From Polaromonas sp. (lineage in GTDB: Bacteria > Pseudomonadota > Gammaproteobacteria > Burkholderiales > Burkholderiaceae_C), in contig JAURWY010000016.1 in the NCBI GenBank assembly GCA_030654695.1, positions 1 to 64,000 of the forward strand: a stretch of DNA of 64,000 nt, given 5' to 3'. The translations under genes and the position numbers were made by a program. Below are positions 1-64,000 of this stretch, one piece after another; the stretch's first letter is position 1; each line of letters opens with the position of its first letter. Below the pieces are notes generated by a model. The model did not search any database and was not told the DNA's origin. It saw nothing but the letters and a program-made list of their open reading frames with translations.

Positions 1-761
1 GGGATGCTTTTCTTCAGGCCAGCACCAGCGTAGTCTTTCACAAACTTCACGGCACCACCGCCGGCAAAGAACGCGAACGTGGCATCGGGCTTGGCGGCAG
101 CGAGTTCGGTCAACAGCGCCTGAAACTCGACGTTGGGGAACGGCAGGCTCAGCTCGTGGGTGATCTTGCCGCCAGCTTTCTCAAAACCTTCCTTGAAACC
201 CTTGGCCATTTCATCACCAGCGGCGTATTTCCAGGTGATGGTGGCGGCTGTCTTGTGACCCTTGGCGGCCATGGCTTGGCCAATGGCAAAGCCAGGTTGC
301 CAGTTGCTGAAACTGCTGCGGAAGATGTTGACCGCACACATGGAGCCGGTCACCGCATCGGCACCGCCGTTGGGGTTGATCATCAGTGTGCCTGAGCCCT
401 TGGCGACCTTGGCCATGGCCATGGCCACGCCCGAATGCACGGTACCGATCAGCACATCGACGTTGTCACGCTTGATGAGTTTGTTGACGTTGTCCGTGGC
501 TTTCGATGGGTCTGACTCGTCATCTACTTTGAAGAACTCAATTTCACGACCAGCCAGCTTGCCGCCGCTTTCGGCCACGTAGAGGCGAAATCCATTCTCA
601 ATCGCAGTGCCCAGCGATGCAAAAGTGCCGGTGTACGGCAACATCAGGCCGACCTTGAGTTTGGCTGGGGCCTGTGCCAGCGCCATGCCGGCACTGGCCA
701 GCAGGCTGATGGCGGCGAGGGCTGTCACGAGGGGGCGGCGGGTCATTTGAGTCTGCGTCAT
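1..761 (-). CDS. Branched-chain-amino-acid-type ABC transporter substrate-binding protein (partial, 3' end off window)
   Basis: Periplasmic binding protein of the LivK/Peripla_BP_6 type, probably the aromatic-acid capture component of a benzoate ABC importer. The gene is open to the left edge, so the ORF track misses it. The N-terminus reads MTQTQMTRRPLVTALAAISL, followed by a hydrophobic core ending ALAQA, a typical Sec signal peptide. The mature part begins KLKVGLMLPYTGTFASLG, the usual LivK-type opening strand. The start ATG at 761 has GGAGACAAC directly upstream. It lies 26 bases after the hydrolase stop, in the same leftward operon as benzoate-CoA ligase and boxD, which argues for benzoate or related acid uptake. 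Permease and ATPase genes would lie beyond the left edge. The family is confident; the substrate is inferred from context. Confidence 0.88.
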   Translation of the reverse strand, partial: MTQTQMTRRPLVTALAAISLLASAGMALAQAPAKLKVGLMLPYTGTFASLGTAIENGFRLYVAESGGKLAGREIEFFKVDDESDPSKATDNVNKLIKRDNVDVLIGTVHSGVAMAMAKVAKGSGTLMINPNGGADAVTGSMCAVNIFRSSFSNWQPGFAIGQAMAAKGHKTAATITWKYAAGDEMAKGFKEGFEKAGGKITHELSLPFPNVEFQALLTELAAAKPDATFAFFAGGGAVKFVKDYAGAGLKKSI

Positions 762-787
762 GTTGTCTCCTTCGGGTGGTTTTTAAG

Positions 788-1642
788 TTAGCAGGGTGAT
801 TGAAAAGTGTGACTAAAAAAGTGGTCTTTGAAAAATTTTTCAACGCGTGAGATCAGCTGCGCTGGTTGATCTCGGTGCGGGGAATGGCCGCATTCTGCCA
901 GTTCCAGCAACTCGGTTTGCGGCACGCCTGTGGCGATACCGCGAATTTGCTCAAGTGTGCCGTACGCGTCATCGAGTCCTTGCACCGCCAGCAAAGGGCA
1001 AGTGATCGCGGCGATCTCCGCCTCGATCGACCACGCCCGGAAAGCCGGGTTCAACCAGATGTTGTTCCAGCTCCAAAAAGCAGAGTCGGGGTCGGCATGG
1101 TGACGTGCCAAGCGCTGCCGCAAATCGGTTTCAAGGTAAGCCGTGCGAGCCTTGGCAATACTGCTCACCGACAGGTCTTCCACCAGAATGTGAGGCGCCA
1201 ACACAATGGCCCCGGCCACGCGATCCGGAAACCGGGCGGCGTACAGCAACGCGATCGAGCCGCCATCGCTGTGGCCTAGCAAGCAAGGCGGGTTCGCAGC
1301 GGTGTCCACGCCCAAGGCCAACAGCAAGGCCGGCAAAACGTCATTCGCTTGGCGGTGCATGAAATCGGGGGCCCAGACTTCACCCGTCGCGCGCGGGGTC
1401 GACTGGCCGTAGCCGGGACGCGAATACACCAGCCCGCGGCAACCCAAGGCACGGCACAGGGTCTGCGGGAAATCACGCCACATGGAGACGGAGCCCAGCC
1501 CTTCATGCAAAAAAACCAGCAACGGCATTTCGGCATTTTCATTGCCCAGCCATTGGTATTCGACGCGCACGGCCCGTCCAGCCCAATCAATCTCGACCGT
1601 TAATGCGCGCTGACTGACGTGCTGATCAAGGCTCTGCATCAT
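788..1642 (-). CDS. Alpha/beta hydrolase of the box cluster
   Basis: Serine hydrolase of the alpha/beta fold, about 284 aa. The nucleophile elbow GHSDGGS lies near the middle, a candidate acid follows in VQGLDDAYG, and the catalytic His is in CGHSPHRDQP near the C-terminus, so the triad looks intact. An oxyanion-type FLHEGLGS motif sits near the N-terminus. The track ORF extends to 2020 only by reading out of frame through the ligase. The real start is the ATG at 1642, whose ATGA overlaps the ligase stop by 4 bases (translational coupling). Box clusters commonly carry such a hydrolase, described as a putative lactone hydrolase, possibly removing dead-end lactones or thioesters formed from the epoxide or ring-opened intermediates. 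That role is inferred; the substrate is unknown. Confidence 0.85.
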   Translation of the reverse strand: MMQSLDQHVSQRALTVEIDWAGRAVRVEYQWLGNENAEMPLLVFLHEGLGSVSMWRDFPQTLCRALGCRGLVYSRPGYGQSTPRATGEVWAPDFMHRQANDVLPALLLALGVDTAANPPCLLGHSDGGSIALLYAARFPDRVAGAIVLAPHILVEDLSVSSIAKARTAYLETDLRQRLARHHADPDSAFWSWNNIWLNPAFRAWSIEAEIAAITCPLLAVQGLDDAYGTLEQIRGIATGVPQTELLELAECGHSPHRDQPAQLISRVEKFFKDHFFSHTFQSPC

Positions 1643-3222
1643 GCGGCGACTTTGTCCATGTCGCGCAGCTTGAAGCGCTGAATCTTGCCGGTGGCGGTCT
1701 TCGGCAGCTCTGGTAAAAATTCGATGACGCGCGGGTATTTGTAGGGGGCCAGGCGTTCTTTCACAAAGGCCTTGAGTTCGTCGGCCGTCGCCGTCTGTCC
1801 CGACTTGAGCACCACATAGGCCTTGGTTTTGGTCAAGCCATCGGTGTCCGTCATGCCGATCACCGCAGCTTCGAGCACGGCAGGGTGCTGCACCAGCGTG
1901 GCCTCGACTTCGAACGGTGAGACATAAATACCGCTGACCTTGAGCATGTCGTCGCTGCGGCCGGAGTAGGTATAGGTGCCGTCGGCGTTGCGCACGTATT
2001 TGTCGCCGGTTTTGGTCCACGCACCCTGAAAGGTTTCGCGCGTTTTTTCGCGGTTGCCCCAGTACAGCAAGGCCGCACTCGGTCCGCGCACATAGAGGTC
2101 GCCAGTCTCGCCATCGGGCACGGGCAAGCCGTCGTCACCGCGCAGTTCGACGTCATAGCCAGGCACCGGCCAGCCGGTGGTGCCGTAGCGCACTTTGCCG
2201 GGAATGTTCGACAAATAGATATGCAGCATCTCGGTGGAACCGATGCCGTCAATGATCTCCACGCCATAGTGCGCTGTGAAGCGCTGACCCAAGTCGGCGG
2301 GCAGTGCTTCGCCAGCGGACGACACCAAGCGCAAGGCCACTTCGTTTTTGCCCGGCAGCTTGGCAGAGGCCAGCATGCCAGCGAAGCCAGTCGGTGCGCC
2401 AAAAAAGACGGTCGGCTGCTGTTCTTTCCAGCGTTTGAAGGTGGCGTCTGGCGTGGGCCGCTCGGCCATCAAGACCACGGTCGCGCCGACACTCAAGGGA
2501 AAACTCAAACCGTTGCCAAGACCGTAGGCAAAAAAGAGTTTGGCGGCTGAAAAGCACACGTCTTTTTCCAACAAACCGAGGATGGGTTTGCCATACAGCT
2601 CGGCCGTCCAATAAGGATTGGCGTGCGTGTGCGTGGTGCCTTTTGGCCGGCCGGTGGAACCCGACGAGTACAGCCAAAAACCGGGATCGTCCGGGCTGGT
2701 CGCCGCCGCTTGCGGCAGTGGCGCGCTTTGCTCGATCAAGGCGTCCAAGGAAACTTCACCGCTGTTGAGGGCCGCGCTTGGCCGAGATACAACCACCGCC
2801 TGAAGTTCATGACCGCCCTGCGCCATGGCCAGTCGCAAATTGGGGAGCAGCGCGTCAGACACCAGTGCAGCTTGCGCGCGACTGTGCTGCAACATGAAGG
2901 CGTAGTCGTCGGCAGTCAGCAAGGTGTTCACCGCCACCGGGACCAGCCCCGCATACATCGCGCCCAGAAAGCTCACCACCCAGTCGCTGCTGTCGTGCAT
3001 GAGCAGCAACACGCGTTCTTCACGGCGCAGACCCAGCGCCAGCAAGCCGGCAGCAACGCGGCGAATGCGCTCCGCCAACTCGCTATAGCTGAGCTGGCCG
3101 ACATCGTCGATCAACGCGATCTTGGCCGGTCGGCTGATGTTGCAGTCGATCAAGTGCTGCGCAAAGTTGAAGCGCGGGCCAGGGGCCGATGGCAGTGAGC
3201 CGTGTGCAAATGGGGGGGCCAT
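1639..3222 (-). CDS. bclA: Benzoate-CoA ligase
   Basis: ATP-dependent acyl-CoA synthetase (ANL superfamily), 527 aa, the expected length for benzoate-CoA ligases. It activates benzoate to benzoyl-CoA, the entry step of the box pathway, in the cytoplasm. The phosphate-binding loop LYSSGSTGRPKGTTH is near residue 185-200, the adenylation motif YGTTGWPVPGYD is in the middle, the hinge/A8 region YTYSGRSDDMLKVSGIYVSP follows, and the catalytic lysine is in PKTATGKIQRFKLR near the C-terminus. The start ATG at 3222 is preceded by GAGGAGACACGC. It is flanked by boxD upstream (41-base gap) and the hydrolase downstream (4-base overlap). A 2-aminobenzoate or 3-hydroxybenzoate preference cannot be excluded, but the box context makes benzoate by far the most likely substrate. 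Confidence 0.93.
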   Translation of the reverse strand: MAPPFAHGSLPSAPGPRFNFAQHLIDCNISRPAKIALIDDVGQLSYSELAERIRRVAAGLLALGLRREERVLLLMHDSSDWVVSFLGAMYAGLVPVAVNTLLTADDYAFMLQHSRAQAALVSDALLPNLRLAMAQGGHELQAVVVSRPSAALNSGEVSLDALIEQSAPLPQAAATSPDDPGFWLYSSGSTGRPKGTTHTHANPYWTAELYGKPILGLLEKDVCFSAAKLFFAYGLGNGLSFPLSVGATVVLMAERPTPDATFKRWKEQQPTVFFGAPTGFAGMLASAKLPGKNEVALRLVSSAGEALPADLGQRFTAHYGVEIIDGIGSTEMLHIYLSNIPGKVRYGTTGWPVPGYDVELRGDDGLPVPDGETGDLYVRGPSAALLYWGNREKTRETFQGAWTKTGDKYVRNADGTYTYSGRSDDMLKVSGIYVSPFEVEATLVQHPAVLEAAVIGMTDTDGLTKTKAYVVLKSGQTATADELKAFVKERLAPYKYPRVIEFLPELPKTATGKIQRFKLRDMDKVAA

Positions 3223-3263
3223 GCGTGTCTCCTCGTTCTCAATTTTTTTTGACAGTGGCGGGC

Positions 3264-4826
3264 TTATTCGCTGAGCGGTTTCAAGTGCGCCAGCACCGCG
3301 GTGCTGGCTTGCACGGCACTCCGGCGATGGTAAAAATTGAGCGCCCGCAGGCCGCCAAGTTCTTCGCCGCCGCCCGCGCGGCCAGGTCCGCCGTGCAGCG
3401 ACTGCGGCATCACGTTGCCGTGGCCTGTGTGCAGTGCGGCCACGTCGGGCGAGATGATGTGCACGCGGCCGTGGCTGTCGGCCAGTTCCAGCGCAGCGCT
3501 GGCCAGTGCCGCCGTGTCACTGCCGTAGAGCGATGTGACGAGTGAGCCTTGACCGCGTCGGACCAGCGCCAGTGCATGGTCGATGTCGCGGTAAGGCACG
3601 AGCGTGGCGACCGGCCCAAAGACTTCGGTGTCATGCACGTGACGTGATGCATCGCTGGCATCAGCCGTGCGCAAGCCCAGCAAGGTTGGACCTACGCAGC
3701 AAGCGATGGCAGGGTCTGCATCGACCAGTGCGTGGGATGCGCCGTCGTGCAGCACTTCAGCTTCGGTCTTGAGCAGTGCCAAGCCTTCGAGCACGGTGTT
3801 GAATTGCGCGCGATTCACCAAGGCACCCATGCGCACGGTGTCATTGCGCGGGTTGCCAACAGTTGTTTTGGCCAGCCTTGCACTGATGGCTGCAGCGGCC
3901 TCTTTGTAAAGCGCTTGCGGCACCAGCACGCGGCGAATCGCCGTGCATTTCTGGCCTGACTTGACCGTCATTTCGCGGGCCACTTCTTTGGCCAGCAGTT
4001 CCAGGGCTTCGGCGCCTGCATCGGGCAAGAGCAGTGCCGAATTTAGGCTGTCGGCTTCGATGTTGACCCGGGCTGAACGCTGCGTGACAGCGGGATGCGA
4101 GCGAATCACAGCGGCGGTTTCTGCTGAGCCGGTGAAAGACACCACATCAAAGGCCTGCAATTGGTCCAGCAAACCGGCCGAGCTACCGCAGATGACGGAC
4201 AGTGCGCCGGCAGGCAACACGCCTGCGTTCACCACGTCTTGCACCATGCGCTGCGTCAACCAAGCGGTGGCGGTGGCCGGTTTGATGATCACCGGCACAC
4301 CCGAGAGCAACGCTGGCGCGGCTTTTTCCCACAAACCCCACGCCGGAAAATTGAAAGCATTGATGAACAGCGCCACGCCGCGCGTCGGCGTCATGACATG
4401 TTGCGATTGGAACAGCGGGTCTTTACCCAGACGCGCGCTGTCGCCATCCAGTAGATGATGCCGATCACCCAGCGAATCGCCCATCTTGGCGTAGCTGCTG
4501 AGGGTGAAGAAACCGCCGTCGATGTCGACGGCTGTGTCATTCTTCACGGTGCCGCTGTTGGCGGTGGCGATCTCGTAGTAAGCCTCGCGATTCGCCTGCA
4601 AGACCTTGCCGACTTCCACCAGCAACACGGCACGCTGCCGGTAGCTCAACTGCCGCAAGGCACTGCCGCCCTGCTCCCGGGCAAAAGTAAAAGCTTCAGC
4701 CAGATCCATGCCCGTAGCATCCACGCGCACCAGCGGCGTCCCCAACACAGGGTCGACCAGTTCGGTGCCTGCACCGCTGCCGTTTTGCCAGCGGCCGGCC
4801 AAGAAATTAGGGAGAAGTTCAGTCAT
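3264..4826 (-). CDS. boxD: 3,4-dehydroadipyl-CoA semialdehyde dehydrogenase
   Basis: NADP-type aldehyde dehydrogenase, 520 aa, resembling the aldehyde dehydrogenase half of PaaZ. It oxidises the semialdehyde released by BoxC to 3,4-dehydroadipyl-CoA. The cofactor-binding segment FINAFNFPAWGLWEKAAPAL, the SFTGSAETA motif, the general-base segment VNIEADSLNSALLL and the catalytic cysteine in KSGQKCTAIRRVLVP are all visible and in the normal order. It belongs to the leftward arm of the box cluster, 27 bases after the DUF4863 gene and 41 before benzoate-CoA ligase. The sequence upstream of its ATG has only a poor Shine-Dalgarno. The BoxD assignment rests on PaaZ-like motifs plus context; no frame defects are seen. 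Confidence 0.93.
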   Translation of the reverse strand: MTELLPNFLAGRWQNGSGAGTELVDPVLGTPLVRVDATGMDLAEAFTFAREQGGSALRQLSYRQRAVLLVEVGKVLQANREAYYEIATANSGTVKNDTAVDIDGGFFTLSSYAKMGDSLGDRHHLLDGDSARLGKDPLFQSQHVMTPTRGVALFINAFNFPAWGLWEKAAPALLSGVPVIIKPATATAWLTQRMVQDVVNAGVLPAGALSVICGSSAGLLDQLQAFDVVSFTGSAETAAVIRSHPAVTQRSARVNIEADSLNSALLLPDAGAEALELLAKEVAREMTVKSGQKCTAIRRVLVPQALYKEAAAAISARLAKTTVGNPRNDTVRMGALVNRAQFNTVLEGLALLKTEAEVLHDGASHALVDADPAIACCVGPTLLGLRTADASDASRHVHDTEVFGPVATLVPYRDIDHALALVRRGQGSLVTSLYGSDTAALASAALELADSHGRVHIISPDVAALHTGHGNVMPQSLHGGPGRAGGGEELGGLRALNFYHRRSAVQASTAVLAHLKPLSE

Positions 4827-4853
4827 GGGGATGTCGTTTTCTGCGTATTCTGG

Positions 4854-5318
4854 TTAACGGGTGAAGTCGATGCGGCCTTCAGGCAGCAGATAAAGGACCA
4901 AGGCGCGGCCTTGTGTCACGGTCGGGCGGTGGGCGCTGCCGGGAGGACACACCAGCCAGCCAGCCGGACGGCCGTCAAAGCAGGCGCCGCCATCCACCGG
5001 CATGATCAAGTCAATTTCACCGTTCGGGTGGCTGTGGTGCGGCCCGGCCACATCCGTCATGTCGACCACATCGACTGAAAAGCCATGCAGGTCGCCGGCG
5101 GGCTTGAAGATGCGGCCGTATTTCAAGCCACCGCCCTCGCGGTCGCACAGCCAGCCTTCGGCCACGCCGGTAACGCAAGCTGCCTGCAACTGGGAAAAAG
5201 TGGTGCTGCCGGGGCCGTGCTCAGCGTTGAGCCAAACGTCCAATTCGGCATTCAACGGGCGGCCCGCCAGTTGCGTCGTCAGTTGAGCTATCTGCTCTCG
5301 AAATTCAAGGGGAGTCAT
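4854..5318 (-). CDS. DUF4863 family protein (4-hydroxylaminobenzoate lyase-like)
   Basis: Protein of about 154 aa with the pattern of the DUF4863 family, which includes PnbB-type 4-hydroxylaminobenzoate lyases. It has a cupin-like His cluster, GPHHSHPNGEIDLIMPVDG, followed by PPGSAHRPTV, which could bind a metal. It is the first gene of the leftward box operon, 155 bases from the divergently transcribed boxR and 27 bases before boxD. I chose the ATG at 5318 (MTPLEFREQIAQL) because the longer track ORF adds an unconserved-looking N-terminus and would run into the promoter region. Its role in benzoyl-CoA metabolism is not established. The lyase name is a family label, and a detoxification or accessory role is equally possible. 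Confidence 0.8.
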   Translation of the reverse strand: MTPLEFREQIAQLTTQLAGRPLNAELDVWLNAEHGPGSTTFSQLQAACVTGVAEGWLCDREGGGLKYGRIFKPAGDLHGFSVDVVDMTDVAGPHHSHPNGEIDLIMPVDGGACFDGRPAGWLVCPPGSAHRPTVTQGRALVLYLLPEGRIDFTR

Positions 5319-5364
5319 TGGAGAGCTCGTCCATTCACAAAAAGGTGGGGATGCAAGACCTTGC

Positions 5365-5393
5365 TTGTCAGGCCTAGCAACATGAATTATTAT
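5365..5393 (+). promoter_or_regulatory. Candidate boxR promoter with putative BoxR-type element
   Basis: TTGTCA (5365-5370), 17-base spacer, TATTAT (5388-5393). The -10 lies inside ATTATTATGCGCAT (5386-5399), which matches 12 of 14 bases with ATTATTATTCACAT at the boxC promoter (6414-6427) in the same orientation. This is consistent with autoregulation by BoxR. Sequence similarity is seen directly; operator function is inferred. Confidence 0.5.
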
Positions 5394-5403
5394 GCGCATC
5401 TGA

Positions 5404-5432
5404 ACGATAAAGCGACTAAAGCGTTGTGTCAA
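5404..5432 (-). promoter_or_regulatory. Candidate promoter for the leftward box operon
   Basis: Read on the minus strand, TTGACA (5432-5427) is followed after 17 bases by TATCGT (5409-5404). The -35 is perfect and the -10 is weak (4 of 6). It would drive the DUF4863-boxD-bclA-hydrolase-transporter operon. Its start point would fall within the predicted boxR promoter, so the two divergent promoters overlap. This is consensus matching by eye only. Confidence 0.5.
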
Positions 5433-5473
5433 GCACTATATTGCATATCTCAGGGATAACACCGAGCCAACCC

Positions 5474-6364
5474 ATGCCAGAAAAGACTGAAGACAGCGGG
5501 AAAAACCCATTTTTGGTGGCGCTGGGGGAACGTGTGCGTGGCCTGCGAGCTCGTCGCGGCATGACACGCAAGGCCGTTTCGATAGCCGCGGAGGTGTCTG
5601 AGCGTCATCTGGCCAATCTTGAATACGGCGAAGGCAACGCCTCTATCTTGGTGCTGCTGCAGGTGGCGAACGCTCTGCAATGCAGCTTGGCCGAGCTGAT
5701 CGGTGACGTCACCACGCTGTCGCCCGAGTGGCTGCTGATCAGGGAGCTGCTGGAGCGGCGGGGCGAACCTGACTTGCGCCGCGCCCGCATCGCTTTAGGC
5801 GAACTGCTAGGCACCGGCGGCGCGCCTGGCGCGGTCAGCACGCGGGTGGCCTTGATCGGGTTGCGCGGTGCCGGCAAGTCAGCGCTAGGCCAGATGCTGG
5901 CCGAAGACCTCGGCTTTCCCTTTGTCGAGCTGAGCCGCGAGATCGAGAAATTTGCCGGCTGCAGTGTCGCGGAAATCCAGGCTTTGTATGGGCAAAATGC
6001 CTACCGTCGCTATGAGCGCCGCGCCATGGAAGAGACCATCCAGATTTACCCCGAGGCGGTGATCGCCACCCCGGGCGGCTTGGTGTCAGACCCCGCCACC
6101 TTCAATCAATTGCTCAGCCACTGCAGCACGGTGTGGCTCCAAGCCGACCCGGAAGACCACATGAACCGCGTGTTGGCCCAAGGCGACACACGCCCCATGG
6201 CCGCCAGCAAGGAGGCGATGGAAGACCTCAAAGTCATTCTGGCCGGTCGAGCTGCTTTTTACTCAAAGGCGCAACTCACCCTCAACACGAGTGCGCAAGG
6301 ATTGGCGCCTTCATTTGCTTTGCTGCGCAGCCAAGTGCGGGATTTATTGCAGCTGCCGGCTTGA
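5474..6364 (+). CDS. boxR: BoxR, benzoyl-CoA-responsive transcriptional regulator (HTH + shikimate-kinase-like domain)
   Basis: Regulator of about 296 aa with the two-domain BoxR/BzdR architecture. An XRE-type helix-turn-helix spans about residues 15-75 (LGERVRGLRARRGMTRKAVS, then VSERHLANLEYGEGN). After a linker, a shikimate-kinase-like domain begins with the P-loop LIGLRGAGKSALGQ near residue 130 and continues with RYERRAMEE and TPGGLVS motifs. In this family the kinase-like domain senses benzoyl-CoA and the HTH represses box genes. The start ATG at 5474 (MPEKTEDSGKNPF) is preferred over the upstream 5426 codon, which would begin almost at the promoter. It is divergent from the DUF4863 operon and 121 bases upstream of boxC, which it probably controls through the palindromes found there. 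Confidence 0.93.
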   Translation: MPEKTEDSGKNPFLVALGERVRGLRARRGMTRKAVSIAAEVSERHLANLEYGEGNASILVLLQVANALQCSLAELIGDVTTLSPEWLLIRELLERRGEPDLRRARIALGELLGTGGAPGAVSTRVALIGLRGAGKSALGQMLAEDLGFPFVELSREIEKFAGCSVAEIQALYGQNAYRRYERRAMEETIQIYPEAVIATPGGLVSDPATFNQLLSHCSTVWLQADPEDHMNRVLAQGDTRPMAASKEAMEDLKVILAGRAAFYSKAQLTLNTSAQGLAPSFALLRSQVRDLLQLPA

Positions 6365-6391
6365 TTTTTTAGAAAATAGGCAAAAAAGTGC

Positions 6392-6421
6392 TTGACCACA
6401 ATTCTTAATGTGCATTATTAT
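6392..6421 (+). promoter_or_regulatory. Candidate boxCBA promoter
   Basis: TTGACC (6392-6397), 18-base spacer, TATTAT (6416-6421), followed about 55 bases later by the boxC ribosome site. The 13-bp inverted repeat listed separately spans the spacer and the -10, as expected for a repressed promoter. Consensus match by eye; no transcription start is known. Confidence 0.55.
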
Positions 6422-6435
6422 TCACATTAAGAATT
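6400..6435. promoter_or_regulatory. Perfect 13-bp inverted repeat, candidate BoxR operator
   Basis: Arms AATTCTTAATGTG (6400-6412) and CACATTAAGAATT (6423-6435) are exact reverse complements separated by 10 bases. They lie over the predicted spacer and -10 of the boxC promoter. The arms are AT-rich with no GC stem or T-run, so a terminator is unlikely. A single site of this quality next to a dedicated HTH repressor gene is most simply its operator. Confidence 0.6.
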
Positions 6436-6441
6436 TTAAAA

Positions 6442-6459
6442 GATGCAGTTTTTTGCATC
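6442..6459. promoter_or_regulatory. GATGCA-N6-TGCATC palindrome, second candidate operator half
   Basis: GATGCA (6442-6447) and TGCATC (6454-6459) flank a 6-base spacer, giving TGCA-N6-TGCA. TGCA repeats are reported as recognition elements for the BzdR/BoxR family. The site lies downstream of the predicted -10, so a bound repressor could block elongation or clearance. The family link is from memory and should be treated as suggestive. Confidence 0.5.
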
Positions 6460-6485
6460 CCTAACAGCACGACGGAGATATGTTC

Positions 6486-8150
6486 ATGACCACAGCCCTT
6501 GCACCGCGCGTCGAATACCAAACTGACCCGACCCAGTACAAACACCTCAAGCTCAGCTTCAATGGCCCCGTGGCCACGCTGGCGGTGGACATTGACGAGA
6601 ACGCGGGTTTGCGCCCAGGCTACAAGCTCAAGCTGAACAGCTACGACCTCGGTGTTGACATTGAGCTGAATGACGCGGTGGGCCGCATCCGTTTTGAACA
6701 CCCCGAAGTGCGCACCGTGGTGGTGACCAGCGCCAAAGACAAAGTGTTTTGCTCCGGCGCCAACATCTTCATGCTGGGCGTCAGCAGCCACGCCTGGAAA
6801 GTCAATTTCTGCAAGTTCACCAACGAAACCCGCAATGGCTTGGAAGACTCCTCCAAGCACAGCGGCTTGAAGTTCCTGGCCGCTGTGAACGGCGCTTGCG
6901 CCGGCGGTGGCTATGAGCTGGCCTTGGCCTGCGACGAAATCATTTTGGTCGATGACCGCTCCAGCGCAGTCAGCCTGCCTGAAGTGCCTTTGCTCGGCGT
7001 GCTGCCCGGCACTGGCGGCCTGACGCGCGTGACCGACAAGCGCCATGTGCGACACGACTTGGCCGACATTTTCTGCACCAGCGTTGAAGGCGTGCGCGGC
7101 CAAAAGGCGGTGGACTGGCGCTTGGTGGACGCCATTGCCAAGACCGCCGTGTTCGCGCAAAAAGTGCAAGAGCGGGCGCTCGAGTTGGCGACCCAAAGCG
7201 ATCGTCCTGCCGATGGCAAGGGCGTGACAATGACGCCGCTCAAGCGCACTGTTGAAGCCGACGCTCTGCGTTATCAATATGTGAGCGTTGAGATTGATCG
7301 CGCCAAACGCACCGCCACTTTCACCGTCAAGAGCCCGACCGGTGCTCAACCGACTGACATCGCCGGCATCGAAAAAGCCGGTGCCGACTGGTTCCCGTTG
7401 GCCATGGCCCGCGAACTGGAAGACGCGATTTTGCAAATGCGCACGAACGAGCTCGACATCGGTGTCTGGCTGATCAAAACCGAAGGCGATGCCGCTGCCG
7501 TGTTGGCCAGCGACGCCGTGTTGATGGCTCACCAGAGCCACTGGCTGGTGCGCGAAACCATTGGCTTGATGCGACGCACGTTCAGCCGTCTCGACGTCTC
7601 GTCGCGCAGCTTGTTTGCCTTGATCGAGTCCGGCTCATGCTTCGCGGGTTCATTCCTCGAACTTGCTCTCGCCTGCGACCGCAGCTACATGCTGGCCCTG
7701 CCGGACGACGAGGCCAAGGCACCGTCCATCACCGTCGGCGACAGCAACTTTGGTTTGTTCCCGATGGTCACCGAACAGAGCCGACTCGGCCGCCGTTTTT
7801 ATGACGAGCAGCCGGCGTTGGATGCGGTCCGCGCCAAAGCCGGCCAGCCACTGGACGCGGACGCTGCTTTTGCGGTCGGCTTGGTCACCTCGAACCCTGA
7901 CGATATCGATTGGACTGACGAGGTCCGCATCGCGATTGAAGAGCGCGTTTCGATGTCGCCGGATGCCTTGACCGGCCTCGAAGCCAACCTGCGTTTCAAC
8001 GGCCCGGAAAACATGTTCACACGCATTTTTGGCCGTCTGACCGCTTGGCAAAACTGGATCTTCCAGCGTCCAAACGCCGTCGGCGAAAAAGGCGCGCTGA
8101 AGGTTTACGGCAAAGGCGACAAAGCCCAGTTCGACTGGAACCGCGTCTAA
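6486..8150 (+). CDS. boxC: Benzoyl-CoA-dihydrodiol lyase (2,3-epoxybenzoyl-CoA dihydrolase)
   Basis: Crotonase-superfamily enzyme of about 554 aa that opens the ring of 2,3-epoxybenzoyl-CoA and releases formate and 3,4-dehydroadipyl-CoA semialdehyde. The N-terminal half has the oxyanion-hole region FCSGANIFMLG and the core AAVNGACAGGGYELALACDE with LPEVPLLGVLPGTGGL following. The second half repeats a degenerate crotonase-like segment (GSCFAGSFLELALACDRSYM), normal for BoxC. I chose the ATG at 6486 (MTTALAPRV) because GGAG at 6474-6477 is 8 bases upstream; the track's ATG at 6480 is only 2 bases from it. It is the first structural gene after boxR, 86 bases before boxB. Confidence 0.95.
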   Translation: MTTALAPRVEYQTDPTQYKHLKLSFNGPVATLAVDIDENAGLRPGYKLKLNSYDLGVDIELNDAVGRIRFEHPEVRTVVVTSAKDKVFCSGANIFMLGVSSHAWKVNFCKFTNETRNGLEDSSKHSGLKFLAAVNGACAGGGYELALACDEIILVDDRSSAVSLPEVPLLGVLPGTGGLTRVTDKRHVRHDLADIFCTSVEGVRGQKAVDWRLVDAIAKTAVFAQKVQERALELATQSDRPADGKGVTMTPLKRTVEADALRYQYVSVEIDRAKRTATFTVKSPTGAQPTDIAGIEKAGADWFPLAMARELEDAILQMRTNELDIGVWLIKTEGDAAAVLASDAVLMAHQSHWLVRETIGLMRRTFSRLDVSSRSLFALIESGSCFAGSFLELALACDRSYMLALPDDEAKAPSITVGDSNFGLFPMVTEQSRLGRRFYDEQPALDAVRAKAGQPLDADAAFAVGLVTSNPDDIDWTDEVRIAIEERVSMSPDALTGLEANLRFNGPENMFTRIFGRLTAWQNWIFQRPNAVGEKGALKVYGKGDKAQFDWNRV

Positions 8151-8236
8151 AAACTCCTGTTGTGCAGCGTAACTCTGGTGGCGCGCTGCAACCGAATTCA
8201 TTCCACCGTTGCAGACCTTTTTTATTGGAGACTCTC

Positions 8237-9664
8237 ATGTCCGGTATCAACTACAGCGAAAAAATTCCTAATAACGTCAACCTCAGCGAAGACCGCACTT
8301 TGCAGCGCGCGCTGGAGCAGTGGCAGCCTAACTTCATCAACTGGTGGGACGACGTTGGTCCTGTCGGCTCGACCGACTCCGAGGTCTACCTGCGCACCGC
8401 TGTCAGCGTTGACCCGCAAGGCTGGGCCCAGTTTGGCCACGTCAAAATGCGCGACTACCGCTGGGGTATTTTCCTGAACCCAGGCGAAGCCGACCGCACC
8501 ATTCATTTTGGTGATCACAAGGGCGAAAAAGCCTGGCAAGACGTGCCCGGCGAACACCGTGCCAACCTGCGCCGCATCATCGTCACGCAAGGTGACACCG
8601 AGCCCGCATCGGTCGAGCAACAACGCCACTTGGGCCTGACCGCACCGAGCATGTACGACCTGCGCAACCTGTTCCAGATCAACGTCGAAGAAGGCCGCCA
8701 TTTGTGGGCCATGGTGTATTTGTTGCACAAGCACTTTGGCCGTGACGGCCGTGAAGAAGCCGAGGGCCTGTTGGAGCGTCGCAGCGGTGACGAAAACAAC
8801 CCGCGCATTTTGGCTGCCTTCAATGAACAGACGCCCGATTGGCTGAGCTTCTTCATGTTCACTTACTTCACAGATCGTGACGGCAAGTTTCAACTGTGTG
8901 CCTTGGCCGAAAGTTCTTTTGACCCGCTGGCGCGGACCTCCAAGTTCATGCTGACCGAAGAAGCCCACCACATGTTTGTCGGCGAGAGCGGTATCAGCCG
9001 CGTGATCTCACGCACGGCCCAAAAAATGAACGAGCTCAAGACCGACGACGTCAACAAGCTGCGTGCTGCGGGCGTGATCGACCTGCCAACCATCCAGCGC
9101 TACATCAACTTCCACTTCAGCGTGACCATCGACCTGTTCGGCGCTGACGAGTCGAGCAACGCCGCCACCTTTTACAGCACCGGCATCAAGGGCCGCTACG
9201 AAGAAGGCAAACGCGTTGATGACCATGTCCTCAAAGGCCAGACTTACAAGGTGCTCGAAGCGCGCGACGGCCAATTGGTTGAAAAAGAAGTGCCGATGCT
9301 CAACGCGCTCAATGAAGTGCTGCGCGACGACTACATCAAAGACTCGGTGGCTGGCGTCGAGCGCTGGAACAAGGTGTTAGAGAAGGCCGGCATTCCAACG
9401 CGCATGAAAGTGCCGCACAAAGCCTTCAACCGCAACATCGGTGCGCTGTCCGGCGTCAAGGTTTCGCCAGAAGGCCGCGTGCTGACCCTGCCCGAATGGA
9501 AAGCACAAGTTGGCGAATGGCTGCCATCGCTGCAAGATCGCGCGTACGTCGCCAGCCTGATGGGCCGCGTGGTCGAGCCCGGCAAGTTTGCCAACTGGAT
9601 CTCGCCACCCGTCATGGGCATCAACCGCCAGCCAGTAGACTTCGACTACGTGCGATTCAACTGA
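8237..9664 (+). CDS. boxB: Benzoyl-CoA 2,3-epoxidase, oxygenase subunit BoxB
   Basis: Di-iron epoxidase subunit of about 475 aa, the typical BoxB length. It inserts one oxygen atom into benzoyl-CoA, receiving electrons from BoxA. Candidate iron ligands lie in EEGRHLWAMVYLLHKHFG near residue 150 and in LTEEAHHMFVGESGISR near residue 240, two E-x-x-H type motifs in the expected places. The N-terminus MSGINYSEKIPNNVNLSEDR is characteristic of the family. The track ORF starts earlier (8045) but that extension overlaps boxC. The ATG at 8237 has TTGGAG 6 bases upstream. A strong hairpin separates it from boxA, suggesting differential expression of the two subunits. Confidence 0.96.
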   Translation: MSGINYSEKIPNNVNLSEDRTLQRALEQWQPNFINWWDDVGPVGSTDSEVYLRTAVSVDPQGWAQFGHVKMRDYRWGIFLNPGEADRTIHFGDHKGEKAWQDVPGEHRANLRRIIVTQGDTEPASVEQQRHLGLTAPSMYDLRNLFQINVEEGRHLWAMVYLLHKHFGRDGREEAEGLLERRSGDENNPRILAAFNEQTPDWLSFFMFTYFTDRDGKFQLCALAESSFDPLARTSKFMLTEEAHHMFVGESGISRVISRTAQKMNELKTDDVNKLRAAGVIDLPTIQRYINFHFSVTIDLFGADESSNAATFYSTGIKGRYEEGKRVDDHVLKGQTYKVLEARDGQLVEKEVPMLNALNEVLRDDYIKDSVAGVERWNKVLEKAGIPTRMKVPHKAFNRNIGALSGVKVSPEGRVLTLPEWKAQVGEWLPSLQDRAYVASLMGRVVEPGKFANWISPPVMGINRQPVDFDYVRFN

Positions 9665-9683
9665 TCAGCTGTTGTGCTGAAAT

Positions 9684-9710
9684 CATCAGGGGGCCTCGCG
9701 CCCCCTGATG
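9684..9710 (+). other. Strong intra-operon hairpin between boxB and boxA
   Basis: CATCAGGGGGC (9684-9694) and GCCCCCTGATG (9700-9710) form a perfect 11-bp stem with a 5-base loop, 20 bases after the boxB stop and 34 before boxA. No T-run follows (CACTTAAG), so it is a poor terminator. It could act as a 3' stabiliser or partial attenuator that lowers boxA relative to boxB. Confidence 0.7.
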
Positions 9711-9744
9711 CACTTAAGACGTTCAGAACTCAAGAGACCACACC

Positions 9745-11049
9745 ATGGATACGACCGCCACCATCGTCATCAAACAGCACCTGATCGACCCCGAGATCTG
9801 CATTCGCTGCAACACCTGCGAAGCGATCTGTCCGGTGGGTGCGATCACGCATGATTCGCGCAACTATGTTGTCGATGCGGAAAAGTGCAACCTGTGCATG
9901 TACTGCGTCCCACCTTGCCCGACTGGCTCAATTGACAACTGGCGCACGATGCCGCGCGTCAAAGCCTACACGCCCGATGAACAATTGCTGTGGGACGAGT
10001 TGCCCACTGAACTGTCGCCAGAGCAGTTGGCGGAACAAGGCGTTGACGCTCATGCGGCTGACGCCGTTGCAGCCGAGGCAGACACCACAACCAGCACCCT
10101 CAGTGCCGACCAAAGTGGTGAGGCCAGCTTCAACAGCGCGCAATACGGCGCCATGGTGCCGCCTTGGTCAGCCGCTCATGCGTACACGAATCTCTACGGC
10201 CCGAAAGCCGCTGAAAAAACCATCATGGCTGTTGTCAGCGGCAATGTACGGGTCACTGAAGTCGGCCAGACAGCCGCCGGCGATTACGACACACACCACA
10301 TCGTGCTGGACTTCGGCAGCCTGCCATTTCCGGTGCTTGAAGGCCAGTCTATCGGCATCATTCCACCGGGACTCGACGCCAAGGGCAAAGCCCACCACGC
10401 GCGCCAGTACTCCATCGCCAGCCCGCGCAACGGCGAGCGACCCGGCTACAACAATCTGTCGCTGACCATCAAGCGCGTGCTCGAAGACCATCAAGGCCAG
10501 CCAGTGCGTGGCGTCGGCTCCAACTACATGTGCGACCTGCAAGTCGGCGACAAAGTGCAGGTGATAGGCCCCTTTGGTGCGAGCTTCCTGATCCCGAACC
10601 ATCCGCGCAGCAACATCGTCATGATCTGCACCGGCACCGGCAGCGCGCCCATGCGCGGCATGACTGAATGGCGACGTCGGCTGCGTGCTTCAGGTAAGTT
10701 TGAAGGTGGTAAATTAATGCTGTTCTTCGGCGCCAGAACGCAAGAAGAACTGCCGTACTTTGGCCCGCTACAAAACCTGCCAAAAGATTTCATCGACATT
10801 AACTTTGCATTTTCGCGCACACCCGGCCAGCCGAAACGCTATGTGCAAGACGTCATGCGTGAACGCGCGGCAGATCTGGCACCGCTGCTCAGCGACCCCA
10901 ACACCTGCTTTTATGTCTGTGGCCTGAAAAGCATGGAAGAAGGCGTCGTGCTGGCGCTGCGCGACGTGGCGACACAAGCCGGCCTGGATTGGGACACCGT
11001 GGGTGCATCGCTCAAAAAAGAAGGCCGTCTGCATTTGGAGACCTATTGA
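9745..11049 (+). CDS. boxA: Benzoyl-CoA 2,3-epoxidase, reductase subunit BoxA
   Basis: Flavoprotein reductase of 434 aa that passes NADPH electrons to BoxB. The N-terminus carries a 2[4Fe-4S] ferredoxin domain with [12 protein letters not shown] near residue 18 and [12 protein letters not shown] near residue 48. After an acidic linker comes a ferredoxin-NADP-reductase-like module: the FAD motif [13 protein letters not shown], the pyrophosphate segment [14 protein letters not shown], the NADP-site [10 protein letters not shown], and the C-terminal [11 protein letters not shown] with a terminal aromatic residue. It lies 80 bases after boxB across a hairpin and is followed by a MaoC-like gene 16 bases downstream. 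All cluster cysteines are present and no frame problem is seen. Confidence 0.96.
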
Positions 11050-11065
11050 TGAAAGCCAGCAGCCG

Positions 11066-11518
11066 ATGAAGTTCGCAGAATTTCAGGTCGGGCAGGCCAT
11101 CACCGCTGGCCCCTACTTGGTCACTGAAGCGGAAGTGATGGCCTTTGCCACGGCCTATGACCCGCAGTGGTTTCACACCGATCCGGTCGCCGCCCAAGAC
11201 GGCCGTTTTGGCGGACTGATCGCCAGCGGCTGGCACACCTGTGGGATCGCCATGCGCCTGCTTGCCGATGCTGCTTTGCAGGGTTCAGAGTCCTTCGCCT
11301 CACCCGGTTTAGCGTATTTGAAGTGGCAGCATCCCGTGCGCCCCGGCGATGAACTCCGTGTGCGTGCCACCGTTCTAGAAACCCGCCACTCCGTCAGCCA
11401 GCCGACGCTGGGCATCCTGCGCTGGCACTGGCAAATGGTCAACCAAGCCGACGTTCAAGTGCTGGAACTGGAAGCCACGAGTTTGTTTGACCTGACACGG
11501 ACACGCGTCGAAGACTGA
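11066..11518 (+). CDS. MaoC-like (hot-dog fold) dehydratase at the end of the box operon
   Basis: Hot-dog fold protein of about 150 aa. The hydratase-2-like region FATAYDPQWFHTDPVAA retains the Asp and His of the MaoC active-site motif, though the usual GDxNPxH spacing is altered, and the following FGGLIASGWHTCGIAMRL is typical of MaoC-like proteins. It sits 16 bases after boxA, so it is probably cotranscribed. A hydratase acting on the 3,4-dehydroadipyl-CoA branch, or another CoA-ester step after BoxD, would fit. This is inference; the family also contains non-catalytic and thioesterase-like members. The start at 11066 (MKFAEFQVGQAI) is chosen because an ATG overlapping the boxA stop opens only a six-codon frame. 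Confidence 0.8.
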   Translation: MKFAEFQVGQAITAGPYLVTEAEVMAFATAYDPQWFHTDPVAAQDGRFGGLIASGWHTCGIAMRLLADAALQGSESFASPGLAYLKWQHPVRPGDELRVRATVLETRHSVSQPTLGILRWHWQMVNQADVQVLELEATSLFDLTRTRVED

Positions 11519-11529
11519 CCAAACGGAAT

Positions 11530-11593
11530 AAGGCCGCACCTACGTCAATGCCACTGGGCAGAGCACGCAACAGCCGTAGTAGCCTTTATTTTT
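11530..11593 (+). terminator. Possible terminator of the box operon
   Basis: AAGGC and CTACG on the left pair with CGTAG and GCCTT on the right, closing a large loop, followed by TATTTTTA. The stem is interrupted and the loop is long, so this is weak. Its position between two convergent genes (MaoC-like and uvrA) is right for a terminator. Confidence 0.35.
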
Positions 11594-14500
11594 ATGCCAG
11601 CAGTGGCGCCAAATAACGCCCGGTGTGGCTGTCCGGATTCGCCGCCAAATCTTCTGGCGTGCCAACACCGACCACCATGCCACCACCGGCACCGCCTTCG
11701 GGGCCAATGTCGATCAACCAGTCGGCGGTTTTGATGACGTCCAGGTTGTGCTCGATGACGACAATGGTATTGCCAGCGTCGCGCAGTTGGTGCAACACTT
11801 TGAGCAGCAAATCAATGTCGGCAAAGTGCAGGCCTGTCGTCGGTTCATCAAGGATGTAGAGCGTGCGCCCGGTGTCGCGCTTGCTGAGCTCTAACGCCAG
11901 CTTGACGCGCTGCGCTTCGCCGCCCGAGAGCGTGGTCGCGGCTTGTCCGAGCTTGATGTAACTCAGGCCCACGTCGAGCAGCGTTTGCAGCTTGCGCGCC
12001 AGCGTCGGCACGGCTTTGAAAAACTCCGCAGCAGCTTCCACTGTGAGCTCGAGAATCTGCGCGATGTTCTTGCCCTTGTATTGCACTTCCAGCGTTTCGC
12101 GGTTGTAGCGCATGCCCTTGCAAACGTCGCAAGGCACGTAGACGTCAGGCAAGAAATGCATTTCGACTTTGACCATGCCGTCACCCTGACACGCTTCGCA
12201 GCGGCCACCAGCCACGTTAAAGCTGAAGCGCCCCGGGCCGTAGCCGCGTTCACGCGCGCTGTTCATCTCGGCCATCAATTCGCGGATCGGTGTGAACAGT
12301 CCGGTGTAGGTGGCCGGGTTGCTGCGCGGCGTGCGGCCAATCGGTGACTGGTCGACGTTGATGACCTTGTCGAAGTGCTCAATGCCTTCAATCGCCTCGT
12401 GCGGCGCGGGCTCTTCATGCGCCCGGTACAGAGTGCGCGCCACGGCGGCGTACAGCGTGTCATTCACCAGCGTCGACTTGCCGGAGCCGGACACGCCGGT
12501 GACACAGGTCAGCAAGCCGACCGGAAATTCAACGCTGACATTTTTCAGGTTGTGGCCGCTGGCGTTGATGACTCTCAAGCATTGCAAATCGCCCTGCGTT
12601 AGCTGGTGTGTGGCTTCACGCGCTGCGCGTTTAACGCCCGCAGCACTCGGTGCAAAGCGCGGATTTTTGATCACCAGCGGGCCTCTGGCCACGGTCGGCA
12701 ACCACGGCGTGCGATGCGTCGGCACGGCGATTTTCAACGTCCCCGCCAAGTACTGGCCGGTGAGCGAATTCGGATTCGCCTGCACCTCGGTGAACGTACC
12801 TTGCGCCATCACACGACCACCATGAATGCCGGCGCCCGGACCCATGTCAATCACATGGTCGGCGGCGCGAATCATGTCTTCGTCATGCTCGACCACCAGC
12901 ACGCTGTTGCCGATGTCGCGCAGATGCTTCAGCGTGCCGATCAAGCGGTCGTTGTCGCGCTGGTGCAGGCCGATGCTGGGCTCGTCCAGCACGTACATCA
13001 CGCCGGTCAGGCCCGAGCCAATTTGTGAGGCCAGACGGATACGCTGCGATTCGCCGCCCGACAGCGTTTCAGCGCTGCGGTCCAGACTCAAGTAGTTCAG
13101 GCCGACGTCGTTCAAAAACTTCAGCCGCAGGCCGATTTCTCGCACCACCTTGTCAGCGATTTCGGCCTTGGCACCCTGCATTTTCAGCGTGTTGAAGTAC
13201 TCAAAACTCTCACGCAAGGTGATGGCACTGACCTCGTAAATCGCCTTGCGGGTGGGTGCTTCGCCCTCGGTGCTTGGCGCACCGACGATGTAGACATGGC
13301 GCGCCTCTTGGCGCAGCCGCGTGCCTTGGCACGATGGGCAGGGTTGCACGGCACGGTAACGCGCCAACTCTTCGCGCACGGCTGACGAATCCGTCTCGCG
13401 GTAGCGGCGTTCAAAGTTGGTGATGACGCCTTCAAACGGGTGTTTCTTGCTGACCTTGCGACCGGCTGAAGCGCCAGAGTCCATGATGTAGCTGAACTTG
13501 ATTTCTTCTTCGCCGGAGCCATGCAGCACGACTTGCTGCACGAGTTCGGGCAGCTCCTCAAACGCGGTGTCGATGTCGAAGCCGTAATGTTTCGCCAAGC
13601 TCTCCAACATGGAGAAGTAGTAGCCGTTGCGCCGGTCCCAACCCTTGACCGCGCCGCTGGCCAAGCTCAGCGTCGGGAAGGCCACCACGCGCGTCGGATC
13701 AAAGGTTTCGGTGTGCCCTAAGCCGTCGCAACTCGGGCAAGCACCGACCGGCGAGTTGAAAGAAAACAGGCGCGGCTCCATTTCGCTGAGCGAGTAGCTG
13801 CACACCGGGCACGAAAACTTGGCGCTGAACAAATGCTCACCGGCTGTGTCCATTTCCAGTGCCATGGCCTTGCCATCAGCAAGCCGCAAGGCGGCTTCAA
13901 AACTTTCAGCGATGCGCTGTTTGAGGTTATCTTGCTCTTGCCTGCTGGCGTCGAGCTCGCCCTCGGCTAAATCGGCGTCTGGTGCGGTAGGCCGGCGCAC
14001 TTTGACGCGGTCAATCACCACGTCGATGTTGTGCTTTTCTGTCTTTTTCAGCTTCGGCAGCTCATCAAATTCGTAGATCTTGCCGTCGACCCGAAAGCGC
14101 ACATACCCTTGCGCCTGCATCTCGGCAAACACATCGACAAACTCGCCCTTGCGCTCACGCGCGACTGGCGCCAAGATCATCAGCCGCGTGCCTTCTGGCA
14201 AGGCCAGCACGGCGTCGACCATCTCGCCCACGCTCTGCGCTTGCAGCGGCAAATCATGCTCGGGGCAATACGGTGTACCCGCACGCGCAAACAACAAGCG
14301 CAAATAGTCGTGGATCTCAGTGACGGTGCCGACGGTCGAACGCGGGTTGTGGGAGGTGGCTTTTTGCTCAATCGAAATCGCCGGGCTCAAGCCCTCGATC
14401 ATGTCGACATCGGGCTTGTCCATGAGCTGCAAAAACTGCCGCGCATAGGTCGACAAACTCTCCACGTAGCGCCGCTGGCCTTCGGCGTACAGCGTGTCAA

Positions 14501-14681
14501 ACGCCAGGGACGACTTGCCGGAACCGCTCAGACCGGTGATCACCACCAGCTGATTGCGCGGGATGTCGAGGTCAATATTTTTGAGGTTGTGCGTGCGTGC
14601 ACCGCGGATGCTGATCCGCTGCGCGGCCAGTTGAGTGCGCAACTGCGTGGCCAAATATTTGCTGTCAGACGGTGAGTTCAA
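11592..14681 (-). CDS. uvrA: Excinuclease ABC subunit A (UvrA)
   Basis: DNA damage-recognition ATPase of nucleotide excision repair. Two ABC ATPase units are visible: N-terminal Walker [21 protein letters not shown] and signature [18 protein letters not shown] with the [11 protein letters not shown] Walker B; C-terminal [32 protein letters not shown] and [11 protein letters not shown]. The zinc-finger Cys pairs CPVCSYSL...CPSCDGLGH and CEACQGDG...CDVCKGMRY are present. Homology begins at [16 protein letters not shown]. There is no ATG in frame upstream of it: the track start at 14795 and the alternatives at 14681 and 14654 are all TTG. I use 14681 but the true start is uncertain. It is divergent from the MFS gene, and the neighbouring uvrA-MFS-ssb order is common in Burkholderiales. 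Confidence 0.95.
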
Positions 14682-14846
14682 TGGGAGGGGCCGGCAAAAC
14701 CGTACATCATAAACGGACAGGCGGGTCTGCGCTATGGACTGCCCAAGCAAGACAGAAGGAAGGCTGCTCCTCAGGGTCTGGCGAATGGAAGACAATAAGC
14801 CCTTCGTTTTTTGGCTTTGACCGCCACAGCTGAAACGTCACACCCG

Positions 14847-16097
14847 ATGCGCACCTCCACTCTCAACACCCGCATGACCGCCACCGAGCGGCGCGCCAGC
14901 TTTTCATTGGCGTCGATTTTTGCCCTGCGCATGCTGGGTCTTTTTTGGGTGCTCCCCATATTTGCGCTGGAAGCGGCACGCTTACCGGGTGGCGATGATC
15001 CTGCTCGCGTGGGTTTGGCCATGGGCATTTATGGCTTGACGCAAGCCCTGCTGCAAATGCCATTTGGACTCGCCTCAGACTGGTTGGGTCGCAAACGTGT
15101 GATCATTTTCGGTCTGCTGGTCTTTGCCTTGGGCAGCTTTGTCGCTATGGCCGCCACCGATTTGACCTGGCTCATCATCGGTCGCTCGATTCAGGGCGCA
15201 GGTGCCATTTCAGCCGCTGTCACAGCGTTGTTGGCAGACCAAACGCGTGACGAAGTGCGCACCAAAGCGATGGCGCTGGTGGGCATCAGCATTGCACTGA
15301 TGTTTGCGCTGTCTTTGATCATCGCACCGCTGCTGGCCGCGCATATCGGGCTGGCCGGCTTGTTCGCCCTGACAGGACTGTTGGCGGTAACCGGGATTGC
15401 CGTGGTGGTCTGGGTTGTTCCACCCGAGCCGGCCAAGCCTGTGCACCGTCCGAGCGGCAGTTTGAAGCTGGTGCTGCAAGAGCCCGCGCTGCTGCGCCTG
15501 AACCTCGGCGTGTTTGTCTTACACGCCGTGCAGCTGGCCATGTGGGTCACCATTCCGGCGCTGCTGGTGCAAGCCGGCTTGGACAAAGCGGCCCACTGGC
15601 AGGTCTACTTGCCTGCGGTGCTGGCGTCTTTTGTGGTGCTGGGCGGCGTGCTCTTTCCGCTGGAGCGGCGCGGCTATCTTCGGGCCGTCTTTTTAGCAGC
15701 CATTGGCCTGATTTTTCTGGTGCAGCTGGGTTTCATCTGGTCCGCCCATCAAGCCAGTCAAGGCACACCGAGCCTGACCGCGCTGGCCTGCCTGTTATTT
15801 GTCTTTTTCTGCGGCTTCAATGTGCTGGAGTCTAGCCAGCCCAGCCTAGCGTCGCGGGTCGCACCGGTGCATGCACGTGGCGCGGCGCTCGGGGTCTACA
15901 ACACGCTGCAATCGCTGGGGTTTTTTGTCGGTGGTGCGGCGGGTGGCTGGCTGGCCAAAACGGCTGGCCCCAGCGCCCTCTTCATGGCCAGTAGCGCGCT
16001 GATGCTGCTATGGCTGCTGCTGGCCTGGCCCATGCGTGCGCCCAACCGCCATCTCCAACCTACGACGAACCCAGCAACGGCCAGCTCAGCCAGTTAA
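14847..16097 (+). CDS. MFS transporter (YajR-like exporter family)
   Basis: Twelve-helix major facilitator protein of about 416 aa. The motif A loop between helices 2 and 3 reads [17 protein letters not shown], and the antiporter-like segment [20 protein letters not shown] marks helix 4-5, as in drug-efflux MFS members. The C-terminal half shows [19 protein letters not shown]. The start at 14847 ([10 protein letters not shown]) or 14874 ([10 protein letters not shown]) is ambiguous; the former is used. It stands between divergent uvrA and co-directional ssb, which begins 25 bases after its stop. The substrate is unknown; exporters here may be cotranscribed with ssb but are not known to act in DNA metabolism. 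Confidence 0.88.
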
Positions 16098-16122
16098 AAT
16101 CCACCAATTAGGAGAACACGCC

Positions 16123-16626
16123 ATGGCATCGATCAACAAAGTCATCATCATCGGCAACTTGGGGCGTGACCCTGAGGTGCGTTACACACCCAATGGCGCG
16201 GCCATCTGCAACGTCAGCCTCGCCACCACGCGCAACTGGAAAGACAAGTCTTCTGGTGAAAAAGTCGAAGAAACCGAATGGCACCGTGTCGTTTTTTACG
16301 ACCGCTTGGCAGAAATCGCTGGCGAATACCTCAAAAAAGGTCGTCCGGTGTATGTCGAAGGTCGCCTGAAAACCCGCAAGTGGACCGACAAAGACGGCGT
16401 CGAAAAATACACCACCGAGATCATCGCCAACGAAATGCAATTGTTGGGCGGCCGTGAAGGCATGGGCGCTCCCGGCGGTGACGAAGAGGGCGGCGAGCGC
16501 CAAAGCTATGCACGCCCACCGGCCGCTGCCCGTCCACCCGCCGCACCTGCGCAGCGATCGGCCGCACCGACACCGTCCAAAGCCGCCAGCGGTTTTGATG
16601 ACATGGACGACGACATTCCGTTTTAA
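16123..16626 (+). CDS. ssb: Single-stranded DNA-binding protein
   Basis: SSB of 167 aa. The OB fold occupies the first 110 residues ([20 protein letters not shown], then [17 protein letters not shown] and [18 protein letters not shown]). A Pro/Ala/Gly-rich flexible linker follows, ending in the acidic tip DDMDDDIPF that recruits partner proteins. The track start at 16036 is too early; the ATG at 16123 has AGGAG 8 bases upstream and matches the universal SSB N-terminus. It coats ssDNA during replication, recombination and repair, and sits in the uvrA neighbourhood. Confidence 0.98.
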
Positions 16627-16650
16627 TATCTGAACCGCCAGCGGTCCATC

Positions 16651-16673
16651 AAAGCCCGCTTCAGCGGGCTTTT
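16651..16673 (+). terminator. Rho-independent terminator after ssb
   Basis: AAAGCCCGC, loop TTCA, GCGGGCTTT, then further T residues: a 9-bp perfect stem 25 bases after the ssb stop. A standard intrinsic terminator. Confidence 0.9.
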
Positions 16674-16703
16674 CGCTTTCTACTTCCAATCAAAATCAGC
16701 TCC

Positions 16704-18095
16704 ATGACTCAACGCTCACACTTTTGCGGCTTCGCCTGCGCCGCATTGCTGGCCGCGGTGCCCGCCGCCCAAGCCCAAAACTACGCCTCCGGTCTGGCCG
16801 TTGACTTGCCCGAGCCCAACAGCGCTGCACTGGGTTTTGCAGCCCGAGTGGAACGCTCTCCGTACGTCGGCGACGGCAGCCGTTTTGATGTGCTGCCCTT
16901 GTACATCTACGACGGCAAGCACCTTTTTCTGGATGCCAACCGTGTTGGTTTGAAACTCTTGGACGAGCCTGCGCAACGCCTAGACCTGGTGGTCGAGCGG
17001 CGCCTTGAAGGCTTTCCACTGACCCAAGCGCCTGCCAGCTTGACCGGCATGGCAGTGCGTGACGCCAGCGTCGATGTCGGCGTGTCCTACAGCATTCGCC
17101 AGCCTTGGGGCCAACTCAAGGCCGAGGTGGTGCATGACTCCAACAGCACGCACCGAGGGACAGAAGCGCGTCTGGGCTACGCCAAGGATTGGCGCTCCGG
17201 CGCTTTAACTTGGCGCCCCAGCCTGAGCGTGGCCTGGCGCAACGCCAAACTCAACGACTATTACTACGGCGTCAGGGCCAGCGAGGCCACGGCCACGCGC
17301 GCCGCTTATGAGCCCGGTGCAGGGTTGGAAGCGCGCGTCGGCTTGCACGCGACCTACGAAGTGTCGCGGCATTGGAGCCTGCTGACCGGCGTCTCAGCCA
17401 CCGTGCTCGGCAACGGGGTTAACAACAGCCCCATCGTGGAACAACGCGTGTTGCCAAGTTATTACTTGGGTGCGGTCTACAACTTTGGCCCGCATGACAG
17501 AGAGTGGGTGGGAACCAGTTCACCGACCTATTTCAAGCTGCTTTACGGCAAGGCCACCGCCGACGGTTGCCATTTGCTCAAAATCATCACAGCGCAATGC
17601 CTGTCCACCGCCAGCGTCAACCCGACCAGCATCAGCGCCGTGCAGATCGGCCGTCCCTTCATTCAGAACTTCAATGGCCTGCCAATTGATGTGGTCGGCT
17701 ACGTTGGGTTGACTCAACACAACGACAGCGGCCTGCAGCCCAATGGCCTGCAAGTGGACTTGTTCATGAAGGCGTTTTACACCGGTTTCCCGTGGCAAGA
17801 CCGCATCAAAACCAGAGCCGGCTTGGGCATGGGCGTATCGATGGCTCAGCGCGTGCCTTACCAAGAAGTCAGCAGCCAAGCTGCCAATGGTGAGCAGACC
17901 TCGCGCCTGTTACACCACCTCGACCCGTCGCTGGACGTGAGTTTGGGTGATTTGATTGGCTCACGGCCCCTGAAGGACACCTACATCGGCTTTGGCGTGT
18001 CACACCGCTCTGGCATTTTCAAGTCGTCACGCCTGCTCGGCAATGTCAACGGCGGCTCGAACTACATCTACACCTACGTCGAAACGGTTTACTGA
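16704..18095 (+). CDS. MipA/OmpV family outer-membrane protein with extra C-terminal barrel-like half
   Basis: Outer-membrane protein of 463 aa with a signal peptide (MTQRSHFCGFACAALLAAVP...AQAQ). Residues about 35-265 match MipA/OmpV proteins (MltA-interacting scaffold/porin-like): PYVGDGSRFDVLPLYIYDG, ARLGYAKDWRSG, and a barrel ending near GAVYNFGP. That is already a full-length MipA, but the frame continues another 190 residues with beta-barrel-like alternation, an IGFGVSHRSGIF segment carrying an H-x-S pair, and a terminal aromatic (YTYVETVY). An H-x-S pair in an outer-membrane barrel recalls PagL-type lipid A deacylases, which is speculative. It follows the ssb terminator and is convergent with the permease, only 7 bases between the stops. 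Confidence 0.82.
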   Translation: MTQRSHFCGFACAALLAAVPAAQAQNYASGLAVDLPEPNSAALGFAARVERSPYVGDGSRFDVLPLYIYDGKHLFLDANRVGLKLLDEPAQRLDLVVERRLEGFPLTQAPASLTGMAVRDASVDVGVSYSIRQPWGQLKAEVVHDSNSTHRGTEARLGYAKDWRSGALTWRPSLSVAWRNAKLNDYYYGVRASEATATRAAYEPGAGLEARVGLHATYEVSRHWSLLTGVSATVLGNGVNNSPIVEQRVLPSYYLGAVYNFGPHDREWVGTSSPTYFKLLYGKATADGCHLLKIITAQCLSTASVNPTSISAVQIGRPFIQNFNGLPIDVVGYVGLTQHNDSGLQPNGLQVDLFMKAFYTGFPWQDRIKTRAGLGMGVSMAQRVPYQEVSSQAANGEQTSRLLHHLDPSLDVSLGDLIGSRPLKDTYIGFGVSHRSGIFKSSRLLGNVNGGSNYIYTYVETVY

Positions 18096-18102
18096 TTCAA
18101 CG

Positions 18103-19470
18103 TTATGGCGCTGCGCGAGATTCCTTTTGCAAAGCTGACTCGCGCCAGCGCAAAACCAGCAAGGCCACCACGCCGCTGCCCAGCAGCCAAAACGACACAT
18201 GGATGGCGTTTTGACTTGCGGCGTATGTCACGCTGGAGTACGTTAAGAAGCCGCAAGCAGCGCAGAACACCCAAGGCGTGAAAGGGTAAAGCGGGACGCG
18301 AAAAGGTCGTTCGGCCAAAGGGTCAGTGCGGCGCAGCCACAGCAAGGCGAGTCCGACCAGCAACAAGAAACACCAGAACATCGGCGCGGTGAATTCAACC
18401 ATCGCAGAAAAGCCGTCGGCCTCGCGCATGCCCAAGCCAATCAAACCAACGCTGATAACGGCTTGCAGCACATGAGCCCGCGTCGGGCTACCCGAGCTAG
18501 CTTGCCATTGGCCCAGCCGGCGCAGGCTGACCCAATCTAATCCAACCGCATAGTTGGCGCGCGCGCCCACCACCATGGTGGCGTTGATGCTGGTCAATGC
18601 GGAAATGGCGACGAAAAGGCCCAACGCCTTTTGCGCCCAAGGACCCCACGCAAGACCCAACACATCCGACGCTGCGGTGGTACTTCCGCTCAAACCGCGC
18701 AAACCCAAGCCATGCAACAAAGCGACATTCACTAGCAGATAAATAGCCGTCAACACCAGCATGCTGATGACGATGACACGGACGATACTGCGCGCGCCGC
18801 CGCGCAACTCGGCGGAGATGTAGGCCGCCTCGTTCCAGCCGCCAAACGTCAGCAACACAAAAACCAAGGCCAGTCCGAATTGCGAAGTTGCGGGCATGCT
18901 GCCGAAAAAAAGAGGCGTGTCAGCGGCCGGCGCCTGAACCCAAAATCCGGCGACCACCACGGCCAGCAAACCAATGACTTCCAACACCACCAGCGACGAC
19001 TGGATATTGGCCGTTGCGCGAATGCCGATCACATTGACCAAGGTCAGCAGCAACACGATGGTCAAAGCCCAGATGGCACTGGAGTGCGGCCCCAGCGGCA
19101 CCACCTGGCTGAAGTAATCGCCAAAGACGAAGGCCAGCAACGCAATCGCACCGGGATTGATCACCGTTGCGCGGGCCCAGCCATAGAGAAAAGAAACGTG
19201 CCTGCCGAAGGCACGATGCAAGAAATGATAGTCGCCACCGGCATGCGGATAAGCACTGCACAACTCGGCGTAACAGAGAGCCCCGATCACGGAAATCAGG
19301 GCACCCGCCAGCCAGACCATCAGCGTCCAGCCAACGTCATTGGTCAGCGACGCCACCAATGCCGGCGTTTTGAAAATGCCGGCACCAATGACGATACCGA
19401 CAATCAGGGCTACCGCGCCAAACGGGTCGAGCAAGCGCTGTGGCTGTCCCGCACTGTCAAGCGAGTTCAC
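18103..19470 (-). CDS. APC-superfamily amino acid permease
   Basis: Inner-membrane amino-acid transporter of 455 aa with about 12 hydrophobic segments. The family hallmark in helix 1, GIVIGAGIFKTPALVA, is near residue 25-40, followed by CYAELCSAYPHAGGDYHFLH (helix 3) and FGGWNEAAYISAELR (helix 6). The start is GTG at 19470, and its GTGA overlaps the stop of the upstream methyltransferase, so the two are translationally coupled. Substrate specificity cannot be read from the sequence. It ends 7 bases from the convergent MipA stop without an obvious terminator between. Confidence 0.9.
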   Translation of the reverse strand: MNSLDSAGQPQRLLDPFGAVALIVGIVIGAGIFKTPALVASLTNDVGWTLMVWLAGALISVIGALCYAELCSAYPHAGGDYHFLHRAFGRHVSFLYGWARATVINPGAIALLAFVFGDYFSQVVPLGPHSSAIWALTIVLLLTLVNVIGIRATANIQSSLVVLEVIGLLAVVVAGFWVQAPAADTPLFFGSMPATSQFGLALVFVLLTFGGWNEAAYISAELRGGARSIVRVIVISMLVLTAIYLLVNVALLHGLGLRGLSGSTTAASDVLGLAWGPWAQKALGLFVAISALTSINATMVVGARANYAVGLDWVSLRRLGQWQASSGSPTRAHVLQAVISVGLIGLGMREADGFSAMVEFTAPMFWCFLLLVGLALLWLRRTDPLAERPFRVPLYPFTPWVFCAACGFLTYSSVTYAASQNAIHVSFWLLGSGVVALLVLRWRESALQKESRAAP

Positions 19471-20306
19471 CGGCGCTTGGCCTGAAAAGGATGAACACGA
19501 CCGTAGGACGTGTGATGGCCCGCGAGGGCATCCGCCGTCACGGTCGCCGTGACGCTCTGCGCGATCTTGTCGCTCCCAAGGAAGTGAAAACTCAGTTGGT
19601 CACCACGCAACTGCGCGCCCAACAAGGGTTGACTGACACCGGCCATCGTGAGAGTGCCGCCGACCTGCTGAAAACTCTGCTGCAGGCTCAGTCTGGCCGG
19701 CACACGACCCTCAAACGGCAGGAAGTCCCATTCGCCCGCCACCTGCGCTGGAATGATCCACATAAAACCCTGCTCCGAGCCCGCGCTCAAGGTCTGGTCG
19801 GGCGTCCATTCCTGCATGTCAAATGCATTCGCGACGATGCGCGTGCCTGGCTTCATCTTCAGCAGCGTGGCGCGCAGTTGCAAGTTCAGCTCGGGCAACA
19901 GATACATGGTGACCACCGTGGCTTCGCTGAAGTCCTCGACAAAGATGTCGCCGCGAATGATCTTCACTTTGTCCGCCACGCCCGCCTGTTGTGCATTCTT
20001 CTGGGCAAATTCAGCGAGCTTGGCGTCGTACTCGATCCCCACAGCGCGGGCCTTGAACTGCTGCGCGGCCGTGATCGGGATCACCCCATCGCCAGAGCCT
20101 AGGTCGTAGACGATGTCTTGCGGTGTCACTTGCGCCGCCGCCAGCATCTTGTTGACCATGTCCTGCGAGGTGGGCAGCCACATCACATCCTTGCCGGACT
20201 GGCGCAGCACCGGTTTGAATCCATCGTCTTTTTGTCCCAGACCCGCGCAACCTGAAAGGACGGCGACAGTCAGACCAAGGGCAACACAGCGGCGACAAAA
20301 ATCCAT
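19467..20306 (-). CDS. Class I SAM-dependent methyltransferase with lipoprotein signal
   Basis: Protein of 279 aa combining a Rossmann methyltransferase core with an export signal. The N-terminus MDFCRRCVALGLTVAVLSGC ends in a consensus lipobox (L-S-G-C20). After a short linker, motif I IVYDLGSGDGVIPITAA (about residue 65-80), the acidic strand AVGIEYDAKLAEFA and VKIIRGDIFVEDF follow, then a TMYLLPELN motif IV-like strand. The C-terminal 90 residues are less typical. SAM is cytoplasmic, so an exported methyltransferase is puzzling: either the signal acts as a membrane anchor, or the protein has another role. The ATG at 20306 has GGAG 9 bases upstream. It is coupled to the permease gene. Confidence 0.82.
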   Translation of the reverse strand: MDFCRRCVALGLTVAVLSGCAGLGQKDDGFKPVLRQSGKDVMWLPTSQDMVNKMLAAAQVTPQDIVYDLGSGDGVIPITAAQQFKARAVGIEYDAKLAEFAQKNAQQAGVADKVKIIRGDIFVEDFSEATVVTMYLLPELNLQLRATLLKMKPGTRIVANAFDMQEWTPDQTLSAGSEQGFMWIIPAQVAGEWDFLPFEGRVPARLSLQQSFQQVGGTLTMAGVSQPLLGAQLRGDQLSFHFLGSDKIAQSVTATVTADALAGHHTSYGRVHPFQAKRR

Positions 20307-20363
20307 GCAGGACTCCAGACAATAAGTTCTGCGGCCAAGAATACCTGAAAGCGGTCAGGCGTC

Positions 20364-21545
20364 TTAAGCCGAGCCAGGCACGTTGCTGGTCGCAATCACA
20401 CCGCCGCCCAAACAGACCTCGCCAGCGTAGAGCACGGCGGATTGACCCGGCGTCACGGCCCACTGGGGCTGCTCAAAGTGCAGTTCACAGTGGCTGATGG
20501 AGGCTGAGCGCAGTGCGCAAGCCGCATCGGCTTGCCGGTAACGGGTCTTGGCCGCCAATGCGCCCAAGGCTGGCGCGCTGCCTGCCACCCAGCTGCAGTC
20601 TTGCGCGGTCAGCACGGTCGATTGCAGCCACGGATGGTCGTGGCCTTGCACCACCCAGAGCGTGTTGGTCTCCATGTCTTTGCGCGCGACAAACCACGGC
20701 TCATGCTCACCGACGCCGCGTTGGCCACGGGCTAACGCGGCTTTGAGGTCTGCGCCTTTGGCCTTGACGCCGCCGATACCCAAGCCTTGCCGTTGGCCCA
20801 GCGTGTAAAAGCTCAAACCCACGTGCTCGCCCAGCACCCGGCCTGTGTCGTTCTTGATCGGGCCCGGCGCTTTGGCGATGTAGCGATTCAGAAATTCGCG
20901 GAAAGGCCGCTCGCCAATGAAGCAGATGCCGGTCGAGTCTTTTTTCTTGGCGTTCGGCAAGCCAATCTCGTCCGCGATGCGGCGGACCTCGGTCTTGTGC
21001 AGCTCACCCACCGGGAACAGCGTTTTAGACAGCTGCACCTGGTTCAGCCGGTGCAAAAAGTAACTCTGGTCTTTGGTCGGGTCTAGGCCTTTGAGCAGTT
21101 CATGCAGACCTGTGGCGTCATTCAGTCGCACCCGTGCGTAATGGCCCGTGGCGATTTTTTCAGCGCCCAGCCGCATGGCATGGTCTAAAAAGGCCTTGAA
21201 CTTGATTTCAGCGTTGCACAGAATGTCTGGGTTCGGGGTGCGGCCGGCTTGGTATTCGCGCAAAAATTCGGCGAACACGCGGTCCTTGTAATCGGCCGCG
21301 AAGTTGACGTGTTCGATCTCGATGCCGATCACATCGGCGACGGCAGCCGCATCGACAAAGTCGATATTCGATGAGCAGAACTCGCTGTCATCGTCATCTT
21401 CCCAGTTCTTCATGAAGATGCCGATGACCTCGTGGCCCTGCTGCTTCAAAAGGTAGGCCGTGACGGCCGAGTCGACCCCGCCGCTCAAGCCGACCACGAC
21501 GCGCTTTTTAGGCCCTTGTTTTCCTTGATGATTTACCGTTTGCAT
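20364..21545 (-). CDS. mnmA: tRNA-specific 2-thiouridylase MnmA
   Basis: Cytoplasmic enzyme that thiolates U34 in tRNA-Lys/Glu/Gln, 393 aa. The PP-loop ATP site [19 protein letters not shown] is at about residue 18. The first catalytic Cys is in [12 protein letters not shown] and the persulfide-carrying second Cys in [12 protein letters not shown], both conserved. Further hallmarks are TGHYARV and [15 protein letters not shown]. The gene begins 55 bases after the preceding lyase gene on the same strand. In many proteobacteria mnmA neighbours nudJ and purB; here a Nudix gene and a PurB-superfamily lyase lie upstream but with catabolic genes between them. Confidence 0.97.
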
Positions 21546-21600
21546 GGACGCAGATTATCCGCGCCATGCTTTGGATCCGCTGCAGCCTGAGCGCAAAGAC

Positions 21601-22950
21601 TCAGACTTGGCGCGCCGCCAGCACACGGTCAACCATCACGCCGGCTTGCCCGAGGTTGTTCATCGGGTCGCAAAAGCTCGCCAGTTGCTCGCGCGTGACG
21701 TGCTTGTTGATCTCTGGGTGCTCGGCCAGCAGCTCGATCAGTGGGCGTTTTTTCTGCGGCGCGTCGCGGCAGATGTCATAGACCAAGTCGTGGGCATACT
21801 CGCGGCCGATGTAAGGGCCAAGGCCCATCATCACGGCCTCAGACATCACCAAACCGTGCGTCATGTCGATGTTGCGGCGCATCTGCTCGGCGTCGACTTC
21901 CAGCCCGGCCAAGATGAACTTGGTCTGCTTCAAGGCACCCGACATCAGACAGAAGATTTCGGGCATCGCCACCCATTCAATTTCCCACGGGCCGGTCGAG
22001 CGCTCGTGGTCGGCCACCATCGCGTCCATCAGCGACGCCGACAGCTGGCGCACCACCGAGATGTTGGCGTGAATGTACAGGCAAGAAATCGGATTGCGTT
22101 TTTGCGGCATGGTCGACGAAGAACCCCGGCCGGTCGCAAAGGGCTCAAAGACCTCGGCCACTTCGGTTTGCATCATCAACTTGACGTCCATGGCGATCTT
22201 GCCGAGCGAACCGCCGACGATGCCCAAAAAGGCGCCGACTTCGGCAAAGTTATCGCGCACGGTGTGCCACGAGATCAAGGGCTGACCGAGGCCGAGCTCT
22301 TTCATCAGGCCGGCTTGTGTTTCCATGGCGCCGGTTTTCAGCGACGACAAGGTACCCGAAGCGCCGCCGAATTCACCCACCAGCACGCGCGGCTTGAGTT
22401 GCTCCAGTCGTTCGCGGTGGCGCTCAATGCCCGCCAAGATGCTGGCCATCTTGTAGCCGAAGGTGATGGGCGTGGCTTGCTGCAAATTGCTGCGGCCGAT
22501 GATCGGCGTGTCACGGTGCGTCAAGGCCAACTTGGCGAGTGAGTCTGAGATCTCTTTCAAGTCGGCTTCGACCAGCGCCAGACCTTCACGGATTTGCAAC
22601 ACCATCGCCGTGTCAGTGATGTCTTGGGTGGTGGTGCCCCAGTGGCAGTACTCGCCGAGTTTGTCTTTGCAGTGGGCGTTGATTTGATTGACCACCGCAA
22701 TGATCGGGTAACCGATTTGCTCGGTCTTGGCCTTGAGCTTGGCCCAGTCGATCTGGCTGGGTTCGCAGTTCTTGACGATTTCGTCGGCCGCTTCTTTCGG
22801 GATGATGCCCAGTTCGCCCTGCACCTTGGCCAGCGCGCGTTCGATGTCAAGGTATTTGGCGGTGCGGTTTTCGTCGCTCCAGATGTGGCGCATGGCGGCG
22901 TCACTGAACATGTCGCCGAAAATTTTGGAGTCAATGATGGATGAGGGCAT
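21601..22950 (-). CDS. PcaB/PurB superfamily lyase (probable 3-carboxy-cis,cis-muconate cycloisomerase-like)
   Basis: Fumarase/aspartase superfamily enzyme, 449 aa. Signature loop GRGSSSTMPQKRNPISC, the WGTTTQDITDTA strand and the GRSNLQQATPITFG motif are present. The text is closer to PcaB (MRHIWSDENRTAKYLDIERA, VGEFGGASGTLSSL, DHERSTGPWEIEWVAMPEI, MRRNIDMTHGLVMSEAV) than to housekeeping PurB of E. coli type. Automated pipelines often call this 'adenylosuccinate lyase family'. The neighbours, a Bug binding protein 38 bases upstream and a divergent LysR, suggest a catabolic eliminase for a tricarboxylate-like or amino-dicarboxylate substrate rather than purine synthesis. The reaction is unknown. 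Start ATG 22950 has AAAGAAG upstream. Confidence 0.85.
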   Translation of the reverse strand: MPSSIIDSKIFGDMFSDAAMRHIWSDENRTAKYLDIERALAKVQGELGIIPKEAADEIVKNCEPSQIDWAKLKAKTEQIGYPIIAVVNQINAHCKDKLGEYCHWGTTTQDITDTAMVLQIREGLALVEADLKEISDSLAKLALTHRDTPIIGRSNLQQATPITFGYKMASILAGIERHRERLEQLKPRVLVGEFGGASGTLSSLKTGAMETQAGLMKELGLGQPLISWHTVRDNFAEVGAFLGIVGGSLGKIAMDVKLMMQTEVAEVFEPFATGRGSSSTMPQKRNPISCLYIHANISVVRQLSASLMDAMVADHERSTGPWEIEWVAMPEIFCLMSGALKQTKFILAGLEVDAEQMRRNIDMTHGLVMSEAVMMGLGPYIGREYAHDLVYDICRDAPQKKRPLIELLAEHPEINKHVTREQLASFCDPMNNLGQAGVMVDRVLAARQV

Positions 22951-22988
22951 GGCTTCTTCTTTGGAGATTGAAAATGAAGGGGCTGAAT

Positions 22989-23981
22989 TTACTCGACTCT
23001 GATTTTGGCGGCAGTAACGACATTTTTCCAGTGCGCCACTTCTTTTTGCACCAGCGTTTTGAGCTGCTCGGGCGTGCCGGTTTCGACTTCGGCGCCCTGG
23101 TCTTCAATTCTTTTGGCGGCTATTTTCTCTGCTAGCACGGCGTTCATCTCGCGGTTCAGCCGGTCAACGACGGCCTTCGGCGTTTTGGCTGGCGCGAACA
23201 TGGCGTACCACTGCGACATGTTGACATTCGCAATGCCTTGCTCGGCGAGCGTCGGCACGTCGGGCAGCACTGAAGAGCGCTTTTCACCGGCAATGCCCAA
23301 GGCTTTCAGCTTGCCGCCCTTGATCTGCGGAAAGGCCGTGAAGAGACTCGGAAACATGTACTGCGTGTTGCCGGCAATGGTGTCGACCACGGCGGGTGCC
23401 GAGCCTTTGTAAGGCACGCTCACCACGTCAAGACCAGCCGACAGCTTGAAGAGTTCGCCGGCGATGTGCGGCGCCGTGCCGTTACCGGCGGTGGCGTAGC
23501 TGAAGGTGTTCGGCTTGGACTTGACCAGTTGCACCAGCTCTTTGCCGTTTTTGACCGGCACCGCGTTGTGGGCCACCAGCACCGTGGGCGACGCCGCCAC
23601 CATGCCGATCGGCTCGAAGTCGGCCACCGGGTCGTAGCGGAGTTTTTGCAGCGCCGGGTTGATGCCGTGGGTGGCGATGTAGCCAAACATGATCGTGTAG
23701 CCATCCGGCGCGGCGCGGGCGACGTGTTCTGCCGCGATGGCACCGTTGGCACCGGCCTTGTTGTCGACCACCACTGGCTTACCCAAGCGCGCGCTCAGGC
23801 CCTGCGCAATGATGCGTGCCATCGCGTCGTTGGCGCCGCCGGCAGCGGTCGGGACGACGATGGTGACGCTTTTCTCGGGCCAGGTTTGCGCCAGCGCCGG
23901 GCCGGCCAGAGCCAGACTGGCCGTCAAGGCGGTCAAGAGCGGCGTCAAGAACGCCGAAGTCAAAGTTGTTTGGGGTCGCAT
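22989..23981 (-). CDS. Tripartite tricarboxylate transporter (Bug/TctC family) solute-binding protein
   Basis: Periplasmic binding protein of about 330 aa with a signal peptide ending in ALAGPALAQTWPEKSV. Bug hallmarks: KSVTIVVPTAAGGANDAMAR, GKPVVVDNKAGANGAIAAEHVA, PDGYTIMFG, and SVPYKGSAPAVVDTIAG. It captures a carboxylated solute for a TctAB-type carrier, whose membrane genes are not in the window, as is common for Bug expansions in Burkholderiales. The ATG at 23981 is chosen because GGAG stands 7 bases upstream; the track's upstream codon at 23993 is TTG. It leads the lyase gene by 38 bases and is divergent from a LysR gene, forming a small catabolic unit. Confidence 0.93.
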   Translation of the reverse strand: MRPQTTLTSAFLTPLLTALTASLALAGPALAQTWPEKSVTIVVPTAAGGANDAMARIIAQGLSARLGKPVVVDNKAGANGAIAAEHVARAAPDGYTIMFGYIATHGINPALQKLRYDPVADFEPIGMVAASPTVLVAHNAVPVKNGKELVQLVKSKPNTFSYATAGNGTAPHIAGELFKLSAGLDVVSVPYKGSAPAVVDTIAGNTQYMFPSLFTAFPQIKGGKLKALGIAGEKRSSVLPDVPTLAEQGIANVNMSQWYAMFAPAKTPKAVVDRLNREMNAVLAEKIAAKRIEDQGAEVETGTPEQLKTLVQKEVAHWKNVVTAAKIRVE

Positions 23982-24068
23982 GCAAGTCTCCAAGGGGTTG
24001 TCGTTCTGGACGTGATGATGCGACGGACGAATAATTCAGTGAAGTGCAACTTTTGATAGCATTACTGC

Positions 24069-24971
24069 ATGTCACGCATCAATTTCGATTTGCAGCAATT
24101 GCAGGCTTTTGTCGCCGTCGCCGAGCGTGGGAGTTTTCGGGCAGCGGCTGACCACATCCATTTGTCCGCCCCGGCGCTGAGCCGGCGCATCGACAAGTTA
24201 GAAACGATTCTGGGTGCGCGACTGTTCAACCGGACCACGCGCTCGGTCGAATTGACCGCCATGGGCCGGGTCTTTTTGGAGCGTGCCCAAGCCGCGTTGG
24301 ACGATCTCGAATTCGCCATCCTCGGCATCTCGGACATTGCCGCCAGCGGCAGCGGCCGGGTGACGGTAGCCTGCGTGCCGTCGGCGGCGATTCATTTTTT
24401 GCCTTCGGTGCTGGGCTCGTTCGCCGAACTCTATCCCTTGATCCGGGTCCGCGTGGTCGACGAAAGTGCCGGCCAAGTGCTGGCCAGCGTGATGTCCGGC
24501 GAGTCTGATTTCGGCATCAGTTTTTTGGGCAACCAAGTGCCAGGCGTGGACTTTGAGCCGATCCACACCGACCCCTTTGTGCTGGCCATGCGGCGTGAAC
24601 ATCCGCTGGCCACGCAGCCCTCAGTCGCGTGGTCCGCGCTGAGCGATGAGCGCTTAATGACGGCGGCACGCTCCAGCGGCAACCGCCAGTTGCTGGACGA
24701 CGCCATGGCCAAGGCGGGCATCGACCCGGTCTACCGCTTTGAAGTCAGCCACATGGCGACACTGCTGGGCATGGTTGAGGCCGGACTGGGCGTGGCGGCG
24801 GTGCCAAGGCTGGCCCTACCCGAGTCGCACCCGAGGATGGTGGGCATTCCCTTGCAAGCGCCGGCTGTGTCGCGCGTGCTCGGGCTGACCACGCGCCACG
24901 GCGCTGCCTTGCGGGCGCCGGCCAAGATGTTTCATGCGCATTTGCGCGCAGCGCTGACGGCCCGCGCCTGA
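24069..24971 (+). CDS. LysR-type transcriptional regulator
   Basis: LTTR of 300 aa. The N-terminal winged helix-turn-helix is LQQLQAFVAVAERGSFRAAADHIHLSAPALSRRIDKLET (quoted in parts: FRAAADHIHLSAPALSRRID), followed by GARLFNRTTRSVELTAMG. The C-terminal effector domain is of normal length (LGSFAELYPLIRVRV, MVEAGLGVAAVPRLALP). It is transcribed divergently from the Bug/lyase unit 87 bases away and most likely activates it. The effector is probably the lyase substrate or a related intermediate. Confidence 0.92.
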   Translation: MSRINFDLQQLQAFVAVAERGSFRAAADHIHLSAPALSRRIDKLETILGARLFNRTTRSVELTAMGRVFLERAQAALDDLEFAILGISDIAASGSGRVTVACVPSAAIHFLPSVLGSFAELYPLIRVRVVDESAGQVLASVMSGESDFGISFLGNQVPGVDFEPIHTDPFVLAMRREHPLATQPSVAWSALSDERLMTAARSSGNRQLLDDAMAKAGIDPVYRFEVSHMATLLGMVEAGLGVAAVPRLALPESHPRMVGIPLQAPAVSRVLGLTTRHGAALRAPAKMFHAHLRAALTARA

Positions 24972-24984
24972 GCGGTTTTAAGCG

Positions 24985-25500
24985 CTAAGAGGCTTTGCCG
25001 ATTTGGTAAACGCTCGCGTCGGTGGTGATGACATCCACCGGATGCCGATGGCCGGCCAGATAGTCGTCCATGCACTTGATCAGCAGCGGGCTGCGGTGGC
25101 GCTCGGCGCTGGCGCGAATCGCCTCGACGCTGAGCCACACCGTGCGCACAATGCCGTCGTCAAGCGCTTGGCTGGCCACGAACTCACCCAACTCGCCGCA
25201 AAAGGCAAAGCGCAGGTAGGTGATGTCTTCCGTCTGCGCTTGACCGGGCAGCGGCTTTTCAAAGCGCGACAAGTAAACGCCGACCAAGGCGGTTGGCTTG
25301 AAATGAAATGCAGTTTCTTCCAGTGTTTCGCGTGCGCAGCCTTCAAGCGGGCTTTCGCCAGGGTCTAAGTGGCCGGCCGGGTTGTTCAAGCGCAAGCCGT
25401 CTGGCGTGTGTTCTTCAACCAGCAAAAATTCCGTCACGCCTGCGACATCGCGAGCGATCACGGCGGCTACTGTGACGCTGGGTTTCCATCGAGTGTTCAT
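24985..25500 (-). CDS. Nudix hydrolase (NudJ-like)
   Basis: Nudix pyrophosphohydrolase of about 171 aa. The Nudix box reads GHLDPGESPLEGCARETLEE followed by TAF, so the catalytic REtxEE is intact, while the usual Gly after EE is Thr, a mild deviation. The start ATG at 25500 (MNTRWKPSVTVAAVIARD) is preferred; the track's 25506 codon is TTG. NudJ-type enzymes hydrolyse nucleoside di/triphosphates and thiamine pyrophosphate derivatives. It is convergent with the LysR gene and 8 bases downstream of another LysR gene on its own strand; relation to either is doubtful. Confidence 0.88.
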   Translation of the reverse strand: MNTRWKPSVTVAAVIARDVAGVTEFLLVEEHTPDGLRLNNPAGHLDPGESPLEGCARETLEETAFHFKPTALVGVYLSRFEKPLPGQAQTEDITYLRFAFCGELGEFVASQALDDGIVRTVWLSVEAIRASAERHRSPLLIKCMDDYLAGHRHPVDVITTDASVYQIGKAS

Positions 25501-25508
25501 GGTCAAAA

Positions 25509-26597
25509 TTATCCTTGTGTGGCGCTTTGGTTGCCGCTTAGGTTGACGATTTGATGAGCGCTTGGATTGAAGCCTTGCGCGAAATAGGCGCGCAAGTATT
25601 CAACCAAGCACTGCACCGCCTTCGGCACCTGCGCCGACCACGGCCGCAGGGCGTAAATACGGTCGCCAAAAAAGCCTTGGACTTGCCAATCGGGCAAGAC
25701 TCGCACCAGCGGCAACTCGCCGTCGGTGTTGGCTGGCGGCAGGCTGAAATCGGGCAGCAGGCCAATGCCCAAACCGGCCAAGAGCGCGTCGCGCAAGACC
25801 TCACTGTTGTTGGCCTTGAGTGAGCCACGGATGTTGACGCCGACGCGTTCATCGGCTGGCGGGGCAACGCTGGCGACTGAAGTCGTCGTGGTGATTGCGG
25901 CTTTGGCCGTTGTGCGCAGACGGCGCTTACCCGCTTGGGCGGTGACCTCAGCGCTATTTGAGTTTTTGGCAAAAGTCCAGCTGCTTGAATGGCCGCCGCC
26001 CAGATACAGCAAGCAGTCATGCGCGCTGAGCTCAGACGGATGCGTCGGCACGCCGCGCGCCGCCAAATACGCCGGGCTGGCCATCAGCACCGAGCGGGTT
26101 TCGCACAAGACCCAAGCGACATGGGTTTCAGGCGGCGTGTTGGTGTGGCGGATCGCCAAGTCAAAGCCTTCATTGGCAAGGTTCACAAAACGGTCGGTCA
26201 GTTCCAACTCGATGTGGATCTCGGGAAAGCGCTTCAGAAAAGCCGCCACGCACGGCGCCAGATGTTGCCGCCCCAGCGCCACCGGCGCGGTGACGCGCAC
26301 CAAGCCGCGCGGCGTACCGACCAAATCTTTGACAGCGGTGTAACTCTCACTGATACGCCCAAAGGCCGGCAGCATGTCATTCACCAGCTGTTGGCCGGCT
26401 TCCGTCAGGCCGACCGAGCGCGTGGTGCGCCGCACCAGCAACACCCCAGCTGAGCGCTCCAGCTCGCTGATGCGCATGCTGGCTGAGGCTTTCGACACGC
26501 CCAAGCGGCGCGCAGCCTCGGTGAAGCTGCGCGTGGCGGCCAGCACGGTCAACAAATGCAAGTCCGCCAGCAGGGGTGAGAGTTGGTCGGTAGCCAT
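25509..26597 (-). CDS. LysR-type regulator with low-complexity insertion, divergent from mmsA
   Basis: LTTR of 362 aa, about 60 longer than usual. The HTH (SFTEAARRLGVSKASASMRI) and the first part of the effector domain (GLVRVTAPVALGRQHLAP) place it in the CrgA/AaeR-like branch. Between SSSWTFAKNSN and the strand VGVNIRGSLKANNSEVLRDA there is an extra Thr/Ala-rich segment of about 35 residues (KRRLRTTAKAAITTTTSVAS), and the C-terminus carries a 20-residue tail. Both are unusual, but the frame is open and the flanking family motifs intact, so it is probably functional. It is divergent from mmsA across a spacer holding a perfect palindrome, likely its binding site. Confidence 0.88.
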   Translation of the reverse strand: MATDQLSPLLADLHLLTVLAATRSFTEAARRLGVSKASASMRISELERSAGVLLVRRTTRSVGLTEAGQQLVNDMLPAFGRISESYTAVKDLVGTPRGLVRVTAPVALGRQHLAPCVAAFLKRFPEIHIELELTDRFVNLANEGFDLAIRHTNTPPETHVAWVLCETRSVLMASPAYLAARGVPTHPSELSAHDCLLYLGGGHSSSWTFAKNSNSAEVTAQAGKRRLRTTAKAAITTTTSVASVAPPADERVGVNIRGSLKANNSEVLRDALLAGLGIGLLPDFSLPPANTDGELPLVRVLPDWQVQGFFGDRIYALRPWSAQVPKAVQCLVEYLRAYFAQGFNPSAHQIVNLSGNQSATQG

Positions 26598-26622
26598 GCC
26601 AAGAGATTAGCAGAACTGGCCT

Positions 26623-26646
26623 CATTGTTCATTTATTTGAACAATG
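26623..26646. promoter_or_regulatory. Perfect 9-bp palindrome between LysR and mmsA, candidate LysR operator
   Basis: CATTGTTCA (26623-26631), 6-base spacer, TGAACAATG (26638-26646): exact inverted repeat in the 139-base divergent spacer. TTGTTCA/TGAACAA arms resemble sites bound by LysR proteins of the CrgA/AaeR branch. Function is inferred from position and symmetry. Confidence 0.6.
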
Positions 26647-26736
26647 TAATCACAAATAAGGGCGTTATCAAAACGCTTGTAGACGCCTAGACTGGCCCTC
26701 ACAAGCCAAGATCAGTTCACCCACCAAGGATTCAAC

Positions 26737-28263
26737 ATGACCACGACCGCCACCACCCCCAGCACCATTGGCCACCATGTCGGCGGCCGCGTAGTCGCTG
26801 GCACATCTGTCCGCCAGCAAGACGTTTTCAACCCCGCCACCGGCGCTGTGACCGCCCGCGTCGCGCTGGCCAACGCAGCAGACGTGAACGCTGCCGTCGT
26901 CGCTGCCAAGGCGGCTTTTCCGGCTTGGTCAGACACGCCGCCGATCCGCCGCGCCCGCGTCATGTTCAAGTTCCTGGAGCTGCTGAACCTGCACAAAGAC
27001 CAGCTGGCGCACCTCATCACCGCCGAGCACGGCAAGGTCTTCACCGACGCGCAAGGCGAAGTGGCACGCGGCATCGACATCGTCGAATTCGCCTGCGGCA
27101 TTCCGCAATTGCTCAAGGGCGACTTCACCGACCAAGTCAGCACCGGCATCGACAACTGGACGCTGCGCCAGCCGCTCGGCGTGGTGGCGGGCATCACGCC
27201 GTTCAACTTCCCAGTGATGGTCCCGATGTGGATGTTCCCAGTGGCGATTGCCGCCGGCAATTGCTTCATCCTCAAACCCAGCCCGATCGACCCTAGCGCC
27301 AGCCTGTTCATGGCTGATCTACTTAAGAATGCCGGCCTGCCGGATGGCGTGTTCAACGTCGTGCAAGGCGACAAGGAAGCCGTTGACGCGCTGCTGGTGC
27401 ACCCAGATGTGCATGCGATTTCCTTCGTCGGCTCGACGCCGATTGCCAACTACATTTATGAAACCGGCGCGCATCACGGCAAGCGCGTGCAAGCGCTGGG
27501 TGGCGCCAAAAACCACATGGTCGTGATGCCGGACGCCGACCTCGACCAAGCCGTCGACGCACTGATTGGCGCGGGCTACGGTTCAGCCGGTGAGCGCTGC
27601 ATGGCGATCTCAGTCGCCGTGCTGGTCGGCGATGTGGCCGAGCGCCTGCTGCCTAAGCTGCAAGCACGCGCCGAACAACTCATCATCAAAAATGGCGTCC
27701 ACCTCGACGCCGAAATGGGCCCCATCGTCACCGCCGCCGCGCACCAGCGCATCACCGGCTACATCGACTTGGGCATCCAAGAAGGCGCGACCCTGCTGGT
27801 CGACGGCCGCAGCTTCACAGGCGCACAAGCCGGCGCAGGTTGCGAGAAAGGCTTCTGGATGGGCGGCACGCTGTTCGACAACGTCACCCCCGAGATGCGC
27901 ATTTACAAAGAAGAAATTTTTGGCCCGGTGCTGGGCTGCATGCGCGTCAAAGACCTGGCCGAAGCGATCAACCTGATCAACGCACACGAGTTCGGCAACG
28001 GCGTGAGCTGCTTCACCCGCGACGGCAACGTGGCGCGTGAATTCAGCCGCCGTATTCAGGTCGGCATGGTCGGTATCAACGTGCCGATCCCCGTGCCGAT
28101 GGCTTGGCACGGCTTTGGTGGCTGGAAGAAAAGCCTGTTCGGCGACATGCACGCCTACGGCGAAGAAGGCGTGCGTTTTTACACCAAGCAAAAGTCCATC
28201 ATGCAGCGCTGGCCCGAGAGCATCGGCAAGGGTGCGGAGTTTGTGATGCCGACGGCGAAGTGA
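26737..28263 (+). CDS. mmsA: CoA-acylating methylmalonate-semialdehyde dehydrogenase
   Basis: Aldehyde dehydrogenase of 508 aa that converts methylmalonate semialdehyde (valine and thymine catabolism, myo-inositol route) to propionyl-CoA using CoA and NAD. Family-specific text: [39 protein letters not shown], the [16 protein letters not shown] base region (Asn replaces the usual Glu as in MmsA), the catalytic Cys in [18 protein letters not shown], and [20 protein letters not shown] at the C-terminus. AAGGA precedes the ATG. It is a single gene here without mmsB; the divergent LysR probably controls it. Confidence 0.95.
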
Positions 28264-28348
28264 GTTTTCAGCTTTAAACCTTTAACGCCGTTACCATGCG
28301 CATGAGAGACCTGTTGGTCATGTTTTTGCCAACAGTCCTTAGCTACTC

Positions 28349-28799
28349 ATGTCGCCACCCAAAATCATCATCATTGCCGGACCGAACGGTGCGGGAAAAA
28401 CGACTTTTGCAAGGGAGTTTCTGCCGCGTGAAGCTGGCTGCCCAGTGTTTGTCAACGCAGACTTGATTGCGGTTGGGCTGTCACCTTTTGCTCCGGAGAA
28501 GGCCGCCATTCAGGCCGGCCGATTGATGCTGAATATCATCGCCCAACATGTCGAAAAAAGGGCGAGTTTCGCGTTTGAAACAACCTTGGCAGGCAAAATC
28601 TATGCACGCCACATACCCGCGTGGCGGGCGCAAGGCTACAAGGTGACGTTGTTATTTTTGAGTTTGCCCTCAGCCGACATCGCCGTTCAACGGGTGGCCG
28701 AGCGCGTTCGTCAACGTCTACCGCCCACTGGTCGATCAGTGGGCTCTTTATGACAACTCAGGCGACCAACCTGTTTTAACGGATTGGAGCGACGCGCCT
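28349..28799 (+). pseudogene. Zeta-toxin-like P-loop kinase, disrupted by internal out-of-frame deletion
   Basis: The reading frame opens well: KIIIIAGPNGAGKTTFAREF (Walker A), VFVNADLIAVGLSPFAPEKA, FAFETTLAGKIYARHIPAWR and VTLLFLSLPSADIAVQRVAER, all typical of the chromosomal zeta-toxin-like family. After VAERVRQ the frame turns to RLPPTGRSVGSL and stops at 28753. The expected C-terminus appears in another frame: FVNVYRPLVDQWALYDNSGD, then QPVLTDW. The family segment normally between (RxGGHxVPExVIRRRF) is missing, so about 20 codons were lost out of frame. The remnant frame reads straight into the next small gene. The ATPase core is intact, so a shortened protein could still be made, but a functional kinase is unlikely. 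Confidence 0.72.
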
Positions 28800-29009
28800 A
28801 TGAACACCTCTCACCATATCAATGAGCCTGAGCCTGACTACGGGATGCCACCGATGTCGATGGATGCCGACTTGAAGGGCTCCTTTGCCGCGATTCAGCG
28901 CGCCGCGCTACAAGCTAGGCAGCTGGCCGTGCAGACCGGAACGGACTTGATCGTCGTCCGGGACGGGCAGCTTGTTCGTGTGTCGCCCAAAGACGTTCGC
29001 CGTTCATAA
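28800..29009 (+). CDS. Small protein downstream of zeta-toxin-like gene (putative partner/antitoxin-like)
   Basis: A 69-aa ORF (MNTSHHINEPEPDYGMPPMS...). Its second half, AAIQRAALQARQLAVQTGTD followed by LIVVRDGQLVRVSP, resembles small proteins that accompany zeta-like P-loop genes in proteobacteria. It has no DNA-binding or membrane features. It starts within the frame of the broken toxin's C-terminal remnant, so it may be expressed alone or could once have been separated by a lost stop. If this is a toxin-antitoxin-like pair, the kinase is degraded and this gene is the surviving partner; antitoxin activity is not shown. Confidence 0.55.
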   Translation: MNTSHHINEPEPDYGMPPMSMDADLKGSFAAIQRAALQARQLAVQTGTDLIVVRDGQLVRVSPKDVRRS

Positions 29010-29059
29010 CCTGCACAGAACGACGGGAATCAGCCGACGAGGTCAGCGATACTGAGCCG

Positions 29060-30643
29060 ATGAATCGCCGATTCCCCGCATTAACCTCCTTAACCGCCCT
29101 CACTTCGTGGTCTGCTTGGTGCATGGCTCTGGTGATGGCCCTTGTCAGCGCCCCCAACTTCGCCGCACAAGCAGCCAACGACACCTTGCGCATCGGCTCC
29201 AAGCGTTTCACCGAGTCCTACATCCTTGCGCAGGTGCTAGCGCAAACATCAGCGCCGCACATGCTGACTCCGCCCGCCGTTCTGCAAGGCTTGGGCAACA
29301 CAGCCATTGTTTATGCGGCGCTGCGCGCGGGCAGCATTGACCTGTACCCGGAGTACATGGGCACCATCAGCCTAGAGATCCTTCAGCGTAAAACGCCGAT
29401 GTCGATAGAGGCCATGAACACGGCGCTGGCGCCGCTGGGTTTGGGCGCCACCATTCCGCTGGGTTTCAACAACGGCTATGCACTGGCCATGCGCGAAGAC
29501 AAGGCACAGCGCCTTGGCATCACCTCGCTCAGCGACCTGGTGAAGCACCCGGCGCTGAAGCTCGGCCTGTCAAACGAATTCATGGGCCGTGCCGACGGTT
29601 GGCCGGAACTGGCTCAGCGCTATTCGGCGCCGCAGGTGCCGGTGGCGCTGGACCACGGCTTGGCGTATGACGCGATAGCGCAAAACCAAGTCGATGTGAT
29701 CGACATCTACACCACCGACGCGAAGATTGACCACCTCGGCCTGAGCGTGCTGAAGGACGACTTGGCTTACTTTGCGCGCTATGACGCCGTGCTGCTGTAC
29801 CGGCTAGACGTGCCCGCGCGATTTCCCCAAGCGTGGGCGGCGCTGGAAAAGCTGAGAGGCAGCATTGACGAGAAGGCCATGATTGCGATGAACGCGCGGG
29901 CCGAGTTACAGGGCGTGGCTTTTGATGTGATTGCACGCGACCATCTCGCGTCTAAGTCAGACGCTGCACCTACCGCAACGACGGGAACGGCGGGAACAGA
30001 TACCGACCCGGGTCAACGCGGCTTCTGGGCCAAGTTGTTCGGGCCCGACCTGGCGCGGTTAACGCGGCAGCACTTGGCGCTGACCTTGATGGCGCTGGGC
30101 GGCGCTGCGCTGCTGGGCATTCCGCTGGCAGTCTGGGTGTTTCCTCACCCGCGCCTGCGCGCCGTGGTGCTGGGCGCTGCCGGCCTGCTGCAAACCGTGC
30201 CCTCACTGGCCATGCTGGCGATGCTGATTTCTGCGCTGGGCCTGATTGGTACGCTGCCCGCACTGATAGCCCTGATGCTTTACGCCCTGCTGCCCATCAT
30301 GCGCAACACCGTCACCGGCCTGGGCGAAGTGCCCATCGGCCAGCGCTTGGCGGCTCAAGCGCTGGGCATGACAGCCGGACAAGTGATGCGAAAGGTCGAG
30401 CTGCCGCAAGCACTGCCGTCCATCATCGCGGGTGTGCGCACGGCGACGTCGATTGCGATCGGCACGGCGACCATTGCCGCCTTCATTGGCGCGGGTGGTT
30501 ACGGTGAACGCATCGTCACTGGCCTGGCCCTGAACGACGGCCAGATGCTACTGGCCGGTGCCCTGCCCGCCACGTTGCTGGCGCTACTGAGCGAGGCACT
30601 GTTTGAGACCGTGGAGCACCTGATGCGGGAGCGCAAAGCCTGA
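29060..30643 (+). CDS. Osmoprotectant/glycine-betaine-type ABC transporter, binding protein fused to permease
   Basis: A 527-aa fusion. Residues about 1-43 form an export signal ending NFAAQAANDTLRIG; residues 45-295 are an OpuAC/OsmF-type binding domain (IGSKRFTESYILAQVLAQT, GLGNTAIVYAALRAGSIDLYPEYMGT, AQNQVDVIDIYTTDAKI). A short linker follows, then a permease domain of 5-6 helices from about residue 325 with the ATPase-docking EAA loop AAQALGMTAGQVMRKVELPQ and GAGGYGERI near the end. It would import quaternary amines such as betaine or choline. No ATPase gene is adjacent: the next gene is convergent beyond a terminator. The fusion order (binding protein first) is known in this family. Confidence 0.88.
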   Translation: MNRRFPALTSLTALTSWSAWCMALVMALVSAPNFAAQAANDTLRIGSKRFTESYILAQVLAQTSAPHMLTPPAVLQGLGNTAIVYAALRAGSIDLYPEYMGTISLEILQRKTPMSIEAMNTALAPLGLGATIPLGFNNGYALAMREDKAQRLGITSLSDLVKHPALKLGLSNEFMGRADGWPELAQRYSAPQVPVALDHGLAYDAIAQNQVDVIDIYTTDAKIDHLGLSVLKDDLAYFARYDAVLLYRLDVPARFPQAWAALEKLRGSIDEKAMIAMNARAELQGVAFDVIARDHLASKSDAAPTATTGTAGTDTDPGQRGFWAKLFGPDLARLTRQHLALTLMALGGAALLGIPLAVWVFPHPRLRAVVLGAAGLLQTVPSLAMLAMLISALGLIGTLPALIALMLYALLPIMRNTVTGLGEVPIGQRLAAQALGMTAGQVMRKVELPQALPSIIAGVRTATSIAIGTATIAAFIGAGGYGERIVTGLALNDGQMLLAGALPATLLALLSEALFETVEHLMRERKA

Positions 30644-30648
30644 ATAAA

Positions 30649-30672
30649 AAACGGCACCCTAGGGTGCCGTTT
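30649..30672. terminator. Bidirectional terminator between osmoprotectant transporter and glcB
   Basis: AAACGGCACC-CTAG-GGTGCCGTTT, a perfect 24-base palindrome with an A-run before and T-run after, between two convergent genes (5 bases after one stop, 19 after the other). A typical shared intrinsic terminator. Confidence 0.93.
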
Positions 30673-30691
30673 CCACGTCAGCTCAATACGC

Positions 30692-32908
30692 TCAAACCGA
30701 GCCAGCCTTGACCTTCAAACGCCAAGCATGCAACAGCGGCTCGGTGTAGCCGCTGGGCTGCTCCAGCCCCTTGAAAACTAAGTCGCAGGCCGCTTTGTAA
30801 GCCGCGCTGGTAGCAAAGTTACCGGCCATCTTTTTGTACAGCGGATCACTTGCGTTTTGCTTGTCAACGACCGCAGCCATGCGCTCAAAGGTGGCTTGAA
30901 CTTGCGCCTTCGTCACCACGCCGTGCAGCAACCAGTTGGCGATGTGTTGACTCGAAATACGCAGGGTGGCACGGTCTTCCATCAAGCCGACGTTGTGGAT
31001 GTCTGGCACTTTGGAGCAGCCCACGCCTTGGTCAATCCAGCGCACCACGTAGCCCAAAATACCTTGTGCGTTGTTGTCGATTTCTTGCTGCTTGTCGGCA
31101 GCGCTCCAGTTCGGCGTAGCCGTCACCGGCACGGTCAACAAGCCCGTGAGCAGGCTCTCGGCCTCCTTGTTGGCGTTGATTTTCTCCATGTCTTTTTGCA
31201 CATCGCTGACCAGCACCTGGTGGTAATGCAGGGCATGCAAAGTGGCGCCGGTCGGGCTGGGCACCCACGCGGTGTTGGCACCGGCCATCGGGTGACCAAT
31301 TTTTTGTTCCATCATGGCCTTCATCAGGTCTGGCATGGCCCACATGCCTTTGCCGATTTGTGCTTTGCCGCGCAGACCGCAGCTCAAACCGACCAGCACG
31401 TTGTTGCGCTCATAGGATTGAATCCAGGCGCTGGATTTCATGTCGCCCTTGCGGATCATCGGGCCGGCATACATGGCGGTGTGCATCTCGTCGCCGGTGC
31501 GGTCCAAGAAGCCGGTGTTGATGAAAGCAACGCGGCTTTTGGCAGCGTCAATACAGGCTTTTAAGTTGACGCTGGTGCGGCGCTCTTCGTCCATGATGCC
31601 GAGCTTGACAGTGCTGTCTGGCAGACCCAGCATTTTTTCAACGCGTGAGAAAAGTTCGTCGGCAAAAGCGACTTCAGCCGGGCCGTGCATCTTAGGTTTG
31701 ACGATGTAGACCGAGCCCTTGCGCGAGTTGCGAATGGCGTCTTTGGCGCTGCGCTTGAGGTCATGCATGGCGATGGTGGTGGTCACCACAGCATCCAAAA
31801 TGCCTTCTGGGATTTCGCGGGTTTCACCTTTTTTGTCGGTGTACAAAATCGCTGGGTTCGTCATCAGGTGGCCGACGTTGCGCAGGAACATGAGCGAGCG
31901 GCCGTGCAGCACGACCTTCTTGCCTTTGCCGGCAGGCGGCGTGTAGACGCGGTCTGGGTTCAGGCCGCGCGTCAGGGTTTGGCCGCCTTTTTCAAAGCTT
32001 TCAGTCAGCGTCCCTTGCAAGATGCCGAGCCAGTTGCTGTAGGCCAGCACTTTGTCGTCGGCGTCAACCACGGCCACCGAATCTTCGAGATCCAGAATCG
32101 TCGAGAGTGCCGCTTCAAGCACCAAGTCGCTGACGCCGGCTGGATCGCTTTTGCCGATCAGGGTGCTGCGGTCGATTTGAATGTCGAGGTGCAGGCCGTT
32201 GTGTTGCAGCAGCACCGCGCTGGGCTTGCTTGGCTCACCTTGGTAGCCGGCGAGTTGTTTTGCATCGGCCAAGCTGGTGTTGCTGCCGTCTTTGAGTTTG
32301 ACAGCCAGCTTGCCGTCTTTGATGCGGTAGCCAATCGAGTCAAGGTGCGAGCCTTTGCGCAGCGGTGCGGTGCGGTCGAGTACGTTGCGGGCGTAGGCAA
32401 TGACCTTGGCACCGCGTTTGGGGTTATAGCCCTTGCCTTTTTCGCAGCCCTTGTCTTCAGAGATCACATCGGTGCCGTACAGCGCGTCATACAAAGAGCC
32501 CCAACGTGCGTTGGCGGCATTCAGGGCGTAGCGTGCATTCAGCACCGGCACCACCAACTGCGGGCCAGCTTGCACAGCGAGTTCGGCATCGACCTTGGTG
32601 GTGGTGATGCGGACTTTTTTAGGCACCGCGTTGAGGTAGCCGATTTTTTCCAGAAAGGCGCGATACGCCGGCATGTTGGTGATCGGGCCGGGGTTGGCCT
32701 TGTGCCAAGCATCTTGCTCAGACTGCAAGCGGTCACGCTCAGCCAGCAAGGCGATATTTTTAGGCGATAGGTCAGCGACGATAGCGTCAAAGCCTTTCCA
32801 AAAAGCGGCGCTCTTGACGCCAATGCCGGGCAACACGCGCTCTTCGATGAACTGGTACAGCGGCGTGGCGACTTGCAGGCGGTGGCTGGGGGTACGTTCT
32901 GTGGACAT
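30692..32908 (-). CDS. glcB: Malate synthase G
   Basis: Condenses glyoxylate with acetyl-CoA to malate; 738 aa, the length of isoform G. Recognised by [20 protein letters not shown], the [15 protein letters not shown] and [20 protein letters not shown] segments, [38 protein letters not shown] and ALHYHQVLV near the C-terminus. The ATG at 32908 ([11 protein letters not shown]) has GGAG 8 bases upstream; the track start at 32932 lies before that site. It is 73 bases downstream of a haloacid dehalogenase gene on the same strand. It serves glycolate/glyoxylate assimilation and, with isocitrate lyase elsewhere, the glyoxylate shunt. Confidence 0.96.
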
Positions 32909-32981
32909 GATTTCTCCTAAAGACAGATTCAAAAACGAGGACTAAAAAATTAAAAATAAAACCAGCGATCGAGCTCAAGCT

Positions 32982-33710
32982 TCAGCGCTCAAAAAAGGCC
33001 AATACATCGCGCAGGTTACTGCCAGTGCGCACAGGCTGCGTGCCGAGTTCTTCAAACGGTAACTTATAGCGGTTGACCCACAAGGTTTGGTAGCCAAACC
33101 AAGTGGCACCCAGCGCGTCCCAACTGTTGCAACTCACAAAAACCACTTGCGACGCAGGTAAACCCAGCGCATCGGTGCCGAGTGCATAGGCATCAGGGTG
33201 CGTCTTGTACTGTCGAATGCGGTCCACGCTCAGCACGTGGTCGAGCAGGCCCTCAAGCCCTGCGCTGCGGACAGCGATGCCCAACATCTCAGGGTCACCG
33301 TTGCTCAAAATACCGGTGACGATGCCGCGCGCTTTCAGCGTTTGAAGCACCTCACGATTTTCCGGAAAAGCCGACAGATGGCGGTACTGGTTCATCAGCT
33401 GTTGCTCGGCTTCCGACGTCAGCGTCAAACCCAAGCGCTTGCAAGCGTAGCGCAGACCGGCTTGTGTGAGCGCCCAAAAAGGCTGGTAGACCGACTCGCG
33501 TTGAGCCCCAAGTTTGCTGGTGGTGACCAAGCGCGTGTACTCAATTTGCTTGTCGCGCCACAGCACGCTGAGTGCCTGACCCTGGCCCGGAAACAGCTGC
33601 TCGGCCAGCAAGCCAACGCTGTACACATCAAACAGCGTGCCGTAGGCGTCGAACAGCACCGCAGTGGGAAGTTGCGGCGCAGCAGCGGGCCGAGGGCGAG
33701 TTTTGTCCAT
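32982..33710 (-). CDS. Haloacid dehalogenase type II (L-2-haloacid dehalogenase family)
   Basis: HAD-superfamily hydrolase, 242 aa. The nucleophile Asp is in AVLFDAYGTLFDVYSV (about residue 21), the Ser of motif II in ILSNGDPEML, the Lys in RQYKTHPDAYALG and motif IV in VFVSCNSWDALGATWFGY; the S-N-x-W-D pattern is characteristic of L-2-haloacid dehalogenases rather than phosphatases. It would convert L-2-haloacids (or monohaloacetates) to D-2-hydroxyacids. It is 73 bases upstream of malate synthase G on the same strand, so the product of haloacetate hydrolysis, glycolate, could feed glyoxylate use. Many family members act on other substrates, so dehalogenation is not certain. Confidence 0.88.
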   Translation of the reverse strand: MDKTRPRPAAAPQLPTAVLFDAYGTLFDVYSVGLLAEQLFPGQGQALSVLWRDKQIEYTRLVTTSKLGAQRESVYQPFWALTQAGLRYACKRLGLTLTSEAEQQLMNQYRHLSAFPENREVLQTLKARGIVTGILSNGDPEMLGIAVRSAGLEGLLDHVLSVDRIRQYKTHPDAYALGTDALGLPASQVVFVSCNSWDALGATWFGYQTLWVNRYKLPFEELGTQPVRTGSNLRDVLAFFER

Positions 33711-33889
33711 GTACTGACTGTATTAGATACACGACCGAAGATTAATCGCCATGGATAGGATTTATCTGTGACTTTTTGGGCCGTAATCTAGGCGGCGGGC
33801 GGGTGCGTACAGATTGCTGAAACAATAGTGCAGCGCTAAATCCCTCGCCCAGACCACCCATTGAAATTCACGAGACCCCGCCTGTGCCC

Positions 33890-34840
33890 ATGCAACAAGC
33901 CTTTCTTTCCCCGCCACCCCAAGTGTTGATCAGCGAAGTTGGCCCGCGCGACGGCCTGCAATCGGTCAAAGCGATCATGCCGACGGCCGACAAAAAGCGT
34001 TGGATCACCGCGCTCTACGAAGCCGGTCTGCGTGAAATCGAGGTCGGCTCTTTTGTGCCGGCCAAGCTGCTGCCGCAACTGGCCGACACCGCAGACGTGG
34101 TGGCGCACGCGCTGACGCTGCCCGGCCTGATGGTGATGGCGCTGGTGCCAAATTTGCGCGGTGCCGAAGCGGCTTTGGCGGCCGGCGTGCACAAGCTCAC
34201 CTTGCCGGTCTCGGCCAGCCATGCGCATTCCTTGGCCAACGTGCGCAAGACACCACAAGAGATGCTGCAAGAAGTGCGTTTGATTGCAGCGTTACGCAAG
34301 GACAAAGCCCCGCAGATCGGCCTGGAAGTCGGCATCTCCACTGCCTTTGGCTGCACCCTGCAGGGCAGCGTGCCTGAGGACGATGTGATCCGCTTAGCCG
34401 CCCAATGCGTGGCCGCTGGCGCGGACGACGTCGGCCTGTCTGACACCACCGGCTACGCCAACCCAGCGCAAGTGCGCCGACTGTTCAAACTCCTGCGCGC
34501 TGAGCTGGGCCAACATGCCGGTGCCGCGCACATGCACAACACACGCGGCCTCGGGCTGGCCAATTGTCTGGCCGCTTACGACGAAGGCGTGCGCACCTTT
34601 GACGCCTCGCTCGGCGGACTCGGCGGCTGCCCTTATGCGCCCGGTGCCTCGGGCAATGTGGTCACCGAAGACCTGGTTTTCATGTTTGAAGCCATGGGTA
34701 TCCGCACCGGCCTGAACCTGACCCGGCTGATGGCAGCACGTGAGCCACTGCGTGCTGGCTTACCCGGTGAGCCGCTGTACGGCATGACGCCCGAGGCGGG
34801 GTTGCCCAAAGGTTGGAATACCGGAGCGACACATGACTGA
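33890..34840 (+). CDS. Hydroxymethylglutaryl-CoA lyase family protein
   Basis: TIM-barrel lyase of about 316 aa in the HMG-CoA/citramalyl-CoA lyase branch of the DRE-metallolyases. The N-terminal metal motif is ISEVGPRDGLQSVK, the His pair appears in GAAHMHNTRGLGLANCLAAY, and the catalytic-Cys loop in GGLGGCPYAPGASGNVVTED. It cleaves a 3-hydroxy-3-methylacyl-CoA to acetyl-CoA plus a keto acid or acetoacetate. I use the ATG at 33890 rather than GTG 33884. Its stop overlaps the start of a CaiB-type CoA transferase by 8 bases, so a CoA-transferred substrate such as an itaconate, citramalate or meglutol-type acid is likely. The exact substrate is unknown. Confidence 0.9.
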   Translation: MQQAFLSPPPQVLISEVGPRDGLQSVKAIMPTADKKRWITALYEAGLREIEVGSFVPAKLLPQLADTADVVAHALTLPGLMVMALVPNLRGAEAALAAGVHKLTLPVSASHAHSLANVRKTPQEMLQEVRLIAALRKDKAPQIGLEVGISTAFGCTLQGSVPEDDVIRLAAQCVAAGADDVGLSDTTGYANPAQVRRLFKLLRAELGQHAGAAHMHNTRGLGLANCLAAYDEGVRTFDASLGGLGGCPYAPGASGNVVTEDLVFMFEAMGIRTGLNLTRLMAAREPLRAGLPGEPLYGMTPEAGLPKGWNTGATHD

Positions 34841-36086
34841 ACACATCACTACAGACAAGACCGACACACCAGCCACACCGCGCTTACCCTACGAAGGCTT
34901 GCGCGTCGTGGAGTTCACCCACATGGTGATGGGGCCGACCTGTGGCATGGTGCTGGCCGACCTCGGCGCCGAGGTCATCAAGGTCGAGCCGATTGGCCAC
35001 GGCCGCGAAGGCGATGCCACGCGCAAACTCATTGGCTCGGGGGCTGGATTTTTTCCGATGTTCAACCGCAACAAGAAAAGTCTGGCGCTGGATCTGCAAA
35101 CGCCTGAAGGCATGGAGGCCGTGCTCAAGCTGATCGCCACCGCCGACATCGTCAGCGAGAACTTCAAACCCGGCACCATGGCCAAGCTCGGCTTGGACTA
35201 CGCCAGCCTGAAGGCGCTGAATCCGCGCCTGATTTATGTCAGCCACAAAGGCTTTTTACCCGGCCCTTACGAGCACCGCACAGCGCTCGACGAAGTCGTG
35301 CAGATGATGGGCGGCCTGGCCTACATGACCGGCCGGCCCGGCGACCCGCTGCGCGCTGGCACCAGCGTCAACGACATCATGGGCGGCATGTTCGGCGCGA
35401 TAGGCGCCATGGCCGCCTTGGCGCAGCGCGATCATCCGCAACACGGCACCGGCGTTGGCCAGGAAATCCAAAGCGCGCTGTTTGAAAACAATGTGTTTTT
35501 AGTCGCCCAGCACATGATGCAATTTGCCGTCACAGGCCAGCCTGCTGCGCCTATGCCAGCGCGCATATCAGCTTGGGCGGTGTATGACGTCTTCAAGGTC
35601 AAAGATGGCGAGCAGATTTTTCTGGCGGTTGTCAGCGACAGCGCTTGGGCAATCTTTTGCGAGGTCTTCGGCTTGGCTGACCTGAAAGCCGACGAACGCC
35701 TGAAAACCAACAACGACCGCGTTCGCGCCAGAGACTGGATGATGCCGCTGCTGCGCGAACGGATGGCGGTCTACAGTGCGGCCGAGTTGTCTGCGATTTT
35801 CGAAAAACATGCGCTGCCTTTTGCACCCATCACGCGGCCAGAAGCACTGATGAAAGACCCGCATTTGCTCGCCACAGGTGGCCTCGCACCGATCACCTTG
35901 CCAGACGGCAGGCCGAGCAAAACCGTGTTGATGCCCTTCACGCTGGGCGGCCACCGGCCCGGCGTGCGGACTTCCGCGCCGCAGCTCGGTGAACACACGC
36001 ATACGCTGTTGTCCGAGCTGGGTTATGACGAGGCGGCGATTGCGGACATGACCGCGCGCGGAATCACAGGGCGTCACGCGGTGTGA
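34833..36086 (+). CDS. CaiB/BaiF family (type III) CoA transferase
   Basis: Cytoplasmic CoA transferase of 417 aa. Family hallmarks: LRVVEFTHMVMGPTCGMVLA at the N-terminus, GAEVIKVEPIGHGREGD, FNRNKKSLALDLQTPEG, and the catalytic Asp region TALDEVVQMMGGLAYMTGRP with the Asp in position. GTSVNDIMGGMFGAIGAMAA follows. It moves CoA onto a carboxylic acid, which the upstream lyase would then cleave: the two genes overlap by 8 bases and are surely coexpressed. Donor and acceptor are not readable from the sequence. Confidence 0.92.
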   Translation: MTEHITTDKTDTPATPRLPYEGLRVVEFTHMVMGPTCGMVLADLGAEVIKVEPIGHGREGDATRKLIGSGAGFFPMFNRNKKSLALDLQTPEGMEAVLKLIATADIVSENFKPGTMAKLGLDYASLKALNPRLIYVSHKGFLPGPYEHRTALDEVVQMMGGLAYMTGRPGDPLRAGTSVNDIMGGMFGAIGAMAALAQRDHPQHGTGVGQEIQSALFENNVFLVAQHMMQFAVTGQPAAPMPARISAWAVYDVFKVKDGEQIFLAVVSDSAWAIFCEVFGLADLKADERLKTNNDRVRARDWMMPLLRERMAVYSAAELSAIFEKHALPFAPITRPEALMKDPHLLATGGLAPITLPDGRPSKTVLMPFTLGGHRPGVRTSAPQLGEHTHTLLSELGYDEAAIADMTARGITGRHAV

Positions 36087-36106
36087 CACGCGACTGAGTT
36101 TGAAGC

Positions 36107-39013
36107 TTAGCCAAACACCGCCGCCCACAGCGCCTGAATCGCCGCACGTTCAACTTGCACTGAGGTAAGACTGACCTGTGTCGGCTCTTCGTTGAGCCTC
36201 GCTTGGTGCTGCACCCGGCGCAATTTTCGGTACGCGTCTGCCGCTTGAAAGCCAACACCGGACGGTAACAACCCAGCCCGCTCAGCACGTTGCAGCAAGG
36301 CAATGTTGCCGACGTTGTCTGCCAGTTCCGGGTGTTGGCCTGACTCAGCCAAGACCAAAAACTGCACGGCAAACTCAGCATCGACCATGCCGCCAACCGC
36401 ATGCTTGACGTCGAACTTCTCAGCTTCCTGCGACGCGTGCGCCAGCCCCGCCGGTTTGCGCTTCTGCGGATGCGCCAAACGGACTTTGTCACGCATGGCG
36501 ACAATCTCGGCGCGCAGTGCGGCAACATCGCGCGGAGCGCTGATGACAGCGTGCCGGACCGCGTCAAAGCGCTGGTGCAAAGCAGCGTCGCCCAACACAC
36601 ACCTGGCGCGTGTCATGGCTTGGTGTTCCCAGGTCCAGGCGGTGTTGCTGCCGCGTTGCTGCTGGTAATTGGCATACGCCGCAAAACTGATGACCAACAG
36701 ACCCGAGCCGCCATTTGGCCGCAACGCGGTATCGATCTCAAACAGGTCGCCTTCAGCGGTCTTCACCGTCAACCAATTGATGATTTTTCGTACCAAGGTG
36801 GCGTAGACCTCGCCAGCCTGCTCGTGGTCGTCTTCGTAGACGAAAACGATATCCAAGTCGCTACCGTAGCCGAGCTCTTTGCCGCCCAACTTGCCATACG
36901 CAATGACCGCGAATTGGGACTGCTCGCGGTGGCGGTATTTCAGCCGCTGCCAGCACCAGTCAGCGGTCAGGCTGAGCACAGCTTCTGCCAAGGCGCTGAG
37001 GTCGTCGGCCACCTGCTCCACAGTGAGCATGTCTTCCAGATCGCGCGCCAATGTGCGGAAAACCTCAGCATGGTGCGCACGCCGCAACAAGTTGAGACAG
37101 GCCTCGTCGTCGTCCTCGCCCGTCCGCTTGAGGGCGGCTAGACGCAGCTCAACCTCGGCGATGAAAGTGGCTGCATCGAAACGCTGGTGCAACATGTCGT
37201 CACTGGCCAATTCGTCGATCACGCTCGGGTGCTGCTGCAGGTAACGCGCCGTCCATTTGGCCGTGCCCAACAAGCGCAACAAGCGCTCGTGTACCGATGG
37301 GCGCTCGAGCAACATGGCGAGATAGCTTTCGCGCCGCAACAAGGGCTCGATCCAATCGACCAAACGCAAAGCAGCGTCTTCGCTGGCCTTGCCTTCGCTG
37401 AGCAAAACGGCCGTGCGCTGGAGCAAGCGAATCAGTCGGCCGCGGGACTCTTCGCGCAACGCCAACACGCGCGGATGGCTAGTCCACTCGACGATGCGCG
37501 CTCGAAAACGTTCTGGCCAGTCGGCGGCTTGCTGTTCGACCAGCTCACTGATCTCTTGCGGAGCGCTGGCGGTTTTGTTGCAGCCTTTGCATTCGGCATT
37601 GCCGCCCAGAAGCTTGTCAAACTCGCCAGCGACCAACTCACGGTGGGTGTCCAGTTCGACCAAAAACGCGCAGCAGTCGCGGTAGCCCAGCGTGTGGGCA
37701 ATCCAAGCTAGGTCGTCGTCGCGGGTCGGCAACACATGCGTCTGCTGGTCGTCTAGATACTGAATGCGGTGTTCGACGCGGCGCAAAAATTCATAAGCAC
37801 GGGCCAGCGCGTCGGCGGTTTCTTGCGGCATCAAGCCGGCGTTGGCGACGCGCTGCAACGCGTCCAGCGTGGGCCGTGTGCGCAGCTCGGGGAATTGCCC
37901 GCCGCGAACGACCTGCAGCAACTGCACGGTGAATTCGATTTCACGGATGCCGCCGCGCGACAACTTGACATCGTTGGCGCGTTCAGGGTGTCCGGCGCTT
38001 CGTCGCTGAGCCTGCTCGCGGATTTGGCGGTGCAAAATACGCAACGCATCAAAGACGTTGTAGTCAAGGTAGCGTCTGAAAACAAAGGGCAGCACCGAGC
38101 TGCGCAAGGCTTGGGCCGAGCCGTTACGACTGTTGTTGCTGCCGGTTTCGTGGCTGTTGCCCGTGACCCCGCCACTGAGGCTAGAGGATGGTGCGACGAC
38201 GCGGCTTTTGAGCCAGGCAAAGCGCTCCCACTCGCGGCCTTGAACTTGAAAATACTCTTCCAGCGCGTTGAGGGACACCGCCGCAGGGCCTGAGTTGCCG
38301 TTGGGTCGGAGGGCCAGATCGACCCGAAACACAAAACCATGCTCGGTGGTGTCACCAATCAGCGCATACATGGCCTTGACTTGGTGGGCAAAATACTCAT
38401 GGTTCGAAATGTGGCCGCGGCCGTCGGCACGGCCCGCCGTCTGGCCGTCGTGGTCATAGACATAAATCAGGTCGATGTCGCTAGAGACATTCAGCTCGCG
38501 CGCACCCAGTTTGCCCATGCCGATAACCCACATACTGGCACGGACGGCGGGATTGAGGGGGGACACATCGGTCACGGAATCGGTCACCAACTCAGGCGGC
38601 ACCAACGGCGCGCCATACAACGCGTCCAACTCCATCTGTGTCGCGCACATGGCGACATTGAGCGCCAATTCAGCCAAATCCGTCATCGCGCGGGTGACCA
38701 CGGCCAGTGGCGCTTGGGTCGGGCCGTCGCCTTCGCAGTCGAGCACCACCAAGCGTTCCATGACGATTTGGCGCAGCACCCGCAAGGCCGCGCCAGTGGT
38801 CAACCCTTGCGCCAGCAACGCCTCCAACACCATTTGCATGGCCGAACGCTCAGGCGGGCCAGCGGCCAAAAGGTGCAATTGATCGGCATAACGCCGCCGC
38901 AGGCGCTGGACGCAACGCGAGTACGCAGCACCTTTCGTCTCAAGGCCGGTGGTCAGAGGGGTTGCGTTGGGTTCAGACAAAGCGGTCAAATCAGCGTCAG
39001 GCGTTGAGAACAT
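36107..39013 (-). CDS. glnE: Bifunctional glutamine synthetase adenylyltransferase/deadenylylase
   Basis: Controls glutamine synthetase by adding or removing AMP, 968 aa. Two nucleotidyltransferase domains are present: N-terminal GMGKLGARELNVSSDIDLIY with VFRVDLALRPNGNSGP, and C-terminal AYGKLGGKELGYGSDLDIVF with FEIDTALRPNGGSGLL; each is followed by a GlnD-PII-uridylyltransferase-like helical domain. Both active-site DxD pairs are intact. The start ATG at 39013 (MFSTPDADLTAL) is used; the track's 39016 codon is TTG. It is divergent from yhdP (61 bases between starts) and convergent with the CoA transferase (20 bases). Confidence 0.96.
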   Translation of the reverse strand: MFSTPDADLTALSEPNATPLTTGLETKGAAYSRCVQRLRRRYADQLHLLAAGPPERSAMQMVLEALLAQGLTTGAALRVLRQIVMERLVVLDCEGDGPTQAPLAVVTRAMTDLAELALNVAMCATQMELDALYGAPLVPPELVTDSVTDVSPLNPAVRASMWVIGMGKLGARELNVSSDIDLIYVYDHDGQTAGRADGRGHISNHEYFAHQVKAMYALIGDTTEHGFVFRVDLALRPNGNSGPAAVSLNALEEYFQVQGREWERFAWLKSRVVAPSSSLSGGVTGNSHETGSNNSRNGSAQALRSSVLPFVFRRYLDYNVFDALRILHRQIREQAQRRSAGHPERANDVKLSRGGIREIEFTVQLLQVVRGGQFPELRTRPTLDALQRVANAGLMPQETADALARAYEFLRRVEHRIQYLDDQQTHVLPTRDDDLAWIAHTLGYRDCCAFLVELDTHRELVAGEFDKLLGGNAECKGCNKTASAPQEISELVEQQAADWPERFRARIVEWTSHPRVLALREESRGRLIRLLQRTAVLLSEGKASEDAALRLVDWIEPLLRRESYLAMLLERPSVHERLLRLLGTAKWTARYLQQHPSVIDELASDDMLHQRFDAATFIAEVELRLAALKRTGEDDDEACLNLLRRAHHAEVFRTLARDLEDMLTVEQVADDLSALAEAVLSLTADWCWQRLKYRHREQSQFAVIAYGKLGGKELGYGSDLDIVFVYEDDHEQAGEVYATLVRKIINWLTVKTAEGDLFEIDTALRPNGGSGLLVISFAAYANYQQQRGSNTAWTWEHQAMTRARCVLGDAALHQRFDAVRHAVISAPRDVAALRAEIVAMRDKVRLAHPQKRKPAGLAHASQEAEKFDVKHAVGGMVDAEFAVQFLVLAESGQHPELADNVGNIALLQRAERAGLLPSGVGFQAADAYRKLRRVQHQARLNEEPTQVSLTSVQVERAAIQALWAAVFG

Positions 39014-39074
39014 CAAAGTAAACAGTTTTCAGATTGAACCCGCGCCAGCCGCGACAGTCATAATTCCGAAGCCA

Positions 39075-42000
39075 ATGGATCCTGTAACGCCCCCCTCAAC
39101 CCTGCTGCCACCTCACCACGTTCGCCTGACAGCCCGCGTGTCGCGGGTACTGCTGTGGCTGCTCGTGGGATTCTGGCTGCTGGTAGGTCTCAGCTATGGA
39201 CTACTACAAATCTGGATTGTGCCGCGGATTGGCGACTTTCGCCCGCGCTTGGAAGTTGCGGCCAGCCTCGCGCTAGGGGTACCGGTTCGCATCGGCAACA
39301 TCAACGCCCATTCCGGCGGCTTGATCCCCTCTTTCGAACTCACCGAAGTCAGCTTGCTCGACCGCGAAGGTCGCACGGCGTTGCGCCTGCCCCGCGTGGT
39401 GGCCGCGTTGTCACCCCGTTCGCTGTGGAACCTGGGTTTGGAGCAGCTGGTGATTGACGGCGCCGAGCTCGATATTCGGCGCACAGCAGACGGTCAATTC
39501 CAAATAGCCGGCCTCGACCTGTCGGACACCGCGCGCGGCAACACAGCGTTTGCCGACTGGGCTTTTGAACAAACCGAGCTGGTCTTGCGTGGAGGTGTGT
39601 TGCGCTGGACTGACGAAACCCGTGATGCGCCGCCCCTGATACTGACCGACGTGGTTGCCATTTTGCGCAACCCTGGCAAGCGCCATCTGATGCGCATTGA
39701 TGCAACACCACCGACCTCGTGGGGTGAACGCTTCAGCGTGCGCGCCCAGCTGCGACAACCTTTGCTGTCGGGCAGCGGCTCCTCTTGGAAGACTTGGTCA
39801 GGCCAGCTGTACAGCGAATTCAGCCGCGCCGATGTGTCGCAGCTCAGGCAATACATCAGCCCAGATCAGTTCGGCATCGACGTCAACAGCGGCCAAGGTG
39901 CATTGCGCGTTTGGGCCGATCTCGCCGCCGGCCAGATCACCGGCGCGACGGTCGATGTCGCTCTGACGGACGTCAGCACACGCCTGGCCCGTGAACTGCA
40001 GCCGCTGACACTGGCATCAGTCGCCGGCCGCTTTGGAGGCCAACGGCGGGTCAACGGTTTTAGCCTACAGACCGAAGGCTTGTCCTTTGAAGCGGACGAT
40101 GGCTTGATCTGGCCGGGCGGTCATGTGTCGCTGACGCACACCGATGCCGAAGGCACCCAATCGGCCAAGACCGAGCTCAAAACTGACCAGCTGGACTTGG
40201 CCACAGTGGCCCGCATCGCCAAGCGTTTACCGCTGAACGCCACCACCCACACCTTGCTCGACAGCTTCGCGCCCAAAGGACGGGTCGAGCACCTCGAAGC
40301 CAGCTGGTTTGGCGAACTGTCGGCCCCGCTCACACTGGCGGCACGCGGCCGCGTGACGGGTCTCACGCTGGCGCCTGCAGCTGCTAGCGCCAGCAGACCG
40401 ACACGCCCGCTACCGGGACGACCCGGCATCGAGAATGCCACGGTGGACTTCAACCTGACGCAAGATGGCGGACAAGCGCAAGTCCAAATGGCGCAAGGGG
40501 CGCTCGAATTTCCAGGTGTTTTTGAGCAGCCGCGCGTGCTCTTGAACGCACTTTCTACTGATCTGCAATGGAAACACAGCGGCGCTCAAGTTGAGCTACA
40601 GCTGCGCAAACTGCGCTTTGCGAATGCCGACGCCGAAGGTCAGGCCGAAGTCCGCTGGACCAGCGCAGACAAAGCCCCGACAACCGCGGGTCAAGCGCTC
40701 ACGAGCCACCCTGGCATTTTGGACTTGCAAGGCAGCATCAGCCGCGGTGACGCCAGCCAAGTGCATCGCTACCTGCCGCTGGTGTTGGCCGAAACAGCGC
40801 GCCACTATGTGCGCGATGCGGTGCAGCAAGGTCGGCTCAGTGAGGTCAAATTCAAAGTCAAAGGCGACTTGTTGAAGCTGCCTTTTGCAAATCCGAAAAC
40901 CGGTGACTTTATGGTCACCGCCAAAGCCAACAACGTGCGCTACGCCTACGTGCCGCAGGTCCTGTCGGCGACGTCAAGCAACGCCACAGCCAAGCCTTGG
41001 CCGATGCTCGACGCCCTGCAAGGCGAGTTGATTTTCAACCGCCAAAGCCTCGAAGTGCGCGCCGCGCAAGGTCGCGTGGCGGGCCTTGACGGATTGCAAC
41101 TGACACGCGGCAGCGCCCGCGTTCCGAACTTGGCTGAACCCGTGGTGGAGGTCAACACCAACATCCAAGGTCTGCTCGCCCAAGGTCTGCAGTTTGTCAA
41201 CACATCGCCGGTGTCTGGCCTGCTCGGCGAAGCACTCAAGCAAAGCTCGGCCAACGGGTCAGCCGACTACACCATGCGGCTGTTGCTGCCCTTGTCGAAC
41301 CTCGACAAAAGCACGCTGCAGGGCACCCTCGTGCTGCCCGGCAATGACGTGCAGTTCGCCACCAACACCCCGGTACTGGGTCGCCTGAAGGGCACGCTCA
41401 CGTTCACCGAAAACAGCTTTCGCGTGAACCAAGCGCAAGCCCGCATGTTCGGCGGTGACATCCGCTTTGAGGGCGGCATGCAGGCTGGCGCAACGACGAC
41501 AAACACCGGCCGCAGCACGACTGTCGAAGCCGTCGAAGCGCCGATTTTATTTCGCGGCCAAGGCACGATTTCTGCGCAAGGCTTGCAGCAAGCACGCGAG
41601 TTGGGCCTGGTCGCCTCGCTGGCTGAGCATGCCAGTGGCAGCACCGCTTACAGCGCCAGCCTGGGATTTCGCCGCGGCAACGCCGAGCTCAGCGTCAGCA
41701 GCAGCTTGCAGGGCATGGCATTGAATTTGCCAGCGCCGATGCGCAAGCTCCCGGGCGTGACGCTACCGCTGCAGTTCGATCAGACGCTGCTGCGCGAATC
41801 ATTGGCACCGGGTAAAACTCTGCAAGACCAGTTGACACTGACGCTCGGCAAGTTGGCCAGTGTGCGCTATGTGCGCGACCTCAGCGGCACCGAGCCGCGG
41901 GTGCTGCGCGGCAGCATCGCGGTCGGACTGGAGGCCGGCGAATCGGCGGCCCAACCCGCGAATGAAGTGGCCGCCAATGTGAACTTTCTGCATGCTGACG

Positions 42001-43238
42001 TCGACGCTTGGCGCAGTATGCTCAGCGCGGCCAACACGGCCAACGCGCCCGTCAGCACAGCGGCGAAAAAGCCATCCAGCTATATGCCCACTGTGCTGGC
42101 ATTACGCGCCAATGAATTGACTTTCGAAGGCTACAAACTCAACAAAGTGGTGCTCGGCGCTTCACGCGTGGCGGCTCTCTGGCGCGCCAACATGGACGCC
42201 GACGAGCTCAGTGGTTACGCCGAATTCGGCCAACCCAGCGCAGCGCCGGGCAGTGCGGGTGACCGGCTTTATGCGCGACTCTCCCGGCTGCGACTCGGCG
42301 CCAGCACCGCACGGGAAGTGGAAACGCTGCTGGAGGGTCAACCGGCGGCTATTCCGGCCCTCGACATCGTTGTGGAAGACTTTGAGCTCAAGGGCAAAAG
42401 ACTCGGCCGCCTTGAGGTCGAAGCGGTGAACCGAAGCCTGCCGTCAGTGGCCCGTGACAGCGGCGTGCGCGAATGGCGGCTGAACAAACTCAATGTCACG
42501 TCGCCGGACGCGACTTTTTCTGCCAATGGCAACTGGGCCGCCGTGACACCCTCAGCCCAGAGCCGCCGAGTACACATGAATTTCAAGCTCGACATCCGCA
42601 ACTCGGGTGATCTCTTGAATCGCCTCAACATGGACGGCTTGGTGCGCGGCGGCAAAGGCAAACTCGAAGGTCAAGTCGGCTGGCAGGGTTCACCGCTGAG
42701 TCTGGACTACCCGAGCCTAGGCGGTCAGTTCAACGTCAACGTTGAAAGCGGGCAATTCCTCAAGGCCGAACCTGGCATAGCCAAGCTGCTGGGCGTGCTC
42801 AGTTTGCAATCATTGCCGCGCCGTCTGACGCTGGATTTTCGCGATGTTTTCTCGGAGGGCTTTGCCTTTGATTTTGTGCGCGGCGACGTCACCATCGCCC
42901 AAGGTCAGGCACGCACCAACAACCTGCAAATGAAGGGCTTGAGCGCGGCGGTGTTGATGGACGGTAGCGCCGACATCGCCCGTGAAACGCAAGACTTGCG
43001 GGTCGTGGTGATCCCGGAAGTCAACGCCGGAACGGCCTCGCTGATCGCCACCGCCATCAACCCAGCCATCGGCTTAGGCACATTTTTGGCACAGATGTTT
43101 TTTCGCCAGCCCCTGACCGAGGCGGCAACGCAAGAATTTCATATCGATGGGCCTTGGAGCGATCCGCGCATCACCCGCGTTGAACGCAAACCCCCTAGCG
43201 CCACACCCGGCAAAACTACGGGAGGCAGCCCACCGTGA
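39075..43238 (+). CDS. yhdP: YhdP family AsmA-like protein (TIGR02099)
   Basis: Very large envelope protein, about 1387 aa. A single N-terminal membrane anchor (VSRVLLWLLVGFWLLVGLSY) is followed by a long beta-rich AsmA-like/DUF3971 region predicted to form a periplasm-spanning groove; YhdP-type proteins help move phospholipids to the outer membrane. C-terminal markers are VNVESGQFLKAEPGIAKLLG, LSLQSLPRRLTLDFRDVFSE and PEVNAGTASLIATAINPAIG, typical of the family. The ATG at 39075 (MDPVTPPSTLL) is chosen; the track start at 38949 lies inside glnE. Its stop overlaps the GTG of a histidine kinase by 4 bases, unusual coupling of lipid transport and signalling genes. Confidence 0.92.
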   Translation: MDPVTPPSTLLPPHHVRLTARVSRVLLWLLVGFWLLVGLSYGLLQIWIVPRIGDFRPRLEVAASLALGVPVRIGNINAHSGGLIPSFELTEVSLLDREGRTALRLPRVVAALSPRSLWNLGLEQLVIDGAELDIRRTADGQFQIAGLDLSDTARGNTAFADWAFEQTELVLRGGVLRWTDETRDAPPLILTDVVAILRNPGKRHLMRIDATPPTSWGERFSVRAQLRQPLLSGSGSSWKTWSGQLYSEFSRADVSQLRQYISPDQFGIDVNSGQGALRVWADLAAGQITGATVDVALTDVSTRLARELQPLTLASVAGRFGGQRRVNGFSLQTEGLSFEADDGLIWPGGHVSLTHTDAEGTQSAKTELKTDQLDLATVARIAKRLPLNATTHTLLDSFAPKGRVEHLEASWFGELSAPLTLAARGRVTGLTLAPAAASASRPTRPLPGRPGIENATVDFNLTQDGGQAQVQMAQGALEFPGVFEQPRVLLNALSTDLQWKHSGAQVELQLRKLRFANADAEGQAEVRWTSADKAPTTAGQALTSHPGILDLQGSISRGDASQVHRYLPLVLAETARHYVRDAVQQGRLSEVKFKVKGDLLKLPFANPKTGDFMVTAKANNVRYAYVPQVLSATSSNATAKPWPMLDALQGELIFNRQSLEVRAAQGRVAGLDGLQLTRGSARVPNLAEPVVEVNTNIQGLLAQGLQFVNTSPVSGLLGEALKQSSANGSADYTMRLLLPLSNLDKSTLQGTLVLPGNDVQFATNTPVLGRLKGTLTFTENSFRVNQAQARMFGGDIRFEGGMQAGATTTNTGRSTTVEAVEAPILFRGQGTISAQGLQQARELGLVASLAEHASGSTAYSASLGFRRGNAELSVSSSLQGMALNLPAPMRKLPGVTLPLQFDQTLLRESLAPGKTLQDQLTLTLGKLASVRYVRDLSGTEPRVLRGSIAVGLEAGESAAQPANEVAANVNFLHADVDAWRSMLSAANTANAPVSTAAKKPSSYMPTVLALRANELTFEGYKLNKVVLGASRVAALWRANMDADELSGYAEFGQPSAAPGSAGDRLYARLSRLRLGASTAREVETLLEGQPAAIPALDIVVEDFELKGKRLGRLEVEAVNRSLPSVARDSGVREWRLNKLNVTSPDATFSANGNWAAVTPSAQSRRVHMNFKLDIRNSGDLLNRLNMDGLVRGGKGKLEGQVGWQGSPLSLDYPSLGGQFNVNVESGQFLKAEPGIAKLLGVLSLQSLPRRLTLDFRDVFSEGFAFDFVRGDVTIAQGQARTNNLQMKGLSAAVLMDGSADIARETQDLRVVVIPEVNAGTASLIATAINPAIGLGTFLAQMFFRQPLTEAATQEFHIDGPWSDPRITRVERKPPSATPGKTTGGSPP

Positions 43239-45376
43239 GCCTGCTGAAATTCAAACTCAGTCGCTCGGCCGCGGTGTTGGCACAAGCCGTCTGGGCCAAC
43301 CGCCACCTGTGGCGCTTGAAATGGAACCCCCGTTGGTCACTGTGGGTCATGCTGGTCGCGCTGCTGCTAAGCATGTTGAGCACGCTGATCTGGCTGGCTG
43401 GCCGCTATGAAGGCAGCCAGATTCAGACGCGCCTGGAACGCGACACCGCCGAGGTCGTGGACGATATTCTCACCGGCCTGAGACGTAACATCCAAGAGCT
43501 AGAGGCGCTGCAATCGAGTGAATCTCATGCTGAGCTCTGGCGCTTGCAAGTCAATGAGCTGCTGCGCCAACAACGCGAGATCATCCGCGTCGAATGGCGT
43601 GACACCTCGCTCGGCTTGATACAAGCGGAGAACACACCCTTCCGGCCTTTTGTGTTCAATCGCGTGAGCCGAGCCAGTTCGGCGCACAACACAGCGCAAG
43701 CTTGCGCAACGGCGGTACGCCTGAGCGCAGCAGCCTATTCCGGCAGCTACTTCATGCCGCAAAAAGACGGCCTCGGCATGGAACTGCTCGACCTCTGTAT
43801 TCCACTGATCGAGGAAGGTCAGCTGACCGGCTACACCGTGGCCACCTATTCGCTGCAAGAAATCTTGACCGAGCTGGTGAACAAGCAGCTGTCGCGCGGA
43901 CAAGGGCTGTCATTCACTGAGTCGGACGGCACGCGGCTGGCGATTGCTGGCACACCCACCCGGGGCAACCGAATTTACAGCGCGCAACAGCTGCTGGATC
44001 TGCCCGGCAACACACTGATCTTGCGCATGGACAGTTGGCGCGGCACGCCCGATTTTTTCCCGAACGTGCTGACGGCGCTGGTCAGTGCCATGGCCATCGC
44101 GCTGGTGGCCGTGCTGCTCCTGCTGGGCCGCGACATGCGCCGACGCCTGAAAGCCGAGAACGACTTGGCCGAAGCGCTGGCGTTCAGAAAAGCGATGGAG
44201 GACTCCCTCGTCACCGGCTTGCGCGCACGTGACCTGCAAGGCCGCATCACCTATGTGAACCCGGCCTTTTGTGAAATGGTTGGCGTGGACGCTAAAGAAT
44301 TGCTCAACCACAGCTTGCCCAACCCTTATTGGCCGCCCGAACTTGCCGGCGCCTACGAAGACCGACAAGCGATTCGGCTGGCCAGTGCCAACTTGCCGCG
44401 CGGCGGTCATGAATCCATCTTTATGCGGCCCGATGGCACGCGCTTTCCGGTGCTCATCATCGAAGCACCGCTGATCAATGCCACCGGCAAACACACCGGC
44501 TGGATGAGCGCCATCCTCGACATCAGTGAGCAGCGCCGGGTCGAAGAAGTCTCGCGCACCAGCCAAGACCGGCTGCAAGCCACTGCCCGGCTGGCGATGG
44601 TTGGCGAGATGGCCTCGCTGCTCAGTCACGAGCTGAATCAACCGCTGGCCGCTATCTCTAGTTATGCCACCGGCTCGCTGAACTTGCTCGGGGACGCACG
44701 CGGCACCGAGGCCACGCTGGGTACCGATCTGCGGCTGGCGTTCAAGCGCATCAGCGAGCAAGCCGAGCGCGCTGGCAAAGTCATCAAAAGCGTGCACGAC
44801 TTTGTGCGCCGACGGGACCAAGTGCGCGAACGTGTGTCGCCCCGCTCACTGCTCGACGCCATCATGCCACTGGTCAGTCTGCAGGCCCGAAAACTGTCCG
44901 TGCGCTTGATGATCGACATCGACCCGGCCTGTCACGTTGTGCTCTGTGACCGCACCATGGTCGAGCAAGTGCTGCTGAACATGGCCCGCAACGGCATGCA
45001 GGCGATGCAAGCTGAGTCCAAAAAAACACACGCCCATGAACGTGTGTTGACGCTGCGCGTGAAACCCGCAGCCGCCAGCGAAGCCAATCGCTGGGTCGAA
45101 TTTTCGGTGATAGATCAAGGCGTCGGTATTTCTGCGGAAGTCGCCGAAAAACTCTTCACGCCATTCTTCACGACCCGCGCCGAAGGCATGGGCCTAGGCT
45201 TGAGTCTGTGCCGCACGGTGATTGAACAGCACGGTGGCTACCTGGGCCACGAACCCGCTAAACCACGCGGTACGATTTTCAAATTCACCCTGCCCTCCGG
45301 CCCGATACCGGGCTGCCCGGCGCCGTCGATCACAGCGTTCCAAACCACCCCAGATGCCAGCGAGTTCTTGACATGA
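43235..45376 (+). CDS. PAS-domain sensor histidine kinase
   Basis: Membrane sensor kinase, 713 aa. TM1 at about residues 35-55 (WSLWVMLVALLLSMLSTLIW), an extracytoplasmic region of roughly 210 residues, TM2 near residue 275-295 (SAMAIALVAVLLLLGRDM), a PAS domain (GRITYVNPAFCEMVGVDAKE), the HisKA phosphoacceptor in SLLSHELNQPLAAISS near residue 465, and the ATPase domain with IDQGVGISAEVAEKLFTPFF and GMGLGLSLCRTVIEQHGG. The order matches DctS-like sensors of organic acids. The start is GTG at 43235, overlapping the yhdP stop (GTGA), and the stop overlaps the response regulator ATG (ATGA), so three genes are coupled. The ligand is unknown. Confidence 0.93.
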   Translation: MSLLKFKLSRSAAVLAQAVWANRHLWRLKWNPRWSLWVMLVALLLSMLSTLIWLAGRYEGSQIQTRLERDTAEVVDDILTGLRRNIQELEALQSSESHAELWRLQVNELLRQQREIIRVEWRDTSLGLIQAENTPFRPFVFNRVSRASSAHNTAQACATAVRLSAAAYSGSYFMPQKDGLGMELLDLCIPLIEEGQLTGYTVATYSLQEILTELVNKQLSRGQGLSFTESDGTRLAIAGTPTRGNRIYSAQQLLDLPGNTLILRMDSWRGTPDFFPNVLTALVSAMAIALVAVLLLLGRDMRRRLKAENDLAEALAFRKAMEDSLVTGLRARDLQGRITYVNPAFCEMVGVDAKELLNHSLPNPYWPPELAGAYEDRQAIRLASANLPRGGHESIFMRPDGTRFPVLIIEAPLINATGKHTGWMSAILDISEQRRVEEVSRTSQDRLQATARLAMVGEMASLLSHELNQPLAAISSYATGSLNLLGDARGTEATLGTDLRLAFKRISEQAERAGKVIKSVHDFVRRRDQVRERVSPRSLLDAIMPLVSLQARKLSVRLMIDIDPACHVVLCDRTMVEQVLLNMARNGMQAMQAESKKTHAHERVLTLRVKPAAASEANRWVEFSVIDQGVGISAEVAEKLFTPFFTTRAEGMGLGLSLCRTVIEQHGGYLGHEPAKPRGTIFKFTLPSGPIPGCPAPSITAFQTTPDASEFLT

Positions 45377-45999
45377 AAACCAGCCCCCATGCCACCGTTT
45401 ATATCGTTGACGATGATGCCGGCGTGCGCGAAGCACTGGCTTGGCTGCTGCGGTCGCGGCGCTTGGTCAGCGAGTGTTTTGACAGCGCTGAAGCCTTTGA
45501 TGCGCACATCTCCGCCATCAGCCGGATTCGTGAGCCCTCGTGCGTGTTGCTCGACGTGCGCATGGCCGGACTGAGTGGTTTGGCAATGTTTGAAAAGCTC
45601 ATCACCTACGGCCTGTTGCCAACGCTGCCGGTGATTTTTTTGACCGGTCATGCGGATGTGCCGACGGCGGTCGATGCGGTCAAACGCGGTGCTTTTGATT
45701 TTTACGAAAAACCGTTTTCAGACAACGCCCTGGTCGACCGCATCGTCGAGGCATTGGCGCTGTCCGCCGAGGGCTTGGCCCTGCACAACCAGTCGACCGG
45801 CTTGCAAGCCCGGCTCGAGGGCCTGACGGAGCGCGAACGCGTTGTCATGCGCTTGGTGGTGGGCGGCTTGCCTAACAAGCTGGTGGCCGATCAACTCGAC
45901 ATCAGCGTGCGCACGGTAGAAGTGCACCGCGCCCGCGTGTTTGACAAAATGGGGGTCAAGTCGGCCGTCGAGTTGGCCAACCTGATGCGCCATGTTTAA
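45373..45999 (+). CDS. FixJ/LuxR family response regulator
   Basis: Two-domain regulator of 208 aa: receiver with acidic pocket VYIVDDDAGVREALAW, phosphoacceptor Asp in CVLLDVRMAGLSGLAM, Thr/Lys motifs in IFLTGHADVPTAVDAVKRGA and YEKPFSD, then a LuxR-type HTH (GLTERERVVMRLVVGGLPNK, VRTVEVHRARVFDKMGVKSA). Cognate partner of the overlapping sensor kinase. Its target genes are not evident here. The stop codon overlaps the stop of a convergent 49-aa gene. Confidence 0.94.
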   Translation: MKTSPHATVYIVDDDAGVREALAWLLRSRRLVSECFDSAEAFDAHISAISRIREPSCVLLDVRMAGLSGLAMFEKLITYGLLPTLPVIFLTGHADVPTAVDAVKRGAFDFYEKPFSDNALVDRIVEALALSAEGLALHNQSTGLQARLEGLTERERVVMRLVVGGLPNKLVADQLDISVRTVEVHRARVFDKMGVKSAVELANLMRHV

Positions 46000-46145
46000 T
46001 CGCCAGCTTTGTCTTTCGTTGGCTTTTTCTCAACCTCCTCATCGGGTTTGATCTCGCCGCCCTGTCGCCCTGAAAACATGGTCCACCACACAATGAACAC
46101 CAGTATCAGCAAGGCCGCGAGGGCTTCGAGTAGCAACAAAATCAT
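45996..46145 (-). CDS. Small single-pass membrane protein (49 aa)
   Basis: A short ORF, MILLLLEALAALLILVFIVW followed by WTMFSGRQGGEIKPDEEVEK: one N-terminal transmembrane helix and a charged cytoplasmic tail. The track lists a longer version, but the upstream part is the antisense of mltA. Start codon and mltA start codon overlap on opposite strands (CATG), and the stop overlaps the response-regulator stop. The helix-plus-charged-tail composition suggests a real small protein rather than noise; similar hypothetical proteins occur in Burkholderiales. No function can be assigned. Confidence 0.55.
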   Translation of the reverse strand: MILLLLEALAALLILVFIVWWTMFSGRQGGEIKPDEEVEKKPTKDKAGD

Positions 46146-47316
46146 GGCAGTTTTTTTCCAGTTCACAAAGAGATTTTTGATTATCGGCGGCGCGCTCTGG
46201 CTCAGCGCTTGCGCCGTCAAAACCCCGTTGCCGGCATGGCCAGCGCCTGGGCAAAGCAGCGTGCCGCCTGCGGCGGTCAGCCAGCCGGCTTCGCCGGTCT
46301 CTGCGCCCGATGCTTCTGGCACACGGATTCAAGGCAAAAGCCGCTGGGTGCCGGTGCGCTGGACTGATTTACCTGGCTTTGAGAACGACACCTTGTTTGA
46401 AGCGTGGAATGCCTGGATCAAAAGCTGTGAGCGCCCCGGACCGACCTTTGCGCCACTGTGCCCCGATATTCGTCGCCTGAGCATTGCCAGCATGGAAGAT
46501 CAACGCGCCTGGATGATGTCGCGCCTGCAGCCCTACCGCGTCGAATCGCTGAGTGGTGCGGCCGATGGCTTGCTGACGAGTTATTACGAGCCGGTGTTTC
46601 GCGCCAGCAGGCAAGCCACTGCCAGCTACGCTGTGCCGTTGTACCAACCGCCGGTGGGTTTGGCCAGCCGCAAACCGTGGTTCAGCCGGCAAGACATTGA
46701 AACCCTGCCAGAAGCAAAAGCGGCCTTGCAGGGGCGCGAGATCGCCTGGCTGGAAGACCCTATAGACGCGATGCTGCTGCACATTCAGGGCTCGGGCCGT
46801 TTGCGCCTGACCGAAGCTGACGGCAGCCAACGCACGGTGCGGGTGGCCTTCGCCGGCACCAACGAGCAGCCCTATCGCAGCATCAACCAGTGGCTGCTGG
46901 AGCAAGGCGTGAGCAAGATCAACCCTTGGCCCGACGCCACCAAGGCTTGGGCCGCGCAAAATCCGCAGCGTGTGTCGCAACTGCTGTGGAGCAATCCGCG
47001 CTACATCTTTTTCAGGGAAGAGGCCCTGCCCGAGCAGGACGTTGGTTTTGGCCCGCGCGGTGCGCAAGGCGTGCAGCTGACAGCCGGTCGCTCGATTGCC
47101 GTGGACCGGCAAAGCATTCCCTACGGCACGCCAGTCTGGCTGACCTCCAACGGCCCGTCCGTGCAATTGCAAAAATTGGTGCTGGCGCAAGACACTGGTA
47201 GCGCGATCGTGGGCGCAGTGCGGGCCGACTACTTTGCCGGCACCGGCGCTGAAGCCGGCGCGCTGGCCAGCAAAGTCAACCAAGCCCTCAAACTCTGGGT
47301 GCTGTGGCCGCGCTGA
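46144..47316 (+). CDS. mltA: Membrane-bound lytic murein transglycosylase A
   Basis: Outer-membrane lipoprotein of about 390 aa that cleaves peptidoglycan glycan strands. The signal MAVFFQFTKRFLIIGGALWL ends in the lipobox L-S-A-C23. MltA-domain motifs: GLLTSYYEPVFRASRQATAS, IAWLEDPIDAMLLHIQGSGR, RVAFAGTNEQPYRSINQWLL; the 3D (Asp-rich) domain at the C-terminus: LTAGRSIAVDRQSIPYGTPV and LVLAQDTGSAIVGAVRADYF. The track start 46009 lies within the response regulator; ATG 46144 gives the proper signal. No strong Shine-Dalgarno is visible. A MipA-family gene is present elsewhere in the window (16.7 kb). Confidence 0.95.
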   Translation: MAVFFQFTKRFLIIGGALWLSACAVKTPLPAWPAPGQSSVPPAAVSQPASPVSAPDASGTRIQGKSRWVPVRWTDLPGFENDTLFEAWNAWIKSCERPGPTFAPLCPDIRRLSIASMEDQRAWMMSRLQPYRVESLSGAADGLLTSYYEPVFRASRQATASYAVPLYQPPVGLASRKPWFSRQDIETLPEAKAALQGREIAWLEDPIDAMLLHIQGSGRLRLTEADGSQRTVRVAFAGTNEQPYRSINQWLLEQGVSKINPWPDATKAWAAQNPQRVSQLLWSNPRYIFFREEALPEQDVGFGPRGAQGVQLTAGRSIAVDRQSIPYGTPVWLTSNGPSVQLQKLVLAQDTGSAIVGAVRADYFAGTGAEAGALASKVNQALKLWVLWPR

Positions 47317-47350
47317 GCGGCGCCCCCATCCAACACCCACGAAAGCCAGC

Positions 47351-47596
47351 ATGCCCGCCACCGAACTCACCGTCACCTCTGCAGGCAAAGTGGGGGACAA
47401 AGAATTGCTGATCCCGACTGGCGTCGAAGGACCCCTGTTGCCGCACATTCAGGACTGGGTCACCGCCAAGCGCACTGCCCGCATTCAGGTGAAAGATGTG
47501 AGCAATGCTTTTCTGGTCAAAGGCATCAAACAGTGGTCTATTTTCGAAGAGAAAAAGGGCTCAAAAACAGTGCGGACGGTGTTCAAGATCACGTAG
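47351..47596 (+). CDS. Conserved hypothetical protein (81 aa)
   Basis: Small soluble protein beginning MPATELTVTSAGKVGDKELL, with a regular beta/alpha pattern and a basic C-terminus (KGSKTVRTVFKIT). No signal peptide or membrane segment. It starts 34 bases after mltA on the same strand and is likely cotranscribed with it. The track start at 47234 lies inside mltA. I do not recognise a functional family. Confidence 0.65.
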   Translation: MPATELTVTSAGKVGDKELLIPTGVEGPLLPHIQDWVTAKRTARIQVKDVSNAFLVKGIKQWSIFEEKKGSKTVRTVFKIT

Positions 47597-47641
47597 TGAA
47601 CCCCAACGCACCGCCGCACCGTTGCAGTCACCCCTTGGGTA

Positions 47642-48616
47642 TCAATTGATCTTGATGTTGGCCTTCTCGATCAGTTGTTTGTACTTCGCAGACTCCTGCT
47701 TGACGTAAGTGTCGAACTGCTGGTTCGTTGTATTGGAAAAAATATAGGCCTGCGCGCCAAGGCTTTGCACCACCTGCGGTGACTGCATGGCGGTGTTGAT
47801 TTCGGCATTCAAACGGGTCGCCAATTCAGCGGGCATTTTGGCCGGGGCCCAAATGCCATACCAAGACACCATTTCGAAGTTTGGCAAACCAGATTCGGCC
47901 ACGGTTGGCACGTCAGGCAATGACGGCAAGCGTTTAGCAGTCGTCACCGCCAGCGCGTGTGCCTTGCCAGATTTGATGTGCTGCATCAGCGACGGTACCG
48001 CATCAATCATGCCGCTGATATGTCCGCCAAGCACGTCAATGACGGCTGGCGCGGTGCCCTTGTAAGGGACGATCTGAATGTCAATTTTTGACTCGTATCG
48101 AATCGCTTCTTCAGCCAAGTGACTGGCGGAGCCAAAGGCAGGGGTGCCGAGGGTGTATTTTTTAGGCTCTGCTTTCGCCGCCTTGATGAACTCACCCAGA
48201 TTTTTAATTGGCAGACCAGGATAGGTCAACATCACCAGCGGCACTGAGCCCAGATTGGCAATCGGCGTGAAATCTTTCTCGCGATCATAAGGCTGGCCCT
48301 TGATCAACAGCGCAGACGCAACAAAGGTGGACGCCTGCATCAGCAGCGTGTAGCCGTCGGCCGGTGCTTTGGCCACCAAGTCACTGCCGATAGCGCCGTT
48401 GGCGCCGGCCCGGTTTTCAACGATGAACGGCTGACCCAATTGCTCTGTCAACCTGACGGCCAGCGTCCGCGCCACAAAGTCAACTGTGCCGCCTGGTGGG
48501 TAAGGCACGATGATTCGCACGGGCTTGGATGGAAAAGCTTGGCCAAAAGCCACCGATGTCATGGCAGAAAGACCCAGCACAAAAGCGCCGAGTAGGGTTC
48601 GTCTAGTGGTTGTCAT
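47642..48616 (-). CDS. Bug/TctC family solute-binding protein
   Basis: Periplasmic binding protein of 324 aa with a signal peptide (MTTTRRTLLGAFVLGLSAMT...AFGQA). Bug signatures: KPVRIIVPYPPGGTVDFVAR, GQPFIVENRAGANGAIGSDL, PADGYTLLMQ and IVPYKGTAPAVIDVLGGHIS. It ends the leftward FAH-HyuA-HyuB-small protein-CobW unit and starts 27 bases after the CobW gene, with GGAGACAAC upstream of its ATG. It probably delivers the substrate of that pathway. No TctAB membrane genes are present in the window. Confidence 0.93.
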   Translation of the reverse strand: MTTTRRTLLGAFVLGLSAMTSVAFGQAFPSKPVRIIVPYPPGGTVDFVARTLAVRLTEQLGQPFIVENRAGANGAIGSDLVAKAPADGYTLLMQASTFVASALLIKGQPYDREKDFTPIANLGSVPLVMLTYPGLPIKNLGEFIKAAKAEPKKYTLGTPAFGSASHLAEEAIRYESKIDIQIVPYKGTAPAVIDVLGGHISGMIDAVPSLMQHIKSGKAHALAVTTAKRLPSLPDVPTVAESGLPNFEMVSWYGIWAPAKMPAELATRLNAEINTAMQSPQVVQSLGAQAYIFSNTTNQQFDTYVKQESAKYKQLIEKANIKIN

Positions 48617-48643
48617 GGTTGTCTCCTTTTATCAATAAATGAC

Positions 48644-49744
<1,101 letters not shown>

Positions 49745-49746
49745 GG

Positions 49747-50142
49747 TCAATCTCCCGATCCGTGCAGCTTGGCAAACGACGACAGCGTGCGACCCAGCCG
49801 CTTCAGCAAACCAGAACTCACCTCTGGCGAAGGCTGCACAGTGCCGCCCTCGTCGATGAGCCCCTTGAGCAAGCACGACAAACTCCACAATTGCGTGTCT
49901 TCCATGAAGGCCTGCGCCCGCAAGAAAGCAATCACTTCGACGCGCTTGTTTCGCTCGGCCTCGCCCAACAAATAGTCGGCAATGTCTTGCTCAAAATCTT
50001 CCAGCAGCAAGGTCACGCCACCCGCCCCGCAGGCGCAACCTGCCGCCATGGAAATATGCTGGCGCGACAGCGTCTCCCACAGGCTGAGCAGGTGACGCGC
50101 CTCGGCGCGCAGGTCGGTGTCTGTCGCTGGAAGTTCAGCCAT
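49747..50142 (-). CDS. Conserved hypothetical protein between HyuB and CobW genes
   Basis: A 131-aa mostly helical protein with a CxC pair early on (SMAAGCACGAGGVTLLLEDF) and a further Cys in LWSLSCLLKGLIDEGG. No signal or membrane segment. ATG 50142 overlaps the hyuB stop by one base (TGATG) and the stop is 2 bases from the CobW start, so it is firmly in the operon. The track's 50145 codon is TTG. The Cys pair and the neighbouring metallochaperone suggest metal handling, but no family is recognised. Confidence 0.75.
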   Translation of the reverse strand: MAELPATDTDLRAEARHLLSLWETLSRQHISMAAGCACGAGGVTLLLEDFEQDIADYLLGEAERNKRVEVIAFLRAQAFMEDTQLWSLSCLLKGLIDEGGTVQPSPEVSSGLLKRLGRTLSSFAKLHGSGD

Positions 50143-51929
50143 CAAGCCTGTCCTAGGCTTTGGCGCAAACTGGTTGTCGCCGGTGCGTCCACTTCACCGG
50201 CCGGCGTCAACGCGACGCCGTAGACCTTGTGCGCGACATCGGCACTCACATAGCCTTCGCGCACGTCATGCGCAACGAGATCAGGGCTACGCTCAACCGG
50301 CAAACCGAATCCGCCGCCGCCGCCGGACTGCATTTTGTAAGCATCACCCCGCGCCAGCCGCACATTGAAAATCTTGGCGTTGGGCATGCTGCTGTCCCAC
50401 TCGCCTTTCTTGCGGATGGCGATGCCGTTGCCGGCCGCTTCGCCGCCGCCCTCCAACCCCCAAGGTTTGCAGTGCACGCGGTCAATCCGCGTCGTGACTG
50501 AAAACGGTGACAGCGCCTGCACCACCATCTCAGCGCCTAAACCGCCGCGTTGGCGACCGGCGCCACTGCTGTCTTCACGGATGGAGTAGCTCTCGACCAA
50601 AACCGGGTACTTGGACTCCAGCTGCTCCGTCGGGCTGTTGTGGGTATCGCCATCGTTGATGCAGACGGTGACAGACACGCCGTCTTCTTTCGACTTCGCG
50701 CCCCAACCGCCACCCAGTGGGCCGATGCCGACAATAAACAGGCGACCATCTTCAGGGGAAATGCCGTGGATATTCGGAAACACCAAGTCGGCATGGTGCG
50801 CGGCAATTGAGCGGTCTGGAATGGCCGGTGCCAGCGCCTTGAAGATGGTGTCGATCACCGTCATCGGGATGGTCATCCAGACCCGCATCGGAAAGGGCCG
50901 CTCGGCACTGACGACCGTGCCCATCGGCATGATGACTTTCAACGGACGGAAGCTGCCGTCGTTGACCGGGTAGTCTGTCGGCGTGGTCAAGCACTTGTAG
51001 GCGACCTGTGCGCAGGCAATGCCGGTGGTGAAGCCCGAGTTGTAAAAGCCCCGCACTTGCCGGCTGACTTCTGACAGATCAATCGTCATCTCGTCGCCCT
51101 TGACGATGACTTTGACGCGAATGGGAATGCGTTGCCCGACGTCCAAGCCATCGTCATCCATGAATGACTCGGCCTCATACGTGCCATCCGGAATCGTCAC
51201 GGTGTTGGCGCGGGCCACGGCTTCAGAGTGGTCCATGATCTGCACGATAGAGCCCTGCACCGCCGGCCAGCCATAACGCTGCACCAACTCACTGAAACGG
51301 CGCTCGCCGGTCGTGATCGCCGTGATCTGCGCGCGCAGGTCGCCCATGGCGCGGTCGGCCAAGCGAACGTTCATCGCGATGATGTCCACCAAGTCTTGGT
51401 TGACAACACCGGCCTTGCGGTATTTGACGATCGGAATCTGGATGCCTTCGGAGTAAATGTCCGTCGTCACATTGCCCAGCGTCCCGCCGACGTCCAACCA
51501 ATGCGCCATGCAGCAAGTGAAAGCAATCAACTCGCCCTCGTGGAACACCGGCATGGTGAAGGTGAAGTGATTCAAATGGCTGCCCGTGGTGTAGGCGTCA
51601 TTGGTGACCAAGATGTCACCGGGGTGAATATTTTCCAGCCCAAAATGCCTGATCTTGGCCTTGACGGTTTCCGACATGCCGCGAATGAACATGGGCAAGC
51701 CCAAGCCAATCGACACGGTATCGCCTTCAATCGTGAACAGGCCGACGGTGAAGTCCAGCGCCTCGTAAATGATCAGGTTGTAGGCGGTGCGGGTGAGGTT
51801 GGTCTTCATCTCCTCCGTGACCGCAAAGAGACCGTTTCGGATGATCTCCACGGTGACCGCATCAACCGATGCAGCGTTGGCCGCACTGGCTGCGTTTGAA
51901 ACGCGGGTGGTGATGGTCGGTGCGGTCAT
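50142..51929 (-). CDS. Hydantoinase B/oxoprolinase family protein
   Basis: Beta subunit of an ATP-dependent hydantoinase, oxoprolinase or acetone-carboxylase-like enzyme, 595 aa. Hallmarks: VTVEIIRNGLFAVTEEMKTN, PGDILVTNDAYTTGSHLNHF, FTCCMAHWLDVGGTLGNVTT and the Gly-rich KMQSGGGGGFGLPVERSPDL near the C-terminus. It pairs with the A subunit, whose stop overlaps its ATG by 4 bases. With the FAH-family hydrolase upstream it probably opens an amide or lactam-type ring. Substrate unknown: N-methylhydantoin, 5-oxoproline or a related cyclic compound are possible. Confidence 0.93.
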   Translation of the reverse strand: MTAPTITTRVSNAASAANAASVDAVTVEIIRNGLFAVTEEMKTNLTRTAYNLIIYEALDFTVGLFTIEGDTVSIGLGLPMFIRGMSETVKAKIRHFGLENIHPGDILVTNDAYTTGSHLNHFTFTMPVFHEGELIAFTCCMAHWLDVGGTLGNVTTDIYSEGIQIPIVKYRKAGVVNQDLVDIIAMNVRLADRAMGDLRAQITAITTGERRFSELVQRYGWPAVQGSIVQIMDHSEAVARANTVTIPDGTYEAESFMDDDGLDVGQRIPIRVKVIVKGDEMTIDLSEVSRQVRGFYNSGFTTGIACAQVAYKCLTTPTDYPVNDGSFRPLKVIMPMGTVVSAERPFPMRVWMTIPMTVIDTIFKALAPAIPDRSIAAHHADLVFPNIHGISPEDGRLFIVGIGPLGGGWGAKSKEDGVSVTVCINDGDTHNSPTEQLESKYPVLVESYSIREDSSGAGRQRGGLGAEMVVQALSPFSVTTRIDRVHCKPWGLEGGGEAAGNGIAIRKKGEWDSSMPNAKIFNVRLARGDAYKMQSGGGGGFGLPVERSPDLVAHDVREGYVSADVAHKVYGVALTPAGEVDAPATTSLRQSLGQA

Positions 51930-54016
51930 TTTTCTACCCCTACGCTGATCTGCAAGTTACCGAATTCATCGACCAGAACGGTGTCGCCAGGCTGCACCAC
52001 AGTCGTCGAGGCGTGCTCTTCAATGAGCGCCGGACCACTGAGGCGGTTGCCGCTGCGCAGAGCAGGGCGTTTGTAAACCGGTGTCGAGACAAAACCGGCG
52101 CTGCGAAAGTACACCGGCTTGTGGGTCCGCAGAGCGTCAGCCACCGCTTGCTCGCTACCCGCAGCCACGGCCTGAGGCGGCGGTTTGCGCATGTGACCCA
52201 GCACCGTGACGCGCAGGCTGACCAAGTCGGCCGGCTCCTTCGGCGCGGAGGTGCCGTAACGCACGGCATGCAAGTCATCGAAGTGCTTCTTGATGGCGGC
52301 CCGGTCTTGCGTCTTGAAAAATTCTGACGGCAAGTCGACCGTCACCGCGTGTTCTTGACCGACGTAACGCATGTCGGCAGCGCGCTGAATGACGACGGCC
52401 TCCGGCGTCACCGCAGAGCCAGCCAGCGCCTTCATGCCCTCGGCTTCCATGCCCGCATAAATAGCTTCAATGTCGTCAAACGAGACTTCCTCCAGCTTGC
52501 GGAACACCGACCTGACATAGTCGTAACGCAGGTCACTGAACAACATGCCGTAAGCGGAGAAATAACCGGGCGCGAAAGGAATCAACACATGTTTAATGCC
52601 CAGCTCGCGAGCGATCGCCGACGCATGCAGCGGACCCGCACCGCCGTAAACCACCATGGTGAAACGGCCTGCATCGAGACCGCGTTCGGTTGTCACGGCT
52701 TTGACCGCATGCGACATGGCGGTGACGGCGATGCGCAAAATGCCATCGGCTGCTTCGACCGGGTCCATCCCGAGTGGACCTGCGACTTTGTCCGTCATGG
52801 CGCGCTGCGCTGCGGGCAGACTGAGCGGCATTTCGCCGCCCAAGAAGTTGCTCGCATCGAGTCGGCCCAGCAGCAAGTTGGCATCGGTCACCGTCGGCTC
52901 TTGGCCGCCGCGGTCGTAACAAGCTGGGCCCGGGGTGGAGCCCGCGCTTTGCGGCCCCACGCGCAAGGAGTTACCAACTTCCAGCCGCGCAATACTGCCG
53001 CCGCCGGTACCGACTTCAAAAATATCCATCATCGGAATCTGAATCGGCAAGGCTTTTTCGTAACCGCCAATCAGCGCACTGCCGGTGGTGAGCGGTTTGC
53101 CGTCGCTGATGACGCCGGCCTTGGCCGTGGTGCCGCCCATGTCAAACGCGATGGCGTCGCCCAAGCCCAACTGCTGACAAATGGCCTGCGCGCCAATCAC
53201 GCCAGCGGCTGGCCCCGACTCCAACATACGGACACATTCGCGCCGCGCATCGGCCAGCGGAAACAGGCCGCCAGTGGACTGCACCGCATAAAAATCACCC
53301 TTGAAACCTTGCTCGGTCAAATGCGTTTCAAGCTGGCCCAGATAAGCCGAGACGCGTGGGCCGACGTAGGCATTCGCGGCAACGGTCGAGACGCGCTCAA
53401 ACTCTCGGTACTCTTGCGACAGCTCGTGCGAGGCTGTGACAAATACGCCTGGGATTTCTTCCTGAACAATGGCCTTGACGCGCATTTCGTGCGCCGGATT
53501 CCGGTAGGAGTGCAGCAACAAAATAGCGACCGCCTCGATGTTTTGCGCTTTCAACTGCCGCGCCACCACGCGCACCGCCTCTTCATTCAGCTCTTTGTAA
53601 ATGCTGCCGTCGGCGAGCAGGCGCTCAGACACTTCATAGCGCAGCGAACGCTTGATCAGCGGTTCATGTTTGGAGAAAAACAGGTTGTAAGCGTCAGGGC
53701 GATTGACACGGCCAATTTCATAAATATCGCGAAAACCTTCAGTGATCAGCAAAGCCGTGCGTGCACCACTGCGTTCGAGCAGCGTGTTGATGGCAATCGT
53801 CGAGCCGTGCAAAAAAAGATTGCCGTCTTGGATGCTGGCACCCGCGCCATCGAGTGTGTTCTGAATGCCTTTGACAAGTTCTCCATGCGTGGAAAGCGCC
53901 TTGCCAAAGAGCAGCTCACCGCTGCTTTCGTCAAAGGCGACCATGTCGGTGAAGGTGCCGCCGATGTCCACGGCGATGCGGAGCCGCCCCGTGACGGCTG
54001 CTTTTAATGGGTTCAT
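51926..54016 (-). CDS. Hydantoinase/oxoprolinase A family protein
   Basis: ATP-binding alpha subunit, 696 aa, with the actin-like fold start RIAVDIGGTFTDMVAFDESS at residue 12 onward and a second phosphate motif AIAFDMGGTTAKAGVISDGK. Further family text: LHGSTIAINTLLERSGARTA, VRMLESGPAAGVIGAQAICQ and YGGAGPLHASAIARELGI. AAGGAA precedes its ATG, which follows the FAH stop by 33 bases. It would couple ATP hydrolysis to ring opening or carboxylation together with the B subunit. The large antisense ORF 52349..54007 is a shadow. Confidence 0.94.
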   Translation of the reverse strand: MNPLKAAVTGRLRIAVDIGGTFTDMVAFDESSGELLFGKALSTHGELVKGIQNTLDGAGASIQDGNLFLHGSTIAINTLLERSGARTALLITEGFRDIYEIGRVNRPDAYNLFFSKHEPLIKRSLRYEVSERLLADGSIYKELNEEAVRVVARQLKAQNIEAVAILLLHSYRNPAHEMRVKAIVQEEIPGVFVTASHELSQEYREFERVSTVAANAYVGPRVSAYLGQLETHLTEQGFKGDFYAVQSTGGLFPLADARRECVRMLESGPAAGVIGAQAICQQLGLGDAIAFDMGGTTAKAGVISDGKPLTTGSALIGGYEKALPIQIPMMDIFEVGTGGGSIARLEVGNSLRVGPQSAGSTPGPACYDRGGQEPTVTDANLLLGRLDASNFLGGEMPLSLPAAQRAMTDKVAGPLGMDPVEAADGILRIAVTAMSHAVKAVTTERGLDAGRFTMVVYGGAGPLHASAIARELGIKHVLIPFAPGYFSAYGMLFSDLRYDYVRSVFRKLEEVSFDDIEAIYAGMEAEGMKALAGSAVTPEAVVIQRAADMRYVGQEHAVTVDLPSEFFKTQDRAAIKKHFDDLHAVRYGTSAPKEPADLVSLRVTVLGHMRKPPPQAVAAGSEQAVADALRTHKPVYFRSAGFVSTPVYKRPALRSGNRLSGPALIEEHASTTVVQPGDTVLVDEFGNLQISVGVEK

Positions 54017-54049
54017 TGATGTTCCTTAGAGATGTCGGGTAGCGCCGGC

Positions 54050-54901
54050 TCAGATTTCGTTTTTCACCGTGTTACGCAGCAAGCCGACACCGGTGATTTC
54101 CACCTCGACCAGATCGCCGTTCTTCATGTAAACGGGTGGTTCCCGCTTGTCGCCGACACCGCCCGGGGTGCCAGTCACAATCACGTCGCCAGGCATCAGC
54201 GGGGTGAAGCTTGAGATGTATTCGATGATCACTGGCAGCGTGAAGATCAGATCGGACATCGACGCGTGTTGCATCACCTGACCGTTCAGCCGGGTCGTGA
54301 TGGTTTGCGCGCCCAGGTCAGGCACCTCATCGACGGTGGTCAGGCAGGGGCCGAATGCACCCGTGCCCGGAAAGTTTTTCCCGGGCGTCCATTGGTGTGT
54401 GTGGCGCTGCAAATCGCGCACCGAACCATCGTTGAAACAGGCGTAACCCGCAATGTGCTTGAGCGCATCGGCTTGCGTGATGTTGCGGCCACCTTGACCG
54501 ATGACGATGGCGAGTTCACCTTCGTAGTCAAAGCGCTCGGAGATGGTGGGTTTGACCAGCGGCGCATCGTGCGCGACCAGCGTATCGGCAAAACGCGTGA
54601 AGATTGAGGGGTAGTCGGAGTCCGCACGCTTCGTCTCGAGCACATGGGTTTTGTAGTTCAAGCCGACGCAAAAGATTTTTTGCGGGTTGGTGACGACCGG
54701 CAGCAACGTCACATCGGCCAGCGCCAAGGACGGCGCAAGCGTCGCCGCCGCTTGGGCCAGTTCAGGCAATGCGCCAGCCTCAAGCACCGCACGCAGATCG
54801 GCAAAGCGCGAGCCGAAGTAGCGGCCAAGGTCGATGATCTTGTCGGCTGCAAGGCAACCATAGCTGGCTTGGCCGCCGACTTCAAATGTGACCAGTTTCA
54901 T
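54050..54901 (-). CDS. Fumarylacetoacetate hydrolase family protein
   Basis: FAH-fold hydrolase of about 283 aa. Divalent-metal ligands appear in RFDYEGELAIVIGQGGRNIT, and the active-site region GYACFNDGSVRDLQRHTHQW, GKNFPGTGAFGPCL and IEYISSFTPLMPGDVIVTGT are standard. Family members split C-C bonds of acylpyruvates, isomerise or hydrate muconic acids, or act on ureidoglycolate. ATG 54901 (MKLVTFEVGGQ) is used; the upstream track start would read through the promoter. First gene of the leftward operon with HyuAB and CobW, divergent from a LysR gene. The reaction is not identifiable. Confidence 0.92.
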   Translation of the reverse strand: MKLVTFEVGGQASYGCLAADKIIDLGRYFGSRFADLRAVLEAGALPELAQAAATLAPSLALADVTLLPVVTNPQKIFCVGLNYKTHVLETKRADSDYPSIFTRFADTLVAHDAPLVKPTISERFDYEGELAIVIGQGGRNITQADALKHIAGYACFNDGSVRDLQRHTHQWTPGKNFPGTGAFGPCLTTVDEVPDLGAQTITTRLNGQVMQHASMSDLIFTLPVIIEYISSFTPLMPGDVIVTGTPGGVGDKREPPVYMKNGDLVEVEITGVGLLRNTVKNEI

Positions 54902-54981
54902 GGGAGTTCTCTGTGAAATAGTAGGGGGAGTGATGCTCGGCAGGAAGTATAAAATTTGAGCAGCCATTCAAATAGCTCACA

Positions 54982-55004
54982 CGCATGTATCTCAGACATG
55001 TGTT
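54982..55004. promoter_or_regulatory. Interrupted dyad in FAH/LysR divergent spacer, candidate LysR site
   Basis: CATGT (54984-54988), 7 bases, ACATG (54996-55000), with partial further symmetry outside (CAC.. / ..GTG). It lies 32 bases before the LysR ATG and 80 before the FAH gene on the other strand. LysR boxes are often T-N11-A dyads of this kind. Symmetry is seen; function is inferred. Confidence 0.45.
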
Positions 55005-55035
55005 TTTAGGCATGACGTAAACCGACATCCGCACC

Positions 55036-55968
55036 ATGAACCACACCGCACTCAAACTGTTCACCGAGGTGGCCGAGCTGGGCAGCTTGACCAAAACGGC
55101 CCTGCTCCACGGCACCACGCAGCCGCACATCAGCCGGCAGATTGGCGAGCTGGAGCGCGAATGCGGCGGCAGGCTCTTTCAGCGCACGGGGCGCGGCGTG
55201 GTGCTGACGGAGTTAGGCGAGCAGATCATGCCGCGCGTGCGGGCGTGGCTAATGGACACCGACCAGCTGGTCAATGACATCAAAAAGGCCTCGGGCACGC
55301 CGGTCGGCACCGTCCGAATTGGCGTTTTGCCATCAACTGCGCACCCGTTGGTCAGCACGGTGTACTACCGCCTCAAAGAAAGCTTCCCGCTGATCAAGCT
55401 GGTCGTACGGGAAGGTCAGGGTTCGCAGTTGGACAGCTGGCTTGACAACGGTCAAGTCGACTTGGCGCTGGTGTTTCGCCACGGCGCACAGCCGCGGGAA
55501 GGAGAGAGTTGGCTGATCAAAACCGAGACTTATCTGGTCGGCAGCGCCACGGACCCACTGACGCAGCAGCCGACCATTGCCTTCAGCCAACTCGACAACT
55601 TGCCGCTGGTGCAGTTCTGCAGGCCCAACAGCTGGCGTGACCAGCTGGATGAGTTGGGTCGGCAAAACGGTGTCGCCATCAACACCGCCATGGAGGCTGA
55701 CTCGCTGACCCTGCAAACCGAGATCGTCTCACGCGGTGGTTGTTATGCCGTGCTGGGGCCGTACGCGATTGCCGATGGTTTGCGCGCCGGCAAGCTGCGC
55801 GCCTCGCGCATCGTCGAGCCGGACATGACGCGCTACATCGCCCTCGCCCTGTCACGCCACACCTTAGGAACGCTGGCGTGCAAGACGGTCAAGCAAATGA
55901 TCTTGGACATCGTCAAGGACTTGGCGGCCGCTAACGGGACACCGCAAGATGCTATCGACGCCGCCTAG
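55036..55968 (+). CDS. LysR-type transcriptional regulator of the FAH-HyuAB-CobW operon
   Basis: LTTR of 310 aa. HTH: LFTEVAELGSLTKTALLHGT, then TQPHISRQIGELERECGGRL; effector domain: VGTVRIGVLPSTAHPLVSTV, LDSWLDNGQVDLALVFRHGA, and a second half ending KTVKQMILDIVKDL. It is transcribed away from the FAH gene with a 134-base spacer and most likely controls that operon. It is convergent with the outer-membrane efflux gene (36 bases). Confidence 0.92.
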   Translation: MNHTALKLFTEVAELGSLTKTALLHGTTQPHISRQIGELERECGGRLFQRTGRGVVLTELGEQIMPRVRAWLMDTDQLVNDIKKASGTPVGTVRIGVLPSTAHPLVSTVYYRLKESFPLIKLVVREGQGSQLDSWLDNGQVDLALVFRHGAQPREGESWLIKTETYLVGSATDPLTQQPTIAFSQLDNLPLVQFCRPNSWRDQLDELGRQNGVAINTAMEADSLTLQTEIVSRGGCYAVLGPYAIADGLRAGKLRASRIVEPDMTRYIALALSRHTLGTLACKTVKQMILDIVKDLAAANGTPQDAIDAA

Positions 55969-56004
55969 AAACGACCCCTGTATTGGCACAGCCTGATTGC
56001 CGAC

Positions 56005-57459
56005 TCAAGGCTGCGTTACTGCTGAATCACCGCCCAGCGCCTTGTACACGGTGACTTGGTTGTTCAAGCGGGCGAGTCGGTTCTCGGCCAAAGCGATGTC
56101 CGCCGCGCGGCGTTTTTCCTGCGCGTCTAGCCACAGTTTCAAAGTCGCCGCGCCGGCCCGGTAACGGACTTCGTAGAGTCGCTCGGCGCTGCGCGCGGCC
56201 TGCAGCGTTTCGTCCAGTCGCGAGCCCTGCTCAGCCAGTTGCTGGCGCGCAGACAAGGCGTTTTCGACCTCGCCGAGCGCGGTGTAAAGCGTTTGCCGAA
56301 AATTCACCACGGCTTCTGCGTGTTGCGTCTCAGACACGCGAATCGTCAGCTGCATGGCGGTGCGCTGCAGAAAAGGCAGCGTCATGCCAAGACCGAGCGT
56401 GCCGACCGGGTTTTGCAAAACGTTGCTCAACTGCGCGCTGGACGAGCCGAGGCTGCCCGTCAGACTCAAGGCGGGGTAAAAACTGGCGCGGGCCGCGTCG
56501 ATGCCGGTGAAGCTGCCGCGCAAACGCAGCTCGGCCGCGCGCAGATCGGGTCGGCGCCCCAGCAAGGCCGCCGGTACGCCTGCGTCCAGCGCGGGCAGCG
56601 CCAACGTTGGCAAGCTGGCGGGGTTGGTGAAGTTGCTGCCGGGCGGGCCGTCCAACAGCAGCGCCACGGCGGTGCGGGCTTCGACCGCCAGCTGTTGCAA
56701 AGCGCTCTGGCTGGCTTGTTGACTGGCCAGCGTCTGCTGCGCTTCGGCCACCTCCAAGCCCGACACGGCACCGGCACGGTACTGCGTCTGCACCAAATTA
56801 AAAGTGGTCTGCGCATAAGCAATGCTCTGGGCATTGGCGGCGAGGCGCTGGTTCAAAAAACCCACTTGCCAGTACAGCGTGGCCGTGGTGCTGACCAGCG
56901 CCAATGCGGCGCTTTGCCGGTCTTGCTCGGTGGCCAGCGCTTCCCAGCGGGCCACATCGCGCAGGCTGCCAAGCTTGTTCCACAAATCAATTTCATAAGC
57001 CGCGCCGAACAACACGCTGTTGCTGCGTGTCGTCACCGCGCCGGCTTCCAGCGGTAAGCTGGCGCCGGTGCCGAGATTCCCACTGAAACGCGGTTGCAAA
57101 TTATTGTCAGCCAGACCCGCCAGCAGCTGCGCACGCCGCACGCGAATCGCGGCCGCCGCCAGATTGTTGTTGCGCTGCAAGACCTCGGCCGCCAGACGGT
57201 CGAGTTCGGGGTCGTTGAAGCGGCTCCACCAAGCTGCGCCAGACGCTAAAGGCACAGCGCCGCCAACCATCCCCGCAGCGCTGGTTTGGCTGTACTGCGC
57301 CGGCAGCGTCAGCGCAGGGGCTTGGTAAGGACCCTTGAAAGTCGAAGCGCAGCCACCCACCAACAGCGCCAGCGTGATCGCAGAGGTCAGCCGGCTGGCG
57401 CGGACATTCAAAGTCAAAGAAGTCAAAGGAATCAAGATCATGGGTTTCACAGAGTTCAT
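56005..57459 (-). CDS. Outer-membrane efflux lipoprotein (NodT/OprM family)
   Basis: TolC-like channel of 484 aa. A long N-terminal leader ends [12 protein letters not shown], with the lipobox V-G-G-C37. Two outer-membrane-efflux repeats of coiled-coil helices follow, with [60 protein letters not shown] and [20 protein letters not shown]. It is the last gene of macA-macB-OMF; its ATG overlaps the macB stop by 4 bases. It completes a tripartite pump for macrolide-like, peptide or siderophore substrates. Confidence 0.93.
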
Positions 57460-59447
57460 TCCCGCGACAACGCATCAACAGGGTTGAGTTTTGCCGCGCT
57501 GTTGGCCGGCATAAAACCAAAGATCACGCCAATCAGCGTTGAGCAAACAAAGGCCACCACCATCGACAGCGTGGAATACACCAACGTGAAGCTGCTACCC
57601 GACTGCTCAAAACCCCAGCCTACCAACAGCGACAACAAAATGCCTAGCACGCCGCCCAACAAACACACCAGCACCGCTTCAATCAAAAACTGCTGCCGAA
57701 TATCACCTTGTCGCGCGCCGACGGCCATGCGCACACCGATTTCGCCGGTGCGCTCAGTCACCGACACCAGCATGATGTTCATCACGCCGATGCCGCCCAC
57801 AATCAACGAGATCAGGGCGATGGCCGAGATCAACAGCGTCATGGTTTTGGTTGTGCTTTCGACCGTCTGGCGAATCGTGTCCGTGTTGAGGACGTAAAAA
57901 TCCACCACCCCGTGCCGCTGCCGCAGCAAGGTGTTGATGCCTTGCTCGGCGACTTCGGGCGAGACGTCGTCGCTGATGCGCACGGTGATGCTGCGCAGGT
58001 AGTTTTGACCGATCACACGGCTCATGGCCGAGGTGTACGGAATCCACACATTGAGCCAATCCGGATTGCCAAAGGCGGACTCGCTGCGCTTGGTCACGCC
58101 GACCACGCGGCACGGCACTTGGTCAATCAAGATGACTTCGCCGACCGGGTTGGGGTTGTTTGGAAAGAGTTGTTTGCGCGTGTTGTCGTCGATCACGACT
58201 TCCTGCGCGAGGCTGGCCACGCTGTCGGCGTCAAAAGGGCGACCCAACGCCATCTGCACGCCGCGCACGCGAAAGTACTGCTCGCCGACGCCGTTGACGG
58301 TGCCGGTCAACGCGATGTTGCCGTGGAGCAGCGTGACCGTCGTGTACAAAGTCGGCGTGACGCTGTCGACATAACTTTGTTCGGCCAGCGCCGCCGCGTC
58401 GCTCGGCACCAAGGTGCGCACGCGACCGGCGCGCCTATCGCCAAAACCACTGCCCGAAAAAATCTCAATCGTGTTGGTGCCAATGGCACTGATGCTTTTC
58501 AGAATCTGCAGGCGCGAGCCTTCGCCCAAAGCCACCACTGAAACCACAGAAGCGATGCCGATGATGATGCCCAGCATGGTCAAAAACGTCCGCAAGCGGT
58601 GCGCGTTCATGGCCAATACAGCCATCCGAAAAGCCTCGCTGAAACGGTCGCGCCCAGCTTGCCAGCGGCCACTGCTGCTGGCCACGGGTTTGAGGGGCAC
58701 GCGGGTATCCATCGCCTCGGGCCGGGTCAATCGATCAGCCACCACGCGGCCGTCGCTGAGCTCGATGATGCGGTCAGCGTGCGCAGCCACTTGCATGTCG
58801 TGCGTGACGATGATGATGGTGTGGCCCTCGGCGTGCAGCTCCATCAAAATCTTCATCACCTCGGCGCCGCTTTGGGTGTCGAGAGCGCCGGTCGGCTCGT
58901 CGGCCAGCAACACATGTCCGCCGTTCATCAGCGCCCGCGCAATGCTGACGCGTTGCTGTTGTCCGCCCGATAGCTGACCCGGTTTGTGCTGCAAGCGGTC
59001 GGCCATGCCAAGGCGCGTCAGCAGCGCGGTCGAGCGTTCGCGGCGCGATGGCCGGTCGCGGCCGGCATAGACCGCGGGGACTTCTACATTGTTCAGTGCA
59101 CTCAAGTCGCCCAGCAAGTGGTAGCGCTGAAAGATAAAGCCGAAATGTTCGCGCCGCAGCTCGGCCAATTCGTCGGGCCCGAGTTGACTGGTCGGCCGGC
59201 CCGCCACACAGTAAGTACCGACCGTGGGTTTGTCGAGGCAGCCAAGGATGTTCATCAGCGTCGACTTGCCAGAACCCGAGGCACCAACAATGGCGACCAT
59301 CTCGCCCGCGCGAATGTCGAGGTTGATGTCGGTCAGCACGGTGATCGTGCCCTCACCGGCGGGGAAGTCGCGCTGAAGCCCGCGCAGCTCAAGCAAAGCG
59401 GGCAAAGCGGTCGCGGGGTTGACGGTGGCGTTCACAAAATCCGCCAT
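57456..59447 (-). CDS. macB: MacB-type ABC transporter, ATP-binding/permease fusion
   Basis: 663 aa. N-terminal ATPase: Walker [21 protein letters not shown], signature [20 protein letters not shown], Walker [16 protein letters not shown]. After residue about 285 come one TM, a large periplasmic domain (about 300-530), and a C-terminal FtsX-type permease with three TMs ([40 protein letters not shown]). This is the mechanotransmission type of tripartite exporter. Coupled to macA (1-base overlap TAATG) and to the outer-membrane factor (4-base overlap). The exported substrate is unknown. Confidence 0.95.
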
Positions 59448-60670
59448 TAAAAGCGCATGCGCGGCGGTGTCCGCGGTGCCGGCTGGCTGCCGGGCGCCTG
59501 TGCTTCACTCAGCACGACTTTGTCGCCCACCGCCAAGCCATCCAAGATTTCTGCATTGACGTTGTTGTCGATGCCCACTTTGACCTCGCGTTTTTCAGCC
59601 TTGCCAGCAGCGTTCACCACGCGCACGCTGGCCGGCCCGCGCCGGCCCACTTGCTGGACAGCGGCCGATGGAATGGTGATGACGCCCTTGGCTTCGTTGA
59701 GCACGACGTAGACCTGCGCGGTCATCGAAATGCGCAGCAAACCTTCCGGATTGGGCACGTCGAGCAGGCCGTTGTAATAAATCGCCGTGGCCGTATTGAC
59801 CGTCGTTGCCGTGTCCGTGACGATCGAGTCAGGCGCCGGGTCAACGCTGCGCAGCGTCGTGTAATAGCGCTTTTCAGGCGCGCCCAAAATTGTGAAGTAG
59901 ACCTTTTGACCGGGCTTGACGCGGACCACGTCAGCCTCCGAAATCTGCGCCTTGACCGTGATGGTGTCGAGCAGCGCCAGCTTGATGATGATGGGCGCGC
60001 TTTGGTTGGCGTTGACCGTCTGCCCCTGTTGCGCCACCAAGGCCACCACGACACCGTCCATCGGCGCCAGAATGCGCGTGTAGCCGAGATTCACTTTGGC
60101 GGTGTCGGCAGCAATACTGGCCTGCGCAATTTGCGCCTCTGAGGTTTTGATGTCCGCCCGGGTGGTGCCCAACGTGGCCTCGGCTTGCTCATAGGTCTGG
60201 CGTGAGATGGCATCGCCTGACAGCAACTCTTTTTGGCGTTGAAAATTCAACTCGGCCTGCTTCAGCAAGGCTTGTCGCGAACCCAGCAAGGCCTCCGCGC
60301 TCAGCAAAGCCGCTTGCGTATTGCGCAAGTCGTTTTCTTGCTTCATAGCGTCAATCTCAGCGATCAACTGACCCTTCTGGATGCTGTCACCCAGCGCCAC
60401 GCTCAAACTCTTGATTTGCCCCGACGCCTGCGCGCCCACGCTGATCTGCTTGAAAGCCTGCAAAGTCCCCGTCGCCAACACCGACTGCTCAATATCACCC
60501 AAGACCGCCGTGGCCGTGACGAAAGTCGGCGCCTTTTTGGTCGGGAAATAATAAAACTTAACCCCCAGCCCTAGCCCCAGCAGCGCCAACGCTGCCAGCG
60601 CGTAGCGCCAACGGTTAAGGAAGTTGGAGAGTCTGGAGGTGGAGGACTTCATGGATGCGGATTTTTGCAT
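59447..60670 (-). CDS. macA: MacA-type periplasmic adaptor (membrane fusion protein)
   Basis: About 407 aa. One N-terminal membrane anchor ([20 protein letters not shown]), a biotinyl-lipoyl-like half-motif ([40 protein letters not shown]), a helical hairpin, the second half-motif [20 protein letters not shown] and a beta-barrel region. It bridges MacB to the outer-membrane channel. I use ATG 60670 ([10 protein letters not shown]), with ATG 60652 possible; the track start at 60772 lies over the spacer with the divergent ppk2. First gene of the operon. Confidence 0.93.
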
Positions 60671-60825
60671 AGGCTGAACTTTACAAGGCCGGCATGATTC
60701 GCGTCGCCCAGAACCTGCAAAGTGCGGGTAAAGCTGGGGGCCGTTTGGCGTCGGCCAAGGGCTTGGGTACATTCAAGGCATACCGGAAACTTCTCAAATT
60801 CATCTGCAATGCCAGCTCAACCCCC

Positions 60826-61653
60826 ATGACCCACATTGATCTTTCTGCATGGCGCGTCAAAGCCGAGCACGCCTTCCAGCTCAAAAATCTGGCCACCTTG
60901 CCTGCGGAAGCAGACATGACCAAGGACATTCAGGACAACGAGTGGCCGGTGCTGTTCCAAAAAGCCGCCGAAAAGCTTGAAAAACTGCAGCTGATGCTGC
61001 ACGCCGGGAAAAGTAAGGGCTTGCTGCTGGTCTTGCAAGGCATGGACACCGCCGGCAAGGACGGCAGTATTCGCAGCGTGTTTTCCCATGTGAGTCCCTT
61101 GGGCGTGCGCGCCGAAGCTTTTGGCGTGCCCAGCGAAGAAGAACAGCGCCACGACTTTTTATGGCGGATTCACCGTAAAGCTCCCGCGCTAGGCGAGATG
61201 GCTATTTTCAACCGTAGCCATTACGAAGACGTGCTGGTGCCGCGAGTGCGCGGCTGGATTGACAAGTCCGCCTGGCTCAAACGCTACCAGCACATCGCCA
61301 ACTTTGAAGCGCTGCTGCACGACCAAGGCGTCACGGTGTTGAAGTGCTATTTGCACATCTCCAAGCAAGAACAAAAAAAGCGCCTGCAAGCTCGGCTCGA
61401 TGACCCGCTGAAGCAATGGAAGCTCCAAGCCTCAGACTTTTCAGACCGCCAGTTGTGGCCCGACTACTTGGAGGCCTACCAAGAAGCCATGACCGCCACC
61501 AGCAGCGCCAACGCGCCTTGGTACGTGATCCCCGCCGACTCCAAACGCTACCGCGATTTGTTCTTGGCCGAGTTACTGGTACACACGCTTGAAAAAATGG
61601 GCTTGGCCTTTCCGCCCAAGTCCTTCGATTTGTCGACGGTTCAGCTCGATTGA
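60826..61653 (+). CDS. Polyphosphate kinase 2 family protein (PPK2)
   Basis: About 275 aa, a single PPK2 domain. Walker A is LLLVLQGMDTAGKDGSIRSV near residue 70, followed by LGVRAEAFGVPSEEEQRHDF, the lid/Walker B region MAIFNRSHYEDVLVPRVRGW and QLWPDYLEAYQEAMTATSSA. PPK2 enzymes phosphorylate nucleoside mono- or diphosphates with polyphosphate; the length and motifs fit the class I/III single-domain group. The ATG at 60826 (MTHIDLSAWRV) is used; the track start is upstream in the macA spacer. Its last 13 bases overlap the convergent CHAD gene, whose product is expected to bind polyphosphate. Confidence 0.93.
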   Translation: MTHIDLSAWRVKAEHAFQLKNLATLPAEADMTKDIQDNEWPVLFQKAAEKLEKLQLMLHAGKSKGLLLVLQGMDTAGKDGSIRSVFSHVSPLGVRAEAFGVPSEEEQRHDFLWRIHRKAPALGEMAIFNRSHYEDVLVPRVRGWIDKSAWLKRYQHIANFEALLHDQGVTVLKCYLHISKQEQKKRLQARLDDPLKQWKLQASDFSDRQLWPDYLEAYQEAMTATSSANAPWYVIPADSKRYRDLFLAELLVHTLEKMGLAFPPKSFDLSTVQLD

Positions 61654-62576
61654 TCTGCCGCCTGCTCCGCTGATTGATCGGCCAAGCCCTGCAAGAACCG
61701 CCGAATGTCGTTGTCAGCCGCCACGCTGACGGCCAAAGCGTGCGCTTGAAGCAAGTCTCGCGAAGCGCCTAGCTTGGTTTGCAGGTCAAGCGCCTGCTGA
61801 CGCCAGCGCCGTTTGCGCTGCGCGGGCAGCAAGTCGCCTAAGGCCTCTACGCCGTAGCGCAGCCGCTTGGCCAGGATACGGGCGCGGTGCTGGTTTTCTG
61901 GACTGGCGTTGCATCGACCGGTTTTTTGACGCGCCCTTGACGCGGCTTGTTTAGCCCGCTTAAAGCGCTCATGCCAACGGCTCAAGCGCTGCCGGGCCCA
62001 GCGCCGCAGCGGGACAGTGGCCGATGCCACACACGACGACACACCTGTCAAGCCATCGACCCATGCCGTGAGCGCCAACAAAGTGGCCACCACGGCGGGG
62101 CGCTCAAGTTCGCGGCGCACAGACCGACGTTGGGCGTCCGCAAGCCGCTGCAAGGCTTGGCTCATCTGTTGCCAATCTCGTCGCCGCCGGGCCTGCGCTG
62201 CGCTGGTCTTCGGGCTGCTGTCAATGTAAGTATTTCGCAACTGCGGCAACGTCTCGGTCAGGGCCACGTCCAGATCGCGCAACGCGCCCAAGCCTTGCAA
62301 GAGCGGCTGCAAAGTTGTCAGTACGGGCATCGCCGTCCGAGCCTCATGCAACGCGGGCCTGAACAAGCGCAAGCCACTTTTAAAACGCCGCCAAGCCACC
62401 CGCGCTTGATGCACCACCTCGGGATCATCTGAGCCACGCAGGGCCGTCAGATGGCCGGTAAACTGCCCCAGCGACTCACTAAGCACTTTCATGGCAGCCA
62501 CTTTCACCGAGCACTCGCTTGACAGCGATGCAGGGTCGACGGTCTGCTGGGCAACGGAAGTCTTTCGGTCAAACAT
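61641..62576 (-). CDS. CHAD domain protein (polyphosphate-associated)
   Basis: 311 aa, a helical CHAD domain: conserved His and basic residues in DDPEVVHQARVAWRRFKSGL, RLFRPALHEARTAMP, LGALRDLDVALTETLP, and a second repeat with HRARILAKRLRYGVEALGDL and LGASRDLLQAHALA. CHAD domains bind polyphosphate and localise to granules, and here the gene is tail-to-tail with PPK2, the stops overlapping by 13 bases. No attached CYTH/triphosphatase domain is seen. A role in polyphosphate storage is likely. Confidence 0.92.
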   Translation of the reverse strand: MFDRKTSVAQQTVDPASLSSECSVKVAAMKVLSESLGQFTGHLTALRGSDDPEVVHQARVAWRRFKSGLRLFRPALHEARTAMPVLTTLQPLLQGLGALRDLDVALTETLPQLRNTYIDSSPKTSAAQARRRRDWQQMSQALQRLADAQRRSVRRELERPAVVATLLALTAWVDGLTGVSSCVASATVPLRRWARQRLSRWHERFKRAKQAASRARQKTGRCNASPENQHRARILAKRLRYGVEALGDLLPAQRKRRWRQQALDLQTKLGASRDLLQAHALAVSVAADNDIRRFLQGLADQSAEQAADQSS

Positions 62577-62637
62577 GATTGCTAATTTGCACCGTTGACT
62601 CCGGCCGTCCTAAGGTCTTTTTCTGAAATTGGCCTAG

Positions 62638-63114
62638 TCAAACGTCCAAATGCCCCAGCGGCAACGCCCCGCCAGCCTTCACTTCGCCCAATGAAAAGCT
62701 GGTGTGCAGGTCTTTGACGTTGGGCAAGTTGATGATGCTTTGCAGCGCAAATTTGCTAAAAGCTTCTAAGTCGCGCGCGACCACCTGCAACTCAAAAGTG
62801 CCGGTGCCGCTGATGTAGTGACACGAGACGATCTCGGGCAACTTGCGGATGGCGTCTTCCAGCTCACGGGTGGCTTCGCCGGTGTTGCGCTCGGCGTCGA
62901 TGCGCACAAAGGCCAGCACGCCCAAACCTATTTTTTGGCGGTTGATTTCGGCTCGGTAGCCGGTGATGAAGCCCGACTCTTCAAGCGCGCGCACACGGCG
63001 CCAGCAAGGTGCGGCCGACAGCCCGATGCGCGAGGCCAACTCGGCGTTGGTGAGTCGCGCTTCGCTTTGCAGCTCTTTCAGTATGGCCACGTCAAATTTA
63101 TCAAGTGTTTGCAT
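62638..63114 (-). CDS. Lrp/AsnC family transcriptional regulator
   Basis: 158 aa. N-terminal HTH (LDKFDVAILKELQSEARLTN, AELASRIGLSAAPCWRRVRA) and a C-terminal RAM/effector domain (LGVLAFVRIDAERNTGEATR, VSCHYISGTGTFELQVVARD). ATG 63114 is used, with 63123 as an alternative. It is divergent from the indolepyruvate oxidoreductase gene 125 bases away and probably regulates it in response to an aromatic amino acid or its keto acid. Confidence 0.92.
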   Translation of the reverse strand: MQTLDKFDVAILKELQSEARLTNAELASRIGLSAAPCWRRVRALEESGFITGYRAEINRQKIGLGVLAFVRIDAERNTGEATRELEDAIRKLPEIVSCHYISGTGTFELQVVARDLEAFSKFALQSIINLPNVKDLHTSFSLGEVKAGGALPLGHLDV

Positions 63115-63239
63115 AAACCGCATTTTAAGAAAGGATCTTGCGCAGGATAGCTCAAATAGGGCACAAAACGCAAAGACTTATCCAGCCCTGCCGCCTACAC
63201 TTTGTCGGTATAAAAATTTAAGAATCTGGAGTCCCCGCC

Positions 63240-64000
63240 ATGAACGCACCGCTGCCCGAGCACATCCGCAAGTCGCTGGAAACGGTCACCCTCGACGACA
63301 AGTATTCGCTGGATTACGGCTACGCATTTATGAGCGGGGTGCAAGCCTTGGTCAAGCTACCGATGCTGCAACGCCTGCGCGACCAGCAGCAAGGTAAAAA
63401 CACCGCAGGTTTCATTTCAGGTTATCGCGGCTCGCCCTTGGGTAGTTACGACCAGGCCTTGTGGAAGGCGTCCAAGTACCTGAAAGCACAAAACATCGTC
63501 TTTCAACCAGGCGTGAATGAAGAACTCGCGGCGACCGCCGTCTGGGGTACACAGCAGCTGGGTTTTACCCCACCGGGCACCAACAAATACGACGGCGTGT
63601 TCGGCATTTGGTACGGCAAGGGCCCCGGTGTTGACCGCACCTCGGACGTTTTCAAGCACGCCAACATGGCGGGCACCACGCCTTGGGGCGGCGTACTGGC
63701 GGTGGCCGGCGACGACCACGTGGCCAAAAGCTCGACCGCCGCGCACCAGAGCGACCACATCTTCAAGGCTTGCGGATTGCCGGTGTTTTTCCCGGCCAGC
63801 GTGCAAGAAATTTTGGACCTCGGCCTGCACGCGCTGGCCATGAGCCGCTACGCAGGCGTTTGGGCCAGCATGAAGACGATTCAAGAAATCGTCGAGTCGT
63901 CTGCCAGCACCTTGATCGATCCTGATCGTGTGCAGATCAAACTGCCGACTGACTTTGTCATGCCGCCAGGTGGCGTGCACATCCGCTGGCCCGACGCGCC
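63240..64000 (+). CDS. Indolepyruvate ferredoxin oxidoreductase, fused type (partial, 3' end off window)
   Basis: The first 253 residues of a large thiamine-diphosphate enzyme. MNAPLPEHIRKSLETVTLDD leads to KYSLDYGYAFMSGVQALVKL, GFISGYRGSPLGSYDQALWK, YGKGPGVDRTSDVFKHANMA and GVLAVAGDDHVAKSSTAAHQ, matching the N-terminus of the fused IorAB-type proteins (about 1150-1200 aa) of Burkholderiales. They oxidatively decarboxylate aryl pyruvates to aryl acetyl-CoA. ATG 63240 has CTGGAG upstream; the frame is open to the right edge, so the track omits it. Divergent from the Lrp gene. Confidence 0.92.
   Translation, partial: MNAPLPEHIRKSLETVTLDDKYSLDYGYAFMSGVQALVKLPMLQRLRDQQQGKNTAGFISGYRGSPLGSYDQALWKASKYLKAQNIVFQPGVNEELAATAVWGTQQLGFTPPGTNKYDGVFGIWYGKGPGVDRTSDVFKHANMAGTTPWGGVLAVAGDDHVAKSSTAAHQSDHIFKACGLPVFFPASVQEILDLGLHALAMSRYAGVWASMKTIQEIVESSASTLIDPDRVQIKLPTDFVMPPGGVHIRWPDA

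Follow-up and report, generated by a model that had tools for sequence, protein, structure and literature searches.

Long palindrome at the boxC promoter of a Polaromonas sp.: a probable clade-specific elaboration of an ordinary BoxR box

The window examined here is a stretch of 64,000 nucleotides from Polaromonas sp. that contains an aerobic benzoyl-CoA (box) cluster. A long palindrome over its boxC promoter very probably belongs to a conserved array of operators as its BoxR box B, with extra arms that lie outside the recognised core, are specific to a small clade and were most likely acquired by template switching. The predicted operators of this cluster are of the ordinary BoxR type, more numerous and better placed than the first-pass annotation of this DNA had seen, and the unusual length of one of them is a young, clade-specific elaboration. 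The sites, their layout, their conservation and their covariation are described below; six predicted BoxR sites would together control the benzoate (box) genes. They predict, base by base, how the operators of such a cluster are laid out, and the TGCA rule loses an exception that had been proposed for it.

The Palindrome over the boxC Promoter

The palindrome consists of two 13-bp arms, AATTCTTAATGTG (6400-6412) and CACATTAAGAATT (6423-6435), which are exact reverse complements separated by a gap of 10 bp. This inverted repeat had been described in the first-pass annotation together with a TTGACC-N18-TATTAT promoter (TTGACC 6392-6397, TATTAT 6416-6421) and a GATGCA-N6-TGCATC palindrome just downstream (6442-6459), and all three are present. 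No other perfect inverted repeat with arms of at least 13 bp and a gap of at most 20 bp occurs in the window, none appeared in 3 Mb of Markov sequence of the window's composition, and 0.0003 such repeats are expected per spacer when the AT-rich composition of the boxR-boxC spacer is used. The inverted-repeat scan also returned another, near-gapless perfect palindrome (30649-30672; 11-bp arms, 2-bp gap). If one mismatch is allowed, the boxC arms grow inward to 16 bp (AATTCTTAATGTGCAT/ATTCACATTAAGAATT), an extension absent from the earlier description that exposes a TGCA-type core. The centre of the palindrome coincides with that of a near-canonical BoxR box, TGCA-TTATTA-TTCA, one mismatch from TGCA-N6-TGCA, and the earlier suggestion that the palindrome is not of the TGCA type and that this branch may use a different operator finds no support.

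BoxR Motif and Scan of the Window

Scanning 84,980 species genomes and 87 genomes of the genus for relatives gave 90 non-redundant loci. De novo motif discovery on 158 spacers, all from relatives that do not belong to the arm-bearing clade, gave the 16-bp palindromic motif ATGCAtTATAaTGCAT, which agrees with the published BoxR/BzdR motif ATGCACTATAGTGCAT, multiple sites of which are found three to five turns apart (PMC6449761). The six best matches among the 64,000 positions are, in order, R1, C, R2, A, B and R3, exactly the three sites at boxR and the three at boxC. Box B, the core of the supposedly deviant operator, is thus ranked fifth by a motif trained without its own clade. Promoter hexamers might have made the motif circular, and this was checked: training on leader-type C sites alone, which have no promoter hexamer inside, gives the same top six. 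When sites were taken at +33 bp throughout, with no selection by score, only a blurred motif resulted because the spacing varies from 28 to 34 bp. Box B (13.7 bits) is a weaker match than R1 (21.7 bits) or C (17.1 bits), and R3 (8.6 bits) stands barely above the best unrelated site of the window (8.3 bits). In Markov sequence of spacer composition the expected number of matches of at least 13.6 bits is 0.017 per 270 bp; the number found is five, and R3 is the sole marginal site. Measured against TGCA-N6-TGCA, C is exact, R3, R1 and B have one mismatch each, and A and R2 (TGAA-N6-TGCG) have two. R1 is the best match to the consensus in its own genome, where besides it only three 13/16 matches occur.

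Layout of the boxC and boxR Promoters

Table 1. Promoters, predicted BoxR boxes and genes from box R3 to boxC (window positions).
Feature	Position	Strand	Remarks
BoxR box R3, predicted, weak	5351-5366	.	ATGCAAGACCTTGCTT; adjoins PboxR -35; rank 6 with both motifs; above threshold in few relatives
PboxR	5365-5393	+	TTGTCA, 17-bp spacer, TATTAT
BoxR box R2, predicted	5382-5397	.	ATGAATTATTATGCGC; over PboxR -10; rank 3; the related element of the first-pass annotation
Leftward promoter	5404-5432	-	TTGACA, 17-bp spacer, TATCGT; serves PnbB-like, boxD and bclA genes
BoxR box R1, predicted, strongest	5431-5446	.	AAGCACTATATTGCAT; overlaps leftward -35; rank 1
boxR	5474-6364	+	repressor; XRE-type HTH and shikimate-kinase-like domain; NCBIfam NF006015 440 bits (cut-off 204); Pfam HTH_3 and SKI
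BoxR box A, predicted	6378-6393	.	AGGCAAAAAAGTGCTT; centre 6385.5; overlaps PboxC -35; rank 4 in 64 kb, rank 3 with C-only motif
PboxC	6392-6421	+	TTGACC, 18-bp spacer, TATTAT
Long palindrome	6400-6435	.	13-bp perfect arms, 16-bp with one mismatch; outer arms clade-specific
BoxR box B, predicted	6410-6425	.	GTGCATTATTATTCAC; centre 6417.5, that of the palindrome; contains -10; rank 5 with both motifs
BoxR box C, predicted	6443-6458	.	ATGCAGTTTTTTGCAT; centre 6450.5; leader; sole exact TGCA-N6-TGCA in window
boxC	6480-8150	+	first gene of regulated boxCBA arm; TIGR03222 965 bits

Boxes A, B and C (Table 1) follow one another at 32 bp (A-B) and 33 bp (B-C), or about three helical turns, a layout common to most of the 76 other loci. 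The A-B spacing is 32 bp in 45/76, with upstream matches at 30-33 bp in 62/76, and the B-C spacing is 32-33 bp in 31/76, with downstream matches at 28-34 bp in 45/76. Spacing by whole turns holds at boxC (32, 33 bp); the R2-R1 distance, 49 bp in most of the 90 loci, is conserved but corresponds to about 4.7 turns.

At the boxR promoter, the element ATTATTATGCGCAT (5386-5399) matches ATTATTATTCACAT at boxC (6414-6427) at 12 of 14 positions, as previously annotated, and the two align exactly on the register of the BoxR box. It was rejected as an element type of its own because it forms one half of box R2 and shares the register of B, and its TATTAT is the -10 of PboxR. R3 and R2 lie relative to the TTGTCA and TATTAT of PboxR as A and B lie relative to PboxC. 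The set of sites first proposed was incomplete, site A over the boxC -35 and the strongest site, R1, over the leftward -35 having been overlooked. TGTCAA stands immediately upstream of R1 in 70/90 loci. The leftward promoter and PboxR point towards each other and overlap (5365-5432), an arrangement that would scarcely allow polymerase on both simultaneously; the boxes and hexamers around them are found again in relatives.

The BoxR protein carries an N-terminal XRE HTH and a C-terminal shikimate-kinase-like domain, and its gene has boxC, boxB, boxA, boxD and a benzoate-CoA ligase gene nearby. The leftward arm of the cluster encodes a PnbB-like protein, BoxD and the ligase, and the rightward arm consists of boxCBA and a MaoC-like gene. 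The recognition region of BoxR, VSERHLANLEYGEGNAS, is identical in the clade and in relatives without long arms, which indicates no change of operator specificity and further weakens the case for a different operator.

Two features of the wider set of loci may be recorded here. The boxR-boxC spacer of L020 is about 700 bp longer than usual, its insert resembling a small opposite-strand gene that, judged by eye, possibly encodes a PIN-domain toxin. Box clusters with similar operator sites (L070, L074, L075) lie in Thiothrix (Gammaproteobacteria) and on a contig labelled Mycobacteriaceae, a placement that suggests horizontal transfer or a mislabelled bin.

Distribution and Origin of the Outer Arms

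The outer arms, defined as offsets 8-18 bp from the centre, are borne by the window locus (W), L088, L001, L002, L003 and L004. Conservation of the arms in close relatives had been put forward as a check on the original proposal; the outer arms are confined to these six sister species, and the core and the two neighbouring boxes are conserved. Complementarity of the arms averages 9.8/11 in the six, versus 3.6/11 in 72 other loci. Although their sequence differs among the six species, the arms stay largely palindromic, and a covariation test on these six related sequences found offsets 8, 11 and 18 altered on both arms in concert.

In L005, on the next branch, the right arm TTAAGAATT is present and the left arm is unrelated; the tree places the gain of arms after the split from L005. 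The right flanks of L018 and L028 are likewise similar to the right arm of the clade, and the right arm therefore seems to have served as the template for the left. In L003, represented by one metagenome assembly only, the core (L003:4901-4990) is inverted between perfect arms AATTCTTGATGTG/CACATCAAGAATT. When flipped, it is identical to the core of the other seven nearest loci (W, L088, L001, L002, L004, L005, L006), and a single event accounts for four transversions. Template switching between inverted repeats is known to result in arm homogenisation and spacer inversion (PMC8604942), and both signs occur here, as the concerted changes at offsets 8, 11 and 18 and, in the one L003 assembly, the inverted segment between the arms. 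The extra palindromic flanks probably arose by such a copying error during DNA replication.

Selection on the outer arms is possible, since the covariation comes from six related sequences and 12 of 720 re-pairings of the arms do as well. That the arms were selected for an added operator function, whether further contacts with BoxR, a cruciform at the promoter or a stiffening of the AT-rich DNA that links A, B and C, is nevertheless unlikely: perfect or near-perfect arms in five of six sister species despite sequence changes, filling the gaps between the three boxes, would fit such a function, but 72 more distant loci, alike in core, spacing and HTH, lack the arms as a set, and the arms are partly decayed in L002 and do not occur in L005.

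It is very improbable that a second regulator acts at boxC through the palindrome. A search of the whole 3.4-Mb genome found no further copy within 3 mismatches, the arms are confined to six species, and the palindrome is exactly co-centred with a conserved BoxR box; in favour of a second regulator are the length and AT-richness, unusual for a TGCA-type site, and the binding of AcpR and AccR to bzd promoters (PMC6678401). Only slightly more credible is an RNA hairpin ending read-through transcripts of boxR. The RNA folds at -13.3 kcal/mol (z -5.8) and is followed by UUUUAAAA, yet the stem is AT-rich and without a proper U-run, the arms are missing in most relatives, and a transcript from PboxC would itself begin within the right arm. 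An intrinsic terminator of boxR was rejected, as the palindrome was not flagged as one.

Proposed Mechanism

Binding, repression and the response to benzoyl-CoA are assigned to these sites by analogy with BzdR/BoxR of Azoarcus (reviewed in PMC6449761; PMC6678401). Without benzoyl-CoA, BoxR dimers would bind the TGCA-N6-TGCA boxes cooperatively. At boxC the repressor would occupy A over the -35, B over the -10 and C in the leader, with three helical turns from one to the next, and would thereby exclude RNA polymerase from PboxC. At boxR it would occupy the -10 (R2) and, more weakly, the -35 (R3), resulting in autorepression, and occupation of R1 would cover the -35 of the leftward operon. Benzoyl-CoA may then bind the kinase-like domain and release the repressor. 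The conserved sites lend support to the first-pass proposal that BoxR represses the rightward arm through the palindrome and also autoregulates.

As to the core of box B and its long arms, the right flank would be the older, and within the small clade the left would have come to be its reverse complement, most likely by replication template switching, and the same process may have inverted the core in L003. Template switching may thus have built an extended palindrome around the operator of a catabolic repressor and flipped the core and -10 in one species with control kept, a reading to which we give slightly less than an even chance. The repressor being a symmetric dimer, the flipped core would still be a BoxR box, and under the same tentative reading one mutation could re-orient a promoter without loss of control. 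The promoters of seven species have their core boxes in common and differ mainly in the arms or the orientation of the core, making the clade a small natural experiment on the growth and flipping of palindromic operators.

Comparison with Known Systems

The sites resemble those predicted for BoxR/BzdR regulons of Betaproteobacteria (Suvorova and Gelfand, 2019; PMC6449761) in their TGCA-N6-TGCA core, in the occurrence of several sites 3-5 turns apart, in their position upstream of both boxR and boxC, and in a divergent arrangement of the cluster, which includes boxD, bclA and a pfam16155 gene. They differ in that box B of the clade has extended AT-rich palindromic arms. The several TGCA palindromes and the related XRE/kinase-like repressor also recall OR1-OR3 of the PN promoter bound by BzdR in Azoarcus sp. 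CIB, where TGCA-N6-TGCA is found in OR2 and OR3 and OR1 covers the core promoter (PMC6678401). Unlike OR1 of that strain, with its spacings of 1 and 15, the three boxC boxes are all of the N6 type with centres about 32 bp apart, and their placement over -35, -10 and leader differs from the PN arrangement. The homogenised arms and the inverted segment between them are like those of template-switched inverted repeats (PMC8604942), although the setting here is a bacterial promoter, with an operator core in the middle able to read the same when flipped.
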